Under the pieces are notes generated by a model. That model ran no database searches. It had not been told where the DNA came from and worked only from the letters and a program-made list of their open reading frames with translations. A stretch of 64,000 bases of DNA. It comes from Roseicella frigidaeris. Its GTDB lineage: Bacteria > Pseudomonadota > Alphaproteobacteria > Acetobacterales > Acetobacteraceae. Shown here one piece after another: positions 1-64,000 of this stretch. How positions within the stretch are numbered: position 1 is the first letter of the stretch; every line of letters begins with the position of its first letter. Location: the NCBI RefSeq assembly GCF_003258945.1, contig NZ_QLIX01000011.1, positions 1 to 64,000 of the forward strand. Reading direction: 5' to 3'. The position numbers and the translations under genes are program-made.

Positions 1-12
1 CTCCCGGACAGT

Positions 13-44
13 CCGCCGGCTGGGGGCGCGCCCCCAGCCGGCGG
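13..44. repeat. Perfect 32-bp GC palindrome
   Basis: Positions 13-28 are the exact reverse complement of 29-44 (CCGCCGGCTGGGGGCG and its complement). It would fold as a 16-bp hairpin, or a cruciform. It lies before the first gene, so it may be the terminator of a gene outside the window. No T-run follows it, so the terminator role is inferred. Confidence 0.5.
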
Positions 45-118
45 CGCCCAAGTCTCTATCCCAGCGCCAAAGACACAAGCGAACCGGAGGTTCGCGCCCG
101 GCGCCAAGGGGACTGCCC

Positions 119-1405
119 ATGGGGACCGTTGATGGGTCACCATCAACGGTCGTTGGTATGAGCCTGCTGCAACTCCAGGCGCTGCTCGGCCTGCCGCTGC
201 TCTGCCTGCTGGCCTGGGCCTGCGGCGGCTGCCGGCGCGGCGTGCGGGCGCGGGTGGTGGTGGCGGGGCTGCTCGGCCAGCTCCTCCTCGCCGGGGCGTT
301 GCTGCACATCCCGCCGCTCCGCGCCGGCTTCGCCGCGGTGGGCGATGCGGTGGAGGCGCTGGCGCGGGCGACGCGGGCCGGCACCAGCCTGGTCTTCGGC
401 TATCTCGGCGGCGGGCCGCTGCCCTTCGCCGAGACCGTGCCGGGCGGCAGCTTCATCCTCTTCTTCCAGGCGCTGCCGCTGATCCTGCTGGTCGGGGCGC
501 TCTCGGCGGTGCTCTATCACTGGCGGGTGCTGCCCCGGGTGGTGGATCTGCTGGCGGGCGGGCTGCGCCGTCTCTTCGGCCTCTCCGGCGCCTGCAACCT
601 CTCGGTCGCCGCCAATGTCTTCGTCGGCATGGTGGAGGCGCCGCTGCTGATCCGGCCCTGGCTCGGCACGCTGACCCGGGCGGAGCTCTTCGTCACCATG
701 GTCGCCGGCCTCGCCACCATCTCGGGCAACATGCTGGTGGTCTATGCGACGATGATCGCGCCGGTGGTGCCCGACGCCGCCGGCCAATTGCTGACCGCGA
801 GCCTGATCGCGGCGCCCGCCGCCATCCTCGCCGCCCTGCTGATGCGGCCCGAGGAGGCCGTGCCGGGGGCGGCGGCGCCGGAGGGCGCGATGCCGCGACT
901 CTACGACAGCACCATGGACGCGCTGGTGCGCGGCACCGCCGACGGGCTGCAATTGCTGCTCGGCATCATGGCCTCGCTCATCGTCTTCGTGGCGCTGGTG
1001 GCGCTGCTGAACGCCATGCTCGAGCCGCTGACCGGCCTGACGCTGGAGCGGATCGCCGGCTTTGTCTTCTGGCCGCTGGCCTGGGCGATGGGCGTGCCGG
1101 CCGAGGAATGCGCGACGGTCGGGCAGAGCCTCGGCATCAAGGTGGTGGTGAACGAGTTCGTCAGCTACCTGCAGCTCGCGGCGTCCGGCGGCGCCGGCCT
1201 CTCCGAGCGCTCACGCATCATCCTCACCTACGCGCTCTGCGGCTTCACCAACTTCGCCTCGGTCGGGATCATGGTCACCGGCATGGCGGCGCTCTGCCCG
1301 GAGCGGCGGGCGGAGATCACCGCGCTCGGCCTGCCGAGCCTCGTCGCCGCCAGCATCGCCTGCTGCATGGCGGGCGCCACGGTCGGCGTGCTGACGCCGC
1401 CCTGA
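119..1405 (+). CDS. NupC-type nucleoside transporter family membrane protein
   Basis: This is a polytopic inner-membrane protein of 428 aa, resembling concentrative (ion-coupled) nucleoside transporters of the NupC/CNT type. Many hydrophobic segments are visible. Gate/nucleoside-recognition features include the segments around GACNLSVAANVFVGMVEAP and, near the C-terminus, GIKVVVNEFVSYLQL and YALCGFTNFASVGI, which match conserved CNT regions that carry the substrate and ion sites. The length is normal for the family. The start at 119 has an AAGGGG ribosome-binding site 7 nt upstream. An alternative ATG at 158 begins right before the first membrane segment but lacks a good site, and a strong hairpin lies between the two. 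The stop overlaps the next ATG (TGATG), so translation is probably coupled. Substrate specificity cannot be read from the sequence. Confidence 0.85.
   Translation: MGTVDGSPSTVVGMSLLQLQALLGLPLLCLLAWACGGCRRGVRARVVVAGLLGQLLLAGALLHIPPLRAGFAAVGDAVEALARATRAGTSLVFGYLGGGPLPFAETVPGGSFILFFQALPLILLVGALSAVLYHWRVLPRVVDLLAGGLRRLFGLSGACNLSVAANVFVGMVEAPLLIRPWLGTLTRAELFVTMVAGLATISGNMLVVYATMIAPVVPDAAGQLLTASLIAAPAAILAALLMRPEEAVPGAAAPEGAMPRLYDSTMDALVRGTADGLQLLLGIMASLIVFVALVALLNAMLEPLTGLTLERIAGFVFWPLAWAMGVPAEECATVGQSLGIKVVVNEFVSYLQLAASGGAGLSERSRIILTYALCGFTNFASVGIMVTGMAALCPERRAEITALGLPSLVAASIACCMAGATVGVLTPP
125..150 (+). repeat. 11-bp hairpin in the 5' end of the transporter gene
   Basis: ACCGTTGATGG (125-135) and its exact complement CCATCAACGGT (140-150) flank a 4-nt loop. 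The hairpin occupies codons 3-11 if translation starts at 119, or the leader if it starts at the ATG at 158. It could affect initiation; that is inference only. Confidence 0.5.
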
Positions 1406-2127
1406 TGCAGGGGGCCGTCCACAGGGCGCTGCCGCAGCCCATCGCGGCCGATCTCTGGCTGGTGGAGGGCGGGCCGCAGCGCGTGCTCGGCCTGCCCATC
1501 CCTTTGCGGATGACCGTGCTGCGCCTCGCCGGTGGCGGGCTTTGGCTGCATTCGCCGGTGCCCTACGGGGCGGACCTCGCTTCGGCCTTGCAGGCGATCG
1601 GGCCCGTCCGTCACCTCGTCGCGCCCGGCACGGCGCATTGGACGCATCTGCCGGGCTGGCAGGCCGCCTTTCCGGTGGCGCGGCTCTGGGCGGCGCCGGG
1701 CGTGGTCGCGCGGGCGGCGCGGCAGGGCGTGGCGCTGCGGGCGCATGGCGTGCTCGGGCCGGTCCCGGCGCCCGACTGGGCCGGGCAGATCGACCAGGCG
1801 ATGCTGGAGGGGCTGGGCTTCGTCGAGATCGCCTTCCATCACCGGGCGAGCGGCAGCCTCATCCTCACCGACACGGTGCAGGCCATGGCGCCGGCGCAGC
1901 TGCCGCGAGGCCTCGGCTGGCTGCCGCGACTGCTCGGCGCGGCAGCCCCGGACGGTGGGACGCCGCTGCATGTCCGGCTGCTGCTGCTCCGGCACCGCCG
2001 CCGCAACCGCGCAGCCCTGCAGCGGCTGCTGGAGCTGGCGCCGCGGCGGGTGATCTTCGCCCATGGCGCCTGGTTCGCCGAGGATGGCGCGGCGCGGCTG
2101 CGGCGGGCCTTCGCCTGGCTGATGTGA
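1405..2127 (+). CDS. DUF4336 domain protein (metallo-beta-lactamase-like fold)
   Basis: The protein has 240 aa and matches my recollection of the DUF4336 family, often described as beta-lactamase-fold-like, whose function is unknown. Recognisable stretches are LWLHSPVPYGADL, GPVRHLVAPGTAHWTHLPGW and the late FAHGAWF. The histidines in these stretches are candidates for metal binding, but the canonical HxHxDH motif of metallo-beta-lactamases is absent. The start ATG overlaps the transporter stop by one base, which suggests a two-gene operon. I cannot assign a reaction. Confidence 0.75.
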   Translation: MQGAVHRALPQPIAADLWLVEGGPQRVLGLPIPLRMTVLRLAGGGLWLHSPVPYGADLASALQAIGPVRHLVAPGTAHWTHLPGWQAAFPVARLWAAPGVVARAARQGVALRAHGVLGPVPAPDWAGQIDQAMLEGLGFVEIAFHHRASGSLILTDTVQAMAPAQLPRGLGWLPRLLGAAAPDGGTPLHVRLLLLRHRRRNRAALQRLLELAPRRVIFAHGAWFAEDGAARLRRAFAWLM

Positions 2128-2258
2128 GGGAGCGGGGCGACGCATCGCGACATTTCGCAATCGAGGCGGAGGGGCGGCACCGGCAACCCTGGCGCCCGCG
2201 GCCGCGTTTCCCCTGCCAGAAGCCGCCGCGAATTGCGGAGGCGGACGGAGGATCTGCC

Positions 2259-2447
2259 ATGGACAAGGACCGGATCGAGGGCGCCGCCAAGCAGGTGAAG
2301 GGCGCCGTGAAGGACATGGCCGGCAAGGTGACCGGCGACACCAAGCTCCAGGCCGAGGGCAAGGCCGACAAGGCCGAGGGCAAGGTGCAGAACACCGTCG
2401 GTGGCGCCAAGGACAAGGTGCGCGACGCGGTCGACCCGAATCGCTGA
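2259..2447 (+). CDS. CsbD-family stress protein
   Basis: This is a 62-aa, very hydrophilic, Lys/Ala/Gly-rich protein. It starts MDKDRIEGAAKQVKGAVKD and carries the repeated KAEGKVQN / GKADKAEGK pattern typical of CsbD proteins, which are small, abundant general-stress proteins of unknown mechanism. A GGAGG-like site (cggaggatctgcc) precedes the ATG. The gene stands alone, 131 nt after the DUF4336 gene, and probably has its own promoter. Confidence 0.9.
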   Translation: MDKDRIEGAAKQVKGAVKDMAGKVTGDTKLQAEGKADKAEGKVQNTVGGAKDKVRDAVDPNR

Positions 2448-2587
2448 GAGGGGTCGGTTTCGGCTGGACCTGGGCGGCGCTGGCGCGCTGCCCGCCAGCC
2501 GGCCCATTGATCCTTCTTGCTGAGTGACCCTGGATGCCGCCGCGGGATGGAGATCGGCCCGTGGCGGCATTCGTCATTGCGGCGCCT

Positions 2588-3586
2588 TCACTGCCAGGCG
2601 AGTTGCGTCAGCAAGGCTTCGGGCAGGGGCCATTGCGCCTGATCGAAGCCGACCTTCTGGGCCAGCGGAAAGGCCTCGAAGAAGCTGTCGAGCCGCGGTG
2701 GGGCGAGCGGCGACCAGAGACGGTTGACGGACCGGATCACCTGATCCCAGCGCGTCGTCTCGTGCCGCTGCTGCGCGATCCCTGGCAGATGGCTGCGGCC
2801 GGCGCCCCGGTAGAAATCCGCGAAGCGATGATCGACCTCGCCGGCCTCCAGGTCGGAGCGGATCTCGCCCTGGCCCGTGAAGGGGAAGGGCAGGCAGGGG
2901 ATGCCGTAGGTCTCGGCGATGATGAGACCGTGCAGGCTGACGCTGACGATGCGCCGGCAGGAGAGGATCTCCACCAGCTTGCCGTGGAAGCCGGCCCAGC
3001 TCGCCTCATGCAGCGTCGAGATGATCTTCACGCCATCGGCCTCGCCGCCGCGGTAGCGGGGATGATCGGTGCGCGCATCGAGGGCGATCTTGTCGAGTTC
3101 CGAGATGTGCACGATGACACCGAGCTCATGCGTCGGCGGCCTCGACGGCCGGGCTATGATGCGCGGCAGGAACCAGGCGCCGTCGCCATAGATGGGCGGG
3201 GCGGGGATGCCGGCCTGCAGCAGCGTACGGCGGCTGTTCGGGCCACGCGTCGCATGCACGATATAGCGCGTGTGCGGCGCCGCCGCGAAGCCGGCCGATC
3301 GGTTGCCGAAGCTGCGGATCTTGGCGTCGACGCCGGTGCCCCAGAAATGCACCGTGCCCCATTTCGCGTCCTGGCCGATCGTGCCGATCGCGGCCAGCCG
3401 GGTTCCGTGGCTGGCATGCGGGGTGTGGATCGAGGCGCAGCCACTGATCGCCCCGACGACGACGGGGCTGGCGACGTCGCCGAGATTGGCGATGCCGCGG
3501 CTGACGACGCGGGCCCAGGTGAGGGGCACCTTGCCGCCCTGCTGGCGCACGGCGTCGTCGAGATCGAGATGGGGGCTGAAACTCAT
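2588..3586 (-). CDS. Polysaccharide pyruvyl transferase family protein (ExoV-like)
   Basis: The protein has 332 aa. The C-terminal half has the family hallmark VSVSLHGLIIAETYGIPCL: a Ser/His-containing donor-site loop followed by a GT-B style helix. Upstream, GVIVHISELDK and VKIISTLHEASWAGFHGKL fit the same fold. Relatives transfer pyruvyl groups, or act as glycosyltransferases, during exopolysaccharide and cell-wall polymer synthesis in the cytoplasm. There is no polysaccharide operon next to it, only the unknown reverse-strand gene starting at 5634, which may be co-transcribed. The ribosome-binding site is weak. The exact acceptor is unknown. Confidence 0.7.
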   Translation of the reverse strand: MSFSPHLDLDDAVRQQGGKVPLTWARVVSRGIANLGDVASPVVVGAISGCASIHTPHASHGTRLAAIGTIGQDAKWGTVHFWGTGVDAKIRSFGNRSAGFAAAPHTRYIVHATRGPNSRRTLLQAGIPAPPIYGDGAWFLPRIIARPSRPPTHELGVIVHISELDKIALDARTDHPRYRGGEADGVKIISTLHEASWAGFHGKLVEILSCRRIVSVSLHGLIIAETYGIPCLPFPFTGQGEIRSDLEAGEVDHRFADFYRGAGRSHLPGIAQQRHETTRWDQVIRSVNRLWSPLAPPRLDSFFEAFPLAQKVGFDQAQWPLPEALLTQLAWQ

Positions 3587-3675
3587 TGGCCTGCGTTTCC
3601 CGGCACCGTTGTCCGCCTCCCACGGGGTTGGCCCGCAGGAGGCAACACGGTGTGCAGGCTCCGCCTTACGGTTTC

Positions 3676-5634
3676 CTAATCATGCGGGTTCCCGACGAAG
3701 CCGAGGACCACCCAGGGCTGGGTTTCGGAATTGGTCTCGGCCGAGAGCGAGGAGCAGCGTACCTCGAGCCCCTCCTCGCGCGCCTGCGTGGCCCGTGCGA
3801 GCTGGCGGAGCAGCACGGTCTCGATCATGTCCAGCCTGTCGGCATGGCGCGCCTCGATGCTCCGCAGCGTCACGACCGGGCTCTGCCGCAGGGCGCGCAG
3901 CATGCGCAGGGTCAGGCCGGCATGGAAATTCCAGAACGCCATGCTCAGGCGCGGCTTGCCGCCGCCATCCTTCCAGTGAATGCCGACGGTATCGACCTTA
4001 CGCGGCTTCTCCGCCCACATGAACCGGCCCGTGACCAGCGCATAGGCATTGAGCCCACGGTCGATCGCCGCCGCGATCCGCTCGTCCGGCAGCCAGGGCG
4101 CGGCATGGATGAGGGCGAGGAGCGCGGCGCTCTGGCAGTCGACATGCATGTCGCGGACGCTGCGCACGCCCATCAGGAAGCCGGTCTCCGGCCCGGCGAT
4201 GTCGCCGGGCAGCGTCACCTGGAATTGCAGCAGCACCTCGACCAGGTCGGCGAGGCGCTTGCGGTACTGCTCCTCGCCCGTCGACCGCATCATGGTCGCG
4301 ACCGCGAGGATGACGAAGGCGAGTTGGCGGCAGAACACCGTGTTCTTGCCATCCCAGAAGGCCCTCACGAATTGGGCATCGTAGACCTCGAGGTAGCGGT
4401 CGGTCATGCGCCGCATCTCGTCGGCAAGGCCCGGCGGCGCCTCCACCTCGCCGGAGGCGAACATCGCATGGGCCTTGGCGAAGGCATTGATCTCCACGCC
4501 GTAGTCGTAGGAGATCGAGAGATCGCGCGGCCAGGCGTCAGGCGGCATGTCGGAGGCCTGCCGCATCAGGCGCAGATACTCGGCGGCTTCGTCGTAGAAG
4601 CCACCGGCGGTGAGCAGCTTGTCCTCGGCCGCGACCAGCCGGGTGCCGCGATGCGCCCCAGGGAATCGATAGGCGGCGACCACCCAGTGCAGCCGCTTCT
4701 GCTTCTGCACCACGCGCAGCTCGTGCAGATTCCCCGGCGTGAGGGAGCGGGTATGCACGCCGAGGGCGAAGCCGCGCATCTCCTCCTGCGCCAGGCTGTA
4801 ATATTCGGCGCCGGTCGCCGGCAGCGTGACGTTGCCGTCCTTGTCGGCCACGTGCCAGGCGACCGCACCGGCCGGCGAGAGGATGCCGACGCGGCCGTAA
4901 TGCACGTTGTTGCGGCCATGGCTGAGATTGTCGTGGCCGATGGTGAGGATGACGTCCTCGATCTCGACGCCCGGCGCGATCTCGAGCGCGGCCTCGACCT
5001 GCACGAGCATGGTGCGGGCATCGATGCGGTAGGTGTAGGTGATGCGGCCGAGCGGCTGCGGCGCGCCGTCGGGCGAGAAGCGCAGGTCGCTGCCGTGGTG
5101 GGCGACGAGGACGCCCTTCTCCTCGCGGCCGCTGACCTCGGCGATGGCGTCCTCGACATCGAGCGTATAGGGCTTGCCGCGATGGCCGAAATGCACGTAG
5201 TTGCCGGTGAGGAACAGGTTCTCCGCTGTTCGCGCATCGTGGAAGCGGATGCCGAGCATCACGGTGCCCTGCTTCAGCCGGACGCCCACATGCATCATGG
5301 AATGCACGTAGCGGCCGTCCTCGGCGGTGCCGGAGGTGCGTGACAGCCGCGGCGCGCTGATCCGGCGGAAGACGAAGGGCGCCTCGCACATGCCGTGCAG
5401 GAAGCGTAGGATCTCCAGCGCCTGCTGCGGATAGGCCCGCCAGAAGGCCGGGCGCGCGAGCATCTCGACGACCTTGGCGTTGTCGTCGGTCCAGACCCAG
5501 GTGTCGCCGTCCATCTGCAGCTCGGTCTCGGCAACGGCCTGGATCGGCCCGCTCGGGCTGCCGCCGCAGGGGCGGAGCAGCTTGCGCATCAGGAAGCCGG
5601 CATAGGGGGAGGGGTCGAAATTCTCGGAACGCAT
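3676..5634 (-). CDS. Uncharacterised 652-aa protein, possibly carbohydrate-active
   Basis: I do not recognise this protein. There is no signal peptide and no membrane segment. Residues about 100-350 are rich in beta-strand-like stretches (for example YVHFGHRGKPYTLDVEDAI and GRITYTYRIDARTMLVQ). The last 300 residues look helical with an aromatic/charged pattern, such as MAFWNFHAGLTLRMLRAL. A beta-sandwich followed by an alpha/alpha barrel would resemble some polysaccharide lyases and epimerases, but this is inference from pattern only. The start was placed at the ATG at 5634, which has a GGGTCAGG-type site; a TTG 9 nt upstream is less likely. It is likely co-transcribed with the downstream pyruvyl-transferase-like gene. 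Confidence 0.6.
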   Translation of the reverse strand: MRSENFDPSPYAGFLMRKLLRPCGGSPSGPIQAVAETELQMDGDTWVWTDDNAKVVEMLARPAFWRAYPQQALEILRFLHGMCEAPFVFRRISAPRLSRTSGTAEDGRYVHSMMHVGVRLKQGTVMLGIRFHDARTAENLFLTGNYVHFGHRGKPYTLDVEDAIAEVSGREEKGVLVAHHGSDLRFSPDGAPQPLGRITYTYRIDARTMLVQVEAALEIAPGVEIEDVILTIGHDNLSHGRNNVHYGRVGILSPAGAVAWHVADKDGNVTLPATGAEYYSLAQEEMRGFALGVHTRSLTPGNLHELRVVQKQKRLHWVVAAYRFPGAHRGTRLVAAEDKLLTAGGFYDEAAEYLRLMRQASDMPPDAWPRDLSISYDYGVEINAFAKAHAMFASGEVEAPPGLADEMRRMTDRYLEVYDAQFVRAFWDGKNTVFCRQLAFVILAVATMMRSTGEEQYRKRLADLVEVLLQFQVTLPGDIAGPETGFLMGVRSVRDMHVDCQSAALLALIHAAPWLPDERIAAAIDRGLNAYALVTGRFMWAEKPRKVDTVGIHWKDGGGKPRLSMAFWNFHAGLTLRMLRALRQSPVVTLRSIEARHADRLDMIETVLLRQLARATQAREEGLEVRCSSLSAETNSETQPWVVLGFVGNPHD

Positions 5635-5823
5635 GCGCAGCAACCTGACCCTTTCGCGGCGGCGGCGCGACGATCAGGGCGCGACACCCGCCATCTCGAT
5701 CCACGGACGTCCCACGGATAGAGCCGGAATTGGTTGCCCGTTTCATGCCTGGGGGGCGCGCAACGCGCGGGTATCGGGGGCGTCCGGCCGCGGCGCCCCG
5801 CGCCGATGGTCGGCCCGCCGGCG

Positions 5824-6429
5824 TCAGACCGCCCGGCGCGCCTTCAGCGCCGCCGCCAGCGTGCCCTCGTCCAGCACGTCGAGGGCGCCGCCGATCGGCA
5901 CGCCCTGGGCCAGCCGGGTCACCTGCACCCCGGTCGGCCGCAGCCGGTCGGTCAGGTAATGCGCCGTCGTCGCGCCATCGACCGTCGCCGGCAGGGCGAG
6001 GATCACCTCCCGCACCGGCTCGGCGGCGCCCTCGATCCGCCCGAGCAGCGGCCGCACGGCGAGGTCCTCCGGCCCGATGCCGCCCAGCGCCGAGAGCGTG
6101 CCGCCCAGCACGTGGTAGAGGCCGCGATGGGCATGCGCCCGCTCCAGCGCCCAGAGCTCGGAGACGCCCTCCACCACGCAGATCAGCCCCTGGTCGCGCT
6201 GCGGGTCGCGGCAGATGGCGCACGGGTTGACCGCATCGAGGTTGCCGCAGATCCGGCAGGGCTGCACCGCCGCCGCCGCCGCCCGCAGCGCCTCGGCCAG
6301 CGGCAGCATCGCCTGCTCGGGCTGCATCAGCATCCGCAGCACCGCCCGCCGGGCGCTGCGCCGGCCGAGGCCGGGCAGCCGCGCCAGCAGCCCGATCAGA
6401 TGCTCGATGGGGTTCGGGTCGGTCGCCAT
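5824..6429 (-). CDS. recR: Recombination mediator protein RecR
   Basis: RecR (201 aa) works with RecO to load RecA on SSB-coated gaps. It has the N-terminal helix-hairpin-helix ([18 protein letters not shown]), a four-cysteine zinc finger (CRIC...CAIC, about residues 57-71) and a Toprim domain with VVEG and the later [16 protein letters not shown]. Length is standard. It lies 43 nt downstream of ybaB in the usual dnaX-ybaB-recR order. Confidence 0.97.
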
Positions 6430-6472
6430 GCCGGGGCCGCCGCGCCGGGCGGGCCCGGCGGCGCGGATGCGG

Positions 6473-6808
6473 TCAGAAGGGCAGCTTCAGGCCGCCGGGC
6501 AGCCCGCCCGGCAGGTTCAGCCCGGCGGTCGCCTTCTGCATCTCCTCGGCCATCTGCGCCTCGACCTTCTGCTTGGCATCGGCATGCGCCGCCACCAGCA
6601 GGTCTTCCAGCACCTCGCGCTCATCGGCGCTCATCAGGCTGGGGTCGATGGCGACGCGCTTCAGGTCGCCCTTGCCGGAGAGCGAGACCTTCACCATGCC
6701 GGCGCCCGACTGGCCCTCCACCACGGTGGCCTCCAGCTTGGCCTGCATCTCCTGCATGCGCGCCTGCATCTGCTGCGCCTGCTTCAGCATGTTGCCCAGA
6801 TTCTTCAT
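6473..6808 (-). CDS. YbaB/EbfC nucleoid-associated protein
   Basis: This 111-aa DNA-binding protein starts [19 protein letters not shown], the amphipathic first helix of the family. The core [20 protein letters not shown] forms the dimer's central sheet, and the tail is Gly/Pro/Leu-rich. It sits 9 nt after dnaX and just before recR, the standard bacterial arrangement, so all three are probably one transcript. Confidence 0.95.
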
Positions 6809-6817
6809 GGCCTCGGC

Positions 6818-8785
6818 CTATCGCTCCTCGTCAGGAGGTGGAACATCGTCATAGCCGGCCGGTTCTTCCAGCTCGGTCGGCGGGATGTCGCCCGGCTCGG
6901 CCTCCGGCAGCTCCTCGGCGGAGGCCGCCGGGGTCATGGCGCCGCCCAGCCCATAGGCATCCGCCGTCGCATCCCGCACCGCCTCGATGCTGCTGCCGGG
7001 GAAGGCGGCGAGCACCGCCTGCACCAGCGGATGGCTCTGCGCCACGGCGCGGCGGCTGGCCTCGGCGGCGCGGCCCTGATCGGCGAGCGTCGGCTCGCCC
7101 TCCGCCTGGCTGAGGGCGATGGTCCAGCGCTGCCCCGTCGCCTCCTGCAGCAGGGCGCCGAGCTGCCCGGCCAGGTCGCGCGGCGCGGCCGGAAGGGGGC
7201 GCAGCTCGAGTCGCCCCGGCGTCACCCGCACCGGATGCACGCTGTGGACGAGATGCGCGTGCAGCATCGGCTTGCGGCCGGAGGCGAGGGCGACGACCTC
7301 GCGCCAGGAGGTCGGGGCGGCATCGGCCGGCGCGGCCACCGCCGCGGCCAGGGCGCCGCCGCCGCCAATGGCACGCAGCCCGCCGCCATGGCCGTTCGGC
7401 TGTCCACTAGGGCGGGGCGCGCCGGCCGGCAGGGCGCCGCCCTCGGCCAGGCGCCGCACCAGGTCGCCCGGTGTCGGCAGCTCGGCGACATGCGCCAGCC
7501 GGATCAGCACCATCTCGGCCGCGGCGCGCCGGTCCGGCGCCTCGTTCACCTCGCCGAGCCCCTTCAGCAGCATCTGCCAGGCGCGGCCGAGCACCGGGAT
7601 GGCGAGGCTGTCGGCGAGCGCCGCGCCGCGGGTCCGCTCGCCCTCGGTGAGGGCGGGATCGTCGCGCAGCGCCGGCACGCTCTTCAGCCGTGTCAGGGTA
7701 TGGGTCAGCTCCAGCAGGTCCTGCAGCACCACCGCCGGATCGGCGCCGCGCTCATGCGCGCGGTCCATCAGGCCGAGGGCGGCCGGCATGTCGCCCGCCA
7801 TCACGGCCTGCATCAGGTCGAGCACCAGGGCGCGGTCGGCGAGGCCGAGCATGTCGCGCACCGCCTCGGCGGTGACGCTGCCCTCCGGCCCGCCGAGCGC
7901 GATCGCCTGGTCGAGCAGCGAGAGCCCGTCGCGCACCGAGCCATCGGCGGCGCGCGCCAGCATGGCCAGCGCCTCCGGCTCGATCGCCACCCGCTCCTTC
8001 CCGGCGATGCCGGCGAAATGCGCCCGCAGCACCTCCTGCGGCACGCGCTTGAGGTGGAAGGTCTGGCAGCGCGAGAGGATGGTCGCCGGGACCTTCCGCA
8101 ACTCGGTGGTCGCCAGCATGAATTTCACCTGCGCCGGCGGCTCTTCCAGCGTCTTCAGCAGCGCGTTGAACGCCGCCGTCGAGAGCATGTGGACCTCGTC
8201 GAGGATGATGACCTTGAAGCGACCCTGGGCGGGGCGGTAGCGCAGGCGCTCGCGCAGCTCCCGCACGTCGTCGATGCCGTTGTTGGAGGCGGCGTCGAGC
8301 TCCTGCACGTCCGGGTGGCGGTCGGCGAGGATGGCGCGGCATTCGGCGCAGACGCCGCAGGGCTCGGGCGTCGGCCCGCCGGTGCCGTCCGGCCCGATGC
8401 AGTTGAGGGCGCGGGCGATGATGCGGGCGGTCGTCGTCTTGCCGACGCCGCGCACGCCGGTGAGCATGAAGGCATGCGCCACGCGGTTCTGCGCGAAGGC
8501 ATTGCGCAGCGTGCGGACCAGCGCCTCCTGGCCGATCAGCTCGGCGAAGCTGCTGGGGCGGTATTTCCGGGCGAGCACCCGGTAGGGCGTGGCGGCGGGC
8601 TCGGGCGCGAGCGGCGGCGCCGGGCTGGGCGCCGGTGCGGGCGCCGCCGGGGCGGGCGCGGCCGCCGGGGCGGGCGCGAGCGCGTCACCGAACAGGCCGG
8701 GGCCCTCGGGCGGCGGCGGCGCGGGCAGCGACTCCTCGGCGGGGGCATCTGGCGTCCCGGTCTGGCCGAAGAGGGAGGAGGGCAT
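6818..8785 (-). CDS. dnaX: DNA polymerase III subunits gamma and tau
   Basis: This is the clamp-loader ATPase of the replisome, 655 aa. A Pro/Ala-rich N-terminal extension (about residues 1-66) precedes the AAA+ core, which starts TPYRVLARKYRP. The Walker A GVRGVGKTTT is at about 110-119, the zinc-binding cysteines C143, C146 and C149 follow, and the DEVH Walker B is at about 196-199. The C-terminal part is the tau-specific region. The start was set at the ATG at 8785 because longer reading would run back through the SRP RNA gene. No clear programmed-frameshift slippery run was noticed. Confidence 0.95.
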   Translation of the reverse strand: MPSSLFGQTGTPDAPAEESLPAPPPPEGPGLFGDALAPAPAAAPAPAAPAPAPSPAPPLAPEPAATPYRVLARKYRPSSFAELIGQEALVRTLRNAFAQNRVAHAFMLTGVRGVGKTTTARIIARALNCIGPDGTGGPTPEPCGVCAECRAILADRHPDVQELDAASNNGIDDVRELRERLRYRPAQGRFKVIILDEVHMLSTAAFNALLKTLEEPPAQVKFMLATTELRKVPATILSRCQTFHLKRVPQEVLRAHFAGIAGKERVAIEPEALAMLARAADGSVRDGLSLLDQAIALGGPEGSVTAEAVRDMLGLADRALVLDLMQAVMAGDMPAALGLMDRAHERGADPAVVLQDLLELTHTLTRLKSVPALRDDPALTEGERTRGAALADSLAIPVLGRAWQMLLKGLGEVNEAPDRRAAAEMVLIRLAHVAELPTPGDLVRRLAEGGALPAGAPRPSGQPNGHGGGLRAIGGGGALAAAVAAPADAAPTSWREVVALASGRKPMLHAHLVHSVHPVRVTPGRLELRPLPAAPRDLAGQLGALLQEATGQRWTIALSQAEGEPTLADQGRAAEASRRAVAQSHPLVQAVLAAFPGSSIEAVRDATADAYGLGGAMTPAASAEELPEAEPGDIPPTELEEPAGYDDVPPPDEER

Positions 8786-8884
8786 CGGGGCGGCGGGTTC
8801 CTGCTGGCCTGTCCTGCCGGCCGGAGGGCCCGCCGGGCCAAGGCGAGAGCGGGGCGGCGCGCCCCGTGAGGACGGTGGAAGGCC

Positions 8885-8975
8885 GACAAACGACCCGGGC
8901 AAGAACCCGTTACGGCTGCTTCCTTCCGGACCTGACCGGGTTGGCGAGGAGCCCGTCCGCGCCGACCTTCCGCCG
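8885..8975 (-). ncRNA. ffs: Signal recognition particle 4.5S RNA (small bacterial type)
   Basis: On the reverse strand, the region around 8912-8940 carries the hallmark SRP core: GGTCAGGTCCGGAAGGAAGC followed by AGCCG, which is the Ffh-binding internal loops and GGAA tetraloop. The flanking arms, gacgggctcctcgccaacc and gggttcttgcccgggtc, pair to extend the hairpin. Position immediately upstream of dnaX is usual in alphaproteobacteria. The ends are estimated from the pairing and may be off by several bases. Confidence 0.93.
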
Positions 8976-9083
8976 GCACCTATAGCATGTCCCCCCACCC
9001 CCAACACAATGGAGGGGGGCGGAACGACCGGCCGGCGCGCCCCGGTTGCCGGCCGGGGTCGCGCATGGCAGGGTCCGGTTCCC

Positions 9084-10010
9084 ATGCTCTCCATCCCCGC
9101 CAGCCGGCCGAACGCCTATACGGGCAGCCCCCTCGACCGCGCCGCGACCCGGCGCGAGGACGCCGCCTGGATCGCCGCCGCCCTCACCGATCCCGGGACG
9201 CTCTTCGCCCCGGTCTGGCGCAGCCGCAGCCTGATGAAGGGCGTGCAGGAGGGCCAGCCGGAGGCGGTGCTGATCACCGGCGCCGCCGCCGAGGCGATGC
9301 GCATGGCGGGCGGCCCCTGGGCCTTCCTCGGCCTGTGGGAGGGGCGGCCGGTCTTCACGGTCGACTGCTCGCAGGCGGAGGACCCGCTGCCGCTGCTGCC
9401 CGATGCCATGGGCAGCTTCACCGATCTCCGTGCCGTCGCCGGCCTGCTGCCGCCGGGGGAGGCGAGCGTCCTCGCCCATGCCCGCGGCCTGATGCACTGG
9501 CGCACCAAGCACCGCTTCTGCGGCGTCTGCGGCCATGGCTGCGAGGCGCGCTCGGCCGGCCATGTGATGGTCTGCAGCAATTGCCGGGCGCAGCATTTCC
9601 CGCGCACCGACCCGGCGGTGATCATGCTGGTGGTGCGGGAGGGGCATTGCCTGCTCGGCCATTCGCAGCGCTTCCCGAACAGCACCATGTACTCGACCCT
9701 CGCGGGCTTCGTGGAGCCGGGCGAGAGCCTGGAGGAGGCGGTGCGGCGCGAGGTGCTTGAGGAATCCGGCATCGTGGTCGGCGAGGTGCACTACCACTCC
9801 TCGCAGCCCTGGCCCTTCCCCTCCTCGATCATGCTCGGCTTCCATGCCGAGGGCCTCTCGGAGGCCATCACCATCGACGAGACGGAGTTGCGCGACGCCC
9901 GCTGGTTCAGCCGGGAGGAGATCCGCAACCCGTCCGCCCATGGCTTCGCCCTGCCGCGCGCCGATTCGATCGCCCGGCGGCTGATCGAGGACTGGATCGC
10001 CCAGGCATGA
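9084..10010 (+). CDS. nudC: NAD(+) diphosphatase / RNA decapping hydrolase NudC
   Basis: This Nudix hydrolase of 308 aa splits NADH/NAD to NMN and AMP and removes NAD caps from RNA 5' ends. A zinc ribbon (C146, C149, C164, C167) precedes the catalytic domain. The Nudix box begins at GFVEPGESLEEAV (about residue 208) and continues RREVLEESGI. The NudC-specific SQPWPFPS signature follows at about 240-247. It is transcribed away from the SRP RNA. The start was chosen as the first in-frame ATG giving the normal family length. Confidence 0.95.
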   Translation: MLSIPASRPNAYTGSPLDRAATRREDAAWIAAALTDPGTLFAPVWRSRSLMKGVQEGQPEAVLITGAAAEAMRMAGGPWAFLGLWEGRPVFTVDCSQAEDPLPLLPDAMGSFTDLRAVAGLLPPGEASVLAHARGLMHWRTKHRFCGVCGHGCEARSAGHVMVCSNCRAQHFPRTDPAVIMLVVREGHCLLGHSQRFPNSTMYSTLAGFVEPGESLEEAVRREVLEESGIVVGEVHYHSSQPWPFPSSIMLGFHAEGLSEAITIDETELRDARWFSREEIRNPSAHGFALPRADSIARRLIEDWIAQA

Positions 10011-10020
10011 GTCGGGTGCC

Positions 10021-10329
10021 ATGAGGCGTCTGCCGGCCTTTCTGCTGCCGGGGCTCGTCCTGCTGGGGGCCTGCGGCCTGTTCGGCCCGCCGGGCCCGCC
10101 GGTCCCGCGCGACGAGGACACGCCGCAGCACGAGGCCTGCCGGTCCGAGGCGCGCAACAGCCCCGAGGTGCTGGCGCTGAACCGCCAGATGAACCCGTCC
10201 AACCAGTGGAATGTCGACCGCCTGGCGGGCGAGGTGCGGCGCGCGGAGAACCGGGCCTACCGCACCTGCCTCGCCGCCCATGGCCTCGGCCCGCCGGGCG
10301 GCGTCGAGGCGCAGGTGCCGCGCAACTGA
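10021..10329 (+). CDS. Small predicted lipoprotein, function unknown
   Basis: The protein has 102 aa. It has a short positively charged start (MRRL), a hydrophobic stretch and a lipobox LLGAC with Cys at about residue 18, so it should be lipidated and anchored in a membrane facing the periplasm. The mature part is short, with two more cysteines (EACRSEARN and RTCLAAHG) that could form a disulphide. It follows nudC after 10 nt and may be co-transcribed. I do not recognise a characterised homologue. Confidence 0.75.
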   Translation: MRRLPAFLLPGLVLLGACGLFGPPGPPVPRDEDTPQHEACRSEARNSPEVLALNRQMNPSNQWNVDRLAGEVRRAENRAYRTCLAAHGLGPPGGVEAQVPRN

Positions 10330-10407
10330 TCTGACGGCGGCTCCACGACACTGTGTGGCGTCCTGGGACCGCTTGAGGCGCCTGTCAAAGCCGTCGCTGT
10401 CCGTTGC

Positions 10408-10432
10408 CCTGCCGCGGCTTCGCCGCGGCAGG
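10408..10432. terminator. GC hairpin between convergent genes
   Basis: CCTGCCGCGGC (10408-10418) and its exact complement (10422-10432) surround a TTC loop, giving an 11-bp stem. It lies between the lipoprotein gene and the 3' end of polA and could terminate either. No T-run is present. A related 14-bp palindrome occurs at about 13797-13810. Confidence 0.45.
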
Positions 10433-10470
10433 CTGTGACGCCCCTCTGGCAGGAGGGGATTCCATGGGGC

Positions 10471-10501
10471 CCCCGCGACGGCGCGCAGCGACGTCGTGGG
10501 G
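10471..10501 (-). terminator. Terminator-like hairpin after polA
   Basis: Six bases past the polA stop, CGTCGTGGGG / CCCCGCGACG arms form a 10-bp stem (one G-U/A-C type imperfection) around an 11-nt loop. The same 10-bp stem / 11-nt loop layout follows xerC at 13848-13878. Confidence 0.5.
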
Positions 10502-10506
10502 ATGAC

Positions 10507-13455
10507 CTAGTGCGCCTCGGCCCAGCTCCGGCCGGTGCCGACCTCGACCGCGAGCGGCACGCGCAGCGTCACCACCCCCTCCATCACCGCGCGGACCAGC
10601 GCGGCGGTGGCCTCCACCTCCGCCTCCGGCACCTCGAAGACCAGCTCGTCATGCACCTGCAGCAGCATGCGGCCGGAGAGGCCGGCCTCCCGCAGCGCGC
10701 CCGGCACGCGCACCATGGCGCGCTTGATGATCTCCGCCGCGCCGCCCTGGAAGGGGGCGTTGATGGCCGCCCGCTCGGCGCCGGCGCGGCGCACCATGTC
10801 GCGGGCGCCGATATCGGGGATCCACAGCTTCCGCCCGAAGGAGGTGGAGACGTAGCCCTGCAGCCGCGCCTTCTCCTTCAGCCGCTCCATGGCGTCGCGG
10901 ATGCCGGGATACTGGCCGAAATAGGCGTCGATGATGCCGCGCGCCTCGACCGGCGGGATGCCGAGGCGGGAGGCCAGGCCGAAGGCGGACATGCCGTAGA
11001 TGATACCGAAATTGATCGTCTTGGCGCGCCGCCGCGCCTCGCGGTCCACCGTGCCGGGGGCGAGGCGGAAGATGTCGGCGGCGGTGCGGGCGTGGATGTC
11101 CTCGCCCTTCTCGAAGGCCTCGCGCAGCGCCGGGACATCGGCGAGATGCGCCAGCAGCCGCAGCTCGATCTGGCTGTAATCGGCCGAGAGCAGCAGATGC
11201 CCCGCCTCGGCGACGAAGGCGCGGCGGATGCGCGCGCCCTCCTCGGTGCGGATCGGGATGTTCTGCAGGTTCGGCTCGGTCGAGGAGAGCCGGCCCGTGG
11301 CGGCGACCGCCATGGCGAAATCCGTGTGCACCCGGCCATCGCGCGGGTCGATCGCCGCGGTCAGCCCGTCGACATAGGTGGATTTCAGCTTCGAGAGCTG
11401 CCGCCAGTCCAGCACCTTGCGGGCCAGCGGCACGCCCTGGACCGCAAGCTCCTCCAGCACGCTGGCATCGGTGCCCCAGGCGCCCGAGGCCTTGCTGCGC
11501 TTGCCGCCCGGCAGCTTCATCTCGTCGAACAGGATCTCGCCGAGCTGCTTCGGCGAGCCGACATTGAAGGGCCGCCCGGCGAGGCCGTGGATCTCCTGCT
11601 CCAGCGCCGCCATGCGGCCGGAGAAATCCTCGCCGATGCGGGCCAGCTCGGCGCCGTCCACCTTGATGCCGGCGAGTTCCATGTCGCGCAGCACCGCGAC
11701 CATGCGCCGCTCCACCTGCTCGTAGAGGGCGAGAGCGCCCTCCGGCAGCAGCCGCGGCCTCAGCACCTGCCAGAGCCGCAGCGTGACATCGGCATCCTCG
11801 GCGGCATAGGCCGTGGCCTTGTCGAGCGGCACGCGGTCGAAGCTGATGCGGGCGCGGCCGGTGCCGGTCACCTCGTCGAAGCCCATCGGCTTGTGGCCGA
11901 GATGCAGCACCGAGAGCTCGTCCATGCCATGCCCGTGCCGCCCCGCCTCGAGGGCGTAGGAGATCAGCATGGTGTCGTCGACCGGCGTGACGGCGATGCC
12001 GCCATTCTCGGCGCGGCAGAGCACCTCGAGATCGTATTTGGCGTTCTGCAGCAGCTTCAGCACGCTGCGGTCGGTCAGCAGAGGCCGCAGCGCCTCGATC
12101 GCCTGATCGAAGGGGATCTGCTCCGGCGCCGCCACCGGCTCGCTCAGCATGTCGGCCTGCGGGTTGCCCGGCGCGACATGGCGGAGCGGGATGTAGCAGG
12201 CGCGGCCCGGCGCGGTGGCGAGGCAGATCCCGACCAGCCGCGCCCGCAGCGCGTTCAGGCTGTCGGTTTCGGTGTCGAGCGCGACCAGGCCGGCCGCCCG
12301 CGCCTCGGCGATCCAGGGCTCGAGCGCGGCGAGCGTCGTCACCGTCTCATAGGGGCCGAAGGGCGCCTTGCCGGCATCGGGCTCGGCGGGGGCCGCGCGG
12401 GTGGCGGCCGCCGCGGCGGCATGGGCGGCGACCGCGCTGTTCCGCGCCCGCGACCCGGCATCGCCGGCCGCCTCGCCGAGCCCCATGCGGGCGAGCACGC
12501 TGCGGAAGCCCTGGGTCTGCAGGAATTGCGCGAGCGTCCTCGGCTCCGGCGGCCGCACCGCCAGCTCCTCCACCGGCAGGGTGAGCGGCGCGGCCTCGTC
12601 GAGCGTCACCAGCCGCTTGGAGAGGCGGGCCTTGTCGGCATGGCCGACCAGCGCCTCGCGCCGCTTCGGCTGCTTGATGCCGCCCGCCTTCTCGAGCAGC
12701 GTCTCGAGGTCGCCATATTCGGTGATGAGCTGCGCCGCGGTCTTGATGCCGATGCCGGGCACGCCAGGGACGTTGTCGGTCGGGTCGCCGGCCAGCGCCT
12801 GGACGTCGGGCACCTTCGCGGGGGGGACGCCGAATTTCTCCTCGACCTCGGCCTCGCGGATCGGCTTCTGCTTGATCGGGTCGAGCATCTGCACGCCCGG
12901 CCGCACGAGCTGCATCAGGTCCTTGTCGGAGGAGACGATCGTCACTTCGCCGCCCTCGGCGGTGAACTGCCGGGCATAGGCGGCGATCATGTCGTCCGCC
13001 TCGAAGCCCTGCTGCTCGATGCAGGCGACGCCGAAGGCGGCGGTCGCCTCGCGGATCAGGGCGAATTGCGGCACCAGCTCGGGCGGCGGATCGGGGCGGT
13101 GCGCCTTGTAGTCGGGGAAGATCTCGTTGCGGAAGGTGGTGCGGCTGGCGTCGAAGACCACGGCCAGGTGGCTGCCGCGATGATCGGTGAGGAAGCGGCT
13201 CAGCATCTGGGTGAAGCCGTAGACGGCGTTCACCGGCGTGCCGTCCGGCCGGGTCATCGGCGGCAGGGCGTGGAAGGCGCGGAAGATGTAGCCGGAGCCG
13301 TCGACGAGCACGAGATGCCGCGCCCCGGGCAGGGTGACGGGCACTGCCTCGGCGGCGGCGGTCGCGCCGGCGAGGGCGCCGCCGCGGGGCCGGTCGCCCG
13401 CGGGCGCCGGCTCGGCCTCGGGCGGCGCGGCGCCGTCCTCAGTGATGGCCGTCAT
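10507..13455 (-). CDS. polA: DNA polymerase I
   Basis: PolA, 982 aa, fills repair gaps and removes RNA primers. A low-complexity 45-residue N-terminus precedes the 5'-nuclease domain (LVLVDGSGYIFRAFHALPPM, about 48-67). The 3'-5' exonuclease domain keeps the DTETDSL active-site motif, so proofreading is predicted to be intact. The polymerase domain has DYSQIELRLLAHL (motif A) and VHDELVFEVP (motif C). It overlaps the upstream zinc-finger gene by 17 nt, implying coupling. Confidence 0.97.
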   Translation of the reverse strand: MTAITEDGAAPPEAEPAPAGDRPRGGALAGATAAAEAVPVTLPGARHLVLVDGSGYIFRAFHALPPMTRPDGTPVNAVYGFTQMLSRFLTDHRGSHLAVVFDASRTTFRNEIFPDYKAHRPDPPPELVPQFALIREATAAFGVACIEQQGFEADDMIAAYARQFTAEGGEVTIVSSDKDLMQLVRPGVQMLDPIKQKPIREAEVEEKFGVPPAKVPDVQALAGDPTDNVPGVPGIGIKTAAQLITEYGDLETLLEKAGGIKQPKRREALVGHADKARLSKRLVTLDEAAPLTLPVEELAVRPPEPRTLAQFLQTQGFRSVLARMGLGEAAGDAGSRARNSAVAAHAAAAAATRAAPAEPDAGKAPFGPYETVTTLAALEPWIAEARAAGLVALDTETDSLNALRARLVGICLATAPGRACYIPLRHVAPGNPQADMLSEPVAAPEQIPFDQAIEALRPLLTDRSVLKLLQNAKYDLEVLCRAENGGIAVTPVDDTMLISYALEAGRHGHGMDELSVLHLGHKPMGFDEVTGTGRARISFDRVPLDKATAYAAEDADVTLRLWQVLRPRLLPEGALALYEQVERRMVAVLRDMELAGIKVDGAELARIGEDFSGRMAALEQEIHGLAGRPFNVGSPKQLGEILFDEMKLPGGKRSKASGAWGTDASVLEELAVQGVPLARKVLDWRQLSKLKSTYVDGLTAAIDPRDGRVHTDFAMAVAATGRLSSTEPNLQNIPIRTEEGARIRRAFVAEAGHLLLSADYSQIELRLLAHLADVPALREAFEKGEDIHARTAADIFRLAPGTVDREARRRAKTINFGIIYGMSAFGLASRLGIPPVEARGIIDAYFGQYPGIRDAMERLKEKARLQGYVSTSFGRKLWIPDIGARDMVRRAGAERAAINAPFQGGAAEIIKRAMVRVPGALREAGLSGRMLLQVHDELVFEVPEAEVEATAALVRAVMEGVVTLRVPLAVEVGTGRSWAEAH

Positions 13456-13675
13456 CCCCGGCGCCGGGCTTCAGCACATAGGTGATGGAGCAATAGGGGC
13501 AGGTCACCTGCTCCTCGCCGGGCGACATGCGCAGCCAGACCCGCGGATGGCCGAGGGCGGCGAGGCCGATCTCGCCGTCGCAGGGCACGGCGCGGCTCTC
13601 CACCTCGACCCGCTGCTCGGGCGTGATGCCGGGGATGGGCTTCGGCGCATAGCCGGTCAGTTTGCCGTCGCGCAT
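13439..13675 (-). CDS. zf-CHCC zinc-finger protein (NDUFS6-like)
   Basis: The protein has 78 aa. The motif VPCDGEIGLAALGHP then VTCPYCSITYVL gives the Cys-His-Cys-Cys zinc site of the zf-CHCC family, the bacterial relatives of the mitochondrial complex I subunit NDUFS6. In alphaproteobacteria it is usually a small free-standing protein. I start it at the ATG at 13675 (MRDGKLTGYAPKP); in-frame sequence further upstream has no family resemblance. Its 3' end overlaps polA by 17 nt. Confidence 0.85.
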   Translation of the reverse strand: MRDGKLTGYAPKPIPGITPEQRVEVESRAVPCDGEIGLAALGHPRVWLRMSPGEEQVTCPYCSITYVLKPGAGDDGHH

Positions 13676-13847
13676 CGGGGCGTCCTCGCAGTCTGGGGCA
13701 TGGGGTGGCCCAGCATAGGCCAGAACGCCCCAGGGCGCGACGGGGTGGCCATGGGGAAGGCCGGAGCGCCCTTTGCCGTCCGTCGCCACCCGGTGCCCTG
13801 CCGCGGCAGGCCGTGACGCATCCCGGACCCGAGGCGAAGCCCGGGGC

Positions 13848-13878
13848 CCCCGCGAAGACGCGCGGCGGCTTCGCGGGG
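13848..13878 (-). terminator. Terminator-like hairpin after xerC
   Basis: A perfect 10-bp stem (CCCCGCGAAG / CTTCGCGGGG) with an 11-nt loop starts 4 nt past the xerC stop. There is no T-run. Its layout matches the hairpin after polA. Confidence 0.5.
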
Positions 13879-13882
13879 CGAG

Positions 13883-14947
13883 TCAATCCGCGCGCGGATG
13901 CGCCTTCCGCCAGGTGGCCAGCAGCCCGGCGGCATCGACGGCGGTGTAGCGCTGGGTGGTGGAGAGGCTGGCATGGCCGAGCAATTCCTGGATCGCCCGC
14001 AGGTCGGCGCCGCCGCCGAGCAGATGCGTGGCGAAGGAGTGGCGCAGCGCATGCGGCGTCGCATGCTCCGGCAGGCCGGCGAGGCGGCGCCAGTCGCGCA
14101 GCGTCTTCTGCGCCACCGCCGGATCGAGCCGGCCGCCGCGGGCGCCGAGGAACAGCGGCGCCTCCGGCGGCGCGCCGGGGCGGAGCGCCAGGTAGTCGGC
14201 GATCGCCTGGCGCACCGCCGGCAGCACCGGCACCAGCCGCGGCTTGCCGCCCTTGCCGGTGACGCGCAGCGCCGCCTCGCCGCCGGGCAGCGGCGCATCG
14301 CGGATATCAAGGGCGAGCGCCTCGGCGATGCGCAGACCGCAGCCATAGAGCAAGGTGAACAGGGCGATGTCGCGCGCCGCCTGCTCGGCCGGGCGCTCGG
14401 CGCGCGCCGGGTCATGCGCCTGGCCGACGCCGGCGGCGGCTTCCAGCGCCTGGTCCGGGGTCAGGGCGCGCGGCACCGCGGGCGGCAGGCGCGGCCCGCG
14501 GATGGTGGCGAGCGCCAGCGGCTCGCGGCCCTCGGCACGGGCCAGCCAGCGGAGGAAGCCGCGGATGGCGGCAAGCTGGCGGGCGCGCGTCGCGGCGCCG
14601 GCGCCGGCCGAGGCGCGGGCGGCGAGGAAGGCACGGAGATCGGCGGCGCGCAGCGCGCCGAGCGCCGCGGGGCCAGGCTCCTCGCCGAGATGGCCGGCGA
14701 GGAAGCGCAGGAAATCCGTGAGATCGCGGCCATAGGCCTCGACGGTGTTGGCGGCGGCGCGGCGCTCGCGGGCCAGCCAGTCGAGGAAGCGGTGGCGGGC
14801 GGCCTCGCCGGTCTCGGGCGGGCCGGCATAGGCGGCGGGCAAGGGCCCGGCGGGCGGTCTGGCGGGCGGTCCGGCGGGGCTGGCGGCAGCGGGGGACGGG
14901 CGCCGCGCCGGGGCTCCCGGCCGGCCTCGCCGCGCGCCGCCCGGCAT
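13883..14947 (-). CDS. xerC: Tyrosine recombinase XerC
   Basis: This is a 354-aa site-specific recombinase that resolves chromosome dimers at dif together with XerD. A Pro/Ala-rich 45-residue leader precedes the SAM-like DNA-binding domain. All catalytic residues are visible: R206 (GCGLRIAEAL), the beta-hairpin K (about 232-235), H299 and R302 (PHALRHSFATH), H325 (LLGHASLSTT) and nucleophile Y334 (QRYTAVD). A GGGGGAG site precedes the ATG, 16 nt after DUF484. The neighbouring priA and DUF484 support XerC rather than XerD. Confidence 0.93.
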   Translation of the reverse strand: MPGGARRGRPGAPARRPSPAAASPAGPPARPPAGPLPAAYAGPPETGEAARHRFLDWLARERRAAANTVEAYGRDLTDFLRFLAGHLGEEPGPAALGALRAADLRAFLAARASAGAGAATRARQLAAIRGFLRWLARAEGREPLALATIRGPRLPPAVPRALTPDQALEAAAGVGQAHDPARAERPAEQAARDIALFTLLYGCGLRIAEALALDIRDAPLPGGEAALRVTGKGGKPRLVPVLPAVRQAIADYLALRPGAPPEAPLFLGARGGRLDPAVAQKTLRDWRRLAGLPEHATPHALRHSFATHLLGGGADLRAIQELLGHASLSTTQRYTAVDAAGLLATWRKAHPRAD

Positions 14948-14963
14948 GCCGCGGTGTCTCCCC

Positions 14964-15641
14964 CTAGCGCGCCAGGGCGGCCGCGACGGCGCGGCCGAGG
15001 AAGGCGAGGGTGGCGATGGCCTGCTTGTTCGGCAGCGCCTGCGGGTCCCGCGCGCCGAGGGCGAGCAGGGTCGGCGTGCCGGTCCAGACCGGCACCCGCA
15101 CCAGCGCGTCGCGGGCGACCAGCGGCGCCGCCTCCTCGTGCAGGGTCTCGGTCTCGGTCGGCGCCTGCCGCACCAGCGCGTCGCGGCCCGGCCCCATCAG
15201 CCGCGCCACGGTGCCGCGCGGCAGGTGCAGCACGCCGCGACGGTCCGGCTTCTCGCTGAGCAGGGTGCAGGTCTCGATGCCGAGCAGGGCCGGCAGCTCC
15301 TGCGTCACCGTCTCGATGACGTCGGTGCTGCGCATCAGGGCCAGCACGGCGAGGCGGACGCGGATGGTCAGGCCGTAGCCGGCGCGGCCGGCGATGACGG
15401 CGGCGTCCACCTCGGCCTCGAGGCTGCGGACGCGGCGGCGCTCGGCGGCCAGCATCGCCGCCATGTGGTCGGCGATGCGCTCGCCATGGACGCGGCGCGG
15501 CGGGGAGAGGCTGCGGAACAGCTCCGGCCGCTCGGCGAGGAAGTCCGGATGGGATCGCAGGAAGGCGGCGACCGCGTCGGGGCTCGGCAGGTCGAGCTCG
15601 GCGTCGGCCTCGGCGCTGGCGCCGGGGAGGGTCGCGGTCAC
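14964..15641 (-). CDS. DUF484 family protein
   Basis: The protein is about 225 aa. The first part ([20 protein letters not shown]) is the conserved DUF484 start and is followed by a coiled-coil-like helix and a GAF-like domain. Function is unknown; the family often lies next to xerC, as here. I prefer the GTG at 15641, which overlaps the fsa stop in a GTGA arrangement. A TTG at 15668 would add 9 residues. Confidence 0.88.
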
Positions 15642-16294
15642 AGGATGCTCTGGCCCGTCTTGCGCCAATCCGCCAGGAAGGCCTCGAGCCCCCGGTCGGT
15701 CAGCGGATGCTGGAGGAGCTGGCGGATGACGGCGGGGGGCAGGGTCGCCACCTCGGCGCCGAGCTTGGCGGCCGCGACCAGGTGCCCCGGGTGGCGGATG
15801 GACGCTACCAGGACTTCTGTCTTAAGGTGGGGATAATTGCGGTATATTTTCACGATGTCTTCGATGAGCCGCATGCCGTCGGTGGCGATGTCGTCGAGGC
15901 GGCCGACGAAGGGCGAGATGAAGGTCGCGCCCGCCTTGGCGGCGAGCAGCGCCTGCGCGGGGGAGAAGCAGAGGGTGACGTTGACCATGGTGCCCTCGCC
16001 CGAGAGGGTGCGGCAGGCGCGCAGCCCGGCCTCGGTCAGCGGCACCTTCACCGCGACATTGGGCGCGAGGTCGCGCAGGTACCGGCCCTCGGCCAGGATG
16101 GGCTCGTATTCGGTGGCGGTCACCTCGGCCGAGACCGGGCCCGGGGTGATCGAGCAGATCTCCCGGATCACCTCGGCCATCGGGCGGCCTGACTTGGCGA
16201 TGAGGCTCGGGTTGGTGGTGACGCCGTCCACAAAGCCGGCCTCGGCGAGGGATCGGATCTCCCTCACCTCGGCGGTGTCCACGAAGAATTTCAT
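15638..16294 (-). CDS. fsa: Transaldolase / fructose-6-phosphate aldolase family protein
   Basis: The 218-aa protein is of the short MipB/TalC type. It begins [13 protein letters not shown], has [12 protein letters not shown], and carries the Schiff-base lysine in NVAVKVPLT. This cytosolic enzyme exchanges dihydroxyacetone units between sugar phosphates (pentose phosphate pathway). Sequence alone does not separate transaldolase from fructose-6-phosphate aldolase activity. It leads a probable fsa-DUF484-xerC transcript and is divergent from priA. Confidence 0.92.
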
Positions 16295-16404
16295 GGGCAA
16301 GGGGATCCTTCGATGGCGCGCAACGGCCGAGGTCCCGGCAACGCGTTGTGCAATTTTCTGAGCAAGGGTAGCCGATTTTGTCCGGGTCGGAAAAGCGCCG
16401 CGGT

Positions 16405-18612
16405 ATGAAAGACACGGCCATTGTGGCCGCGCGGACACGGGTATCGGTCCTGCTGCCGCTGCCGCTGGCAGGGGCCTACGACTATGCTGTGCCCTCTTCC
16501 ATGACCATCCGTCCAGGAGAATTTGTCTCCGTACCTCTCAACCATAGAGAGTTGGTCGGCGTGGTCTGGGATCCTCCTCCGACTCCGGACCTGAACCCGA
16601 TCCCCGACCGGCGGTTGCGTCCCATCTCCGGCACCCTGCCGGTGCCGCCGATGACCGAGAGCCTGCGCCGCTTCGTCGACTGGATCGCCGCCTACACGCT
16701 GAGCCCGCCCGGCGCGGTGCTGCGCATGGCGATGAGCGTGCCGGCGGCGCTCGAGCCGCCAACGCCGCAGGCCGGCTGGGTGCTGGCGCCGCCGGGCGGC
16801 AACAGCCGGCCCCGCATCACCCCCGAGCGGCAGCGGGTGCTGGACGCCCTGCGCCCGGGCGAGGTGCAGGCCGGGGCGCCGCTCGCCGAGGCGGCGCGCG
16901 TCTCCCTCGGCGTGCTGCGCGGCATGGCCGAGAACGGGCTGATCCGCCCGGCGCTGCTGCCGCATCGCCGCCGCTTCGCCCGGCCCGACCCGGCGCATCC
17001 CGGACCGGCCCTCGCCGCGGACCAGCGCGAGGCCGGGGCCGCGCTGCGCGCCGCGGTGGCCGCCCGCCGCTTCGGGGTGACGCTGCTGACCGGGGTGACG
17101 GGCTCGGGCAAGACCGAGGTCTATCTCGATGCCGTCGCCGAATGCCTCACCCAGGGCCGGCAGGCGCTGGTGCTGCTGCCCGAGATCGCCCTCTCGGCGC
17201 AGTGGCTGGACCGCTTCCGGGCGCGCTTCGGCGTGGCGCCGGCGCTCTGGCATTCCGAGGTGACCTCGCGCACCCGCCGCGACACCTGGCGGGCGGTGGC
17301 GGAGGGCGAGGCGCCGGTGGTGGTCGGCGCCCGCAGCGCGCTCTTCCTGCCCTTCCCCGATCTCGGCCTGGTCATCGTCGACGAGGAGCACGAGACCGCC
17401 TTCAAGCAGGAGGAGGGCGTGGTCTACCACGCCCGCGACATGGCGGTGGTGCGGGCGCGGCTGTCGCAGGCCGCCTGCGTGCTGGTCTCGGCGACGCCCT
17501 CGCTCGAGAGCCTGACCAATGCCGAGACCGGCCGCTACGCCCTGCTGCACCTGCCCGAGCGGCATGGCGGGGCACGGCTGCCGGCGGTCGAGGTGCTCGA
17601 CCTGCGGCGGACGCCGCCCGAGCGCGGCCGCTTCCTGGCGCCGCCCCTGGTCGAGGCGGTCGGCGAGACGATCGGGCGCGGCGAGCAGGCCATGCTGTTC
17701 CTGAACCGCCGGGGCTATGCGCCGCTTACCCTCTGCCGGCATTGCGGCCACCGGATGCGCTGCCCCAACTGCACCGCCTGGCTGGTCGAGCACCGGGCGA
17801 AGCGCCTGCTGCAATGCCACCATTGCGGCCATGCCGAGCCGCCGCCGGCGGAATGCCCGGAATGCGGCACCGCCAACAGCCTGACCGCGGTCGGCCCCGG
17901 CGTGGAGCGGGTGCTGGAGGAGGCGACGGCGCTCTGGCCGGAGGCGCGGCGGCTGGTCATGGCCTCCGACACCCTGCCGGGCCCGGCCGCGGCGGCGGAG
18001 GCGGCGCGCGCCATCCAGGACCGCGAGGTCGATCTCATCATCGGCACGCAGATCGTGGCCAAGGGCTGGCATTTCCCGCATCTCACCCTGGTCGGCGTGG
18101 TGGATGCCGATCTTGGCCTCGCAGGCGGCGATTTGAGGGCAGCCGAGCGCACGGTGCAGTTACTGCACCAGGTGGCCGGCCGGGCCGGCCGCGCCGAGGC
18201 GCCCGGGCGGGTGCTGCTGCAGAGCTTCTCGCCCGAGCATCCGGTGATGCGGGCGCTCGTCTCCGGCGACCTCGAGGCCTTCATGCAGGAGGAGGCGGCG
18301 ATGCGCCGCCCCGGCCACTGGCCGCCCTTCGGCCGGCTGGCGGCGCTGATCGTCTCCTCCGAGGAGGAGCGGGAGGCGGACCGCACGGCGCGCGATCTCG
18401 GCCTCGCCGCGCCGGGCGGGGAGGGGGTGCAGGTGCTCGGCCCCGCCCCGGCGCCGCTCGCCCTGCTGCGCGGCCGCCATCGCCGCCGGCTGCTGCTGAA
18501 GACCCGGCGCGACATCGCGGTGCAGCCGATCCTGCGCGACTGGCTGGCCCGGGTGGCGGTGCCGAACCATGTCCGGGTGCAGGTGGATGTGGACCCGGTC
18601 GGCTTCCTCTGA
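16405..18612 (+). CDS. priA: Primosomal protein N' (replication restart helicase)
   Basis: PriA (735 aa) rebuilds replication forks. Its N-terminal 3'-DNA-binding domain is followed by a helicase core with Walker [12 protein letters not shown] (about 230-240) and DEEH box (326-329). A zinc-binding insertion has eight cysteines (C444, C447, C453, C456, C471, C474, C484, C487), and QVAGRAGRA marks motif VI. I use the ATG at 16405; an in-frame TTG at 16378 is possible. It is divergent from fsa with 110 nt between. Confidence 0.96.
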
Positions 18613-18621
18613 CGGCGCCGC

Positions 18622-19863
18622 TCAGCCGCTGGCCCGGCCGGCGGCCGGCCGCCGGCCGGTCAGCAGCAGCGCCGCCGCGGCGAGCTGCAGCGCCATCGCC
18701 AGGGCCGGCGGCGCCACCGGCCCCCAGCCCGCCATCGCGCTGCCGAAGAGCGCCGGGCCGAAGGCGTAGAAGCCCTGGTTCACCGCGGTCAGCAGGGCCA
18801 GCACCGCCGTCACCTGCCCGGCCGGCCATTCCGCCTGGGCGATGAGCGGCGGCAGGGAGAGCAGGTTGCCGATCCCGAGGCCGAAGAGCAGCACGCCGGC
18901 CAGCAGCGCCGGGGCGCTGCCGGGCGCGGCGGCGAGCAGGGCGCAGCCGGTCGCCTGCAGCAGGAAATTGGCGCTGCCGGCGAAGCGCCGGTCGAGTCCC
19001 GGCGGCAGCGCCGTGCCGACCACGGTGCGGCCGACCACCGCGCAGGCGGTGGCGAGGCTCATGGCGCCGCCCGCCCCCGCCTCGCCGAGCACCGGGGCGA
19101 GGAGGGAGAAGAGCGTCGTCAGCAGCCCCATCTGCGCGACCAGGCCCAGGGCGAAGGCGAGCGAGAGGCTGCGGAAGCAGGGCTGCCGCCAGAGCGGGCC
19201 GGCCGGGGCGGCGGCGGGGCGGGGCGGCGGCGGCGTCGCCGCGCCGTCCGGATGCAGGCCGAGATCGGCCGGCACCCGGCCGAGCCAGCGCCCGGCGATC
19301 GGCCAGCTCGCCAGCGCCACCAGCAGGGCGAGGCAGGCCGAGGCGCCGGCGAAGCCGAAGGCGCCGATCAGCACCGCCCAGAGCGGCGTGAACAGCACCC
19401 CGCCGAGACTCGCGCCGTTGAAGGCCATGGAGAGGGCGGCGCCGCGGCGGCGGTCGAACCAGGGGGCGACCATGGCATTGATCGCAACCCCGCTGGTCAG
19501 CGCCCAGCCGAGGGCGGTCAGCAGCGCCGCCGGCACCATGTGCCAGGGCGCCGCGGCATGGCCCCAGGCAAGCGCGCCGGCCGCGCAGGCGAGCATCCCG
19601 GCCCGCGTCACCGCCACCAGGCCGAAGCGCCGGTGCAGCGCCGGCAGCCGGGTCACTAGCGCGCCGCTGGCCAGGAAGTGCAGCGTGATCGCCGCCGAGA
19701 TCAGCGAGGGCGACCATCCTTCCCGAGCGTGCAGCGCGTGCAGATAGACCGACGGCCCGTAGAAATTGAGTCCCCAGCTGAACACCGCGATGACGAAGGC
19801 GGCCGCGACCACCTGCCAGCCGAAGAAGATGCCCGTCCGCTCCTGCCCCGTCCGCGCCTGCAT
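18622..19863 (-). CDS. MFS transporter
   Basis: This is a major facilitator superfamily protein of 413 aa with about 12 hydrophobic segments. The first is GIFFGWQVVAAAFVIAVFSW. The inter-helix 2-3 loop equivalent is ALHRRFGLVAVTRAGM, and the helix 4-6 region contains NAMVAPWFDRRRGAALSMAF. Substrate cannot be inferred. It is convergent with priA (9-nt gap) and divergent from the ATP synthase operon, sharing a 203-nt intergenic region. The ATG at 19863 gives a normal cytoplasmic N-terminus. Confidence 0.9.
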   Translation of the reverse strand: MQARTGQERTGIFFGWQVVAAAFVIAVFSWGLNFYGPSVYLHALHAREGWSPSLISAAITLHFLASGALVTRLPALHRRFGLVAVTRAGMLACAAGALAWGHAAAPWHMVPAALLTALGWALTSGVAINAMVAPWFDRRRGAALSMAFNGASLGGVLFTPLWAVLIGAFGFAGASACLALLVALASWPIAGRWLGRVPADLGLHPDGAATPPPPRPAAAPAGPLWRQPCFRSLSLAFALGLVAQMGLLTTLFSLLAPVLGEAGAGGAMSLATACAVVGRTVVGTALPPGLDRRFAGSANFLLQATGCALLAAAPGSAPALLAGVLLFGLGIGNLLSLPPLIAQAEWPAGQVTAVLALLTAVNQGFYAFGPALFGSAMAGWGPVAPPALAMALQLAAAALLLTGRRPAAGRASG

Positions 19864-20066
19864 TGTCGGCCCGCCCTGCCTCCCCGCCGCGGCCGGATTC
19901 CTGGCGCGGCCCGCCGGTTTCCGGCTTCGGGCCGGCCCGAACCGTTCCTGCCCGGGCCAGATTGCGGGGGCGTACACCCCATGGTAAAGGCCCTGCGCCG
20001 CGCCGGCGGAAGCCTGGTGGCGGGACCCGCGCATGCGCATCCTCTGGAACAGGACCCGGAACGCCC

Positions 20067-20659
20067 GTGGCCTCCGCCGAGACCATTTCCTCCTCTGCGT
20101 CCACCCCCTCCGGCCTTGCCGAGCGCTATGCGCAGGCCTTGATCGGCCTCGCGGATGACCGTCGGCAGACGGACCCCGCGGCGGTGGACCGCATCGCCGC
20201 CGATCTCGACCGCCTCTTCGCGCTGTGGCGCGAGGACGAGACCTTCCGCGCCTTCGTCGCCGATCCGCGCCTCGACAGCGCCTCGCAGAAGAAGGGCGCC
20301 TTCGCCGTCCTCGACCGCGCCGGCATCAGCGGCGAGGTGCGCAACCTGGTCGGCGTGCTGATCGCCAACCGCCGGCTGTCGCAGCTGCCGCAGGTGGCGC
20401 AGGCCTTCGGCGCGCTGCTCGCCACGCGCCGCGGCCAGCAGGCCGCCTTCGTCACCAGCGCGCATCCGCTGAACGACACCCAGCGCGCGCAGATCAGCGC
20501 GCGGCTGACCGAGGCCGGCTATTCCGGCGTCAGGCTCACCGAGCAGGTCGATCCCTCGATCCTCGGCGGCCTGATCGTGCGGATCGGGTCGCGGCTCTAC
20601 GACAACAGCATCAAATCCAAGCTGCAGCGCCTGCAGTACGCCATGAAGGGGGCCGCCTG

Positions 20660-20660
<1 letters not shown>
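20067..20660 (+). CDS. atpH: ATP synthase F1 subunit delta
   Basis: The delta subunit (197 aa) links F1 to the peripheral stalk. Recognisable parts are [16 protein letters not shown] at the start of the helical domain and the C-terminal [26 protein letters not shown] split over the family signature. It starts with GTG at 20067 with a GGA site 8 nt upstream; no better start exists. Its stop overlaps the atpA ATG by one base. Confidence 0.95.
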
Positions 20661-22195
<1,535 letters not shown>

Positions 22196-22223
22196 GGCCG
22201 GGAGCCCAGAGGGGGAGCAGCCG

Positions 22224-23112
22224 ATGGCGAGCCTGAAGGACCTGCGCGGGCGGATCAACAGCGTGAAGAACACGCGCAAGATCACCCAGGCGATGAAGAT
22301 GGTGGCGGCGGCGAAGCTGCGCCGCGCCCAGGCGCAGGCCGAGGCGGCGCGCCCCTATGCCGAGCGGATGGAGGCGATCCTCGCCTCCCTCGGCGCGGCG
22401 GTGGCGAGCACCCCGGGCGCCCCGCAGATGCTGGTCGGCACCGGCGAGGACCGGGTGCACCTGCTGGTGGTGGTGACCGCGGATCGCGGCCTGGCCGGCG
22501 GCTTCAACACCAATGTCGGCCGCCTGGCGCGGGCCCGCATCCGCGCCCTCGAGGCCGAGGGCAAGGTGGTGAAGGTGCTGACGGTGGGGCGCAAGGGCGC
22601 CGCCTATCTGCGGCGCGACTTCGCCAGCCGCATCGTCGGCGAGATCACCTTCATGGGCAAGAAGCGGGTCGAGTTCTCGGATGCCGAGGCGGTCGCGGTC
22701 CGGGTGACCGAGATGCTGGAGGAGGGCGAGTTCGACGTCTGCTCGCTGCTCTACAACCGCTTCCGCAACGTGATCACCCAGATCCCGACGGATCAGCGCC
22801 TGATCCCGGCGCCGCTGCCCGAGGGCCAGGTGACGGCCCCGGCCGCCGCCGGCCCGCAGGCGCAGTACGAGTACGAGCCGGCCGAGGAGACCATCCTCGC
22901 CACGCTGCTGCCGCGCAACCTGGCGATCCAGATCTACCGCGCGGTGCTCGAGAGCACCGCCGGCTTCTACGGCAGCCAGATGACCGCGATGGACAACGCC
23001 ACGCGGAACGCCGGCGACATGATCAATCGACTGACGCTCAACTACAACCGCACGCGCCAGGCCAACATCACCAAGGAGCTGATCGAGATCATCTCCGGCG
23101 CCGAGGCTGTGT

Positions 23113-23114
<2 letters not shown>
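22224..23114 (+). CDS. atpG: ATP synthase F1 subunit gamma
   Basis: The rotor shaft subunit has 296 aa. The N-terminal helix [20 protein letters not shown] and the C-terminal helix with [15 protein letters not shown] form the antiparallel coiled coil inside the alpha3-beta3 ring. A GGGGGAG site precedes the ATG. Its stop codon lies at the first base pairs of a tandem hairpin repeat that fills most of the gap to atpD. Confidence 0.97.
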
Positions 23115-24674
<1,560 letters not shown>

Positions 24675-24824
24675 GCGGCAGGCTTGAGGCTTCTGGTGCC
24701 CTCAGGCGCCGGGCGGCCGCCTCCGCGGCCTTGGCTCGCCGCGTAGGCGGCGGGCCGCAGAAGCGGCCTCGGCGCCAGCCGAGGGCTCGCGCCGTTCGAT
24801 CGCCTCTCATGCTGGAACCCTGAT

Positions 24825-25238
24825 ATGGCCACCTTCCTGCTCGAACTCGTCTCGCCGGAGCGGCTGCTGCTCTCCCGGCAGGTCGAGATGGCGACCATCC
24901 CCGCCGCCGAGGGCGAGATGGGCGTGCTGCCCGGCCATGCGCCGATGATCGTCACCCTGCGCGGCGGCATCATCCGCGTGCGCGAGAACGGCGCCGAGAC
25001 CGAGCGCCTCTTCGTCGGCGGCGGCTTCGCCGAGGTCTCGCCCGAGCGGGTGACGGTGCTGGCCGACGAGGCCACGCCGCTTGCCAACCTGTCGCGCGCC
25101 GAGGCGGAGCGCCGGATCGCCGAGGCCGAGGCGGCGCTGCGCGAGGTCACGGCCGAGGACACCGAGGTCAAGCGCGATGCGGCGCTCGAGCGCGTGCTCT
25201 CGGCGCGGTCCATGCTGGACGCCGCCCAGGCCGCCTGA
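24825..25238 (+). CDS. atpC: ATP synthase F1 subunit epsilon
   Basis: The epsilon subunit has 137 aa. It has the beta-sandwich start MATFLLELVSPERLLLS, the motif AAEGEMGVLPGHAPMI and a C-terminal helical hairpin (NLSRAEAERRIAEAEAALRE). It couples rotation to the c-ring and can inhibit hydrolysis. It ends the F1 operon, 150 nt after atpD; that gap holds GC-rich sequence with no gene. Confidence 0.96.
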   Translation: MATFLLELVSPERLLLSRQVEMATIPAAEGEMGVLPGHAPMIVTLRGGIIRVRENGAETERLFVGGGFAEVSPERVTVLADEATPLANLSRAEAERRIAEAEAALREVTAEDTEVKRDAALERVLSARSMLDAAQAA

Positions 25239-25260
25239 GCGCGGCGTGGCGGCGACGACA

Positions 25261-25290
25261 CGGGGCCGGGGCGGCGACGCTCCGGCCCCG
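25261..25290 (+). terminator. GC hairpin after the atp operon
   Basis: CGGGGCCGG (25261-25269) pairs with CCGGCCCCG (25282-25290), 22 nt past the atpC stop. It has a 9-bp stem, a 12-nt loop and no T-run. The rest of 25291-25518 holds two small GC hairpins but no gene. Confidence 0.45.
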
Positions 25291-25518
25291 CCTCGTCTCC
25301 GGCCGGCCCTGGCCCTGGCCCCGACCCTGGGCAGTGCGGCATCGCCACAGCTTTGTCATTTTGCGCACCGGCCCGTGCGTCCCGGCCGGCCCATGCCTTG
25401 AATCCCCTGCCGCAGGGGCGAACATGCGCGAAGGGGGCAGCCCGCCCCCGATCCCGGTGGCAGACGCCGCCATCATGGCACAGGAACGGTTTGGCCGGCG
25501 GCCGGCCGCGGGGACAGC

Positions 25519-26370
25519 ATGAAGCACTGGCGCGTCGAGCAGGTGAGCTGGGACCGCTTCGATCCGTCGAAACTGGACCCGGAGATCGTCCCGCTGGTCA
25601 AGGCCGCGGCCATGGTCGAGCGAAACGGCGACGACTACGCCATCTACCTCAAGCGCGTCTTCCACGACGATCCGGATTTCCAGCAGGCGGCCGAGAATTG
25701 GGCGCTGGAGGAGATCCAGCATGGCGATGCGCTCGGCCGCTGGGGCGAGCTGGCCGATCCCGGCTGGGACTATGCCGAGGCCTTCGCCCGCTACCGCGCC
25801 GGCTACAAGATCGACCTCAACGCCGATGCCTCGATCCGCGGCTCCCGCACCGGCGAGCTGATCGCCCGTTGCATGGTCGAGACCGGGACCAGCAGCTACT
25901 ACACCGCCCTCGGCGAGGCGAGCGAGGAGCCGGTGCTGAAGGAGATCTGCCGCCTCATCGCTGCCGACGAGTACCGGCACTTCAAGCTCTTCTACGACCA
26001 CATGAAGCGCTACCTGGCGCGGGAGGACCTGTCCTTCCTGCGACGGCTCCGGGTGGCGGCGGGGCGGATCGGCGAGTCGGAGGACGACGAGCTCGCCTTC
26101 GCCTTCCATTGCTCCAACGAGGAGCCCGGCATCGCCTACAGCCATGCCCGCTGCATCGCCGGCTATATGGGCCGGGCCATGAATTTTTACCGCTTCCGGC
26201 ATATAGAGCGGGGCATGGGCATGGTCTTCAAGGCGGTGGGGCTCGAGCCCCGTGGCCGTCTCTCCGATCTCGCGGCGCGCGGCGCCTGGCGGCTGCTCTG
26301 CTGGCGGCGCGACCGCTTCCGCGCGGCGCTGGCGCAGGAGGCGGCGCCGATCCTGGCCCGGGCGGCCTGA
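25519..26370 (+). CDS. Ferritin-like diiron domain protein
   Basis: This 283-aa soluble, all-helical protein has a complete carboxylate-bridged diiron ligand set: E34, E65 with H68 (ALEEIQHGD), E121 (MVETGTSS) and E151 with H154 (ADEYRHFKL). The spacing is like acyl-ACP desaturases and ribonucleotide-reductase-like oxidases, so an O2-dependent oxidation of an unknown substrate is plausible. A transmembrane anchor is not evident. The stop is 2-3 nt from the presumed start of the next gene, so the two may be coupled. Substrate is unknown. Confidence 0.75.
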
Positions 26371-26372
26371 GC

Positions 26373-27500
26373 CTGGGCTGCCTCCCGCGGCGTTCGCTGC
26401 TGGGCGGGGCCGGGCTGGCCGGGGCCGGGGCGCTGCTGCCGGGCGGCGCGGCGGCGGCCATGCCGGGGGAGGGCCTCGGGGCGCGGGCCCGGCGAGCCGG
26501 CATCCTCTTCGGCACCGCGGTCGATAGCGGCCGGCTGCAGGATGCCGGCTATGCCCGGCAGATCCAGGCCGAGGCGCGCCTGCTGGTCCCGGAATGGGAG
26601 GGCAAATGGGCGGCGCTGCAGCCGGAGGAGGGACGGTTCGACTTCGCCCCGCTCGGCACGCTGCTCGATTTCGCCAGCCGGCACGGCCAGCAACTCCGCG
26701 GCCATGCGCTGGTCTGGCACCAGGCCATGCCGGCCTGGCTGACGACCGCGCTCGCCTCCGGCCCGGCGCGCTCGCACGGCGTGCTGGTCGCGCATCTGGA
26801 TGCCGTGCTCGCCCGCACCGCTCCGGCGATCCGCGACTGGGACGTGGTGAACGAGGCGGTGGCCAATCCCGGCGGCCCCTTCCTCGACGAGACCCCGGCG
26901 ATCGGCGAGCTGCGCGACACGCCCTGGCTGCGGGCCCTCGGGCCGGACTATGTCGCGCTCGCCTTCCGGCTGGCGCGCGAGCGCGACCCGACGCTGCGCC
27001 TCACCTACAACGACTACGGGTTGGAGGGGGACACCCCCTTCGCCGAGGAGAAGCGGCGGCGGGTGCTGCGCCTGCTGCGCCGTATGGTCGAGGCGAAGGT
27101 GCCGGTCGATGCGCTTGGCCTGCAGGCGCATCTGCAGCTCGACGAGCCCTTCCGGCCGGAGCCCTTCGCCGCCTTCCTGCAGGAGGTGCGCAGCCTCGGC
27201 CTCGCCCTGTTGGTCACCGAGCTCGACGTGCGCGAGGCGCGCGCGATCCCGGCCGAGCTGGCGGCGCGGGACGCGCTGGTGGCGACCCGCGTCCGGGCGG
27301 TGGTCGGCACGGCGCTGGAGGCGGGCTGCCGCACCGTGCTCACCTGGGGCCTCTCGGACCGCGATAGCTGGCTGGTGCGCGACCGGGAGGTGGCGCGGCG
27401 CGACGGCGCCACGCATCGCGGCCTGCCGCTGGATGCCGAGGGGCGCCGCAAGCCGATGTGGCAGGCGCTGGCCGATGCCTTCGCCGGGCGCGGCGGCTGA
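26373..27500 (+). CDS. Secreted GH10 family endo-1,4-beta-xylanase
   Basis: Glycoside hydrolase family 10 enzyme, about 375 aa. The acid/base Glu lies in WDVVNEAV (about residue 161) and the nucleophile in VTELDVREA (about 283). [13 protein letters not shown] is the conserved GH10 strand 3. The N-terminus [19 protein letters not shown] then GGAAAA is a twin-arginine leader with a cleavage site, so export by Tat is predicted. Oddly, no ATG, GTG or TTG lies between this leader and the previous gene's stop in frame. I place the start at CTG 26373; the first ATG, at 26460, would delete the leader. Confidence 0.82.
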
Positions 27501-27584
27501 GCGGGCGGCGCGCCATGCCCTTCACCCAGGTATCTTGCGCTCTGGCATCCTCCGCTCTGGCACCCTTCGATGGAGACGCGTCCC

Positions 27585-28430
27585 ATGGCAGCACCCCCCG
27601 CCAAGCCGGTCCTGATCACCGGCGCCTCCGGCAATCTCGGCCGTGCCCTCGCGCGGGGGCTGGCCGAGCGCGGCTGGACACTCCGCCTCACCGACATCGC
27701 CCCCTTTCCGGACCCGCTGCCGCAACGCGCGCGCTTCGAGCGGATGGACCTCGCCGAGGGCGTCGACCTGCTGCATTTCGCCGAAGGCTGCGGCGCCATC
27801 CTGCATTTCGGCGGCATCAGCTCGGACCATCCCTTCAACACGGTCCTCGGCCCCAACATCCAGGGCCTCTATCACGTCTACGAGGCGGCCCGGCGGGAGC
27901 GGGCGCGCGTCGTCTTCGCCTCCTCCAACCACGCCATCGGCTTCCATGAGCGGCCGGGCCAGGCGAATGACCGGCTGGAGGCCAACTGCGCCTTCCGCCC
28001 GGACAGCTTCTACGGCCTCTCCAAGGCCTATGGCGAGCTGATGGGCCGGCTCTACTGGGACAAGCACGGCGTCGAGAACGTCAATCTCCGCATCGGCTCC
28101 TGCTTCCCCGAGCCGACCGAGGCGCGGATGCTCTCGACTTGGCTCTCCTATGCCGACCTCGTGCGGCTCTGCGAGGCCGCGGTGACCGCGCCGCGCACCG
28201 GCCATTGCGTCATCTGGGGCTGCTCCGACAACCCGGCGAGCTTCTGGGGCCGCGACCACCGCGACCGCATCGGCTGGCAGCCGCAGGACAGCGCCGAGGC
28301 CTGGCGCGAGCGGGTCGGGGGACTCACCTCCGGCAATCCGGTGACGGAGCGCTACCAGGGCGGCGGCTACACGGCGCAGGGCTATTCGCGCGACGAGCCG
28401 TCCGGCCGCGACGCCTTCGCGCTCGATTGA
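27585..28430 (+). CDS. NAD-dependent epimerase/dehydratase, uronate-dehydrogenase-like
   Basis: This short-chain dehydrogenase has 281 aa. The Rossmann motif VLITGASGNLGRAL is at the N-terminus, the active-site YxxxK is in DSFYGLSKAYGEL, and FASSNHAIGFHERPG is typical of uronate dehydrogenases, which oxidise glucuronate/galacturonate to lactones. The ATG at 27585 has GGAG 9 nt upstream; the ATG at 27570 has none. Its stop overlaps the aldose epimerase start. Neighbouring xylanase and epimerase genes fit hemicellulose-derived (glucuronoxylan) sugar use. Uronate specificity is inferred. Confidence 0.8.
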   Translation: MAAPPAKPVLITGASGNLGRALARGLAERGWTLRLTDIAPFPDPLPQRARFERMDLAEGVDLLHFAEGCGAILHFGGISSDHPFNTVLGPNIQGLYHVYEAARRERARVVFASSNHAIGFHERPGQANDRLEANCAFRPDSFYGLSKAYGELMGRLYWDKHGVENVNLRIGSCFPEPTEARMLSTWLSYADLVRLCEAAVTAPRTGHCVIWGCSDNPASFWGRDHRDRIGWQPQDSAEAWRERVGGLTSGNPVTERYQGGGYTAQGYSRDEPSGRDAFALD

Positions 28431-29317
28431 TGGACGGCACGGCGATGGTGGCGCCGCCGGGCGGGCTGGCGCTCGCCGGCGGCGCCTGGGAGGCGGTGCT
28501 GCTGCCCGGTCACGGCGCCGCCTTCGCGCGTCTGGCCTGCGACGGGGTGGAGGTGCTGGCGCCGCTGCCGCTGGGCGCCGATCCGAATGCGAGCTTCGCC
28601 GGCGCCTTCCTGATGGCGCCCTGGACCAACCGGCTGGACGGGGGAAGGCTGCCGGTCGGCGGCACGACCTACCAGCTTCCGATCAACCGGCCGATCGACG
28701 GCACCGCCATCCATGGCCTGCTCCGCGATGCCGCCTGGACGGTGCAGGAGGCCATGCCGGCGCGCGCGGTCCTGACGCAGCAGGGCGATGCGCTCGCGCT
28801 CGGCGTGCCCTGGTCCTGGCAGGCCAGGCTCGAGGTGACGCTCGATGCGGCGGGGCTGCAGATCGGGCTGACGCTGACGAATGGCGGCGCGTTGCCCTTT
28901 CCCTTCGGCTGCGGCTGGCACCCCTTCTTCATGCGCCCGCCCGGCACGCGGCTGCGCTTCGCCGCGACCACGCGCTTCGCGCGCGACGCCCGCACCCTGC
29001 CCGTCGCGGCGCAGCCCTGCGACGGGCTGGACGGCGACGAATCCGCCTATGAGGGACTCGACACGCAGTTCGCCGGCTGGGATGGCGTCGCCGAGATCAT
29101 CCGTCCCGATCTCGCGCTCCGCCTTGCCGCGCGCGGCGCCTGGGCGGGCAACCTGCAGGTCTTCGCGCCGGCCGGCAGCCACATCCTCTGCGTCGAGCCG
29201 GTGAGCCATGTGCCGGACGCGCCGAACCGGCCGGACCTCGCGCGCTTCGGCCCGCTCGCCCTGCTCGCGCCCGGCGAGTCGCTCGAGGCGGTGCTGCGGA
29301 TCACGCGCCGGCGCTGA
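28430..29317 (+). CDS. Aldose 1-epimerase family protein
   Basis: The protein has 295 aa. It has the galactose mutarotase fold signatures: NRLDGGRL, GTAIHGLLRDAAW with a substrate His, FGCGWHPFF with the catalytic His, and the late EPVSHVPDAPN. It interconverts alpha and beta anomers of aldoses in the cytosol. It is coupled to the preceding dehydrogenase by a TGATG overlap, so the pair probably handles the same sugar. Confidence 0.88.
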   Translation: MDGTAMVAPPGGLALAGGAWEAVLLPGHGAAFARLACDGVEVLAPLPLGADPNASFAGAFLMAPWTNRLDGGRLPVGGTTYQLPINRPIDGTAIHGLLRDAAWTVQEAMPARAVLTQQGDALALGVPWSWQARLEVTLDAAGLQIGLTLTNGGALPFPFGCGWHPFFMRPPGTRLRFAATTRFARDARTLPVAAQPCDGLDGDESAYEGLDTQFAGWDGVAEIIRPDLALRLAARGAWAGNLQVFAPAGSHILCVEPVSHVPDAPNRPDLARFGPLALLAPGESLEAVLRITRRR

Positions 29318-29417
29318 GAGCCGGGCGGGAGGCGGTGCCGCGCGGCGCGGGGCGATGCGCGGGAACGCTTGCCGTGTCGTGACGTTGCCTGCCGCAACCG
29401 CAACACACGGAACCAGC

Positions 29418-29555
29418 ATGGACGGCATTGCGCGCAAGACCGATCCCGCGCTCTGGGACCGCGTGGCATCCGGGATCACGACGCGCGACGAGGGCGGCAG
29501 GCCAGGGGAGCGGTCGGCACGCAAGGCGCGGCGCGTCGCGCAGGATCGCCGATGA
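29418..29555 (+). CDS. Small protein resembling the N-terminus of a DUF6321-type family
   Basis: This reading frame encodes 45 aa, starting MDGIARKTDPALWDRVASG. The pattern KTDPxLWxxV...GGxPGxxSARKA resembles, from memory, the start of small uncharacterised proteins that are normally about twice as long and continue with a GGGY-type segment. Here the frame stops right after ARKARRVAQDRR, so this may be a truncated or degenerate copy, or a genuine short version. The ribosome-binding site is weak. Family naming is tentative. Confidence 0.4.
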   Translation: MDGIARKTDPALWDRVASGITTRDEGGRPGERSARKARRVAQDRR

Positions 29556-29900
29556 CGATGCGGCGGCGGCTGCACCACGCTCCGCTCACGCCGGTTCGCG
29601 GACCATGGTCCAGCGCGGCATTGGGGCGCGTGAGTCACGCCTTCGGTGAGTCCGCCTTGGCGGACACCCATCTCGAAGCGTGGGCCGAGGAGACACGGGG
29701 CCCGCGCCCGGGGCGGGACTCGCGCGAAAGCGGCGTGCGCCGCGCTCTCGCCGGCGGCGTGCGACCGGGGCCCCGTCGCCAGGCAACGGGACAGGCGGGC
29801 CGGGCGGCGGTATTCGGTGCCGCCCCGCGACGTCGCCGGCACGGTGGCCGCGCTGCGCAAGCACCGGCCGGGGCGCGCCCAACCAGGGAAAGGACACGGC
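29556..29900. other. 345-bp intergenic stretch without recognisable gene
   Basis: I see no convincing coding sequence here: the open frames lack family resemblance. It contains short GC palindromes (for example GGACCATGGTCC near 29600) and an AGGGAAAGGA ribosome-binding site just before the next ATG. It presumably carries the promoter of the DUF3140 gene, but no clear -35/-10 pair stands out. Confidence 0.4.
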
Positions 29901-31253
29901 ATGGATGACCAGGAGGCCACGATCGCGGACGCCTTCCGCACGCTGGTGAACATGCGCGCCGATGCGCTGCGCGCCTGGCTCGAGACCGAGGACAGCCGCG
30001 ATGTCGGCTGGACGCATCCGGGCGATTCGGAGGCGGTCGGGCATCAGTCGGGCCGGCGGATCCTCGAGATCCTCGAGCGCGGCGATCCCGCCGAGGCGGA
30101 TGAGGCGTTCCTGCACGAGGTGGTGGGCTATATCCGCCGCCACCTGGCGCAGCGCCCCGAGGGCGATGTCAGCGAGACGCGCTGGCGCTATTCGCTGATG
30201 AACTGGGGACACGACCCGTTGCGGGGCAGCGAGGCGGATGCGGATCGCAACGCCGGCGCGGATGACCGGCAGACAGAGGAGGACCACGCCATGCAGGACG
30301 AGAGCCAGGAGATCACCCCGGTCGAGGAGCCGGCCGCCGAGGAGGCGCCGCGTCGCCGCCGCACCGCCACCCGCAGCCGCCGCGCCGCCGCCACGGCCGA
30401 GGGCGATGTCGCCGAGGGCACGGACGCGCCGCGCCGCGGCCGCCGCCGCGCCGCGCCGGCCACGGAGGCCGACGAGGCCACGCCGACCCGGCGGCCGCGC
30501 CGCGCCGCCGCCGCCAAGCCCGCGCCCAAGCGCGGCGCCGCCGGCCGGACGGCTGCTGCCGCGAAGGGCGGCCGCGCCTCGTCCCGTGGCACCGGCGCCA
30601 AGCGCGCGACGGCGGACCGGGCCACCGGCACCGCGCGCAAGACGACCCGCAGCGCCGCGGGCAAGACCGCCGCGACCCGCGGCACCGCGAAGCGCGCGAC
30701 GGGCACGGCTGCCAAGCGCAGCGCGTCGGGCGCGACCGCCAAGCGCACGCCGGCACGCCGCGCCACGGGCACGGCCAGCAAGCGCGCCACCGGCACCACG
30801 GCCAAGCGTGGCGCCACCCGCAGCACGGCGACGAAGCGCGCGACCGGCAGCACCGCGACGCGCGCCACGGGCACGAAGCGTGCGACGGGCACGGCGGCCA
30901 AGCGCGCGACCGGCAGCACGGCGAAGCGCACCACCGGCACGGCCGCAAAGCGCGCCACCGGTGCGACCGCGAAGCGCGCCTCCGGCACGGCGGCCAAGCG
31001 CACGACCGGCGGCACGGCGAAGCGTGCCACGGGCACGGCGACGAAGCGCGCCACCGGCGGCACGGCGAAGCGCGCCACGGGCACGGCGACGAAGCGCACC
31101 GCCGGCGCGACCGCCAAGCGCGCCACCGGCGCGACTGCCAAGCGCGCCACCGGCGCGACCAGCAAGCGCGGCGCGGCCGGTCGCACCGCCGCGGCGGCCA
31201 AGGGCGGCCGGGCCGGGGGCAGCCGGCGCGGCAGCAGCCGCAGTCGTACCTAG
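29901..31253 (+). CDS. DUF3140 domain fused to a histone-H1-like basic repeat tail
   Basis: The protein has 450 aa. Residues about 5-108 are a DUF3140 domain: WLETEDSRDVGW, GHQSGRRILEIL, VGYIRRHLAQRPEGDVSE, then WRYSLMNWGHDPL. After an acidic linker, residues 150-450 are almost only A, K, R, T, G and S. From residue 326 to 422 a KRATG-type unit repeats every 8 residues. Two identical modules (KRGAAGRTAAAAKGGRA at 210 and 422) bracket the array. H1-like bacterial tails bind DNA non-specifically. The start at 29901 has GGGAAAGGA upstream. A second ATG at 30291 (residue 131) has a perfect AGAGGAGG 8 nt before it, so the tail may also be made alone. The TAG stop is inside a dispersed palindrome. 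Confidence 0.8.
   Translation: MDDQEATIADAFRTLVNMRADALRAWLETEDSRDVGWTHPGDSEAVGHQSGRRILEILERGDPAEADEAFLHEVVGYIRRHLAQRPEGDVSETRWRYSLMNWGHDPLRGSEADADRNAGADDRQTEEDHAMQDESQEITPVEEPAAEEAPRRRRTATRSRRAAATAEGDVAEGTDAPRRGRRRAAPATEADEATPTRRPRRAAAAKPAPKRGAAGRTAAAAKGGRASSRGTGAKRATADRATGTARKTTRSAAGKTAATRGTAKRATGTAAKRSASGATAKRTPARRATGTASKRATGTTAKRGATRSTATKRATGSTATRATGTKRATGTAAKRATGSTAKRTTGTAAKRATGATAKRASGTAAKRTTGGTAKRATGTATKRATGGTAKRATGTATKRTAGATAKRATGATAKRATGATSKRGAAGRTAAAAKGGRAGGSRRGSSRSRT
30873..31160 (+). repeat. 24-bp coding tandem repeat (octapeptide KRATG array)
   Basis: Codons 325-420 of the DUF3140/H1-like gene form 12 consecutive eight-residue units with K-R at the same phase and ATG, TTG, ASG or TAG after it. 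The protein pattern is kept although third codon positions vary, which argues for selection on the protein. Confidence 0.85.
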
Positions 31254-31301
31254 AGCAGATCCCGATCAGGTGGACTTACCTGATCGGGTGAAGATGCTCT
31301 G
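31250..31301. repeat. CTAGAGC-family palindromic element, copy A
   Basis: The outer arms are AGAGCA (31252-31257) and TGCTCT (31295-31300). The inner arms CCCGATCAGGT (31261-31271) and its complement (31278-31288) give an 11-bp stem with loop GGACTT. The stop codon TAG of the preceding gene (31251-31253) is part of the element. It is near-identical to the second copy downstream of dnaN (53270-53317). Probable role: transcription terminator or mRNA end protection. Confidence 0.85.
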
Positions 31302-31310
31302 AAACAGGAG

Positions 31311-31356
31311 CCTAGGGCGCTTCCCGTGAACCGGTGTTCACGGGAAGCGCCCTAGG
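31311..31356. repeat. 21-bp perfect inverted repeat
   Basis: Positions 31311-31331 and 31336-31356 are exact complements around a CGGT loop; the arm starts CCTAGGGCGCTTCCCGTGAA. It is 10 nt after copy A of the CTAGAGC family. It is the strongest hairpin in the window and would stop or stabilise transcripts from either side. Confidence 0.85.
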
Positions 31357-31361
31357 GCATG

Positions 31362-31432
31362 ATCGCCTGAGGTGGCATCACCCTGCATTCGGACGGAAAC
31401 GCCTGAACGCCGAGTGATGCTCCGAAGGCGAT
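31362..31432. repeat. Imperfect nested inverted repeat
   Basis: ATCGCCT (31362) pairs with AGGCGAT (31426), and GCATCAC (31375) pairs with GTGATGC (31414). The whole is an imperfect hairpin of about 19 bp with a 32-nt inner segment. It follows the 21-bp inverted repeat directly, so 31250-31432 is a block of three palindromes. The remaining 31433-31641 is GC-rich with no gene seen. Confidence 0.6.
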
Positions 31433-31641
31433 ACCCCGGGGCGTGCCGCGTGAGCGCAGGCGGACGCAGCATGCTCCAGGCCGGTGCACGGCCCGGACCC
31501 TCGGCCCCGGACCCTGGGCCCCTGACCCTGGGCTCCGGATCCGCCTGCCGCATTGGCACCCCGGGTCCGAGAAGGCATGGTGGGCGCCTGCCCGGGCCGG
31601 CCGGTCCGGGCGGCGTTTGCTGCAGGGGGCAGAACAGCGTC

Positions 31642-33291
<1,650 letters not shown>

Positions 33292-33304
33292 GTCCGCCCC
33301 GCAG

Positions 33305-33362
33305 CGCCGGCGCACCGCCCCGGGGGGCCGCCGCGGGCCCGGCCCGGGGCGGTGCGCCGGCG
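33305..33362. terminator. 20-bp GC hairpin between acyl-CoA dehydrogenase and crt operon
   Basis: Arms 33305-33324 and 33343-33362 are exact complements (CGCCGGCGCACCGCCCCGGG and its reverse complement), with an 18-nt loop. It starts 13 nt past the stop codon. There is no T-run; a terminator role is likely from position. Confidence 0.55.
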
Positions 33363-33393
33363 GAACGGTCGGGCAGCGTGGCGCCGCGCCGCC

Positions 33394-33421
33394 TTGCGCA
33401 AAGCCGCCCCGGCCATATTTG
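33394..33421 (+). promoter_or_regulatory. Candidate promoter of the carotenoid operon
   Basis: TTGCGC (33394-33399) and TATTTG (33416-33421) are spaced 16 bp apart, 37 nt before the first crt start codon, in the only AT-richer stretch of the gap. The match is to sigma-70-type boxes by eye only. Confidence 0.35.
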
Positions 33422-33457
33422 CGCTATTCGACCAAAGTGCAGGATCGCCAGACGCGC

Positions 33458-35053
33458 ATGAACGCCCCGCTTGCCTCCCCTGCACTGAAGCCGAACCGCC
33501 CCCGCATCGCCGTCATCGGCGCCGGCCCGGGCGGCCTCGCCGCCGCGCTCCTCCTCGCCGCCCAGGGCGCGCAGGTCACCATCTTCGAGCGGGATGCAGT
33601 GGTCGGTGGCCGCACCCGCACCCTGGCGACGCCCGAGGGCTACCGCTTCGACCTCGGGCCGACCTTCTTCCTCTATCCCCGCGTCATCGCCGAGATCTTC
33701 GAGAGCGTCGGCGCCCGGCTGGAGGAGGAGGTGCGGCTGATGCGGGTCGATCCGCTCTACCGCCTGGTCTTCGAGGGCGCGGGCCGCATCGACGCCTCGG
33801 CCGATCCGGCGCGGATGGAGGCCGAGATCGCCCGGCTCTGCCCCGAGGATGCCGCCGGCTTCCGGCCCTTCCTCGCCGAGAACCGCGCCAAGCTCGCCGC
33901 CTTCCGCCCGGCGCTCGAGAACCCCTTCGATTCGGTCTTCCGCTTCCTGCACCCCGACATGGTGCGGGCGCTGCCGCTGCTCCGGCCGCACAGCACGGTG
34001 GACCGCGACCTGGCGCGGCATTTCCGGCATCCGCTGGTGCGGCTCGCCTTCTCCTTCCAGACCAAGTACCTGGGGATGAGCCCGTTCCGCTGCCCCAGCC
34101 TCTTCACCATCCTGAGCTTCCTCGAATACGAGCACGGCATCTGGCACATCGAGGGCGGCTGCGGCGGCATCTCGGAGGCGATGGCGCGCGTCGCGGAGCG
34201 GCTCGGCGTCGAGCTCCGCCTCGGCACGCCGGTCGAGCGCATCGCCTTCGAGGGGAGGCGCGCCCGCGGCGTCGAGGCCGGCGGCCGGCTGCATCCGGCC
34301 GATGCGGTCGTCGTCAACGCCGATTTCGCGCATGCCATGCCGGGGCTGGTGCCGGAGGCGCTGCGGCCGCGCTGGGACGACCGCAAGATCGCCGGCGCCC
34401 GCTATTCCTGCTCCACCTTCATGCTCTATCTCGGCATCGAGGGCGAGCTGCCCGAGCTCGCGCATCACACGGTGCTGCTCTCCGAGGGCTATGCCCGGAA
34501 CATCCGCCAGCTCGAGACCGGCATCCTGCCGGACGAGCCGAGCTTCTACCTGCACAATCCGAGCCTGCTCGACCGCAGCATGGCGCCGCCGGGCCACTCC
34601 GCCCTCTACCTGCTGGTGCCGGTGCCGAACCTGCGCGACGCCCGGCAGCAGGGCGGGCTCGACTGGGCGCGGGAGGCGCCGCGCTTCCGCCGGCTGGTGC
34701 TCGACCGGCTGGCCGCGCTCGGCCTCGGCGCGATCGAGCCGCGCATCCGCGCCGAGCGGATGGTGACGCCGCAGGACTGGCAGGGCCGCTACGCCGTCGG
34801 CCATGGCGCCACCTTCAACCTCAGCCACGACCTGGGGCAGATGCTCTGCTTCCGGCCGCAGAACCGCTTCGCCGGGGCGGAGGGCGTCTACCTGGTCGGC
34901 GGCGGCACGCATCCCGGCAGCGGCCTGCCGGTGATCTACGAGGGCGCGCGCATCACCGCGCGGCTGCTGGCGCAGGATCTCGGCCTGCGGCGGGACAACA
35001 CCAGGCCGCAGCCGCAGGGCGGCCTGGCGCCGGCCCTGCAGGCGAGCCCGTGA
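33458..35053 (+). CDS. crtN: CrtN-type C30 carotenoid desaturase (FAD oxidoreductase)
   Basis: This CrtI/CrtN-family flavoprotein has 531 aa. The dinucleotide motif is AVIGAGPGGLAAALLLA, then VVGGRTRTL and GYRFDLGPTFFLYP. The C-terminal FAD motif is YLVGGGTHPGSGLPVIYEGA. Such enzymes introduce successive double bases (double bonds) in C30 or C40 polyenes at the membrane. With HpnC/D/E encoded downstream, squalene or a derivative is the likely substrate. Which of the two paralogues desaturates and which oxidises the end methyl groups cannot be read directly. It heads a tight operon. Confidence 0.85.
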   Translation: MNAPLASPALKPNRPRIAVIGAGPGGLAAALLLAAQGAQVTIFERDAVVGGRTRTLATPEGYRFDLGPTFFLYPRVIAEIFESVGARLEEEVRLMRVDPLYRLVFEGAGRIDASADPARMEAEIARLCPEDAAGFRPFLAENRAKLAAFRPALENPFDSVFRFLHPDMVRALPLLRPHSTVDRDLARHFRHPLVRLAFSFQTKYLGMSPFRCPSLFTILSFLEYEHGIWHIEGGCGGISEAMARVAERLGVELRLGTPVERIAFEGRRARGVEAGGRLHPADAVVVNADFAHAMPGLVPEALRPRWDDRKIAGARYSCSTFMLYLGIEGELPELAHHTVLLSEGYARNIRQLETGILPDEPSFYLHNPSLLDRSMAPPGHSALYLLVPVPNLRDARQQGGLDWAREAPRFRRLVLDRLAALGLGAIEPRIRAERMVTPQDWQGRYAVGHGATFNLSHDLGQMLCFRPQNRFAGAEGVYLVGGGTHPGSGLPVIYEGARITARLLAQDLGLRRDNTRPQPQGGLAPALQASP

Positions 35054-35084
35054 GCGCGCCGCGGCGGAAGGAAGGGGGAGGGCC

Positions 35085-36686
35085 ATGACCTCGCATGTGG
35101 TGGTGGTGGGCGGCGGACTCGGCGGTCTCGCCGCGGCGGCGACGGCGGCGGCGCGCGGCCACCGGGTGACGCTGCTCGACAAGAATCCCTGGCTCGGCGG
35201 CAAGGCGGCGGAGCTGCGGCTGCTCGATCCCGGGCAGCCCGGCGGCAATGCCGGCTTCCGCTTCGACATGGGCCCGACCATCCTCACCCTGCCGCGCGTG
35301 CTGCGCCGCATCTATGCCGAGGCCGGGCGCGACCAGGCGCGGGATCTGCCGCTGATCCGGCTCGACCCGCAATGGCGCTGCTTCTTCGCCGACGGCACGC
35401 GCATCGACCTCTGCGAGGATGTCGAGGCGATGGCGCGGGCGATGGACGCCTTCGCGCCCGGTACCGGCCAGGGCGAGGGCTATCGCCGCTTCCAGCAGGT
35501 GGCGGAGACGCTGCACACCATCTCGGAGAAGTTCTTCTTCTGGAAGTCGGTCGAGGGCATCGGCGACACCATCGACCTGCGCGCCAATTTCGACCCCTCG
35601 ACCATGCGCGACGTGCTGGCGCTGCGTATGGGCCGGACGGTGGCGAAGGTGATCCGCGGCCATGTGCCGGATGCGCGGCTGGCGCAGATGCTCGACCATT
35701 TCTGCCAGTATGTCGGCTCCAGCCCCTATCTCGCCCCGGCGGTGCTCTGCTCCATCGGCGACATGCAGGCGAGCGAGGGCGTCTGGTACCCGGTCGGCGG
35801 CACCCGCGCCGTCGCCCTCGGCCTGGCGGAGCTTGCGGCCGGGCTCGGCGCCGATCTCCGCACCGGGGTGGAAGTGAGCGGGTTCGAGATCGAGGCGGGC
35901 GCCGTCCGGGCGGTGCGCACCGCGGCGGGCGAGCGCATCGCCTGCGACGCCGTCATCTCCAACATGGACGCCATCCGCACCTATGCCGAGCTGGTCGGCG
36001 GCGAGGCCGGCCGCCGCTACACCCGCAAGGGCTACGAACCCGCCTGCTCGGGCGTCGTGCTCTATCTCGGCCTCAACCGCCGCTACGAGCACCTGGCGCA
36101 TCACTGCTTCGTCTTCTCCCGCGACGCCGAGGCGGAGTTCGACGCCATCTACCGCCGCGGCGAGCCGGCGCCCGACCCGACCGCCTATCTCGCGGCGCCC
36201 TCGGCCACCGACCCGGAGGTGGCGCCGGAGGGCGGCGAGGCGCTCTACGTGCTGGTCCACACCCCCTGGCTCCGGCCGCATCACGATTGGTCGCGGATGT
36301 TCCCCGCCTACCGGCAGGTGATCCTCGACAAGCTCAAGCGCTGCGCCGGCATGGAGGATATCGAGGAGCGCATCGTGGTGGAGCGGGCGCTGACGCCGGT
36401 CGATATCCACGAGCGCTACAAGGTGCTGGACGGCGCCATCTACGGCCTCGCCAGCCACGGCCGCTGGACCGGCGCCTTCAAGCCGGGCAACCGCTCGAAA
36501 TCGGTGCGCGGCCTCTACCTCGCCGGCGGCGCGGCGCATCCCGGCCCGGGCATGCCGATGGTGATGATGAGCGGCTGGATCGCCGCCGATGCGCTGGACC
36601 AGGATCTCGGCGGCCGCGGCATGGGCGAGGCGGCGGCGGAGGCGGGGCTGCGCGACGCCCACCGCGCCCGCCTCGCCGCCGAGTAG
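35085..36686 (+). CDS. CrtP/CrtN-like carotenoid oxidase or desaturase
   Basis: This second CrtI-family protein has 533 aa. It starts VVVVGGGLGGLAAAATAA, followed by WLGGKAAEL and FRFDMGPTILTLPRV; the C-terminal signature is LYLAGGAAHPGPGMPMVMMS. It is clearly paralogous to the preceding gene but only distantly so. In staphyloxanthin-type pathways CrtP, a CrtN relative, oxidises a terminal methyl group to an aldehyde. An aldehyde dehydrogenase in the same operon makes that role likely. It follows crtN after 31 nt with a GGAAGGGGGAGGG ribosome-binding site. Confidence 0.82.
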   Translation: MTSHVVVVGGGLGGLAAAATAAARGHRVTLLDKNPWLGGKAAELRLLDPGQPGGNAGFRFDMGPTILTLPRVLRRIYAEAGRDQARDLPLIRLDPQWRCFFADGTRIDLCEDVEAMARAMDAFAPGTGQGEGYRRFQQVAETLHTISEKFFFWKSVEGIGDTIDLRANFDPSTMRDVLALRMGRTVAKVIRGHVPDARLAQMLDHFCQYVGSSPYLAPAVLCSIGDMQASEGVWYPVGGTRAVALGLAELAAGLGADLRTGVEVSGFEIEAGAVRAVRTAAGERIACDAVISNMDAIRTYAELVGGEAGRRYTRKGYEPACSGVVLYLGLNRRYEHLAHHCFVFSRDAEAEFDAIYRRGEPAPDPTAYLAAPSATDPEVAPEGGEALYVLVHTPWLRPHHDWSRMFPAYRQVILDKLKRCAGMEDIEERIVVERALTPVDIHERYKVLDGAIYGLASHGRWTGAFKPGNRSKSVRGLYLAGGAAHPGPGMPMVMMSGWIAADALDQDLGGRGMGEAAAEAGLRDAHRARLAAE

Positions 36687-36690
36687 GGCC

Positions 36691-37524
36691 ATGCCGCCGG
36701 GGGAGGCCTCGCCGGTCGCGCTCTACTCGCCGGCGCGGCTCGCCTTCTTCCACTTCATCTTCGCCCGCTTCGCCCGGCGCCACCTGCGGGCGGTGCGCCT
36801 CGCCCGCTGGGGCGCGCCGCCGCCGGAGGATCGCGGCCGCCCGCTCGTCGTCTATGCCAACCATCCCTCCTGGTGGGACGGCGTCGCCTTCATGCTCTAC
36901 GCCACGGCGCTGTTTCCCGGCCGGCGCATGTTCATCCCGATGGAGGCGGCGGCGCTGGCGCGCTACCGCTTCATGCGCCGCCTCGGCGTCTTCGGGGTGG
37001 AGCGGGACTCGCCGCGCGACGCCGTCGCCTTCCTGCGCACCGCCGGCGCGGTGCTGGCCGCGCCCTCGCACATGCTCTGGATGAACGCCCCCGGCCGCTT
37101 CATGGATGTGCGCGAGCGGCCGGTGCCGATGGCGCCGGGCCTGGTCCGCCTCGCCGAGCTGGCGCCGCGGGCGCGCTTCCTGCCGCTCGCCCTCGAATAC
37201 CCCTTCTGGTCGGAGCGGGCGCCGGAGATGCTGGCCGGCTTCGGCCCGCCGCTCGAGGGCGCGGCGCTGGCGGCCCTGCCGCGCGGCGCGCGCGCCGCCG
37301 CCCTGGCCGGGGCGCTGGAGGCGGCGATGGACCGGCTGGCCGGCGATGCCATGGCCCGCGACCCGGCGCGCTTCCGTCCGCTGCTGCGGGGGCGGGCGGG
37401 CATGGGCGGCCTCTACCAGCACTGGCGGCACCTGCGGGCGCTGCTGCGCGGCGAGCGCTTCGACCCGCAGCACGACCCCCAGCACGACCCGCACCACGAC
37501 CCCGTGGCGGGGGAGAGCCGATGA
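36691..37524 (+). CDS. PlsC-like acyltransferase
   Basis: This 277-aa lysophospholipid-acyltransferase-family protein has the catalytic HX4D box in VVYANHPSWWDGVAF and a later FLPLALEYPFW acceptor-site strand. One amphipathic membrane-contacting N-terminal helix is visible. In a carotenoid operon with a glycosyltransferase it probably acylates the sugar of a glycosyl carotenoid, the role played by the unrelated CrtO in staphyloxanthin synthesis; this is inference. The C-terminus has a small His-rich DPQH repeat. It overlaps the next gene by 4 nt (ATGA). Confidence 0.82.
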   Translation: MPPGEASPVALYSPARLAFFHFIFARFARRHLRAVRLARWGAPPPEDRGRPLVVYANHPSWWDGVAFMLYATALFPGRRMFIPMEAAALARYRFMRRLGVFGVERDSPRDAVAFLRTAGAVLAAPSHMLWMNAPGRFMDVRERPVPMAPGLVRLAELAPRARFLPLALEYPFWSERAPEMLAGFGPPLEGAALAALPRGARAAALAGALEAAMDRLAGDAMARDPARFRPLLRGRAGMGGLYQHWRHLRALLRGERFDPQHDPQHDPHHDPVAGESR

Positions 37525-38618
37525 CCGACTGGGCCTGGATCAGCCTCGGCCTCGCCGCCCTGCCGGCGGCGCTCGGCGCCCACAATCTCCGGCGCCTCCC
37601 CCGCCTGCCCGCGGCGGCGGCGCCGGGGCTGGTCTCCATCCTGATCCCCGCCCGCGACGAGGCCGCCAATATCGCGGCCTGCCTCGACGCGGCGCTGGCC
37701 AGCCAGGGCGTCGCCATCGAGGTGGTGGTGATGGATGACGGCTCGACCGACGGCACGCCGGAGATCGTCCGCCGCCGCGCCGCCGCCGATCCGCGCCTGC
37801 GCCTGCTCGCCGCGCCGCCGCTGCCGCCGGGCTGGACCGGCAAGGTGCATGCCTGCGCCCGGCTGGCCGAGGCGGCGCGCGGGGACTGGATGCTCTTCCT
37901 CGATGCCGATGTCCGCCTGGCGCCGGAGGCGGCGGCGGCGATGGCGGCGCATGCCGCCCGCCAGGGCCTCGCCATGGCGAGCGCCGTGCCGCGGCAGGTG
38001 ATCGGCTCGCTCGGCGAGGCGCTGACCGTGCCGGCGATCAATTTCCTCCTGCTCGGCTATCTCCCCGGCGGCGGCCGGGCGGAGACCCGGCAGCCCGGCC
38101 TGGCCGCCGCCTGCGGCCAGCTCCTGCTCTGCGAGCGCGGCGCCTATGCCGCGATCGGCGGCCATGGCGCGGTGCGCGGCGTGCTGCACGAAGGGCTGGC
38201 CCTGGCCCGCCGCTTCCGCGCCGCCGGGCACCGGACGGAGGTGGTGGACGGCGCCCCGCTCGCCGAATGCCGCATGTATCGCGGCTTCGCCGAATGCTGG
38301 GCCGGATTCCTGAAGAATGCCCGGGAGGGGATGGCGACCCCGCTCGGCCTGCCGGTCTGGACGGCGATGCTGGGCGGCGCGCATCTCTGGCCCTGGGCGC
38401 TGCTGCCGGCCTGGCCGGCGGCGCTCGCCCTGCTGCTCGGGCTGGGGCTGCGGATCGCCGTCACCCGGCGGGCGCGGGAGCCCTGGTGGACCGTGCCGCT
38501 GCACCCCGCGACCATGCTGGTGGCCCTGGCGATCCAGTACTGGGCGCTCATCCGCTGGCTGGCGGGGCGGCCGGCGGGCTGGAAAGGCCGGGCATATCCC
38601 GCCACAAAGGCGGCATGA
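37521..38618 (+). CDS. Family 2 glycosyltransferase (CrtQ-like)
   Basis: This membrane-bound GT2 protein has 365 aa. An N-terminal hydrophobic helix precedes the catalytic domain, with LVSILIPARDEAANIAACL, the nucleotide-sugar site VVVMDDGSTDGTPE and DADVRL. The C-terminal part has two or three membrane helices. The arrangement resembles CrtQ, which glucosylates 4,4'-diaponeurosporenoate. Start and stop overlap both neighbours as ATGA, a sign of strict translational coupling with the acyltransferase and the squalene synthase fusion. Confidence 0.85.
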   Translation: MTDWAWISLGLAALPAALGAHNLRRLPRLPAAAAPGLVSILIPARDEAANIAACLDAALASQGVAIEVVVMDDGSTDGTPEIVRRRAAADPRLRLLAAPPLPPGWTGKVHACARLAEAARGDWMLFLDADVRLAPEAAAAMAAHAARQGLAMASAVPRQVIGSLGEALTVPAINFLLLGYLPGGGRAETRQPGLAAACGQLLLCERGAYAAIGGHGAVRGVLHEGLALARRFRAAGHRTEVVDGAPLAECRMYRGFAECWAGFLKNAREGMATPLGLPVWTAMLGGAHLWPWALLPAWPAALALLLGLGLRIAVTRRAREPWWTVPLHPATMLVALAIQYWALIRWLAGRPAGWKGRAYPATKAA

Positions 38619-40288
38619 ACGCCCCCGTTCCACCGACCCCGCCAGGGGGAGCGAGCCTGGCCGTCTCGGCGGCGCCGACCCGCGACCATGACGAGGAGAA
38701 TTTTCCCACCGCCTCGCGGCTGCTCGCCCGGCCGGTGCGGGCCCAGGTCATGGCCTTCTACCGCTTCGTCCGGGTGGCCGACGATATCGGCGACAGCCCC
38801 GACCTCGCGCCCGAGGAGAAGCTGCGCCGCCTGGATGCGATGGAGCTTGCGCTCGACGACCCGGGCACCGCGCTGCCCGAGGCCGCCGCGCTGCACCGCA
38901 CCGGCACCGGCGTGGAGGAGGCGCGGCGCATGCTCTCCGCCTTCCGCCAGGATGCGGTGAAGCGGCGCTACGCGGATTGGGAGGAGCTGGTCGATTATTG
39001 CCGCCGCTCGGCCGATCCGGTCGGGCGGATGCTGCTGCGGCTGCATGGCGATGGCGGCAACGCCCCGGCCGAGGCAGCCGCCGATGCGCTCTGCACCGCG
39101 CTGCAGGTCCTGAACCACCTGCAGGACCTGGTGCCGGACCGCCGCAGCCTCGATCGCATCTACCTGCCGCAATCCTGGATGGCGCTCGCCGGCGGCGAGG
39201 AGGCCTTCTTCGACCCGGCCAATGCGGCGCGGCGGCGCGCGGTGTTGGACGCCGCGCTCGACCGGGTGGAGGAGCAGCTCGACCGCGCCGCCATCCTGCC
39301 GCGGCTGCTGCGCGCGCGCCGCCTCGCCCTCCAGAGCGGCATGACCATCCGCTGCGCCCGCCGGCTGCTGGCGCGGCTGCGGCGCGGCGACCCGGTCGCG
39401 GGCCGCATCGCCCTCTCGAAGGCGGATTTCGCCGGGGCGCTGGCCGGAGCCCTGCGCGGCGGCCCGCGCGATGCGGCGGTGGTCGCCGGCCGCGTCTCCC
39501 GCGCCGGCTCCTCCTTCGCCCGCGGCATGGCGGCGCTGCGCGGCGAGCGGCGGCGCGCCCTCTGGGCCGTCTACGCCTTCTGCCGGGCGGTGGACGACAT
39601 CGCCGACGGCGCCATGCCGGAGGCGGAGAAGCGCCGCTTCCTGGCGGATTGGCGGGGCAAGCTGCAGCGGCCGGACTGCATCCTCTCGCGCGAGCTGGCC
39701 TGGGCGCGCGCCGCCTATGGCGTGCCGCTCGCCGAATGCGAGGCGATGATCGCCGGCATGGAGACCGACAGCACCGAGCGGCTGCGGCTGGCGACCGAGG
39801 CCGAGCTCGACCTCTATTGCCGCCGCGTCGCCGGCAGCGTCGGGGCGATGAGCGTGCGCATCTTCGGCGCGCCGGAGGCCGAGGGCTTCGGCCTCGATCT
39901 CGGCCACACCTTCCAGCTCACCAACATCCTGCGCGACGTGGACGAGGATGCGCTGCGCGAGCGCGTCTACGTCCCGCGCGACCTGCTGGCGGCCGAGGGC
40001 ATCCCGGAGGGGCCGGCGCGGGAGATCGTCGCGCATCCCCGCTTCGCCGCCATCTGCGCCCGGCTCGGCGAGCGGGCCGAGGCCGGCTTCGCCCGCGCCC
40101 GGCGGGAGATCGCCCGCTTCGACCGCCAGGCGCTGCTGCCGGCGGCGGTGATGATGTGGGGCTATGGCCGGCTGCTGGACCGCATGCGGGCGCGCGGCTG
40201 GGCCGGCGAGAGGCCGCGGCCGCGCCTCGGCACGGGCGAGAAGCTGCGCATGGCCTGGATGGCGCTCGGCTTCGGGCGGGCGGCATGA
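38615..40288 (+). CDS. hpnC-hpnD: HpnC-HpnD fusion: bifunctional squalene-pathway synthase
   Basis: One open frame of 557 aa encodes two squalene/phytoene-synthase-type domains. Residues about 22-285 match HpnC (hydroxysqualene synthase): ENFPTASRLL, first Asp-rich box DDIGD (56-60), YADWEELVDYCRRSADPVGR, and second box LNHLQDLVPD. Residues about 292-545 match HpnD (presqualene diphosphate synthase): GSSFARGMAALRGERR, DDIAD (327-331), and TNILRDVDEDALRERVYVP. HpnD condenses two farnesyl diphosphates and HpnC turns the product into hydroxysqualene. No stop codon or frame change separates them, and the domain join (39465-39490) is short. These are normally separate genes. hpnE follows. Confidence 0.93.
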   Translation: MNAPVPPTPPGGASLAVSAAPTRDHDEENFPTASRLLARPVRAQVMAFYRFVRVADDIGDSPDLAPEEKLRRLDAMELALDDPGTALPEAAALHRTGTGVEEARRMLSAFRQDAVKRRYADWEELVDYCRRSADPVGRMLLRLHGDGGNAPAEAAADALCTALQVLNHLQDLVPDRRSLDRIYLPQSWMALAGGEEAFFDPANAARRRAVLDAALDRVEEQLDRAAILPRLLRARRLALQSGMTIRCARRLLARLRRGDPVAGRIALSKADFAGALAGALRGGPRDAAVVAGRVSRAGSSFARGMAALRGERRRALWAVYAFCRAVDDIADGAMPEAEKRRFLADWRGKLQRPDCILSRELAWARAAYGVPLAECEAMIAGMETDSTERLRLATEAELDLYCRRVAGSVGAMSVRIFGAPEAEGFGLDLGHTFQLTNILRDVDEDALRERVYVPRDLLAAEGIPEGPAREIVAHPRFAAICARLGERAEAGFARARREIARFDRQALLPAAVMMWGYGRLLDRMRARGWAGERPRPRLGTGEKLRMAWMALGFGRAA

Positions 40289-40325
40289 CGGCGGCCCTGT
40301 CCGCCGGGACGCCCGCCGCCGCGCC

Positions 40326-41558
40326 ATGACCATCCATGTGATCGGCGCCGGCGTCGCGGGCCTCGCCGCGGCGCTGGCGCTGGCCGAGGCCGGCCGTTCG
40401 GTCGCCCTGCACGAGGCGGCGCCGGTCGCCGGCGGCCGCTGCCGCGCCCTGCCGGATGGCAGCGACAACGGCACCCATGCGCTGCTCGGCGCCAACCAGG
40501 CGGCGCTCGGCTTCCTCGCCCGCATCGGCGCGCGGGAGGGCTGGGTGGAGCCGGAGCCGGCGGGGCTGCCGGTGCTCGACCTGCGCGACGGCCGCGCCTT
40601 CCGCGTCGCCCTCTCGCCGCTCGCCTGGGGCAACCCGGCGCTGCGCCCGCCCGGCCTCTCCGCCGGGGCGCTGCTGGCGCTGGCCCGCCTCGCCCTGCCG
40701 GGGCGGGACCGGGCGGTCGGGCCGGCCATGGCGGCCCATCCGGAATTCCATCGCGGCTTCGTCGATCCCCTGGTCATCGCGGCGCTGAACACGCCGAGCG
40801 GGGAGGCCTCGGCGCGCCGGCTCGGCGCCGTGCTGCGCCGCCTCGGCGGGCGGGGGGCGACGCGGCTGCTGGTGGCGCGCGCGGGGCTGGGGCCGGACCT
40901 GGTGGCGCCGGCGCTGGCGGCGCTCGCCCGCCGCGGCGCGACCATCCGCTTCGGCGCCCGGCTGCGCCGGCTGGAGAGCGCCGGCGGCCGGGTGGTGGGG
41001 CTCGATTTCGGCGAGGACGCCGTCGCCCTCGGCCCGGGGGAGGCGGCGGTGCTGGCGACGCCGCCCTGGGAATCGCAGCGCCTGCTGCCGCATCTCGAGA
41101 CGCCGGCGGCGCATGCGCCGATCGTCAACCTGCATTTCGCCCATCCCAATCCGGGCCCGGTGCGCTTCCTCGGCCTGCTGGAGGCGCTCTGCCAATGGGT
41201 GCTGGTGCGGCCGGCGGGCGTCAGCGTCACGGTCAGCGCCGGCGACGCGGCGGTGCGCGAGGAGGCGGCGACGCTCGGCCCGCGCGCCTGGGCCGAGCTG
41301 CGCCGGGCGGCGCTCGCCTTCGGCCTGGCCGGCGACTGGCCGGAGGCGCCGCCGCCCTGCCGGGTGGTGAAGGAGCGCCGGGCGACGCCGCGCCACACCC
41401 CCGGCCCGGCGCTGCGCCCGCCGCGCCTGCCGCTCGGCAACCTCGCCTTGGCCGGCGACTGGACCGATCCGCTGCTGCCGGCGACCATCGAGGCGGCGAC
41501 CCGCAGCGGCGAGGCGGCGGCGCGGGCGCTGCTGGCGGCGGGCCAGGGCGATGGCTGA
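40326..41558 (+). CDS. hpnE: Hydroxysqualene dehydroxylase HpnE
   Basis: This FAD-dependent amine-oxidase-family protein has 410 aa. It reduces hydroxysqualene to squalene, the third step after HpnD and HpnC. The FAD motif is IHVIGAGVAGLAAALALAEAG, followed by VAGGRCRAL. The HpnE-typical DNGTHALLGANQAALGFL and C-terminal LALAGDWTDPLLPATIEAATRSG are present. It follows the HpnC-HpnD fusion by 37 nt and overlaps the aldehyde dehydrogenase by 8 nt. No squalene-hopene cyclase gene is near. Confidence 0.93.
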   Translation: MTIHVIGAGVAGLAAALALAEAGRSVALHEAAPVAGGRCRALPDGSDNGTHALLGANQAALGFLARIGAREGWVEPEPAGLPVLDLRDGRAFRVALSPLAWGNPALRPPGLSAGALLALARLALPGRDRAVGPAMAAHPEFHRGFVDPLVIAALNTPSGEASARRLGAVLRRLGGRGATRLLVARAGLGPDLVAPALAALARRGATIRFGARLRRLESAGGRVVGLDFGEDAVALGPGEAAVLATPPWESQRLLPHLETPAAHAPIVNLHFAHPNPGPVRFLGLLEALCQWVLVRPAGVSVTVSAGDAAVREEAATLGPRAWAELRRAALAFGLAGDWPEAPPPCRVVKERRATPRHTPGPALRPPRLPLGNLALAGDWTDPLLPATIEAATRSGEAAARALLAAGQGDG

Positions 41559-42912
41559 TCCGGCCGGGGAGGGGGACCCCGCCGCCGCGCTGGCGGCCCT
41601 GCGGGCGGCCGAGGCGCGGGACGGGGCGTTGCCCCTGGCGCGCCGGCAGGCGCTGCTGCGCGTCCTGGCGGCGCTGCTGCTGCGCCGCGCCGAGGCCGTG
41701 GCGGAGGCCGTCGATGCCGATTTCGGCGGCCGCTCCACCGAGGAGACGCTGCTCGCCGAGGTGAAGCTGGTGGTCGATGCCGCCCGCCACGCCGCGGCGC
41801 GGCTGCCGCGCTGGGCCCGGCCGCGCCGGGCCGGCGTGCCCTTGCCCTTCTGGCCCGCCCGCGCCCGGGTCGAGCCGGTGCCGAAGGGCGTCGTCGGCAT
41901 CATGGCGCCCTGGAACTACCCGGTGCAGCTCGCCCTCTGGCCGGCGGTCGATGCCTTCGCCGCCGGCAACCGGGTGGCGATCAAGCCCTCCGAGGCGGCG
42001 CCGCGGACCGCCGCGCTGCTCGCCGCGCTGCTCGCCGAGGCCTGGGGCGGGGAGATCGTTCAGGTGGTGCAGGGCGGGCCGGCGGTGGCGGCGGCCTTCG
42101 CGGCGCAGCCCTGGGACCATCTGGTCTTCACCGGCGGCACCGAGACGGGCCGGCGGGTGATGCGGGCGGCGGCCGAGGCCCTGGTGCCGCTGACCCTGGA
42201 GCTGGGCGGCAAATGCCCGGCCCTGGTGCTGCCCGGCGCCGATCTCGCCCTGGCGGCGCGCGCCATCCTGGCCGGCAAGCAGGTGAATGCCGGGCAGACC
42301 TGCATCGCCCCGGACACCGTCCTGCTCGTCGGCCACGCGGCCGCCGATTTCATCGCCGCCTGCCGGGCGAGCGGCCTCGGCGCGGCCGAGACGGCGCTGG
42401 TGAACGACCGCCAGGCGGCGCGCCTCGCCGCGCTGCTGGAGGGGGCGGCGCTGGTGCCGCTGGCGCCGGACGGGCCGGGCCGGCGGCGCGGCCTCGCCCT
42501 GGCCGAGGCGCCGCCCGGGCATCCGCTGCACCGGGAGGAGATCTTCGGCCCGGCGCTCGCCTTGCAGCCCGTGCCGGACTTGGCCGCCGGCATCGCCTGG
42601 ATTGCCGCCCGGCCGCGGCCGCTCGCCATCTACCTCTTCGGCGCCACGCGGGCGGAGGAAGCGGCGGTGGCCGCCGGCACGCGGAGCGGCGCCATCGTCG
42701 CCAACCGCTGCCTGGAATACGCCGCCTTCCCCGACCTGCCCTTCGGCGGCAGCGGCGCCTCCGGCTTCGGCCGGCGCAACGGCGAGGCGGGGTTCCGCGA
42801 GTTCAGCCTGCTGCGCAGCCGCGTCGCGCATGGGCGCTGGAGCCTGGCGCGGCTGCTCGACCCGCCGCGCGGCGCGCGGGCGCGCCGGCTGGTGCGCCAG
42901 GTCCTGCGCTGA
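41551..42912 (+). CDS. Aldehyde dehydrogenase (carotenoid aldehyde type, inferred)
   Basis: This NAD(P)-dependent enzyme has 453 aa and resembles coniferyl-aldehyde-dehydrogenase-like/ALDH3 members. Conserved parts are VGIMAPWNYPVQLALWP, FTGGTETGRRVM, the base Glu in LTLELGGKCP and the nucleophile Cys in NAGQTCIAPD. In C30 pathways an aldehyde dehydrogenase makes the diapocarotenoic acid that is then glycosylated; operon position supports that role. The C-terminal tail (ARLLDPPRGARARRLVRQVL) is basic and may touch the membrane. The gene ends at a hairpin, so it is probably the last of the core operon. Confidence 0.88.
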   Translation: MADPAGEGDPAAALAALRAAEARDGALPLARRQALLRVLAALLLRRAEAVAEAVDADFGGRSTEETLLAEVKLVVDAARHAAARLPRWARPRRAGVPLPFWPARARVEPVPKGVVGIMAPWNYPVQLALWPAVDAFAAGNRVAIKPSEAAPRTAALLAALLAEAWGGEIVQVVQGGPAVAAAFAAQPWDHLVFTGGTETGRRVMRAAAEALVPLTLELGGKCPALVLPGADLALAARAILAGKQVNAGQTCIAPDTVLLVGHAAADFIAACRASGLGAAETALVNDRQAARLAALLEGAALVPLAPDGPGRRRGLALAEAPPGHPLHREEIFGPALALQPVPDLAAGIAWIAARPRPLAIYLFGATRAEEAAVAAGTRSGAIVANRCLEYAAFPDLPFGGSGASGFGRRNGEAGFREFSLLRSRVAHGRWSLARLLDPPRGARARRLVRQVLR

Positions 42913-42936
42913 GCCCCGCCCCGCGGCAGGCGGGGC
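42913..42936 (+). terminator. Hairpin after the carotenoid operon
   Basis: GCCCCGCC (42913-42920) and GGCGGGGC (42929-42936) form an 8-bp stem directly after the stop codon. There is no T-run. Confidence 0.45.
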
Positions 42937-43019
42937 AGGCCTTCCGGGCGGCGGCGGCGGGCCGATGCCGAACCGGACCGGAGGGGCGGCGTTCTGCTGC
43001 CGACCCCCACGGAGCCCGC

Positions 43020-44156
43020 ATGACCCATCCCCGCCTCTCGCGTCGCGGCACGCTGCTCGGCGCCCTCGCCCTCGCCGGCTGCCAGACCACCGCCATGGAC
43101 CTCTCCGGCACCGGGACGGTCGCCGGCGCCAGCAGCGGCGCCGGCAAGCCCGCCGCCCTGCTCTCGGCCAACACGGCCGATCCGGCGATGGGGCAGGTGT
43201 TGCAGGCCTTCATCGATCTCGGCGCCAAGCCGGTCTCCACCCTCTCCGTCGAGCAGGCGCGGCGGCAGCCGAGCATGGCCGACGCGGCGCGCCGGGTGAT
43301 GCAGCAGCAGGGCCTGCCGACCACGCCGCGGCCGGTGGCCCAGGTGCTCGACCTGATGATCCCGGGGCCCCGGGGCCGCATCCCGGCGCGGCTCTACAAC
43401 CCGGGCGGCGGCAATGCCCGCCTGCCCCTCATCCTCTACTGGCATGGCGGCGGCTGGGTGATCGCCGACCTCGACACCTATGACGCCTCGGCCCGGGCGC
43501 TGGCCGCCGAGACCGGCGCCATCGTGCTCTCCTGCCACTACCGCCAGGCGCCGGAGCACAAATTCCCCGCCGCGCATGACGATGCGCTGGCCGCCTATGC
43601 CTGGGCGGTCGGCCATGCCGAGCGGCTCGGCGCCGACCGCCACCGGGTCGCGCTGGCCGGCGAGAGCGCCGGCGGCAACCTCGCCCTCGCCACCGCGCTC
43701 GGCGCCCGCGACCAGCGCATGCCGATGCCGGCACACATGCTGCTGGTCTATCCCGTGGCCGGCACCGATACCCGCACGCCCTCCTATCTCGAGAATACCG
43801 CCGCCATCCCGCTCGGCCGCGACGACGTGCTGTGGTTCGTGGACAAGCTGACGCGCTCGCCGCTCGACCTGCAGGACCCGCGGCTCGACGTCATCGGCAA
43901 GGCCGATCTGCGCGGCCTGCCGCCGGCGACGATCCTCAATGCCGGGATCGACCCGCTGCGCTCGGATGGCGAGAGGCTGGCGCAGGCGCTGCGAGCGGCC
44001 GGCGTGGCGGCGGAGCAGCGTACCTGGGCCGGGGCGACGCATGAGTTCTTCGGCCTCGCCGCCGTGGTGCCGGATGCGGCCGAGGCGCAGCGCCTCGCCG
44101 CCACGCGGCTGCGCGGCGCGCTCGGCCTCGGCGCGGTGCCGCTGGCCGGGTCGTAG
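43020..44156 (+). CDS. Alpha/beta hydrolase of the HSL esterase family, lipoprotein-type
   Basis: This esterase/lipase-like protein has 378 aa. The oxyanion motif is YWHGGGWVIADLD, the nucleophile elbow GESAGGNLAL, and the remaining triad residues lie near GIDPLRSDGE and ATHEFFG. The N-terminus SRRGTLLGALALAGC combines a twin-arginine-like leader with a lipobox cysteine, so it should be exported and lipidated. A GGAG site precedes the ATG. It might act on the acylated glycosyl carotenoid or be unrelated; a hairpin and a 107-nt gap separate it from the operon. Confidence 0.85.
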   Translation: MTHPRLSRRGTLLGALALAGCQTTAMDLSGTGTVAGASSGAGKPAALLSANTADPAMGQVLQAFIDLGAKPVSTLSVEQARRQPSMADAARRVMQQQGLPTTPRPVAQVLDLMIPGPRGRIPARLYNPGGGNARLPLILYWHGGGWVIADLDTYDASARALAAETGAIVLSCHYRQAPEHKFPAAHDDALAAYAWAVGHAERLGADRHRVALAGESAGGNLALATALGARDQRMPMPAHMLLVYPVAGTDTRTPSYLENTAAIPLGRDDVLWFVDKLTRSPLDLQDPRLDVIGKADLRGLPPATILNAGIDPLRSDGERLAQALRAAGVAAEQRTWAGATHEFFGLAAVVPDAAEAQRLAATRLRGALGLGAVPLAGS

Positions 44157-44160
44157 AGAG

Positions 44161-44184
44161 CCCCGCGACGGCGCTGCAGCGGGG
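44161..44184 (+). terminator. Hairpin after the esterase gene
   Basis: CCCCGC and GCGGGG (44161-44166 and 44179-44184) pair around a 12-nt loop, 4 nt past the stop codon. Confidence 0.4.
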
Positions 44185-44203
44185 CCGCGCGGCAGACCGG
44201 CGA

Positions 44204-44449
44204 TCAGGCCGCGACGCAGCCCTGCGGCTTGACCTTGCGCTCGGTGCTGGCGGGGAATTTTGCCAGGCGGTCGGCCGGGCGCACCGGCCGCCGCACCAGT
44301 TCGCCGGCGCAATTCGGGCAGCGGCCCCGCAGCACGCCCTCGGCGCAGGTGGCGCAGAAGGTGCACTCGAAGGAGCAGATGCGCGCCGCGGGGCTCGCGG
44401 GCGGCAGGTCCGTGCCGCAGCATTCGCAGCAGGGGCGGAGTTCCAGCAA
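44204..44449 (-). CDS. DUF1272 cysteine-rich small protein
   Basis: The protein has 81 aa. It has LELRPCCECCGTDLPPASPAARICSFECTFCATCAEGVL split over a metal-binding array, then GRCPNCAGELVRRPVRP: nine or more cysteines in CxxC-like pairs, as in DUF1272, whose function is unknown but which surely binds zinc. The start is TTG at 44449: a GGGAGG site lies 7 nt upstream of it, while the nearby ATG is out of frame. The tail KVKPQGC is unusual. Confidence 0.8.
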   Translation of the reverse strand: MLELRPCCECCGTDLPPASPAARICSFECTFCATCAEGVLRGRCPNCAGELVRRPVRPADRLAKFPASTERKVKPQGCVAA

Positions 44450-44542
44450 GGCATGTCCTCCCGATCGGGCCCGCAGCCTCGGCAGCCGCCGGGCCGGGGT
44501 CAAGACGGCGAACCCGCCGCCGCCGGCCGGCGTTGCCCCGGC

Positions 44543-44746
44543 ATGACCGACAGCACCGCGCCGAAACCCACCCGCCCGGGCGAGGCCCCCGACGATCCCG
44601 GCCGCGCCGCGCCCGGCGCCGCCCCGCCCCCCGCCCGGCCCCGTGCCGAGCCCATGGTGGTGACGCCGGCCGAGGATGCGCCCTCGCCCCCCGGCGGCAC
44701 CGGCGCGCCACGCGACCCCGAGGCGCCCATCCCGGAGCCCGGCTAG
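44543..44746 (+). CDS. Small Pro/Ala-rich hypothetical protein
   Basis: A 67-aa frame rich in Pro, Ala and acidic residues (MTDSTAPKPTRPGEAPDDPG...; ends PEAPIPEPG). There is no domain and probably no fixed fold. Coding status is uncertain because GC-rich DNA makes such frames by chance. The TAG stop lies in a CTAGGG sequence next to the palindrome block. Confidence 0.35.
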   Translation: MTDSTAPKPTRPGEAPDDPGRAAPGAAPPPARPRAEPMVVTPAEDAPSPPGGTGAPRDPEAPIPEPG

Positions 44747-44773
44747 GGCGTGAATCGCACGATCGAACATTAG

Positions 44774-44819
44774 CCTAGAGCATGTCCTGCGAACGTCCGT
44801 TCACCTGCAATGCTCTAGG
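44774..44819. repeat. CTAGAGC-family palindromic element, copy D1
   Basis: The outer arms CCTAGAGCAT (44774-44783) and ATGCTCTAGG (44810-44819) are perfect. An inner GAACG-TC-CGTTC hairpin (44791-44802) sits between. The outer arms match other family members; the inside does not. Confidence 0.8.
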
Positions 44820-44832
44820 TGTTTGTTTTTAC

Positions 44833-44882
44833 GAGCATCTTCACCTGTCCGGATGAGGTCATCCGGACAGGATCTGCTCTAG
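44833..44882. repeat. CTAGAGC-family palindromic element, copy D2 (inverted)
   Basis: Read on the reverse strand it is AGAGCAGATC, then a 13-bp arm, a 2-nt loop, the complementary arm and GTGAAGATGCTC. The arms are CCTGTCCGGATGA (44844-44856) and its complement (44859-44871). The layout equals copy A but the stem sequence is completely different and still perfectly paired. Its left half recurs after dnaN. Confidence 0.85.
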
Positions 44883-44947
44883 ACCATGATCCTCGAGCCG
44901 GCGTGAGCGGATCGTGGTCCAATGTCAACGGCATGAATTCTTCATGC
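44882..44947. repeat. Two further hairpins in the same convergent gap
   Basis: GACCATGATCC (44882-44892) pairs with GGATCGTGGTC (44909-44919) with one mismatch. GCATGAA-TTC-TTCATGC (44931-44947) is a perfect 7-bp hairpin. With D1 and D2 the gap 44747-44995 holds four consecutive hairpins and no gene. Confidence 0.65.
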
Positions 44948-44995
44948 ATGCCGAGCGCCCGAATGGGCGCCGCCGCCAGTGCGGCGAAGCGCGGC

Positions 44996-45976
44996 TCAGC
45001 CGGGCCTGCGCGCCTCTCCCTCGGCGAGCAGCCGCACCAGCCCGTGGATGCCGGCGAGCACCGGCGCCGGCTGTTCCAGATGCCGCGCCAGCTCCACCAG
45101 CCCGCCGAGGATCGGGCCGAGCTCCAGCCGGCGCCCGGCCTCCAGATCCTGCAGCATGGAGGTGCGGAAGGCGCCGATGCGGCGCGTGACCACCATCCGC
45201 TCCTCGATGCTCTGCGCGATCGGCAGGCCGATGCGCCCGCCGATCGCTGCCATCTCCCGCATCATCGCCTCGACCAGGCCCAGCACGCCGGGATCCTCCA
45301 GCATGGCCCGCATATCGGCGCGGCAGAGGGCGCTCAGCGGGTTCATGTTGGAATTGCCCCAGAGCTTCAGCCAGACCTCCCGGCGGATATCGGGCACCGC
45401 CTCGGCCGGCACGCCGCCCTGGCGCAGCGCCCCGACGAGCCGCGCCAGCGCCCCGGCATGCCGGCCCGAGGGGTCGCCGTAGAGCATCCGGTCCTCGGTC
45501 ATCAGCCGCACCACGCCGGGCGCTTCCACCAGGGCGCCGACATGCGCGACGCCCCCGAGCACCCGCCCGGCCGGCAGGGCGCGGCCGAGCGCGCCGCCGG
45601 GATCGACGGCCTCCAGCACCAGCCCCTCGGCCGGGCCGCCGAAGCCCTGCAGGAACCACCAGGGCAGGCCGTTCTGGGCGGTGGCGACCAGGGTCTCCGG
45701 GCCGAGCAGGCGGCGGATCAGCGGCAGGGCGGGCGGCAGGTCGTGGCCCTTCAGCGCGAGCAGCAGCAGGTCGGCCGGCGGCAGGTCGGCGGGGTCGTCG
45801 CTGGCCGGCAGGGCGAAGCGCTCGCTCGTCGTGCCCCGGCGCAGGACCAGCCCGTCGCGGCGCAGCGCCGCCAGGGTGGCGCCGCGGGCGAGCGCCGCGA
45901 CCGGCAGGCCGGCCCGCGCCAGCCCCGCCGCCAGCCAGCCGCCCACCGCCCCGAGGCCAAGCACCGTGACGCGCAT
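44996..45976 (-). CDS. 2-dehydropantoate 2-reductase family protein (PanE/ApbA-like)
   Basis: This NADPH-dependent reductase-family protein has 326 aa. The nucleotide motif is VTVLGLGAVGGWLAAGLA. Characteristic stretches are LLALKGHDLPPAL, ATAQNGLPWWFLQGFGG (contains the NG signature) and VWLKLWGNSNMNPLSAL with the catalytic Lys. The family includes ketopantoate reductase of coenzyme A synthesis and several paralogues with other substrates. The longer length and lack of pan genes nearby leave specificity open. Confidence 0.85.
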   Translation of the reverse strand: MRVTVLGLGAVGGWLAAGLARAGLPVAALARGATLAALRRDGLVLRRGTTSERFALPASDDPADLPPADLLLLALKGHDLPPALPLIRRLLGPETLVATAQNGLPWWFLQGFGGPAEGLVLEAVDPGGALGRALPAGRVLGGVAHVGALVEAPGVVRLMTEDRMLYGDPSGRHAGALARLVGALRQGGVPAEAVPDIRREVWLKLWGNSNMNPLSALCRADMRAMLEDPGVLGLVEAMMREMAAIGGRIGLPIAQSIEERMVVTRRIGAFRTSMLQDLEAGRRLELGPILGGLVELARHLEQPAPVLAGIHGLVRLLAEGEARRPG

Positions 45977-45993
45977 CGCGGCCGCTCCGGCGC

Positions 45994-47142
45994 TCAGGGC
46001 CTCGCGGGGACGAGGAATTTCCCGAACATCCAACCCTGCGGCCGGCCATGCCCGACCTGCACCCAGCCATCCGGACTGCGGTCGTATTCCTGCAGGACCT
46101 CGCCGGCCGGCACGGTGCGCAGGACGCTGGCCCGGTTGTTCGGCGCGGTGCGCAGGTTGGTGCCGGTGCGCGGCATCACCAGGCCGGCCTCGGCGGGGTC
46201 CGTGGGGACCGGCGGGGCCGTGGCGGCGGTGGCGGGGGCGCGCTCCCGCAGCGCCGGGGCCGGGAAGGCCGGCACCGGCTCCGCCGTCGCGCCGGCCGGG
46301 CGTTCGGGCGCCGCTGCCGCCGGCGCGGCGGCGGGCGCGGCCGGGACGGCGGGCGAGGCCGTGCCGCCGGCCGAACTCGCGGCCGGCGCGCCGGCCTGCG
46401 TCCCGGTGCGGGCGGTGGCCGGCAGGCCGGTCGGGGCCGGGGCGGCGGCCAGCTCGGGTGCCGGGGCGGGGGGCGGCGTGCCGCCCCAGAGCACGGCGAT
46501 GGCCGCGGTGACGGCGGCGACGCTGCCGAGGGCGAGCGCCACCAGCAGGCCCGAGCGCCGCCGGTCCGCGGCGAGGTCCGGCTGCACCGGCAGGCGGACC
46601 GAGGCGGGCGGCAGGCCGATGCGCTGCGCCGCCACCTCCCGGTTCAGCATGGGCGGGCGGCCGGCGCGGCCGGGCGCCGCCGGGGAGGGGCCCCGGGCCG
46701 GGCTGCGCGGCGCCAGCGAGCGGCGCACCACGCCCACCCAGCCATCGCCGCCCGGCAGGCTGATCGGCGGCAGGTTGGCGAAGGCGGCCGGCAGGATGGT
46801 GTCGAGCAGGCGCAGCTCCTGCGGCGTCACCTGCAGGTGCACGACCGGCAGATGCCCTGGGAAGATGGCGCCGAAGCGCGCCGCGTCGAGCCGGGCGCGC
46901 AGCGCCGGCTCGGCGCCATGCGTTGCCTCCGGCGCGATGTCGATCAGCGCGATGCCGACGAAGGGATGCAGCAGCACATGCCGCACCGCGACGGTCTGGC
47001 CGGGGACGGGGCTGAGGTTGCAGCGCTCCAGCCCGACCCAGCCGGGTGGCAGGACCAGGGCCGGCAGGACCGGCTGCGGCGGCGCCCTCTCGGCCCGGCC
47101 CGGCGTGTCGAAGTCGTGAATCGTTTCGGACTGCTGCACCAT
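45994..47142 (-). CDS. SH3-domain membrane protein
   Basis: The protein is about 382 aa. Residues 1-175 form a cytoplasmic domain (VLPPGWVGLERCNLSPVPG... HVLLHPFVGIALIDI) of unknown type. One transmembrane helix follows (LLVALALGSVAAVTAAIAVLW), then a Pro/Ala-rich linker and a C-terminal bacterial SH3 domain (LRTAPNNRASVLRTVPAG; GWVQVGHGRPQGWMFGKFL). The SH3 part should face the periplasm and may bind peptidoglycan. I start at the ATG at 47142 (AAGGGGGG upstream); a GTG at 47181 is possible. Confidence 0.75.
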   Translation of the reverse strand: MVQQSETIHDFDTPGRAERAPPQPVLPALVLPPGWVGLERCNLSPVPGQTVAVRHVLLHPFVGIALIDIAPEATHGAEPALRARLDAARFGAIFPGHLPVVHLQVTPQELRLLDTILPAAFANLPPISLPGGDGWVGVVRRSLAPRSPARGPSPAAPGRAGRPPMLNREVAAQRIGLPPASVRLPVQPDLAADRRRSGLLVALALGSVAAVTAAIAVLWGGTPPPAPAPELAAAPAPTGLPATARTGTQAGAPAASSAGGTASPAVPAAPAAAPAAAAPERPAGATAEPVPAFPAPALRERAPATAATAPPVPTDPAEAGLVMPRTGTNLRTAPNNRASVLRTVPAGEVLQEYDRSPDGWVQVGHGRPQGWMFGKFLVPARP

Positions 47143-47278
47143 GGATTGCAATGCCCCCCTTGCACGCAATGTCTCCGGCACGCCCCCGCATGCCGAAGTC
47201 CCCCAAGGGCGGATCGTATACTCTCTTGAGCCCGCGCCATACCACCGTTTGCGGCCCGGGATCGGGCGCGCCGCGGCC

Positions 47279-48040
47279 CTACAACCGCCAGCCGGTATGG
47301 ATGGCGACGATCCCGCCGGCGAGGCTCTGGTGGCGCACCCGCTCCAGCCCCGCCGCGCGCATCATCGCCGCCAGGCTCTCCTGGTCGGGGAACATGCGGA
47401 TGCTCTCGGCGAGGTACTGGTAGCTCGCGGCATCGCCGGCGACCAGGCGGCCGAGCGCGGGCAGCACGCGGAAGGACCAGGCATCGTAAAGCGGCGCCAG
47501 CGCCGCGACCTCGACGCGGCTGAACTCGAGGCAGTGGAAGCGGCCGCCCGGGCGCAGCACGCGCCGCACCTCGCGCAGCACCGCCGGCTTGTCGGTGCAG
47601 TTGCGCAACCCGAAGGCCATCGAGACCTTCTCGACGCTGCGATCGGGCAGCGGCAGGCGCTCGGCATCGGCGCAGAGGAAGGCGAGCCCGGCGGCGAGGC
47701 CGCGCTCCAGCGCCCGGCCCTGCGCCACCTGCAGCATGGCGGGGTTGATGTCGGAGAGGATGACGCGCCCGGCGCCGCGCTCGAGCGCGCGGAAGGCGAT
47801 GTCGCCGGTGCCGCCGGCGAGGTCGAGCAGCGCCTCCCGCGGCGAGGCGGCGATGGCCGCGACGAAGGCGTGCTTCCAGGCGCGGTGCAGGCCGAGCGAC
47901 ATCAGGTCGTTCATCAGGTCGTAGCGTGGCGCCACGCTGTCGAAGACCTGGCGGACCAGGCTGGCCTTCTCCGCCCTCGGCACCGCGCGGTAGCCGAAGT
48001 CGATCACATCCTCTGCCGGGTGGCTCTTGCGTTCGCTCAT
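47279..48040 (-). CDS. ubiE: Demethylmenaquinone/ubiquinone biosynthesis C-methyltransferase UbiE
   Basis: This SAM-dependent methyltransferase of the ubiquinone pathway has 253 aa. It has [20 protein letters not shown], the SAM motif [16 protein letters not shown], and [16 protein letters not shown], all UbiE signatures. It is divergent from mutM with 38 nt between start codons. ubiB, its common partner, is not next to it. Confidence 0.95.
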
Positions 48041-48078
48041 GCGCGGCGAGCATAGCCCCGGCGGGAGGGCAGGGACAT

Positions 48079-48924
48079 ATGCCGGAACTGCCGGAAGTCG
48101 AGACGGTGATGCGCGGGCTGCGCCGCGTGCTGGAGGGGCAGCGGATCCGCGCCGCCAGCGTGGCGCGGCCGGACCTGCGCTGGCCCTTCCCGGAGGGGCT
48201 GGCGCTGCGGCTCACCGGCGCGCGGGTGGACGGGTTCCGCCGCCGAGGCAAGTACATGCTGATGCGCCTCTCGGGCGGCGACAGCGTGCTGATCCATCTC
48301 GGCATGTCGGGCCGCATGGTGGCGCGCGACGCCATGGACCGGCCGAACGCCCCGGTCGCGCACGAGCATCTGGCGCTGGAGACGGAGGCGGGGGTGCGCG
48401 TCGGCTTCGTCGATCCGCGCCGATTCGGTTGCGTCGACCTGGTGCCGACGGCGGCGGAGGAGGCGCACCGGCTGCTCGCCGGGCTCGGCCCCGAGCCGCT
48501 CGAGCCCGGCTTCACGCCGGCCGTGCTCGGCGCCGCCCTGGCCGGCAAGCGGACGCCGATCAAGGCGGCGCTGCTCGACCAGCGGGTCGTCGCCGGCCTC
48601 GGCAACATCTATGTCTCGGAGGCGCTGTTCCGCGCCGGCATCTCGCCGCGCCGGCTGGCCGCGAGCGTCACGGGCGCGCGGCTGCAGCGGCTGGTGCCGG
48701 CGATCCGGGCGGTGCTGGAGGAGAGCATCGCCGCCGGCGGCTCCTCGCTGCGCGACTACGTGCAGGCGGATGGCGGCATCGGCTTCTTCCAGGAGCGGTT
48801 CAAGGTCTATGACCGCGCCGGCCTGCCCTGCGAGCGCTGCCCCGGCGTGCCGCCCTGCCCGGGGATCCAGCGCATCGTGCAGGCGGGCCGCGCCAGCTTC
48901 CATTGCCCGCGGACGCAGCGCTGA
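48079..48924 (+). CDS. mutM: Formamidopyrimidine-DNA glycosylase MutM (Fpg)
   Basis: This base-excision repair enzyme for oxidised guanines has 281 aa. The N-terminal PELPEVETV (catalytic Pro after Met removal), the catalytic Lys near [12 protein letters not shown], and the helix-two-turn-helix [15 protein letters not shown] are intact. The C-terminal zinc finger is odd: cysteines C251, C254, C260 and C276, but the usual last CxxC cysteine is Thr279 (FHCPRTQR) and a PGVPPCPG insert adds spacing. Four cysteines are still available, so a zinc site with changed geometry is possible. Confidence 0.94.
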
Positions 48925-48954
48925 TAGAGTGAGGCCAGGGCAGGGGAGACGCGC

Positions 48955-49734
48955 ATGGCCGGCTACGAGATGATCCTGACCGAGTTGCAGGGGCGCGTCG
49001 CGGTCATCCGCCTCAACCGCCCGAAGGCGCTGAACGCGCTCTGCGACCAGTTGATGGAGGAGCTCGGCCAGGCGCTGCGCGGCTACGACGCCGACCCGGC
49101 GGTCGCCGCCATCGTCCTCACCGGCAGCGAGAAGGCCTTCGCCGCCGGCGCCGACATCAAGGAGATGCAGGCGCGCAGCTATCCGGCGGTCTATCTCGAC
49201 GACTTCATCGGCAAGCGCTGGGAGGCGGTGACCTTCGTGCAGAAGCCGGTGATCGCGGCGGTGGCGGGCTATGCGCTCGGCGGCGGCTGCGAGCTGGCGA
49301 TGATGTGCGACATCATCCTGGCCGCGGATACCGCGAAATTCGGCCAGCCGGAAATCAACCTGGGCGTCATTCCCGGCGCCGGCGGCACGCAGCGCCTGAC
49401 GCGCGCCATCGGCAAGGCCAAGGCGATGGAGATGATCCTCACCGGCCGCATGATGGATGCGGCGGAGGCGGAGCGGGCCAACCTCGTCGCCCGGGTGGTG
49501 CCGGCGGCCGCGCTGCTGGCCGAGGCGGTGAAGGTCGGCGAGACGATCGCCGGGCTCTCGGCGCCGGCCGTCGCGGTGGCCAAGGAGGCGGTGAACCGCG
49601 CCTATGAGACGACGCTGGCCGAGGGCGTGAAATTCGAGCGGCGGGTCTTCCAGGCGCTCTTCGCCACCGCCGACCAGAAGGAGGGCATGGCCGCCTTCGC
49701 CGAGAAGCGGAAAGCCAATTTCCAGAACCGCTGA
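48955..49734 (+). CDS. Enoyl-CoA hydratase
   Basis: This crotonase-fold enzyme has 259 aa and hydrates 2-enoyl-CoA in fatty acid degradation. The CoA/oxyanion site is [12 protein letters not shown], then [15 protein letters not shown], with the catalytic Glu pair in [21 protein letters not shown]. Length and both Glu residues are standard for a true hydratase. Its place between mutM and rpsT is conserved in alphaproteobacteria. Confidence 0.95.
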
Positions 49735-49864
49735 GGGGCGGGCGGCGAGGCGGGCGATGGGGCCCCGTCGCTTGACGCCGCGCCGCCGCCGCCTGTAGAA
49801 GCCCCCTTCCTGCGTGCCCGCCGGTACGCCTCCCCTCCTTCGTATTGAGTCGAAACCACAGCCC

Positions 49865-50143
49865 ATGGCGAACACGGCCTCTGCCCGCAAGCGCATCCGC
49901 CAGACCGAGAAGCGCACCATCCGCAATCGTGCGCGCCGCTCCCGCGTGCGGGGGTTCCTCCGCAAGGTCGAGCAGGCGATCGCCGGCGGCGACCAGGCGC
50001 AGGCGCGGGACGCGCTGCAGGCGGCGCAGCCCGAGCTGCACCGCGCCGCGACCAAGGGGGTGTTCCACCCGAACACCGTGGCCCGGAAGCTGTCGCGCCT
50101 CTCGGCCCGCATCAAGTCGCTCGGGGCTGCCGCCCAGGCCTGA
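49865..50143 (+). CDS. rpsT: 30S ribosomal protein S20
   Basis: S20 has 92 aa, is very basic and is built of helices that bind 16S rRNA. It begins [21 protein letters not shown], and contains [20 protein letters not shown], the classic C-terminal signature. It is a stand-alone gene with a strong terminator 36 nt downstream and precedes dnaA, as in other alphaproteobacteria. Confidence 0.97.
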
Positions 50144-50179
50144 GGCGCGGTGCGGCCATCCGTCCGGGACACAAACGGG

Positions 50180-50225
50180 AGCGTGCAAGAACGGGTCAAT
50201 TCCTGTTCTGGCACGCTTCTTTTTA
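50180..50225 (+). terminator. Rho-independent terminator of rpsT
   Basis: AGCGTGC (50180-50186) pairs with GCACGCT (50211-50217), extended inward by AGAACGGG/CCTGTTCT pairing around AATT. A T-rich tract (TTCTTTTTATT) follows. This is the only hairpin in the window with a clear U-tract. Confidence 0.92.
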
Positions 50226-50256
50226 TTGTCACCGGCGGATCCGGGTATTGTGCATC

Positions 50257-50284
50257 TTCGCTAAAGTGAGGGCAATTATATAAA
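50257..50284 (+). promoter_or_regulatory. Candidate dnaA promoter in an AT-rich gap
   Basis: TTCGCT (50257-50262) and TATAAA (50279-50284) are 16 bp apart, within 50220-50325, the most AT-rich stretch of the window. The start codon is about 190 nt further, so a long leader would be transcribed. I saw no DnaA-box consensus in 50226-50476. The remaining gap holds no gene. Confidence 0.35.
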
Positions 50285-50476
50285 TCGGCATTCGATTTCG
50301 TTAAGTTACTATTGGCTCTGACTTGGGGTCCGGGGTAACATCGCTTCCGCTAGGACGGACGGTCCCCGACCCCGCACCCTGCACCGGACGTCCCGGTCCC
50401 TGGCCCCGCTCGCGGGCAGGTCGGCTCGGCGTCGTCCCTAAGCCGGAAGGCATTTGGGAGAAGAGGAGGCCGCTGG

Positions 50477-51892
50477 TTGCCGCCCGAAACGTCCGGACAG
50501 ATGGTCGCGTGTTGGGCCCGCATCCGCGGACGCCTGCGGGATGAGGTGGGCGAGGTCGAGTACCGCACCTGGCTCCGCCAGATGACCCTCGCGGGCATCG
50601 ATGGCGAGGAAGCGGTGATCCTGCTGCCGACGCGCTTCCTGCGGGACTGGGTGAACAGCCATTACGGCGATCGCCTGCGCGCGCTCTGGCAGGGCGAGGA
50701 TGCCTCGATCCGCCGGGTCGAGATCCGCGTCGCCCAGGCGGCGAGCGCCGAGCCGGTGCTCGCCGATGGCGAGGCGGCGCCGGCGCGGGCCGAGCCGGCC
50801 GGGCTGGCCGAGAGCCTGGCGCCGTCGCGCCCGGCCGAGCTCCGCGCGCCGGAGCCGCGGTCCGACTGGGTGGTGCCGCTCGAGGCGCGCTTCACCTTCG
50901 ACACCTTCGTCGTCGGCAAGCCGAACGAGTTCGCGCATGCCTGCGCGCGGCGGGTGGCGGAGCGGCCGGCCAGCCCGGGCTTCAACCCGCTCTTCCTCTA
51001 TGGCGGCGTCGGCCTCGGCAAGACGCATCTGATGCATGCCATCGCCTGGGCGATCCGCGAGGGCGAGACCGCCCGCACCGTCGCCTATATGAGCGCCGAG
51101 AAGTTCATGTACCGCTTCATCGCCGCGCTGCGCAGCCAGAGCACGATGGAGTTCAAGGAGACGCTGCGCGCCGTCGACGTGCTGATGATCGACGACCTGC
51201 AATTCCTGATCGGCAAGGACAACACGCAGGAGGAGTTCTTCCACACCTTCAATGCGCTGGTGGACCAGGGCAAGCAGATCGTCGTCTCCTCCGACAAGCC
51301 GCCCTCCGACCTGGCGGGCATCGAGGACCGGCTGCGCACGCGGCTCGGCTGCGGCATGGTCGCCGACCTGCACGCGACCACCTACGAGCTGCGCCTCTCC
51401 ATCCTGCAGGCCAAGGCGGCGGCGGCGCAGGTGCTGGTGCCGGCCAAGGTGATGGAGCTGCTGGCGACCAAGATCACCACCAATGTCCGCGAGCTGGAGG
51501 GGGCGCTGAACCGGCTGGTGGCGCATGCCAACCTCTTCGGCCGGCCGATCACCATCGACAGCGCGCATGAGGTGCTGCACGACGTGCTGCGGGCGCATGA
51601 GAAGCGCGTCTCCATCGAGGAGATCCAGCGCAAGGTCGCCGAGCACTACAACCTGCGCCTGACCGACATGGTCTCCGCCCGCCGCGCCCGCAACGTGGCG
51701 CGGCCGCGGCAGGTGGCGATGTACCTCGCCAAGCACCTGACGCAGCGCAGCCTGCCGGAGATCGGCCGGCGCTTCGGCAACCGCGACCACACCACGGTGA
51801 TGCATGCGGTTTCCCGCGTCTCCGAGCTGATCGCCCAGGATGCCGGCTTCGCCGAGGACGTGGCGCTGCTGCGGAAGATGCTGGAGACCTGA
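50477..51892 (+). CDS. dnaA: Chromosomal replication initiator protein DnaA
   Basis: The initiator has 471 aa. The N-terminal domain begins near WARIRGRLRDEVGEVEYRTW, followed by a variable linker (about 95-130). The AAA+ domain has Walker A GGVGLGKTHL and Walker B VLMIDDLQFL. Domain IV has the DNA-binding signature GNRDHTTVMHAV. Translation most likely starts at TTG 50477, which has AGAGGAGG 7 nt upstream. The first ATG (50501) has a poor site. Confidence 0.97.
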   Translation: MPPETSGQMVACWARIRGRLRDEVGEVEYRTWLRQMTLAGIDGEEAVILLPTRFLRDWVNSHYGDRLRALWQGEDASIRRVEIRVAQAASAEPVLADGEAAPARAEPAGLAESLAPSRPAELRAPEPRSDWVVPLEARFTFDTFVVGKPNEFAHACARRVAERPASPGFNPLFLYGGVGLGKTHLMHAIAWAIREGETARTVAYMSAEKFMYRFIAALRSQSTMEFKETLRAVDVLMIDDLQFLIGKDNTQEEFFHTFNALVDQGKQIVVSSDKPPSDLAGIEDRLRTRLGCGMVADLHATTYELRLSILQAKAAAAQVLVPAKVMELLATKITTNVRELEGALNRLVAHANLFGRPITIDSAHEVLHDVLRAHEKRVSIEEIQRKVAEHYNLRLTDMVSARRARNVARPRQVAMYLAKHLTQRSLPEIGRRFGNRDHTTVMHAVSRVSELIAQDAGFAEDVALLRKMLET

Positions 51893-51969
51893 TCGCCCGG
51901 CCCCGCCCGGGGCCTGGATCGAAACAGCAACATTGCGGCGGCCATGGGCCGCGACGGCTGCTGCGGGGG

Positions 51970-51998
51970 TTGCGCCAGGCATGGCGTCCCGCTTATCG
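51970..51998 (+). promoter_or_regulatory. Candidate dnaN promoter
   Basis: TTGCGC (51970-51975) and TTATCG (51993-51998) are 17 bp apart, 105 nt before the dnaN start. A small GGCCCCG/CGGGGCC hairpin right after dnaA could partly separate the two genes. Confidence 0.3.
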
Positions 51999-52102
51999 CG
52001 GCGGCCGGGAGTTGGTATTCTCCCCGGCCCAGCGGCCCGTCCGGGGAGGCGGGCCGGGGGGCGCGTAGCGGCTGAACGGACCGTCGGGGGAGCCAGGGTG
52101 GC

Positions 52103-53230
52103 ATGAAGTTCACGGTGGAACGGGCGATCCTGCTCAAGGCCCTGGCGCATGTGCAGAGCGTGGTCGAGCGCCGCAACACCATCCCGATCCTCGCCAATGT
52201 CCTGATCGCCGTGCAGGACGGGGTGCTGAAGCTCACCGCGACCGATATGGAGATCGCGGTGGTCGAGGAGGTGCCGGGCGTCCAGGTCGCCCGCCCCGGG
52301 CGCACCACCGCGCCGGCCGCGACCCTCTACGAGATCGTCCGCAAGCTGCCGGACGGCGCCAAGGTCGAGCTCGATCATGCCGGCGGCGATGCCGCGCTGA
52401 AGCTGCGCGCCGGCCGCTTCAACACCGACCTCGCCGTGCTGCCGGTCGAGGACTTCCCCTCCATGACCGAGGGCAAGCTGCCGCACGGCTTCGCCCTGCC
52501 GGCGGGCCAGCTACGCGAGCTGGTGGACCGCACGCGCTTCGCCATCTCCACCGAGGAGACGCGCTACTACCTGAACGGCATCTTCCTGCATGCCGCCGAG
52601 GGCGAGGGCGGCAAGGTGCTGCGCGCCGTGGCGACGGACGGCCATCGCCTCGCCCGGGTCGAGGAGCCGCTGCCCGAGGGCGCGGCGGGCATGCCCGGCG
52701 TCATCATCCCACGCAAGACGGTGAACGAGCTGCGCAAGCTGGCCGAGGAGGTGCAGGACGAGATCGCCATCCGCCTCTCCGACACCAAGATCCGCTTCGA
52801 TATCGGCCCGGTGCAGCTCACCAGCAAGCTGATCGACGGCACCTTCCCGGAATACGACCGCGTCATCCCGCGCGGCAACGACAAGGTGCTGACCGTCTCG
52901 AAGAAGGAGTTCGCCGAGGCGGTCGGGCGCGTCGCCGCCATCAGCTCCGAGCGCTCGCGGCCGGTGAAGCTCTCGCTCGACCGCAACCACCTCCTCCTCT
53001 CCGCCTCCTCCGCCGAGCAGGGCCAGGCGCAGGAGGAGCTGGACGCCGAGGTGGTGAAGTACGAGCACACGCCGCTCGAGATCGGCTTCCAGGCCCGCTA
53101 CCTCAACGACATCACCGACCAGATCGGCGACCAGGTGGAGTTCCGCTTCGCCGATGGCAGCGCGCCGACCGTGGTCACCGATGCCGCGAAGCCCGAGGCG
53201 CTCTACGTGCTGATGCCGATGCGGGTCTAG
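52103..53230 (+). CDS. dnaN: DNA polymerase III sliding clamp (beta subunit)
   Basis: The clamp has 375 aa and three repeated domains. It starts MKFTVERAILLKALAHVQSVV, has VLRAVATDGHRLA at the middle domain and ends with YVLMPMRV, the standard C-terminus that lines the partner-binding pocket. The TAG stop is part of a CTAGAGC palindromic element. recF, which follows dnaN in many bacteria, is not here. Confidence 0.97.
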   Translation: MKFTVERAILLKALAHVQSVVERRNTIPILANVLIAVQDGVLKLTATDMEIAVVEEVPGVQVARPGRTTAPAATLYEIVRKLPDGAKVELDHAGGDAALKLRAGRFNTDLAVLPVEDFPSMTEGKLPHGFALPAGQLRELVDRTRFAISTEETRYYLNGIFLHAAEGEGGKVLRAVATDGHRLARVEEPLPEGAAGMPGVIIPRKTVNELRKLAEEVQDEIAIRLSDTKIRFDIGPVQLTSKLIDGTFPEYDRVIPRGNDKVLTVSKKEFAEAVGRVAAISSERSRPVKLSLDRNHLLLSASSAEQGQAQEELDAEVVKYEHTPLEIGFQARYLNDITDQIGDQVEFRFADGSAPTVVTDAAKPEALYVLMPMRV

Positions 53231-53317
53231 AGCAGATCCTGTCCGGATGACCTCATCCAGCAGGCCACTGGAGCAGATCCCGATCAGGTGGACTCGCCTG
53301 ATCGGCTGAGGCTGCTC
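53227..53317. repeat. CTAGAGC-family elements, truncated copy E1 plus full copy E2
   Basis: E1 (53227-53258) begins at the dnaN stop and equals the first 30 nt of copy D2 (read on its reverse strand), then breaks off without its second arm. E2 (53270-53317) has GAGCAGATC, 9-bp arms CCGATCAGG (53280-53288) and complement (53297-53305), then GCTGCTC, and is nearly the same as copy A. The rest of 53318-53572 holds no gene. Confidence 0.85.
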
Positions 53318-53572
53318 AATGCGGCTCGCGGGAGGGCGGGAACGCCCGGGGACGAGCCTCTGCCCCAGGACCGATGACCCGTGGCGGGTTGCGTTCGGCA
53401 TCGAACGCGATCCGCTGCGGCCTGTCCCGCCCGCCTGGCCGCGCCCCGGCGAGGCGGATCGCCGGCACGCCGGATGGGGTGCTGCGCCGCACAGCAGCCA
53501 GGCCGGCCGGTTTCCTATGACGAGCCCGCACGCTCCGCTTCGGGGCCGCATGCTCGAAGGAGGGGCGCCGTC

Positions 53573-54457
53573 ATGTCCGACAGACTGCAGCCCGCCCTGG
53601 TCGGTGGACCGCTCTCCAGGCTGGCCTGGATCTCCCACCGGCCGGCCTGGCTGCCCGGCGTCGTCACCGCGGCGGCGCTGCTGCCGGTCGCCTTCCTCTA
53701 TGGCCAGGGCCTGCACCGGCTGGGCGCCGAGGCGGTGAGCGGGCTGGCCGTGCTCGCCATCCTCGTCTCCGCCACGGTCTCCAGCATCGCCGGCTTCGCC
53801 TTCTCCGCGCTCTGCGGCGGCCTGCTGCTGTACCTCCTGCGGAGCCCGGCCCTGGCCGTGCAGGTCATGCTCACCTGCAGCATCGGCATCCAGCTCCTGA
53901 GCGTCTGGCAGCTGCGCCGGCAGATCGAGTGGCGCTGGCTGCCGCGCTTCTTCCTCGGCGGCGCCCTGGGGCTGCCGGCGGGCCTCTGGCTGCTCCTGCA
54001 CCTGCGGCGCGAGCACTATGCCGGCGCGCTCGGCGGGCTGCTCATCCTCTACGGCCTCTGGATGCTGTGCCGCCGCCCGGGCCGGCCGCGGCAGGCGCCC
54101 CGCTGGACCGCCATCCTCGCCGGCGCCCTCGGCGGCGTCACCGGCGGCATGGCGGCGCTGCCCGGACCGGCGGCGATGATCTGGTGCAGCCTGCAGGGCT
54201 GGGAGAAGGCGCGCCAGCGCGGCCTGATGCAGGCCTACATCCTCGGCATGCAGCTCCTGGCGCTCGCCGCCCTCGCCACGCTCGGCGCCGGGCCCGCCCT
54301 GCCGGCCGGGGCGGGCTGGGCGGCCCTGGCCTATCTGCCGGCCGCGCTCCTCGGCACCTGGCTCGGCCTGGCGCTGTTCCGCCGGCTGTCGGATGGGCAG
54401 TTCGCGGCGATCGTCAATGCCATGCTGATCGTCTCCGGCCTGGCATTGCTGCTGTGA
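53573..54457 (+). CDS. TauE/SafE family sulfite exporter-like permease
   Basis: This membrane protein has 294 aa and about eight hydrophobic segments in two repeats. The conserved family elements are VSATVSSIAGFAFSALCGG in the first half and GALGGVTGGMAALPGPAAMI in the second. The family moves organosulfonates, sulfite or related anions. An AAGGAGG site precedes the ATG. It is convergent with the next gene, only 7 nt apart. Substrate is unknown. Confidence 0.85.
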   Translation: MSDRLQPALVGGPLSRLAWISHRPAWLPGVVTAAALLPVAFLYGQGLHRLGAEAVSGLAVLAILVSATVSSIAGFAFSALCGGLLLYLLRSPALAVQVMLTCSIGIQLLSVWQLRRQIEWRWLPRFFLGGALGLPAGLWLLLHLRREHYAGALGGLLILYGLWMLCRRPGRPRQAPRWTAILAGALGGVTGGMAALPGPAAMIWCSLQGWEKARQRGLMQAYILGMQLLALAALATLGAGPALPAGAGWAALAYLPAALLGTWLGLALFRRLSDGQFAAIVNAMLIVSGLALLL

Positions 54458-54464
54458 GGCGCGG

Positions 54465-54923
54465 TCAGACGGGGTCGAGCACCACCACCGGGATCTCGCG
54501 CGTCGTCTTCTTCGCGTAGTCGGCATAGGGCGGCCAGAAGGTCAGCGCCTGCTGCCAGAGCGCCTCGCGCTCGGCCCCAGTCGCGGTGCGGGCGCGGACC
54601 TGCGCCGTCTCCGTGCCGACCCTCACCTCCGCCATCGGGTCAGCCAGCAGATTGCGGTACCAGCCGGGATGCTCCGGCGCGCCGCCCTTCGAGGCGACGA
54701 CGAACCAGCCCTTGCCGGCGGTGCCGTAGAAGAGGGGGAAGATGTACTTCTCGCCGGATTTGCGGCCGGTCGTCGTCAGCAGCAGCGACGGCACCTGCAA
54801 CTCGCCATAGCCGGGCGGCGAGACGGTGTAGATATGGCCCTCCTTGCCGCCGCTCGACAGGTAGCGTTCGGCATGCTCCTGCATCCATTGCGGCAGGTTG
54901 GGGGCAAGCTTCGCCTCGGCCAT
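54465..54923 (-). CDS. Deazaflavin-dependent nitroreductase family protein (DUF385-like)
   Basis: The protein has 152 aa with a split beta-barrel flavin-binding fold of the Ddn type. VPSLLLTTTGRKSGEKYIFP and SKGGAPEHPGWYRNLLADP are hallmark stretches, the latter touching the cofactor. Mycobacterial relatives use F420; cofactor use in this organism is not known. It is a single gene with a GGAG-type site. Confidence 0.87.
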   Translation of the reverse strand: MAEAKLAPNLPQWMQEHAERYLSSGGKEGHIYTVSPPGYGELQVPSLLLTTTGRKSGEKYIFPLFYGTAGKGWFVVASKGGAPEHPGWYRNLLADPMAEVRVGTETAQVRARTATGAEREALWQQALTFWPPYADYAKKTTREIPVVVLDPV

Positions 54924-55018
54924 GGCTGGGTCTCCTTCTCCGATGCGGCGAGCCTATCGCAGCCGGCGCGCGATCCCGAAGGCCGAAGCGCCCGGCTCGC
55001 GCAACCGGCACCGCCGGG

Positions 55019-56215
55019 TCAGCCCAGCGCCCCGGCCTGGCGCAGCGCCGCCACCTCCGCCGGGCTGAAGCCATAGCCCCGCAGCACCTCCTCGCTATGC
55101 GCGCCGAGCAGCGGCGGCGGCGCGCGCACCTGCCGCGGCGCGCCCTCGAACTGGATCGGCTGGGCGATGGCGTGCAGCGGCCCGAGCGCCGGGTGCTCGT
55201 AGTCCATCACCATGCCGCGCGCCGCGAGCTGCGGATGCGCCAGCAGCTCGGCGATGGTGTTGATGGCGGCGCAGGGGATGCCGATGCGGCCGCAGAAGGC
55301 CACCCAGTGATCGGCCGTTTCGGTCCGCACGATCGCCTGCACCAGGGCGACGGTCGCATCGAAATTCGCCACCCGGTCGGCATTGCTGCGGAAGCGCGGA
55401 TCCTCGGCGAGCTCCGGCCGGCCGATGCCAGCGGCGAAGCGGCGCCAGAGGTTGTCGCTGGCGATGCCGATCAGCACCGGCCGGTCGCTGGCCTCGAAGG
55501 CCTGGTAGGGGCAGAGGGATTCGTGGCCGGAGCCGCATTTCCCCGGCAGCACGCCCTTCTCCCAGTAGATCTGCAGCGTGTAGCCGAGCAGCGCCGTCGC
55601 GGTCTCGAGCAGCGAGACCTCCAGCCGGCAGCCCTGGCCGGTGCGCCCCCGCTCGAGCAGCGCCGCGAGGATGCCGGAGAAGGCCTGCATGCCCGTCGCC
55701 TGGTCGATCGGCGAGAAGGGGCTGCGGATCGGCCCGCCCTCGCGCTCGCCGGTCATCGCCATGATGCCGGAGAAGGCCTGCAGGATGACGTCGTAGCCGA
55801 GCCCCTGCGCCAGCGGCCCGCTGCGGCCGAAGCCGGAGATGCTGCAATGGATCAGCCGCGGGTTGGCGGCGCGGAGCGCCTCGGCGCCGATGCCGAGCCG
55901 CTCGGCGACGCCGGTCGCGTAGCTCTCGATCACCACGTCCGCCTCGGCCGTCATGCGGCGCGCCGCCGCCTGGCCCTCGGGCGTCTTGAGGTCGAGGGCG
56001 AGGCTGCGCTTGTTGCGGTTGGCGGCGAGGAAGACGGCGCCGGCGCGGCCGCCCGGCCTCTCGCGGAAGGGTGGCCAGCCGCGGGTGTCGTCGCCCGTGC
56101 CGGGCGGCTCCACCTTCACCACATCGGCGTCGAGATCGCCGAGCCACTGGCCGCAGAGCGGGCCGGCCAGCACCTTGGAGAAATCCAGCACCTTCAGCCC
56201 GGCGAGCGGCGTCAT
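55019..56215 (-). CDS. CaiB/BaiF family CoA-transferase
   Basis: This family III CoA-transferase has 398 aa and moves CoA between carboxylic acids. The N-terminus KVLDFSKVLAGPLCGQWLGD and VVKVEPPGTGDDTRG are typical, and LGYDVILQAFSGIMAMTG spans the conserved middle part. It follows the acyl-CoA dehydrogenase by 1 nt and so is co-transcribed. With the divergent MaoC and CitE-like genes it suggests activation and cleavage of a dicarboxylic acid. Confidence 0.9.
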   Translation of the reverse strand: MTPLAGLKVLDFSKVLAGPLCGQWLGDLDADVVKVEPPGTGDDTRGWPPFRERPGGRAGAVFLAANRNKRSLALDLKTPEGQAAARRMTAEADVVIESYATGVAERLGIGAEALRAANPRLIHCSISGFGRSGPLAQGLGYDVILQAFSGIMAMTGEREGGPIRSPFSPIDQATGMQAFSGILAALLERGRTGQGCRLEVSLLETATALLGYTLQIYWEKGVLPGKCGSGHESLCPYQAFEASDRPVLIGIASDNLWRRFAAGIGRPELAEDPRFRSNADRVANFDATVALVQAIVRTETADHWVAFCGRIGIPCAAINTIAELLAHPQLAARGMVMDYEHPALGPLHAIAQPIQFEGAPRQVRAPPPLLGAHSEEVLRGYGFSPAEVAALRQAGALG

Positions 56216-56216
56216 C

Positions 56217-57383
56217 TCAGTAGGATTTCGGCTGGCCGAGCACGCGCTCGGCGATGAAGGAGAGGACGAGCTGCTCCGAGACCGGGGCGATGCGGGTGAT
56301 CATCACCTCGCGCAGCAGGCGCTCCACCACGTATTCCTTGGCGTAGCCCATGCCACCATGCGTCAGCACCGCCTGCAGGCAGGCATTGTAGCCGGCGCGG
56401 CCGCCGAGCAGCTTGGCGGCATTCGCCTCCGCCCCGCAGGCCTGGCCGCTGTCGTAGAGCCAGGCCGCCTTCAGCGCCATCAGCTTGGCCGATTCCAGCG
56501 CCGTCCAGCATTCCGCCAGCGGGTGCTGGATCGCTTGGTTCTGCCCGATCGGGCGGCCGAAGACGCTGCGCTCGCGGGCATAGCGGGCGGCGCGCTCCAG
56601 CGCATCCTCGCCGATGCCGATGCCCTCCATGGCGACCAGCACGCGCTCGGGATTCAGGCTGTCGAGCAGGTAGGAGAAACCGCGCCCCTCCTCGCCGATC
56701 CGGTCCGCCTCGGGGACGAAGAGGTCGTCGATGAAGACCATGTTCGAATCGACCGCGGCGCGCCCCATCTTCGGGATGCGCTGCACCTCGATCCGGCTGT
56801 GGTCGAGATCGGTGTAGAAGAGCGTGATGCCCTCGGTCGGCCGGCGCGCCTCCTCCTTCCGCACGGTGCGGGTCAGCAGCATGATCTTGTTCGCCACCTG
56901 GCCGGTGGAGGTCCAGATCTTGCGCCCGTTCACCCGGTAGCCGCCCGGCACCCGCTGCGCGAAGGTGGTGATGCTGGTGGTGTCGAGCCCGGCATTCGGC
57001 TCGGTCACGCCGAAGCAGGCCTGGTCCTCGCCGGCGACGAGGCGCGGGATCCAGCGCGCCCGCTGCTCGGGCGTGCCGTGCACGGTGATCGGGTGCGGGC
57101 CGAACATGTTGATGTGCAGCGAGGAGGCGGCCGCCATGCCGCCGCCGCTGCGGGCGACGGTGTGCATCATGATCGCCGCCTCGGTCACGCCGAGCCCGGC
57201 GCCGCCCTGTTCGGGCGGCATGGTGATGCCGAGCCAGCCGCCCTCGGCCATGGCCTTGTGGAATTCGCGGGGAAAGCGCGCCTCGGCCTCGCAGTCGCGC
57301 CAGTAGTCGTCGCCGAAGCGGCGGCAGACCGCGGCGACGCCCTCGCGGATCGCCTCCTGCTCGGGCGAGAGACCGAAATCCAT
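56217..57383 (-). CDS. Acyl-CoA dehydrogenase
   Basis: This FAD-dependent dehydrogenase has 388 aa and standard length. FAD-contacting CFGVTEPNAGLDTTS and VNGRKIWTSTGQVANKIML are present, and the C-terminal catalytic region is GGMGYAKEYVVERLLREV. It is first in a two-gene transcript with the CoA-transferase and divergent from the MaoC gene. Substrate probably matches that of the neighbouring CoA-transferase. Confidence 0.92.
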   Translation of the reverse strand: MDFGLSPEQEAIREGVAAVCRRFGDDYWRDCEAEARFPREFHKAMAEGGWLGITMPPEQGGAGLGVTEAAIMMHTVARSGGGMAAASSLHINMFGPHPITVHGTPEQRARWIPRLVAGEDQACFGVTEPNAGLDTTSITTFAQRVPGGYRVNGRKIWTSTGQVANKIMLLTRTVRKEEARRPTEGITLFYTDLDHSRIEVQRIPKMGRAAVDSNMVFIDDLFVPEADRIGEEGRGFSYLLDSLNPERVLVAMEGIGIGEDALERAARYARERSVFGRPIGQNQAIQHPLAECWTALESAKLMALKAAWLYDSGQACGAEANAAKLLGGRAGYNACLQAVLTHGGMGYAKEYVVERLLREVMITRIAPVSEQLVLSFIAERVLGQPKSY

Positions 57384-57456
57384 GACTACCCTCCCTCCGT
57401 TCCTCCGCCGAGTGTCGCCGCCGCCACCGGATGGGGGAAGGCCGCGGGCGTGAGGC

Positions 57457-57507
57457 TTGCGCCGAACTATTGCGCAGGCTTACGGTGCGCAAGCTTATAA
57501 TAAGCCT
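57457..57507. promoter_or_regulatory. Divergent promoter with operator-like inverted repeats
   Basis: TTGCGCA (57470-57476) and TGCGCAA (57486-57492) form an inverted repeat with a 9-bp spacer; another TTGCGC lies at 57457. AGGCTTA (57476-57482) and TAAGCCT (57501-57507) form a second, interlocked pair. A perfect -10 TATAAT (57496-57501) sits in the overlap. The gap separates the acyl-CoA dehydrogenase and MaoC transcripts, so one regulator could control both. No regulator gene is adjacent. Confidence 0.55.
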
Positions 57508-57664
57508 GGGAAGAGCCTGGGCCCGGGACGGGCCTGGCGCACGGCCCGGTGCGCGGCACGCGCGCGGCGAGGCCCGGGGGCGGCGCCGGATGACGCGGCG
57601 GCTCGTCCCTGTATCCTCGGGCGGCATCGGCCGGTCGGGCCGGGCGGAAGGGGAGGAAGGCCGC

Positions 57665-58144
57665 ATGGCCGGTTTGTGGTTCGAGGAATTCGAGATCGGC
57701 CAGGTCTTCCGCCACGGCATCCGGCGGACCATCACCGAGGCCGACAATGTCTGGTTCTCGGCGCTGACGCACAACCCGGCGGCGCTGCACCTCGACGAGG
57801 AATACTGCCGCACCGAGACCGAGTTCGGCACCCGCATCGTCAACAGCGCCTTCACCCTCGGACTGATGGTCGGCATCTCGGTCGGCGACACCACGCTCGG
57901 CACCACCGTCGCCAATCTCGGCTGGGACGAGGTGCGCTTCCCGAAGCCGCTCTTCCACGGCGACACGCTGCGCGTGGAATCCGAGGTCGTCGCCAAGCGC
58001 CCGAGCAAGTCGCGGCCCGGCCAGGGCATCGTGGAGTTCATCCACCGCGCCTTCAACCAGAAGGGCGAGCTGGTGGCGCATTGTCGCCGCTCCGCCCTGA
58101 TGAAGGGCCGGCCGGCGGGAGAGCCCGAGGGGGGCGCGGCATGA
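57665..58144 (+). CDS. MaoC family dehydratase
   Basis: This hot-dog-fold enoyl-CoA hydratase-type protein has 159 aa. The catalytic Asp/His motif is visible in [26 protein letters not shown], and [17 protein letters not shown] is the family signature. Relatives include itaconyl-CoA and mesaconyl-CoA hydratases. A GGGGAGGAAGG site precedes the ATG. It overlaps the CitE-like gene by 4 nt (ATGA). Confidence 0.9.
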
Positions 58145-59031
58145 GCGCGCCGCCGCGCTCCTGGCTCTTCGTCCCCGGCGACAGCGAGCGCAAGCTGGCG
58201 AAGGGCGGCGAAAGCGGCGCCGATGCGCTGATCCTCGATCTCGAGGATGCCGTCGCCGCCGACCGCCGCCCGGTCGCGCGCGGCATGATCGCCGACTATC
58301 TCGCGGCGCATGCCGGCGCGGCGCGGCGGCCGCGCCTCTGGGTGCGCATCAACCCGCTCGATGGCGAGGGGCTGGCCGATGCCGCGGCGGTGGTGCGCGC
58401 CGCGCCGGACGGGCTGGTGGTGCCGAAGGTGGCCGGGCCGGCCGAGTTGCTGCGCCTGTCCCACTGGCTCGATGCGCTCGAGGCGCGGGATGGCCTGCCG
58501 CCGGGTGGCATCCGCCTGCTCGCCGTCGCCACCGAGACGGCGGCGGCGGTGCTCGGCCTCGGCGAGTATGCGCGGCAGCCGGTGCCGCGGCTGCACGGGC
58601 TGACCTGGGGCGCCGAGGATCTCTCCGCGGCGCTCGGTGCCAGCAGCAACCGCGATGCCGAGGGGCCGCTCTCGCTCACCTACCGCATGGCGCGCTCGGC
58701 CTGCCTGCTCGCCGCGGTCGCCGCCGAGGTGCAGCCGATCGACTCGCTGGAGCCGGATTTCCGCGACGAGGCCGGGCTGCGCGCCGCCTGCGCCGCGGCG
58801 CGGCGGGAGGGCTTCACCGGCAAGATCGCCATCCATCCGGCGCAGGTCGGGCCGATCAACGAGGGCTTCCGGCCCACGGAGGCGGAGATCGCCTTCGCCC
58901 GCCGCGTCGTCGCCGCCTTCGCCGCCAGCCCCGGCATCGGCACGGTGGGGCTGGACGGCAAGATGCTGGACCGCCCGCATCTGCGCCAGGCGGAGCGCGT
59001 GCTGGCCGCCGCCGAGGCGTCGGGCGGATAG
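58141..59031 (+). CDS. HpcH/HpaI-type CoA ester lyase (CitE-like)
   Basis: This TIM-barrel lyase has 296 aa. The N-terminus [27 protein letters not shown] (metal ligand), [26 protein letters not shown] and the late [17 protein letters not shown] are all CitE/Mcl-family marks. Such enzymes cleave malyl-CoA, methylmalyl-CoA or citramalyl-CoA. Next to a MaoC hydratase and a CoA-transferase, citramalyl-CoA cleavage is the best guess. Confidence 0.9.
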
Positions 59032-59114
59032 CGCCGGCATCGGCGTGCCGCTCGCTATGCGGGTTGTGGCCCCGGATCGGACGTGAAATTCTGAACCGAT
59101 CCCGGAGCCCGTCG

Positions 59115-60257
59115 ATGCACGCCGCACTCCGCCCTGCTCGTTGCCGCCCGCTGCTGTCCATCGCCCTGATCCTGTTGCTCGTCGCCTGCCGCGCGCTGGC
59201 CCAGGTGCCGGCGCCGGTGGTGAGCGTCACCCCCGTGGCGGTCGAGAATGTCGCGCCGGGCAAGGATTTCCTCGGCCGCGTCGAGGCGATCAACGCGGTC
59301 GATATCCGCTCCCGCGTCGAGGGCTTTCTCGAAGCGCGCGGCTTCGCGGAGGGGCAATTGGTCCAGCAGGACCAGGTGCTCTTCCAGATCGAGAGCGCCG
59401 GCTATGAGGCGGCGCTCTCGGCGGCGCAGGCCAGTCTCGCGGCGGCGCAGGCCGATCTGCGCGACGCGGAGGCCCGCTTCCAACGCAACCAGGAGCTGCG
59501 CCGGTCGCAGACGGTGTCGCAAGCCTCGCTCGAGGAATCCCTGGCGGCGCGCGACCGCGGCCGCGCCAATGTCCTCTCGGCCGAGGCCAGCCTGCGGCAG
59601 GCCGAGCTGAGTCTCAGCTATGCCACGATCCGCTCGCCGATCGAGGGGCGGATCGGCCATACGAGCTTCGCCGTGGGCAGCCTCGTTTCGCCCTCCTCCG
59701 GCGCGCTCGCGCGCGTCGTGCAGGTCGATCCGATCCGGGTGGTCTTCTCGGTGAGCGACCAAAGCATCCTGGATTTCCGCGCCGGGGCGACAGAGGAGCA
59801 GCGGAAGGCCGATTTCGTGCCGAGGCTGATCCTCTCCTCCGGCCAGGCTTATCCGCATCCCGGCCAGATCGAGTTTCTCGGCAATGAATTCGATCCCCGC
59901 ACCGGCACCATTCCCGTGCGGGCGCGCTTCCCGAATCCCGAGGGCATCCTGGTTCCCGGCCAGTTCGCCACCGTCTCCATCCAGCCGGCGACGCCGCGCG
60001 AGCGCCCCGTGGTGCGCCTCGGCGCCGTCCAGCTCGACCGCGAGGGGCGCTTCGTGCTGCTGGTCGATGACAATGACAAGGTGGTGCTGCGACGGATCCG
60101 CGTCGGCGCCCAGCTCGGCCAGGACTGGGTGGTGGAGGAGGGGCTGCAGGGCGGCGAGCGGCTGATCGTCCAGGGCCTGCAGAATGCCCGGCCGGGCGCC
60201 ACGGTGAGGGCGGTGCCCGCCGCGCCGAATCCTGCCGAGGGCGCCGCGCGCCCATGA
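59115..60257 (+). CDS. RND efflux periplasmic adaptor (membrane fusion protein)
   Basis: This AcrA-type adaptor has 380 aa. A signal segment with LLLVAC gives a possible lipidation cysteine. [16 protein letters not shown] starts the lipoyl domain, then a helical hairpin ([17 protein letters not shown]... [14 protein letters not shown]) and a beta-barrel ([14 protein letters not shown]). The ATG at 59115 has GGAG 8 nt upstream. It overlaps the pump gene by 4 nt (ATGA). No outer-membrane TolC-type gene is beside it. Confidence 0.92.
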
Positions 60258-63200
60258 TCTCCGCGCTCTTCGTCCGGCGGCCACGCTTCGCCATGGTCAT
60301 CGCCGTGGTCACCGGCCTCGCCGGGCTGATCGCGCTCGGGCTGATCCCGGTCGCGCAATTCCCGCCCATCACCCCGCCGGAGATCCAGGTCAGCGCCAGC
60401 TATCCCGGCGCCAGCGCCGAAGTGCTGATGAACAGCGTCGGCGCGCCGATCGAGGAGCAGGTGAACGGCGTCGACGACATGCTCTACATGGCGTCCTCCA
60501 GCGGCAACAACGGCGCCTATTCGCTGACGGTCACCTTCCGGGTCGGCACCGATCCGGCGATCGCCCAGGTGAACGTGCAGAACCGCGTCGCGCTGGCCAC
60601 GGCGCGGCTGCCGCCGGCGGTCACGCAGACCGGTGTCTCCGTCCGCAGCCGCTCGACCAGCATGCTGATGGGCATCGCGGTCTATGCGCCGCGCGGCACG
60701 CATGACGAGACCTTCATCAGCAACTACGCCTCGGTGAACCTGCGCGACGCCATCGCGCGGGTCCCTGGCGTCGGCGAGGTTGGCATCTTCGGCCCGGTCT
60801 ACAGCATGCGGGTCTGGATGGACCCGGACCGCATGCAGGCGCTTGGGATCACCGCCTCCGATGTCACGGCGGCCATCCGCGCGCACAATGCCCAGGCGGC
60901 CGCGGGGCTGATCGGCTCGGCCCCGGCGCCGGCGGGGCAGGAGCTGCAGCTCACCATCATGGCGCGGGGCCGGCTGGAGACGCCGGAGGAGTTCGGCGAC
61001 ATCGTCCTCCGTACCAATCCCGACGGCGCCGTCGTCAGCCTGCGCGACGTGGCGCGCATCGAGCTCGGCGCGCAATCCTACGACATCCGCTCCCGCTTCA
61101 ACGGCCAGCCAAGCGCCACCGTCGTGATCTACGCCGCGCCCGATGCCAATGCCATGAACGTCGCCAGGGCGGTCCGGGCCGAGCTGGAGCGCGCCTCCGG
61201 CCAGTTCCCGGACGACCTGGCCGAGACCGTCGTCTTCGACACCACCGCCTTCGTCAGCGAGACGATCCGCGAGATCGCGGTGACGCTCGGGATCACCTTC
61301 CTGCTCGTCGTCCTCGTCACCTATGTCTTCCTGCAGGACTGGCGCGCCACGCTCATCCCGATGCTGACGATCCCGGTCTCCCTGCTCGGCGGCTTCGTCA
61401 TCCTCTACGGGCTCGGCTTCTCGGCCAACACCATCACGCTCTTCGCCGTCGTCCTGGCCATCAGCCTCGTCGTGGACGATGCCATCATCGTGGTCGAGGG
61501 CGTGCAGCGGCTGATGCGCGAGCAGGGGCTCGATGCGGTCGAGGCCACGCTGGCCACGATGCGCCAGGTCACCGCACCGATCGTCGTGACGACGCTGGTG
61601 CTCGCGGCGCTGTTCCTGCCGATCGGCTTCATCTCCGGCGTCACCGGCCGGCTCTATGGCCAATTCGCGGTGACGATCATGGCGACGATCGTGCTCTCGA
61701 CGATCAATGCGCTGACCCTCAGCCCCGCCCTCTGCGTCATCCTGCTGCGGCGACCGGGCAGGGCGCGGCTCCGGCTGCTCGCCGGCTTCGACCGGGCGCT
61801 GGAATGGTCGCGGCAGGGCTATCTCGGCCTGCTGGTCCGGTTCGGGACCCGGTTCCTGGTCACCGGGGCGGTGACGGCGGCGGTGCTGCTCGGCGTATTC
61901 GGGCTGTTCCGCCAGTTGCCCACCGCCTTCATCCCCTCCGAGGATCTCGGCTATGTCTTCGTGAACGTGCAGCTGCCGAGCGCCGCCTCGCTCGAGCGGA
62001 CGGATGCGGCGCTCGGCGAGGTGGTCGGCATCCTGCGCGAGACGCCGGGCGTCGCCGGTGTCATCGGCATCGCCGGCACCAGCATGGTCGGCGGCGGCGG
62101 CTCGGATTCCGGCATGGTCATCGCCTCGCTGCGACCCTGGCGGGAGCGAACCGGCGCGGCGGAGCGCCTCGATGGCATCCTCGGGCATGTCCGGGCCCGC
62201 TTCGCGACGCTGACCGCGGCGACGGCCGTGGCCTTCGTGCCGCCGGCCATCCTCGGCCTCGGCACCACCGGGGGCTTCGACATGCGCCTGCAGGCGCGCG
62301 CCGGGCAGGGCGCCGAGCAACTTGCCGAGGCGATGCGCGGGCTGATCGTGAAGGCGAACCAGGCGCCGGAGCTGACCGGCGTGTTCAGCACCTTCCGGGC
62401 GGACACGCCGCAGATCTACCTGCGCATCGATCGCCGCCGCGCAGAGCTGCTCAACCTGCAGCCGGACGCGATCTTCCAGGCGCTGCAGGCGCATCTCGGC
62501 TCGGCCTATGTCGATGACTTCAACTACCAGGACCGGGTGTTCCAGGTCCGCATCCAGGACGAGCCGCGCTTCCGCGGCCGCGCCGCCGATATCGAGCGCC
62601 TGCATGTCCGGAACGGCACCGGCGAGCTGGTGCCGCTCCGCACCGTCCTCGCCGCCTCGAGCGTGCTCGGCGCCAATGCCATCAATCGCTACAACCTCTT
62701 CCCCGCCGTCGCCATCAACGGCCAGGCCGCCGCGGGGACCAGCAGCGGCGCCGCGCTGGACCGCATGGAGACGCTGGCGCGCGAGAGCCTGCCGGCCGGC
62801 TTCGGCTTCGAATGGACCGGCCTCGCGCTGCAGGAGCGGCAGGCGGGCGCCGAGACGATCCTGATCATCATCGTCGGCATCGTCTTCACCTATCTCTTCC
62901 TCGTCGCCCAGTACGAGAGCTGGAGCGTGCCGATCGCCGTCATGCTCTCGGTCGCCATCGCCGTGCTGGGCGCGCTCGGCAGCCTCGCCCTCGCCGGCAT
63001 GGCGGTCGATCTCTATGTGCAGATCGGGCTGCTGCTGCTGATCGGCCTCGCCGCCAAGAATGCCATCCTCATCGTGGAATTCGCCAAGGAGCGGCGCGAG
63101 GCGGGCATGGGCATCGTCGATGCCGCGAGGGAGGCGACCAGCCAGCGCTTCCGGCCGCTCGTCATGACCGCGGTCAGCTCGATCCTCGGCGTCGTGCCGC

Positions 63201-63379
63201 TGGTGCTCGCCAGCGGCGCCGGGGCGGCGAGCCGGCAATCGATCGGCATGACGCTCTTCGGCGGGCTGCTGCTCGGCACGCTGCTCGGCCTGCTGATGAT
63301 CCCGGTTCTCTACATCGCCGTGCAGAGCCTGCGCGAATGGGCAAAGGCGCGGCTCTTCGGCACGGCGGGCGAGGGCTAG
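60254..63379 (+). CDS. RND multidrug efflux permease (AcrB/MexB-like, HAE1)
   Basis: This proton-driven inner-membrane pump has 1041 aa. It starts [19 protein letters not shown], and the proton-relay aspartates are in [19 protein letters not shown] (transmembrane helix 4). Twelve helices and two large periplasmic loops are evident. [16 protein letters not shown] marks helix 10. It is translationally coupled to the adaptor. Its TAG stop lies inside a CTAGAGC element. Hydrophobic drug export is expected; specificity is unknown. Confidence 0.95.
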
Positions 63380-63428
63380 AGCGGATCCCGTTCGAGTGGA
63401 AACACTCGAACGGGTGAGGATGCTCTAG
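63376..63428. repeat. CTAGAGC-family palindromic element, copy F
   Basis: This is the most regular copy. The outer arms are CTAGAGC (63376-63382) and GCTCTAG (63422-63428). The inner arms CCCGTTCGAGTG (63387-63398) and complement (63403-63414) flank a GAAA (GNRA-type) loop. The TAG at 63377-63379 ends the efflux pump gene, and the TAG read on the other strand at 63425-63427 ends the dioxygenase gene, so two convergent genes both stop inside the element. Confidence 0.9.
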
Positions 63429-64000
63429 ACGGGCGCGTCGCCGCAGATGGTGACGCGGTGCATGATGCGCGTCTCCGCCGGATAGTCGTTGATGGCGAAA
63501 TGCATTGTGCAGCGATTGTCCCAGAAGGCGAGGGAGCCACTGCGCCAGCGGAAGCGGCAGGTGAATTCCGGCCGTGTCGAATGCTGGGTCAGGAACTCGA
63601 TCAGCGGCTTGCTCTCCGCCTCGGTCATGTCCTCGAAACGGTGCAGGTGGCCGCCGACATAGAGCGCGCGCCGCCCGGTCTCGGGATGGGTGCGGATCAG
63701 CGGATGGGTGGAGACGGTCTGGGTGTCGCCCGGGTCGATCACCTTCATGGACAGCTTGTCGGCGTAGAATTCGCGCCGCGTCTTGCCGTCATGGCTGCTG
63801 AAATTGTCGCCGCGATAGACGCCTTTCAGCCCGTCCAGCATCCGCCGCAGGCCGGGCGAGAGCGCCTCGTAGGCGAGGTACTGGTTGGTCCAGAGCGTGT
63901 CGCCGCCGGCCGAGGGGATCTCGACGCCATAGAGGATGGTGCCCATGGCGGGCTTCGCGGTGAAGGCCTGGTCGGAATGCCAGGAGCCGCCGAAATTCTT
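63425..64000 (-). CDS. TauD/TfdA-type Fe(II)/2-oxoglutarate dioxygenase (5' end outside window)
   Basis: This is the C-terminal 191 aa of a dioxygenase. The reading frame runs off the window edge, so the gene is incomplete here, not broken. The metal motif HxD is seen in NFGGSWHSDQAFTAKP, then GGDTLWTNQYLAYEALS, and the distal His and 2-oxoglutarate-binding Arg lie in CTMHFAINDYPAETRIMHRV. Such enzymes hydroxylate sulfonates, herbicides and other acids. Substrate is unknown; the TauE-like permease about 9 kb away is not evidence of a link. Confidence 0.9.
   Translation of the reverse strand, partial: KNFGGSWHSDQAFTAKPAMGTILYGVEIPSAGGDTLWTNQYLAYEALSPGLRRMLDGLKGVYRGDNFSSHDGKTRREFYADKLSMKVIDPGDTQTVSTHPLIRTHPETGRRALYVGGHLHRFEDMTEAESKPLIEFLTQHSTRPEFTCRFRWRSGSLAFWDNRCTMHFAINDYPAETRIMHRVTICGDAPV

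Follow-up and report, generated by a model that had tools for sequence, protein, structure and literature searches.

Does the 557-residue reading frame that runs from HpnC into HpnD in Roseicella frigidaeris encode a real fused protein, and if so, which pathway does it serve? The two enzymes are consecutive in the route to squalene, where the reaction order is HpnD, HpnC, HpnE (PMC6439483 and PMC10152446, excerpts). We analysed the surrounding 64,000 nucleotides of DNA, which we will term the window (Table 1). The gene is a genuine single-frame HpnC-HpnD fusion. Beyond that, we think it very probable that it encodes a bifunctional HpnCD within a C30-carotenoid cassette, that it also supplies hopanoids, and that such fusions arose several times; this reading draws on the single frame, the intact motifs, the gene neighbors, and the phylogeny.

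Table 1. Features of the window around the fused gene, with model scores and similarity to A. brasilense genes.
Feature	Position	Strand	Evidence
CrtI-family desaturase, crtN-like candidate	33458..35053	+	TIGR02734 494.5 bits; 59% to A. brasilense AMK58_RS25220
CrtI-family oxidase/desaturase, crtP-like candidate	35085..36686	+	TIGR02734 390.7 bits; 67% to A. brasilense AMK58_RS25215
Lysophospholipid-acyltransferase-type gene, carotenoid acyltransferase candidate	36670..37524	+	48% to A. brasilense AMK58_RS25210
Glycosyltransferase family 2, carotenoid glycosyltransferase candidate	37518..38618	+	PF00535 77.1 bits; 54% to A. brasilense AMK58_RS25205
Fused hpnCD	38615..40288	+	Single frame, both domains; common to 79/80 named loci
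HpnC domain, residues 24-280	38684..39454	+	TIGR03464 328.1 bits
Join between NCBIfam stretches, 13 residues (281-293)	39455..39493	+	Conserved start codon absent
HpnD domain, residues 294-550	39494..40264	+	TIGR03465 314.3 bits
hpnE, hydroxysqualene dehydroxylase	40326..41558	+	TIGR03467 256.6 bits, best match HpnE, below cut-off 283.05
Aldehyde dehydrogenase, aldH candidate	41551..42912	+	PF00171 226.7 bits; 38% to A. brasilense AMK58_RS25225

The frame has no internal stop between its ATG (38615) and its stop codon (40286-40288). It is open further upstream, to an ATG at 38267, but there it runs within the glycosyltransferase gene. The start at 38615 gives a 4-nt overlap with the glycosyltransferase gene, and the annotated Microvirga relative overlaps likewise. 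Both trans-prenyl-transferase domains that had been reported from the sequence alone, HpnC and then HpnD, score over their NCBIfam cut-offs (250.45 and 278.6 bits, respectively), with E values of 4e-98 and 5e-94, so neither match is due to chance. The join is also 13 residues long with our own domain models.

One frame does not have to mean one protein. We expect a single uncleaved polypeptide, but there is a small chance that HpnD is also present as a chain of its own, either translated from an internal start near residue 289 or 305 or cut free at the join. The sequence-only reading stated that the join has no stop or start signal. Indeed, there is no stop and no ribosome-binding-like site, but two start-type codons do lie in frame: GTG at 39479 (residue 289) and ATG at 39527 (residue 305). 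The latter codon, for M305, is ATG in 89/89 rows, but HpnD begins with a conserved SSF motif upstream of it, and translation from M305 would lose that motif. Some ATG, GTG, or TTG falls within reference residues 280-300 in 57 of the 80 main-clade rows, but the GTGs are scattered over several columns and are rarer than valine usage elsewhere would suggest (65 of 176 valine codons in this stretch, against 1108 of 1999 elsewhere), and all rows but one lack a Shine-Dalgarno-like 4-mer upstream. The missing ribosome-binding-like site is weak evidence because hpnE in the window does not have one either. We did not find a conserved start codon at the join in the aligned fused rows (80 main-clade rows for the codon check), although the amino acids on either side of the join are conserved. 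The dip in confidence of the structural model at residues 291-310 counts in favor of two polypeptides, but we found no separate copy of HpnD in the genome. Read-through or slippage can be rejected, since there is no stop between the domains to pass.

Are both domains functional? The HpnC part carries DDIGD (residues 56-60, a DDxxD box) and QDLVPD (170-175, QDxxxD), and the HpnD part carries DDIAD (327-331) and RDVDED (440-445). So, each domain has kept the two Asp-rich boxes that were originally described, and their aspartates are invariant in 89/89 fused rows (84 different genes) except for D443 (85/89). The first box had been flagged as odd for reading DDIGD instead of DDIAD, but this is ordinary variation: the glycine is present in 15/89 fused rows and in 2/27 separate HpnC rows. 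We rejected the idea that it is a lesion for the same reason. We infer that the HpnD domain forms presqualene diphosphate from FPP and that the HpnC domain converts it to hydroxysqualene.

It is quite improbable that one of the domains is degenerate and that catalysis is left to the other, in the manner of a single-enzyme squalene synthase or CrtM-like dehydrosqualene synthase. Structures of CrtM-like enzymes and phytoene synthases do match the protein, and the cassette appears to be for carotenoids, a setting in which CrtM routes exist. However, the catalytic aspartates are kept in both domains, each domain exceeds the cut-off of its equivalog model, TIGR01559 for squalene synthase gives 36.2 bits against a cut-off of 286.75, and an HpnE gene adjoins in 77 of 80 loci. 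An AlphaFold2 model built on 41 close sequences has a confident overall fold as a single chain (pLDDT 90.8, pTM 0.89), with lower confidence at residues 291-310 (blocks of 81 and 75) and values below 50 at residues 24-32. The best 50 Foldseek matches are all single-domain enzymes, and no channel between the domains is visible in the model or in those matches. The single-chain model is compatible with the channeling of presqualene diphosphate that the sequence-only reading put forward but does not test it.

A single frame like the window's is present in 79 of the 80 named loci (L098 and L112 are from one MAG), and the remaining locus is cut by the end of its own contig. The 40 named loci that we aligned are 60-94% identical to the window, and across 299 searched genomes of the family, at least 62 rows, counting the window's own, cover both domains with identities of 61-100%. 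(Five of these matches were marked "1 TGA"; on reading, each of the five is open across both domains.) Six of the seven both-domain matches flagged for an internal stop were checked, and G452, G468, G515, G243, G872, and G679 are separate genes in one frame. Separate hpnC and hpnD overlap by 4 nt in 20 of 38 rows (17 of 33 with five repeated gene pairs collapsed to single entries), so a single indel would suffice to make or break a fusion, but an indel that deleted a stop between two normal genes, which the sequence-only reading named as its refutation, is excluded by the shared frame in 79/80 loci, the divergence of the aligned loci, and the conserved residues at the join, and we give it practically no credence. 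The survey of single-chain proteins that was suggested along with it found fusions in several alphaproteobacterial families. The sequence-only reading had the enzymes as separate genes in characterized bacteria, but the fusion is not unprecedented: fused hpnCD was described in 2017 (PMC5462960, excerpt). The novelty here is the setting, a probable carotenoid cassette, and not the fusion as such.

hpnCD probably sits in a C30-carotenoid cassette and not in a hopanoid operon. Two CrtI-family enzymes, a glycosyltransferase, an acyltransferase, an aldehyde dehydrogenase, and a squalene source are all present. In A. brasilense Sp7, the order crtI, crtI, acyltransferase, glycosyltransferase is the same as in the window, with an adjoining aldehyde dehydrogenase. 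Deleting hpnCDE or crtNPOQ in that strain abolishes carotenoids, and deletion of crtNPOQ leads to the accumulation of squalene (PMC13274349, excerpt). A C30 carotenoid would be the expected product in R. frigidaeris. Some assignments are tentative: naming the two CrtI-family genes as N or P relies on gene order; the acyltransferase-type gene has no NCBIfam match that we could find (AMK58_RS25210 is annotated as lysophospholipid acyltransferase family); and the CruG/HpnB-like scores of the glycosyltransferase are below their NCBIfam cut-offs. The gene after the fusion is probably hpnE, as had been proposed, so that FPP would reach squalene in two proteins. The probable carotenoid surroundings themselves went unmentioned in the sequence-only reading. 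We found no papers on a C30 carotenoid in Acetobacteraceae, or on diapolycopene in Roseomonas, in the open-licence literature.

Across the 80 named loci, the neighbors of hpnCD include HpnE (77), the glycosyltransferase (74), the acyltransferase (72), the crtP-like gene (71), and the aldehyde dehydrogenase (58). The fused gene is thus strongly but not invariably linked to the cassette: six of these loci (L092, L104, L122, L127, L131, and L133) have it without crt, acyltransferase, or glycosyltransferase neighbors in the DNA examined, and genome G009 has it without cassette neighbors and without shc. Also, we found no HpnE match beside hpnCD in L136, and in G621 and G542 (family f15, same clade), the fused gene is near shc, with no crt matches.

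Where might squalene for hopanoids come from in R. frigidaeris? We found no further HpnC or HpnD in the genome. (Its remaining SQS/PSY matches are one phytoene-synthase-like gene, beside a crtI on contig C7, and a distant member on C21.) The squalene-hopene cyclase gene shc is on contig C34 and hpnCD is on C3, so shc is not adjacent to hpnC/hpnD as in a hopanoid operon; in a draft genome, a different contig is not a measured distance, and C3 runs for at least 38 kb on either side of hpnCD. Because no other HpnC or HpnD was found, the squalene from HpnCD and HpnE presumably feeds the cyclase as well, so that both pathways would use it.

To ask where the fusion came from, we considered a tree of 53 rows (26 fused). 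It requires 7 switches between the fused and the separate state, 6 of them forced by starred branches; as it is unrooted, these do not tell gain from loss, and we consider the re-splitting of a fusion into an ATGA overlap to be less likely. Nine of the 80 named loci are in the trees, hand-picked for spread, and loci in which our own models found just one of the domains were kept out. Rows with long branches or repeated genes were dropped beforehand (L225, L245, L226, L244, L224, L217, L218, L219, L220, L227, L132, L147, L246, L237, L228, and L034). As L217-L220 are fused too (families f133 and f33), and as the acidobacterial, actinobacterial, and R. centenum fusions are outside the tree rows, the count of origins is incomplete. 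L216, whose own contig ends inside HpnD, was scored as fused. The first tree, which still included L217-L220 (62 rows, 56 different, 31 fused), has 9 changes (6 forced), and quick trees of each single domain for the same 53 rows have 7 changes each (4 and 5 forced).

A single clade of all 26 fused rows was rejected (AU p 0.00026). The window protein falls in a clade with the Microvirga plasmid protein and family f15 (support 100/98), separately from the Acetobacteraceae hopanoid HpnC/HpnD. An origin from the family's own hopanoid genes, with the Acetobacteraceae fusions and those rows as one group, was also rejected (AU p 3.8e-60, which is to be read as a clear rejection and not literally). 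Both groupings were chosen after the tree was seen.

We propose that the HpnD domain would join two FPP into presqualene diphosphate, the HpnC domain would convert this to hydroxysqualene, and HpnE from the next gene would turn the latter into squalene. Squalene would then flow both to the surrounding carotenoid enzymes (the two CrtI-family proteins, aldehyde dehydrogenase, glycosyltransferase, and acyltransferase) and to the cyclase encoded on another contig. The fusions very probably have several origins, in operons where a 4-nt overlap of hpnC and hpnD (ATGA/GTGA) is frequent or the two genes share a frame with a stop between them, and the window's lineage appears to travel with the carotenoid cassette and not with the hopanoid operon of its own family. 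A more elaborate scenario seems to us about equally likely to hold or to fail: the fusion formed in a carotenoid-cassette lineage, spread with the cassette (on plasmids too), and took the place of the ancestral hopanoid hpnC/hpnD in Roseomonas-type Acetobacteraceae, so that shc was left by itself elsewhere in the genome. The fused enzyme would then sit at the branch point between carotenoids and hopanoids, and the repeated fusion of these two enzymes would reflect selection for joining, either for a fixed 1:1 ratio or for transfer of presqualene diphosphate. If the cassette copy did displace the hopanoid-operon genes, then hpnC/hpnD would be a poor marker of hopanoids; compare G009 and G031, which have the fusion but no shc match that we could find. 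As the two enzymes catalyze consecutive steps, a natural single chain is well suited to asking about direct hand-over of presqualene diphosphate, and repeated fusions near separate relatives offer a natural comparison. Fused HpnCD might also be of use in squalene or C30-carotenoid engineering.

Fused hpnCD was reported in 2017 from subdivision 2 Acidobacteria, Actinopolyspora, Blastococcus saxobsidens, and Rhodospirillum centenum. As in the window, hpnC and hpnD form one gene of about double length with the HpnC part first, but, compared by description, the acidobacterial fusions are among hopanoid biosynthesis genes and the window's is in a probable C30-carotenoid cassette (PMC5462960, excerpt). 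The hopanoid operons of a Roseomonas marmotae plasmid and Sinorhizobium fredii NGR234 encode the same enzymes in the same order (C-D-E); there, hpnC and hpnD are separate, with a 4-nt overlap, beside shc, and they are apart from the window protein in the tree. Its nearest separate relatives (90/79 support) are in carotenoid cassettes on plasmids of Palleronia sp. LCG004 and Limimaricola variabilis, which share the two crtI, acyltransferase, glycosyltransferase, aldehyde dehydrogenase, hpnC, hpnD, and hpnE genes with the window but have hpnC and hpnD as separate genes with a 4-nt overlap. (In Palleronia, both are just under the cut-offs: HpnC 245 against 250 and HpnD 267 against 279.) The Microvirga ossetica plasmid protein (WP_162299269.1) is fused like the window's (552 aa; HpnC 345 and HpnD 336 bits) and follows crtI, acyltransferase, and glycosyltransferase genes. 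It differs in being on a plasmid, in a different bacterial order, and in its gene arrangement: ispH comes after hpnE, the crtI genes are separated by a methyltransferase gene, and the aldehyde dehydrogenase gene is upstream, in the opposite orientation.

M. extorquens AM1 turns the squalene from HpnCDE into a glycosylated and acylated C30 carotenoid via CrtN, CrtP, a glycosyltransferase, and an acyltransferase, as we propose for the window, but its hpnC, hpnD, and hpnE are separate and clustered with shc, and its carotenoid genes are elsewhere (PMC10448405, excerpt). Finally, an engineered CrtE-HpnD fusion raised squalene from 9.9 to 12.6 mg/g in Rhodopseudomonas palustris TIE-1 (review PMC6439483, excerpt). 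It too ties HpnD to a neighboring pathway enzyme, but it is man-made, its linker is (GGGGS)3, and the partner of HpnD in it is the FPP-supplying step and not HpnC.

The coordinates that the sequence-only reading gave for a fused HpnC-HpnD gene, 38615-40288, are correct: hpnCD is one open frame with both domains over their cut-offs. In the 557-aa protein, the NCBIfam HpnC match scores 328.1 bits (cut-off 250.45; best stretch, residues 24-280), the HpnD match scores 314.3 bits (cut-off 278.6; residues 294-550), and Pfam gives two SQS_PSY stretches. The domains are 13 residues apart by NCBIfam and by custom domain models alike. The first 4 bases of hpnCD are also the last 4 of the glycosyltransferase gene before it, an arrangement shared with an annotated Microvirga relative. 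(A 1114-aa stop-free antisense frame, 38144-41488 on the minus strand, also spans the gene; it is probably a shadow of high G+C codon usage, and several relatives likewise show long antisense frames.)

As there is no stop at the join, neither read-through nor slippage is needed. The claim that neither a stop nor a start signal lies between the domains holds for the stop but not for start-type codons (GTG at 39479 and ATG at 39527). In our alignment of 89 fused rows (84 different genes), the sole fixed start-type codon near the join is the ATG of M305, which sits after the conserved SSF of HpnD. Within residues 280-300, 57 of the 80 rows of the main clade (the fusions that group with the window protein) have some ATG, GTG, or TTG, accompanied by a Shine-Dalgarno-like tetramer in 1 of the 57. 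The GTG share of valine codons in these 80 rows is lower near the join (65/176 in residues 280-300 vs. 1108/1999 elsewhere). This pattern argues against internal initiation, though weakly on its own, because hpnE in the window has no Shine-Dalgarno-like site either.

A sequencing indel that removed a stop between two normal genes is excluded, because 79 of 80 named genome loci have both domains in one stop-free frame (the exception, L130, is truncated by its contig end; L098 and L112 are, judging from their titles, one MAG). Roseicella sp. DB1501 comes closest among the named relatives, at 94% identity. The proposed search for single-chain proteins also gave, in 299 family genomes, at least 62 rows spanning both domains at 61-100% identity (the window's own counted); these counts are lower bounds, as weaker fusions may be absent. 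Five rows were flagged "1 TGA" (L051, L054, L141, L142, and L143), and all are open across both domains when read; the remaining 57 are stop-free by the search tool's "none" entry. Among the matches listed, genomes G141 and G146 have partial coverage only, and G005, G032, and G142 (38-44% identity) are other fusions. In G243 (45%), a TAG separates the two genes.

Both HpnC boxes keep their Asp residues in 89/89 fused rows, and so do both HpnD boxes except at D443 (85/89). The first HpnC box does read DDIGD, but it is hardly an oddity: its Gly recurs in 15/89 fused rows and in 2/27 of the separate HpnC rows used for the tree, so it is no argument against function. AlphaFold2, given the window protein and 40 relatives, yielded a model with mean pLDDT 90.8 and pTM 0.89; the alignment held close relatives only. 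Confidence is low at residues 24-32 (under 50), and the blocks within 291-310 are at 81 and 75. For a two-domain protein, so high a pTM suggests that the halves take up a defined position relative to each other. The top Foldseek matches are single-domain structures (CrtM-like, CrtM, and HpnC, 4hd1), and the best solved relative by sequence is 4hd1, over the HpnC domain.

hpnCD is the fifth gene of a same-strand run, 33458-42912 (Table), and hpnE follows it as the sequence-only reading had said.

Table. Genes of the run, with identity to the A. brasilense Sp7 counterpart.
Gene	Coordinates	Strand	Place or remark	Identity
CrtI-family gene	33458-35053	+	1st of run	59%
CrtI-family gene	35085-36686	+	2nd of run	67%
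Acyltransferase-type gene	36670-37524	+	3rd of run	48%
Glycosyltransferase	37518-38618	+	4th of run	54%
hpnCD	ATG 38615 to stop 40286-40288	+	single open frame, 557 aa	
hpnE	40326-41558	+	directly after hpnCD	
Aldehyde dehydrogenase	41551-42912	+	last of run	38%

The order of the first four genes is identical in Azospirillum brasilense Sp7, where the aldehyde dehydrogenase lies alongside but on the opposite strand. On the Sp7 plasmid ABSP7_p1, hpnC and hpnD are two genes that share a frame and have a TAG between them (this may not be the pair deleted in PMC13274349). Deleting hpnCDE or crtNPOQ in A. brasilense Sp7 is reported to abolish carotenoids, and deleting crtNPOQ to make squalene build up (PMC13274349); in M. 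extorquens AM1, squalene made by HpnCDE is reported to be the precursor of a C30 carotenoid that is glucosylated and acylated (PMC10448405). Given this gene order, these deletions, and this product, the run is probably a squalene-route C30-carotenoid cassette. Gene order is our basis for tentatively naming one CrtI-family gene CrtN and the other CrtP. The 80 named loci have HpnE in 77, glycosyltransferase in 74, acyltransferase in 72, crtP-like in 71, and aldehyde dehydrogenase in 58, and several misses are short contigs. The crtN-like query also matches 71/80 loci, but four (L088, L089, L097, and L103) are below 35% and probably reflect a hit on the other CrtI gene instead. The upstream cassette genes are absent from the fetched DNA of L092, L104, L122, L127, L131, and L133. 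In Roseomonas sp. E05 (L136), the interval from hpnCD to the aldehyde dehydrogenase gave no match to HpnE, so hpnE may be located elsewhere or a different reductase may carry out the final step. Outside the run, an ORF at 29646-31253 has a long repetitive Lys/Ala/Thr/Arg-rich tail (KRATGT-type repeats).

The window's own genome (98.5% complete) yielded no second HpnC or HpnD, and its squalene-hopene cyclase gene (shc) is on another contig, C34. One SQS/PSY gene, on C7, best fits phytoene synthase (385.5 bits, below the cut-off of 500) and adjoins a second CrtI gene (the two within locus L001, C7 88909-92688), so this organism may produce C40 as well as C30 carotenoids; the other SQS/PSY match is a distant member on C21. 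Among the ten fused main-clade genomes of a sample from the family (G000-G004, G007, G009, G019, G025, and G031), none shows a second HpnC/HpnD pair, and eight have shc, always on a different contig from hpnCD (some contigs are short). The other two, G009 and G031 (L221 and L222), have fused hpnCD and hpnE with no shc match found, so hpnC/hpnD there are no sign of hopanoids. In the same sample, shc is present in 21 of 22 family genomes with separate hpnC/hpnD matches and shares a contig with one of them in 19; in the remaining two (G006 and G018), hpnC/hpnD are on contigs under 6 kb. For the sample's other two fusions, in G005 and G032, shc lies no more than about 2 kb away.

Fusion seems to have recurred. 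On a tree of 53 hand-chosen concatenated HpnC+HpnD rows (26 fused, 27 separate), 7 fused/separate changes are required, 6 of them forced by well-supported branches; quick single-domain trees require 7 each (4 and 5 forced). A single clade of all fused rows was rejected (AU test, P = 0.00026), as was a grouping of the main-clade fusions from Acetobacteraceae with hopanoid-type rows of that family. The window's clade comprises Acetobacteraceae fusions, a Microvirga ossetica plasmid fusion, and family f15 (support 100/98). Two f15 members have a crtP-like gene (44-49%) and aldehyde dehydrogenase near the fusion, and two have shc. Next to this clade, on a branch that is not among the well-supported ones (90/79), are the unfused genes from the carotenoid cassettes on Palleronia and Limimaricola plasmids. 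Fused and separate forms are also tree neighbours in f51 with A. brasilense, in G498 with G666 (L216, L243), and, with weaker support (90/72), in G005 with G243. Separate hpnC and hpnD overlap by 4 bases in 20/38 rows (17/33 with five repeated pairs counted once), share a frame in 10/38 (one a repeat), and are far apart in 3/38. Because the overlap or shared frame is frequent, a single small indel or the loss of one stop would be enough to turn a common state into a fusion. Large plasmids of Microvirga ossetica, Palleronia sp., and Limimaricola variabilis (L247, L249, and L252; three different families) carry the same cassette type, the two genes being joined on the Microvirga plasmid but separate on the others, and a Gluconobacter thailandicus plasmid has a crtP-like relative (59%; hit H51). 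Family f33 (L218-L220) has a highly divergent fusion on a long branch (about 155-165 bits per domain by custom models; gap of 11 residues in L218).

The view that these enzymes are separate genes in characterised bacteria needs qualifying, as fused hpnCD has been in print since 2017: PMC5462960 reports it in most subdivision 2 Acidobacteria genomes of that study, with BLAST adding Actinopolyspora, Blastococcus saxobsidens, and Rhodospirillum centenum. The available parts of PMC10152446, PMC13274349, PMC10745290, PMC7839719, PMC9062700, and PMC9686282 describe no natural HpnC-HpnD fusion, and a review mentions that squalene content rose with an artificial fusion of CrtE to HpnD (PMC6439483). 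Searches of the open-licence literature found no account of such a fusion from Acetobacteraceae or as part of a carotenoid cassette. The window gene thus adds to known fusions rather than being the first: the HpnC-HpnD fusion as such is already known, and its carotenoid setting, separate lineage, and repeated occurrence are the parts worth keeping.
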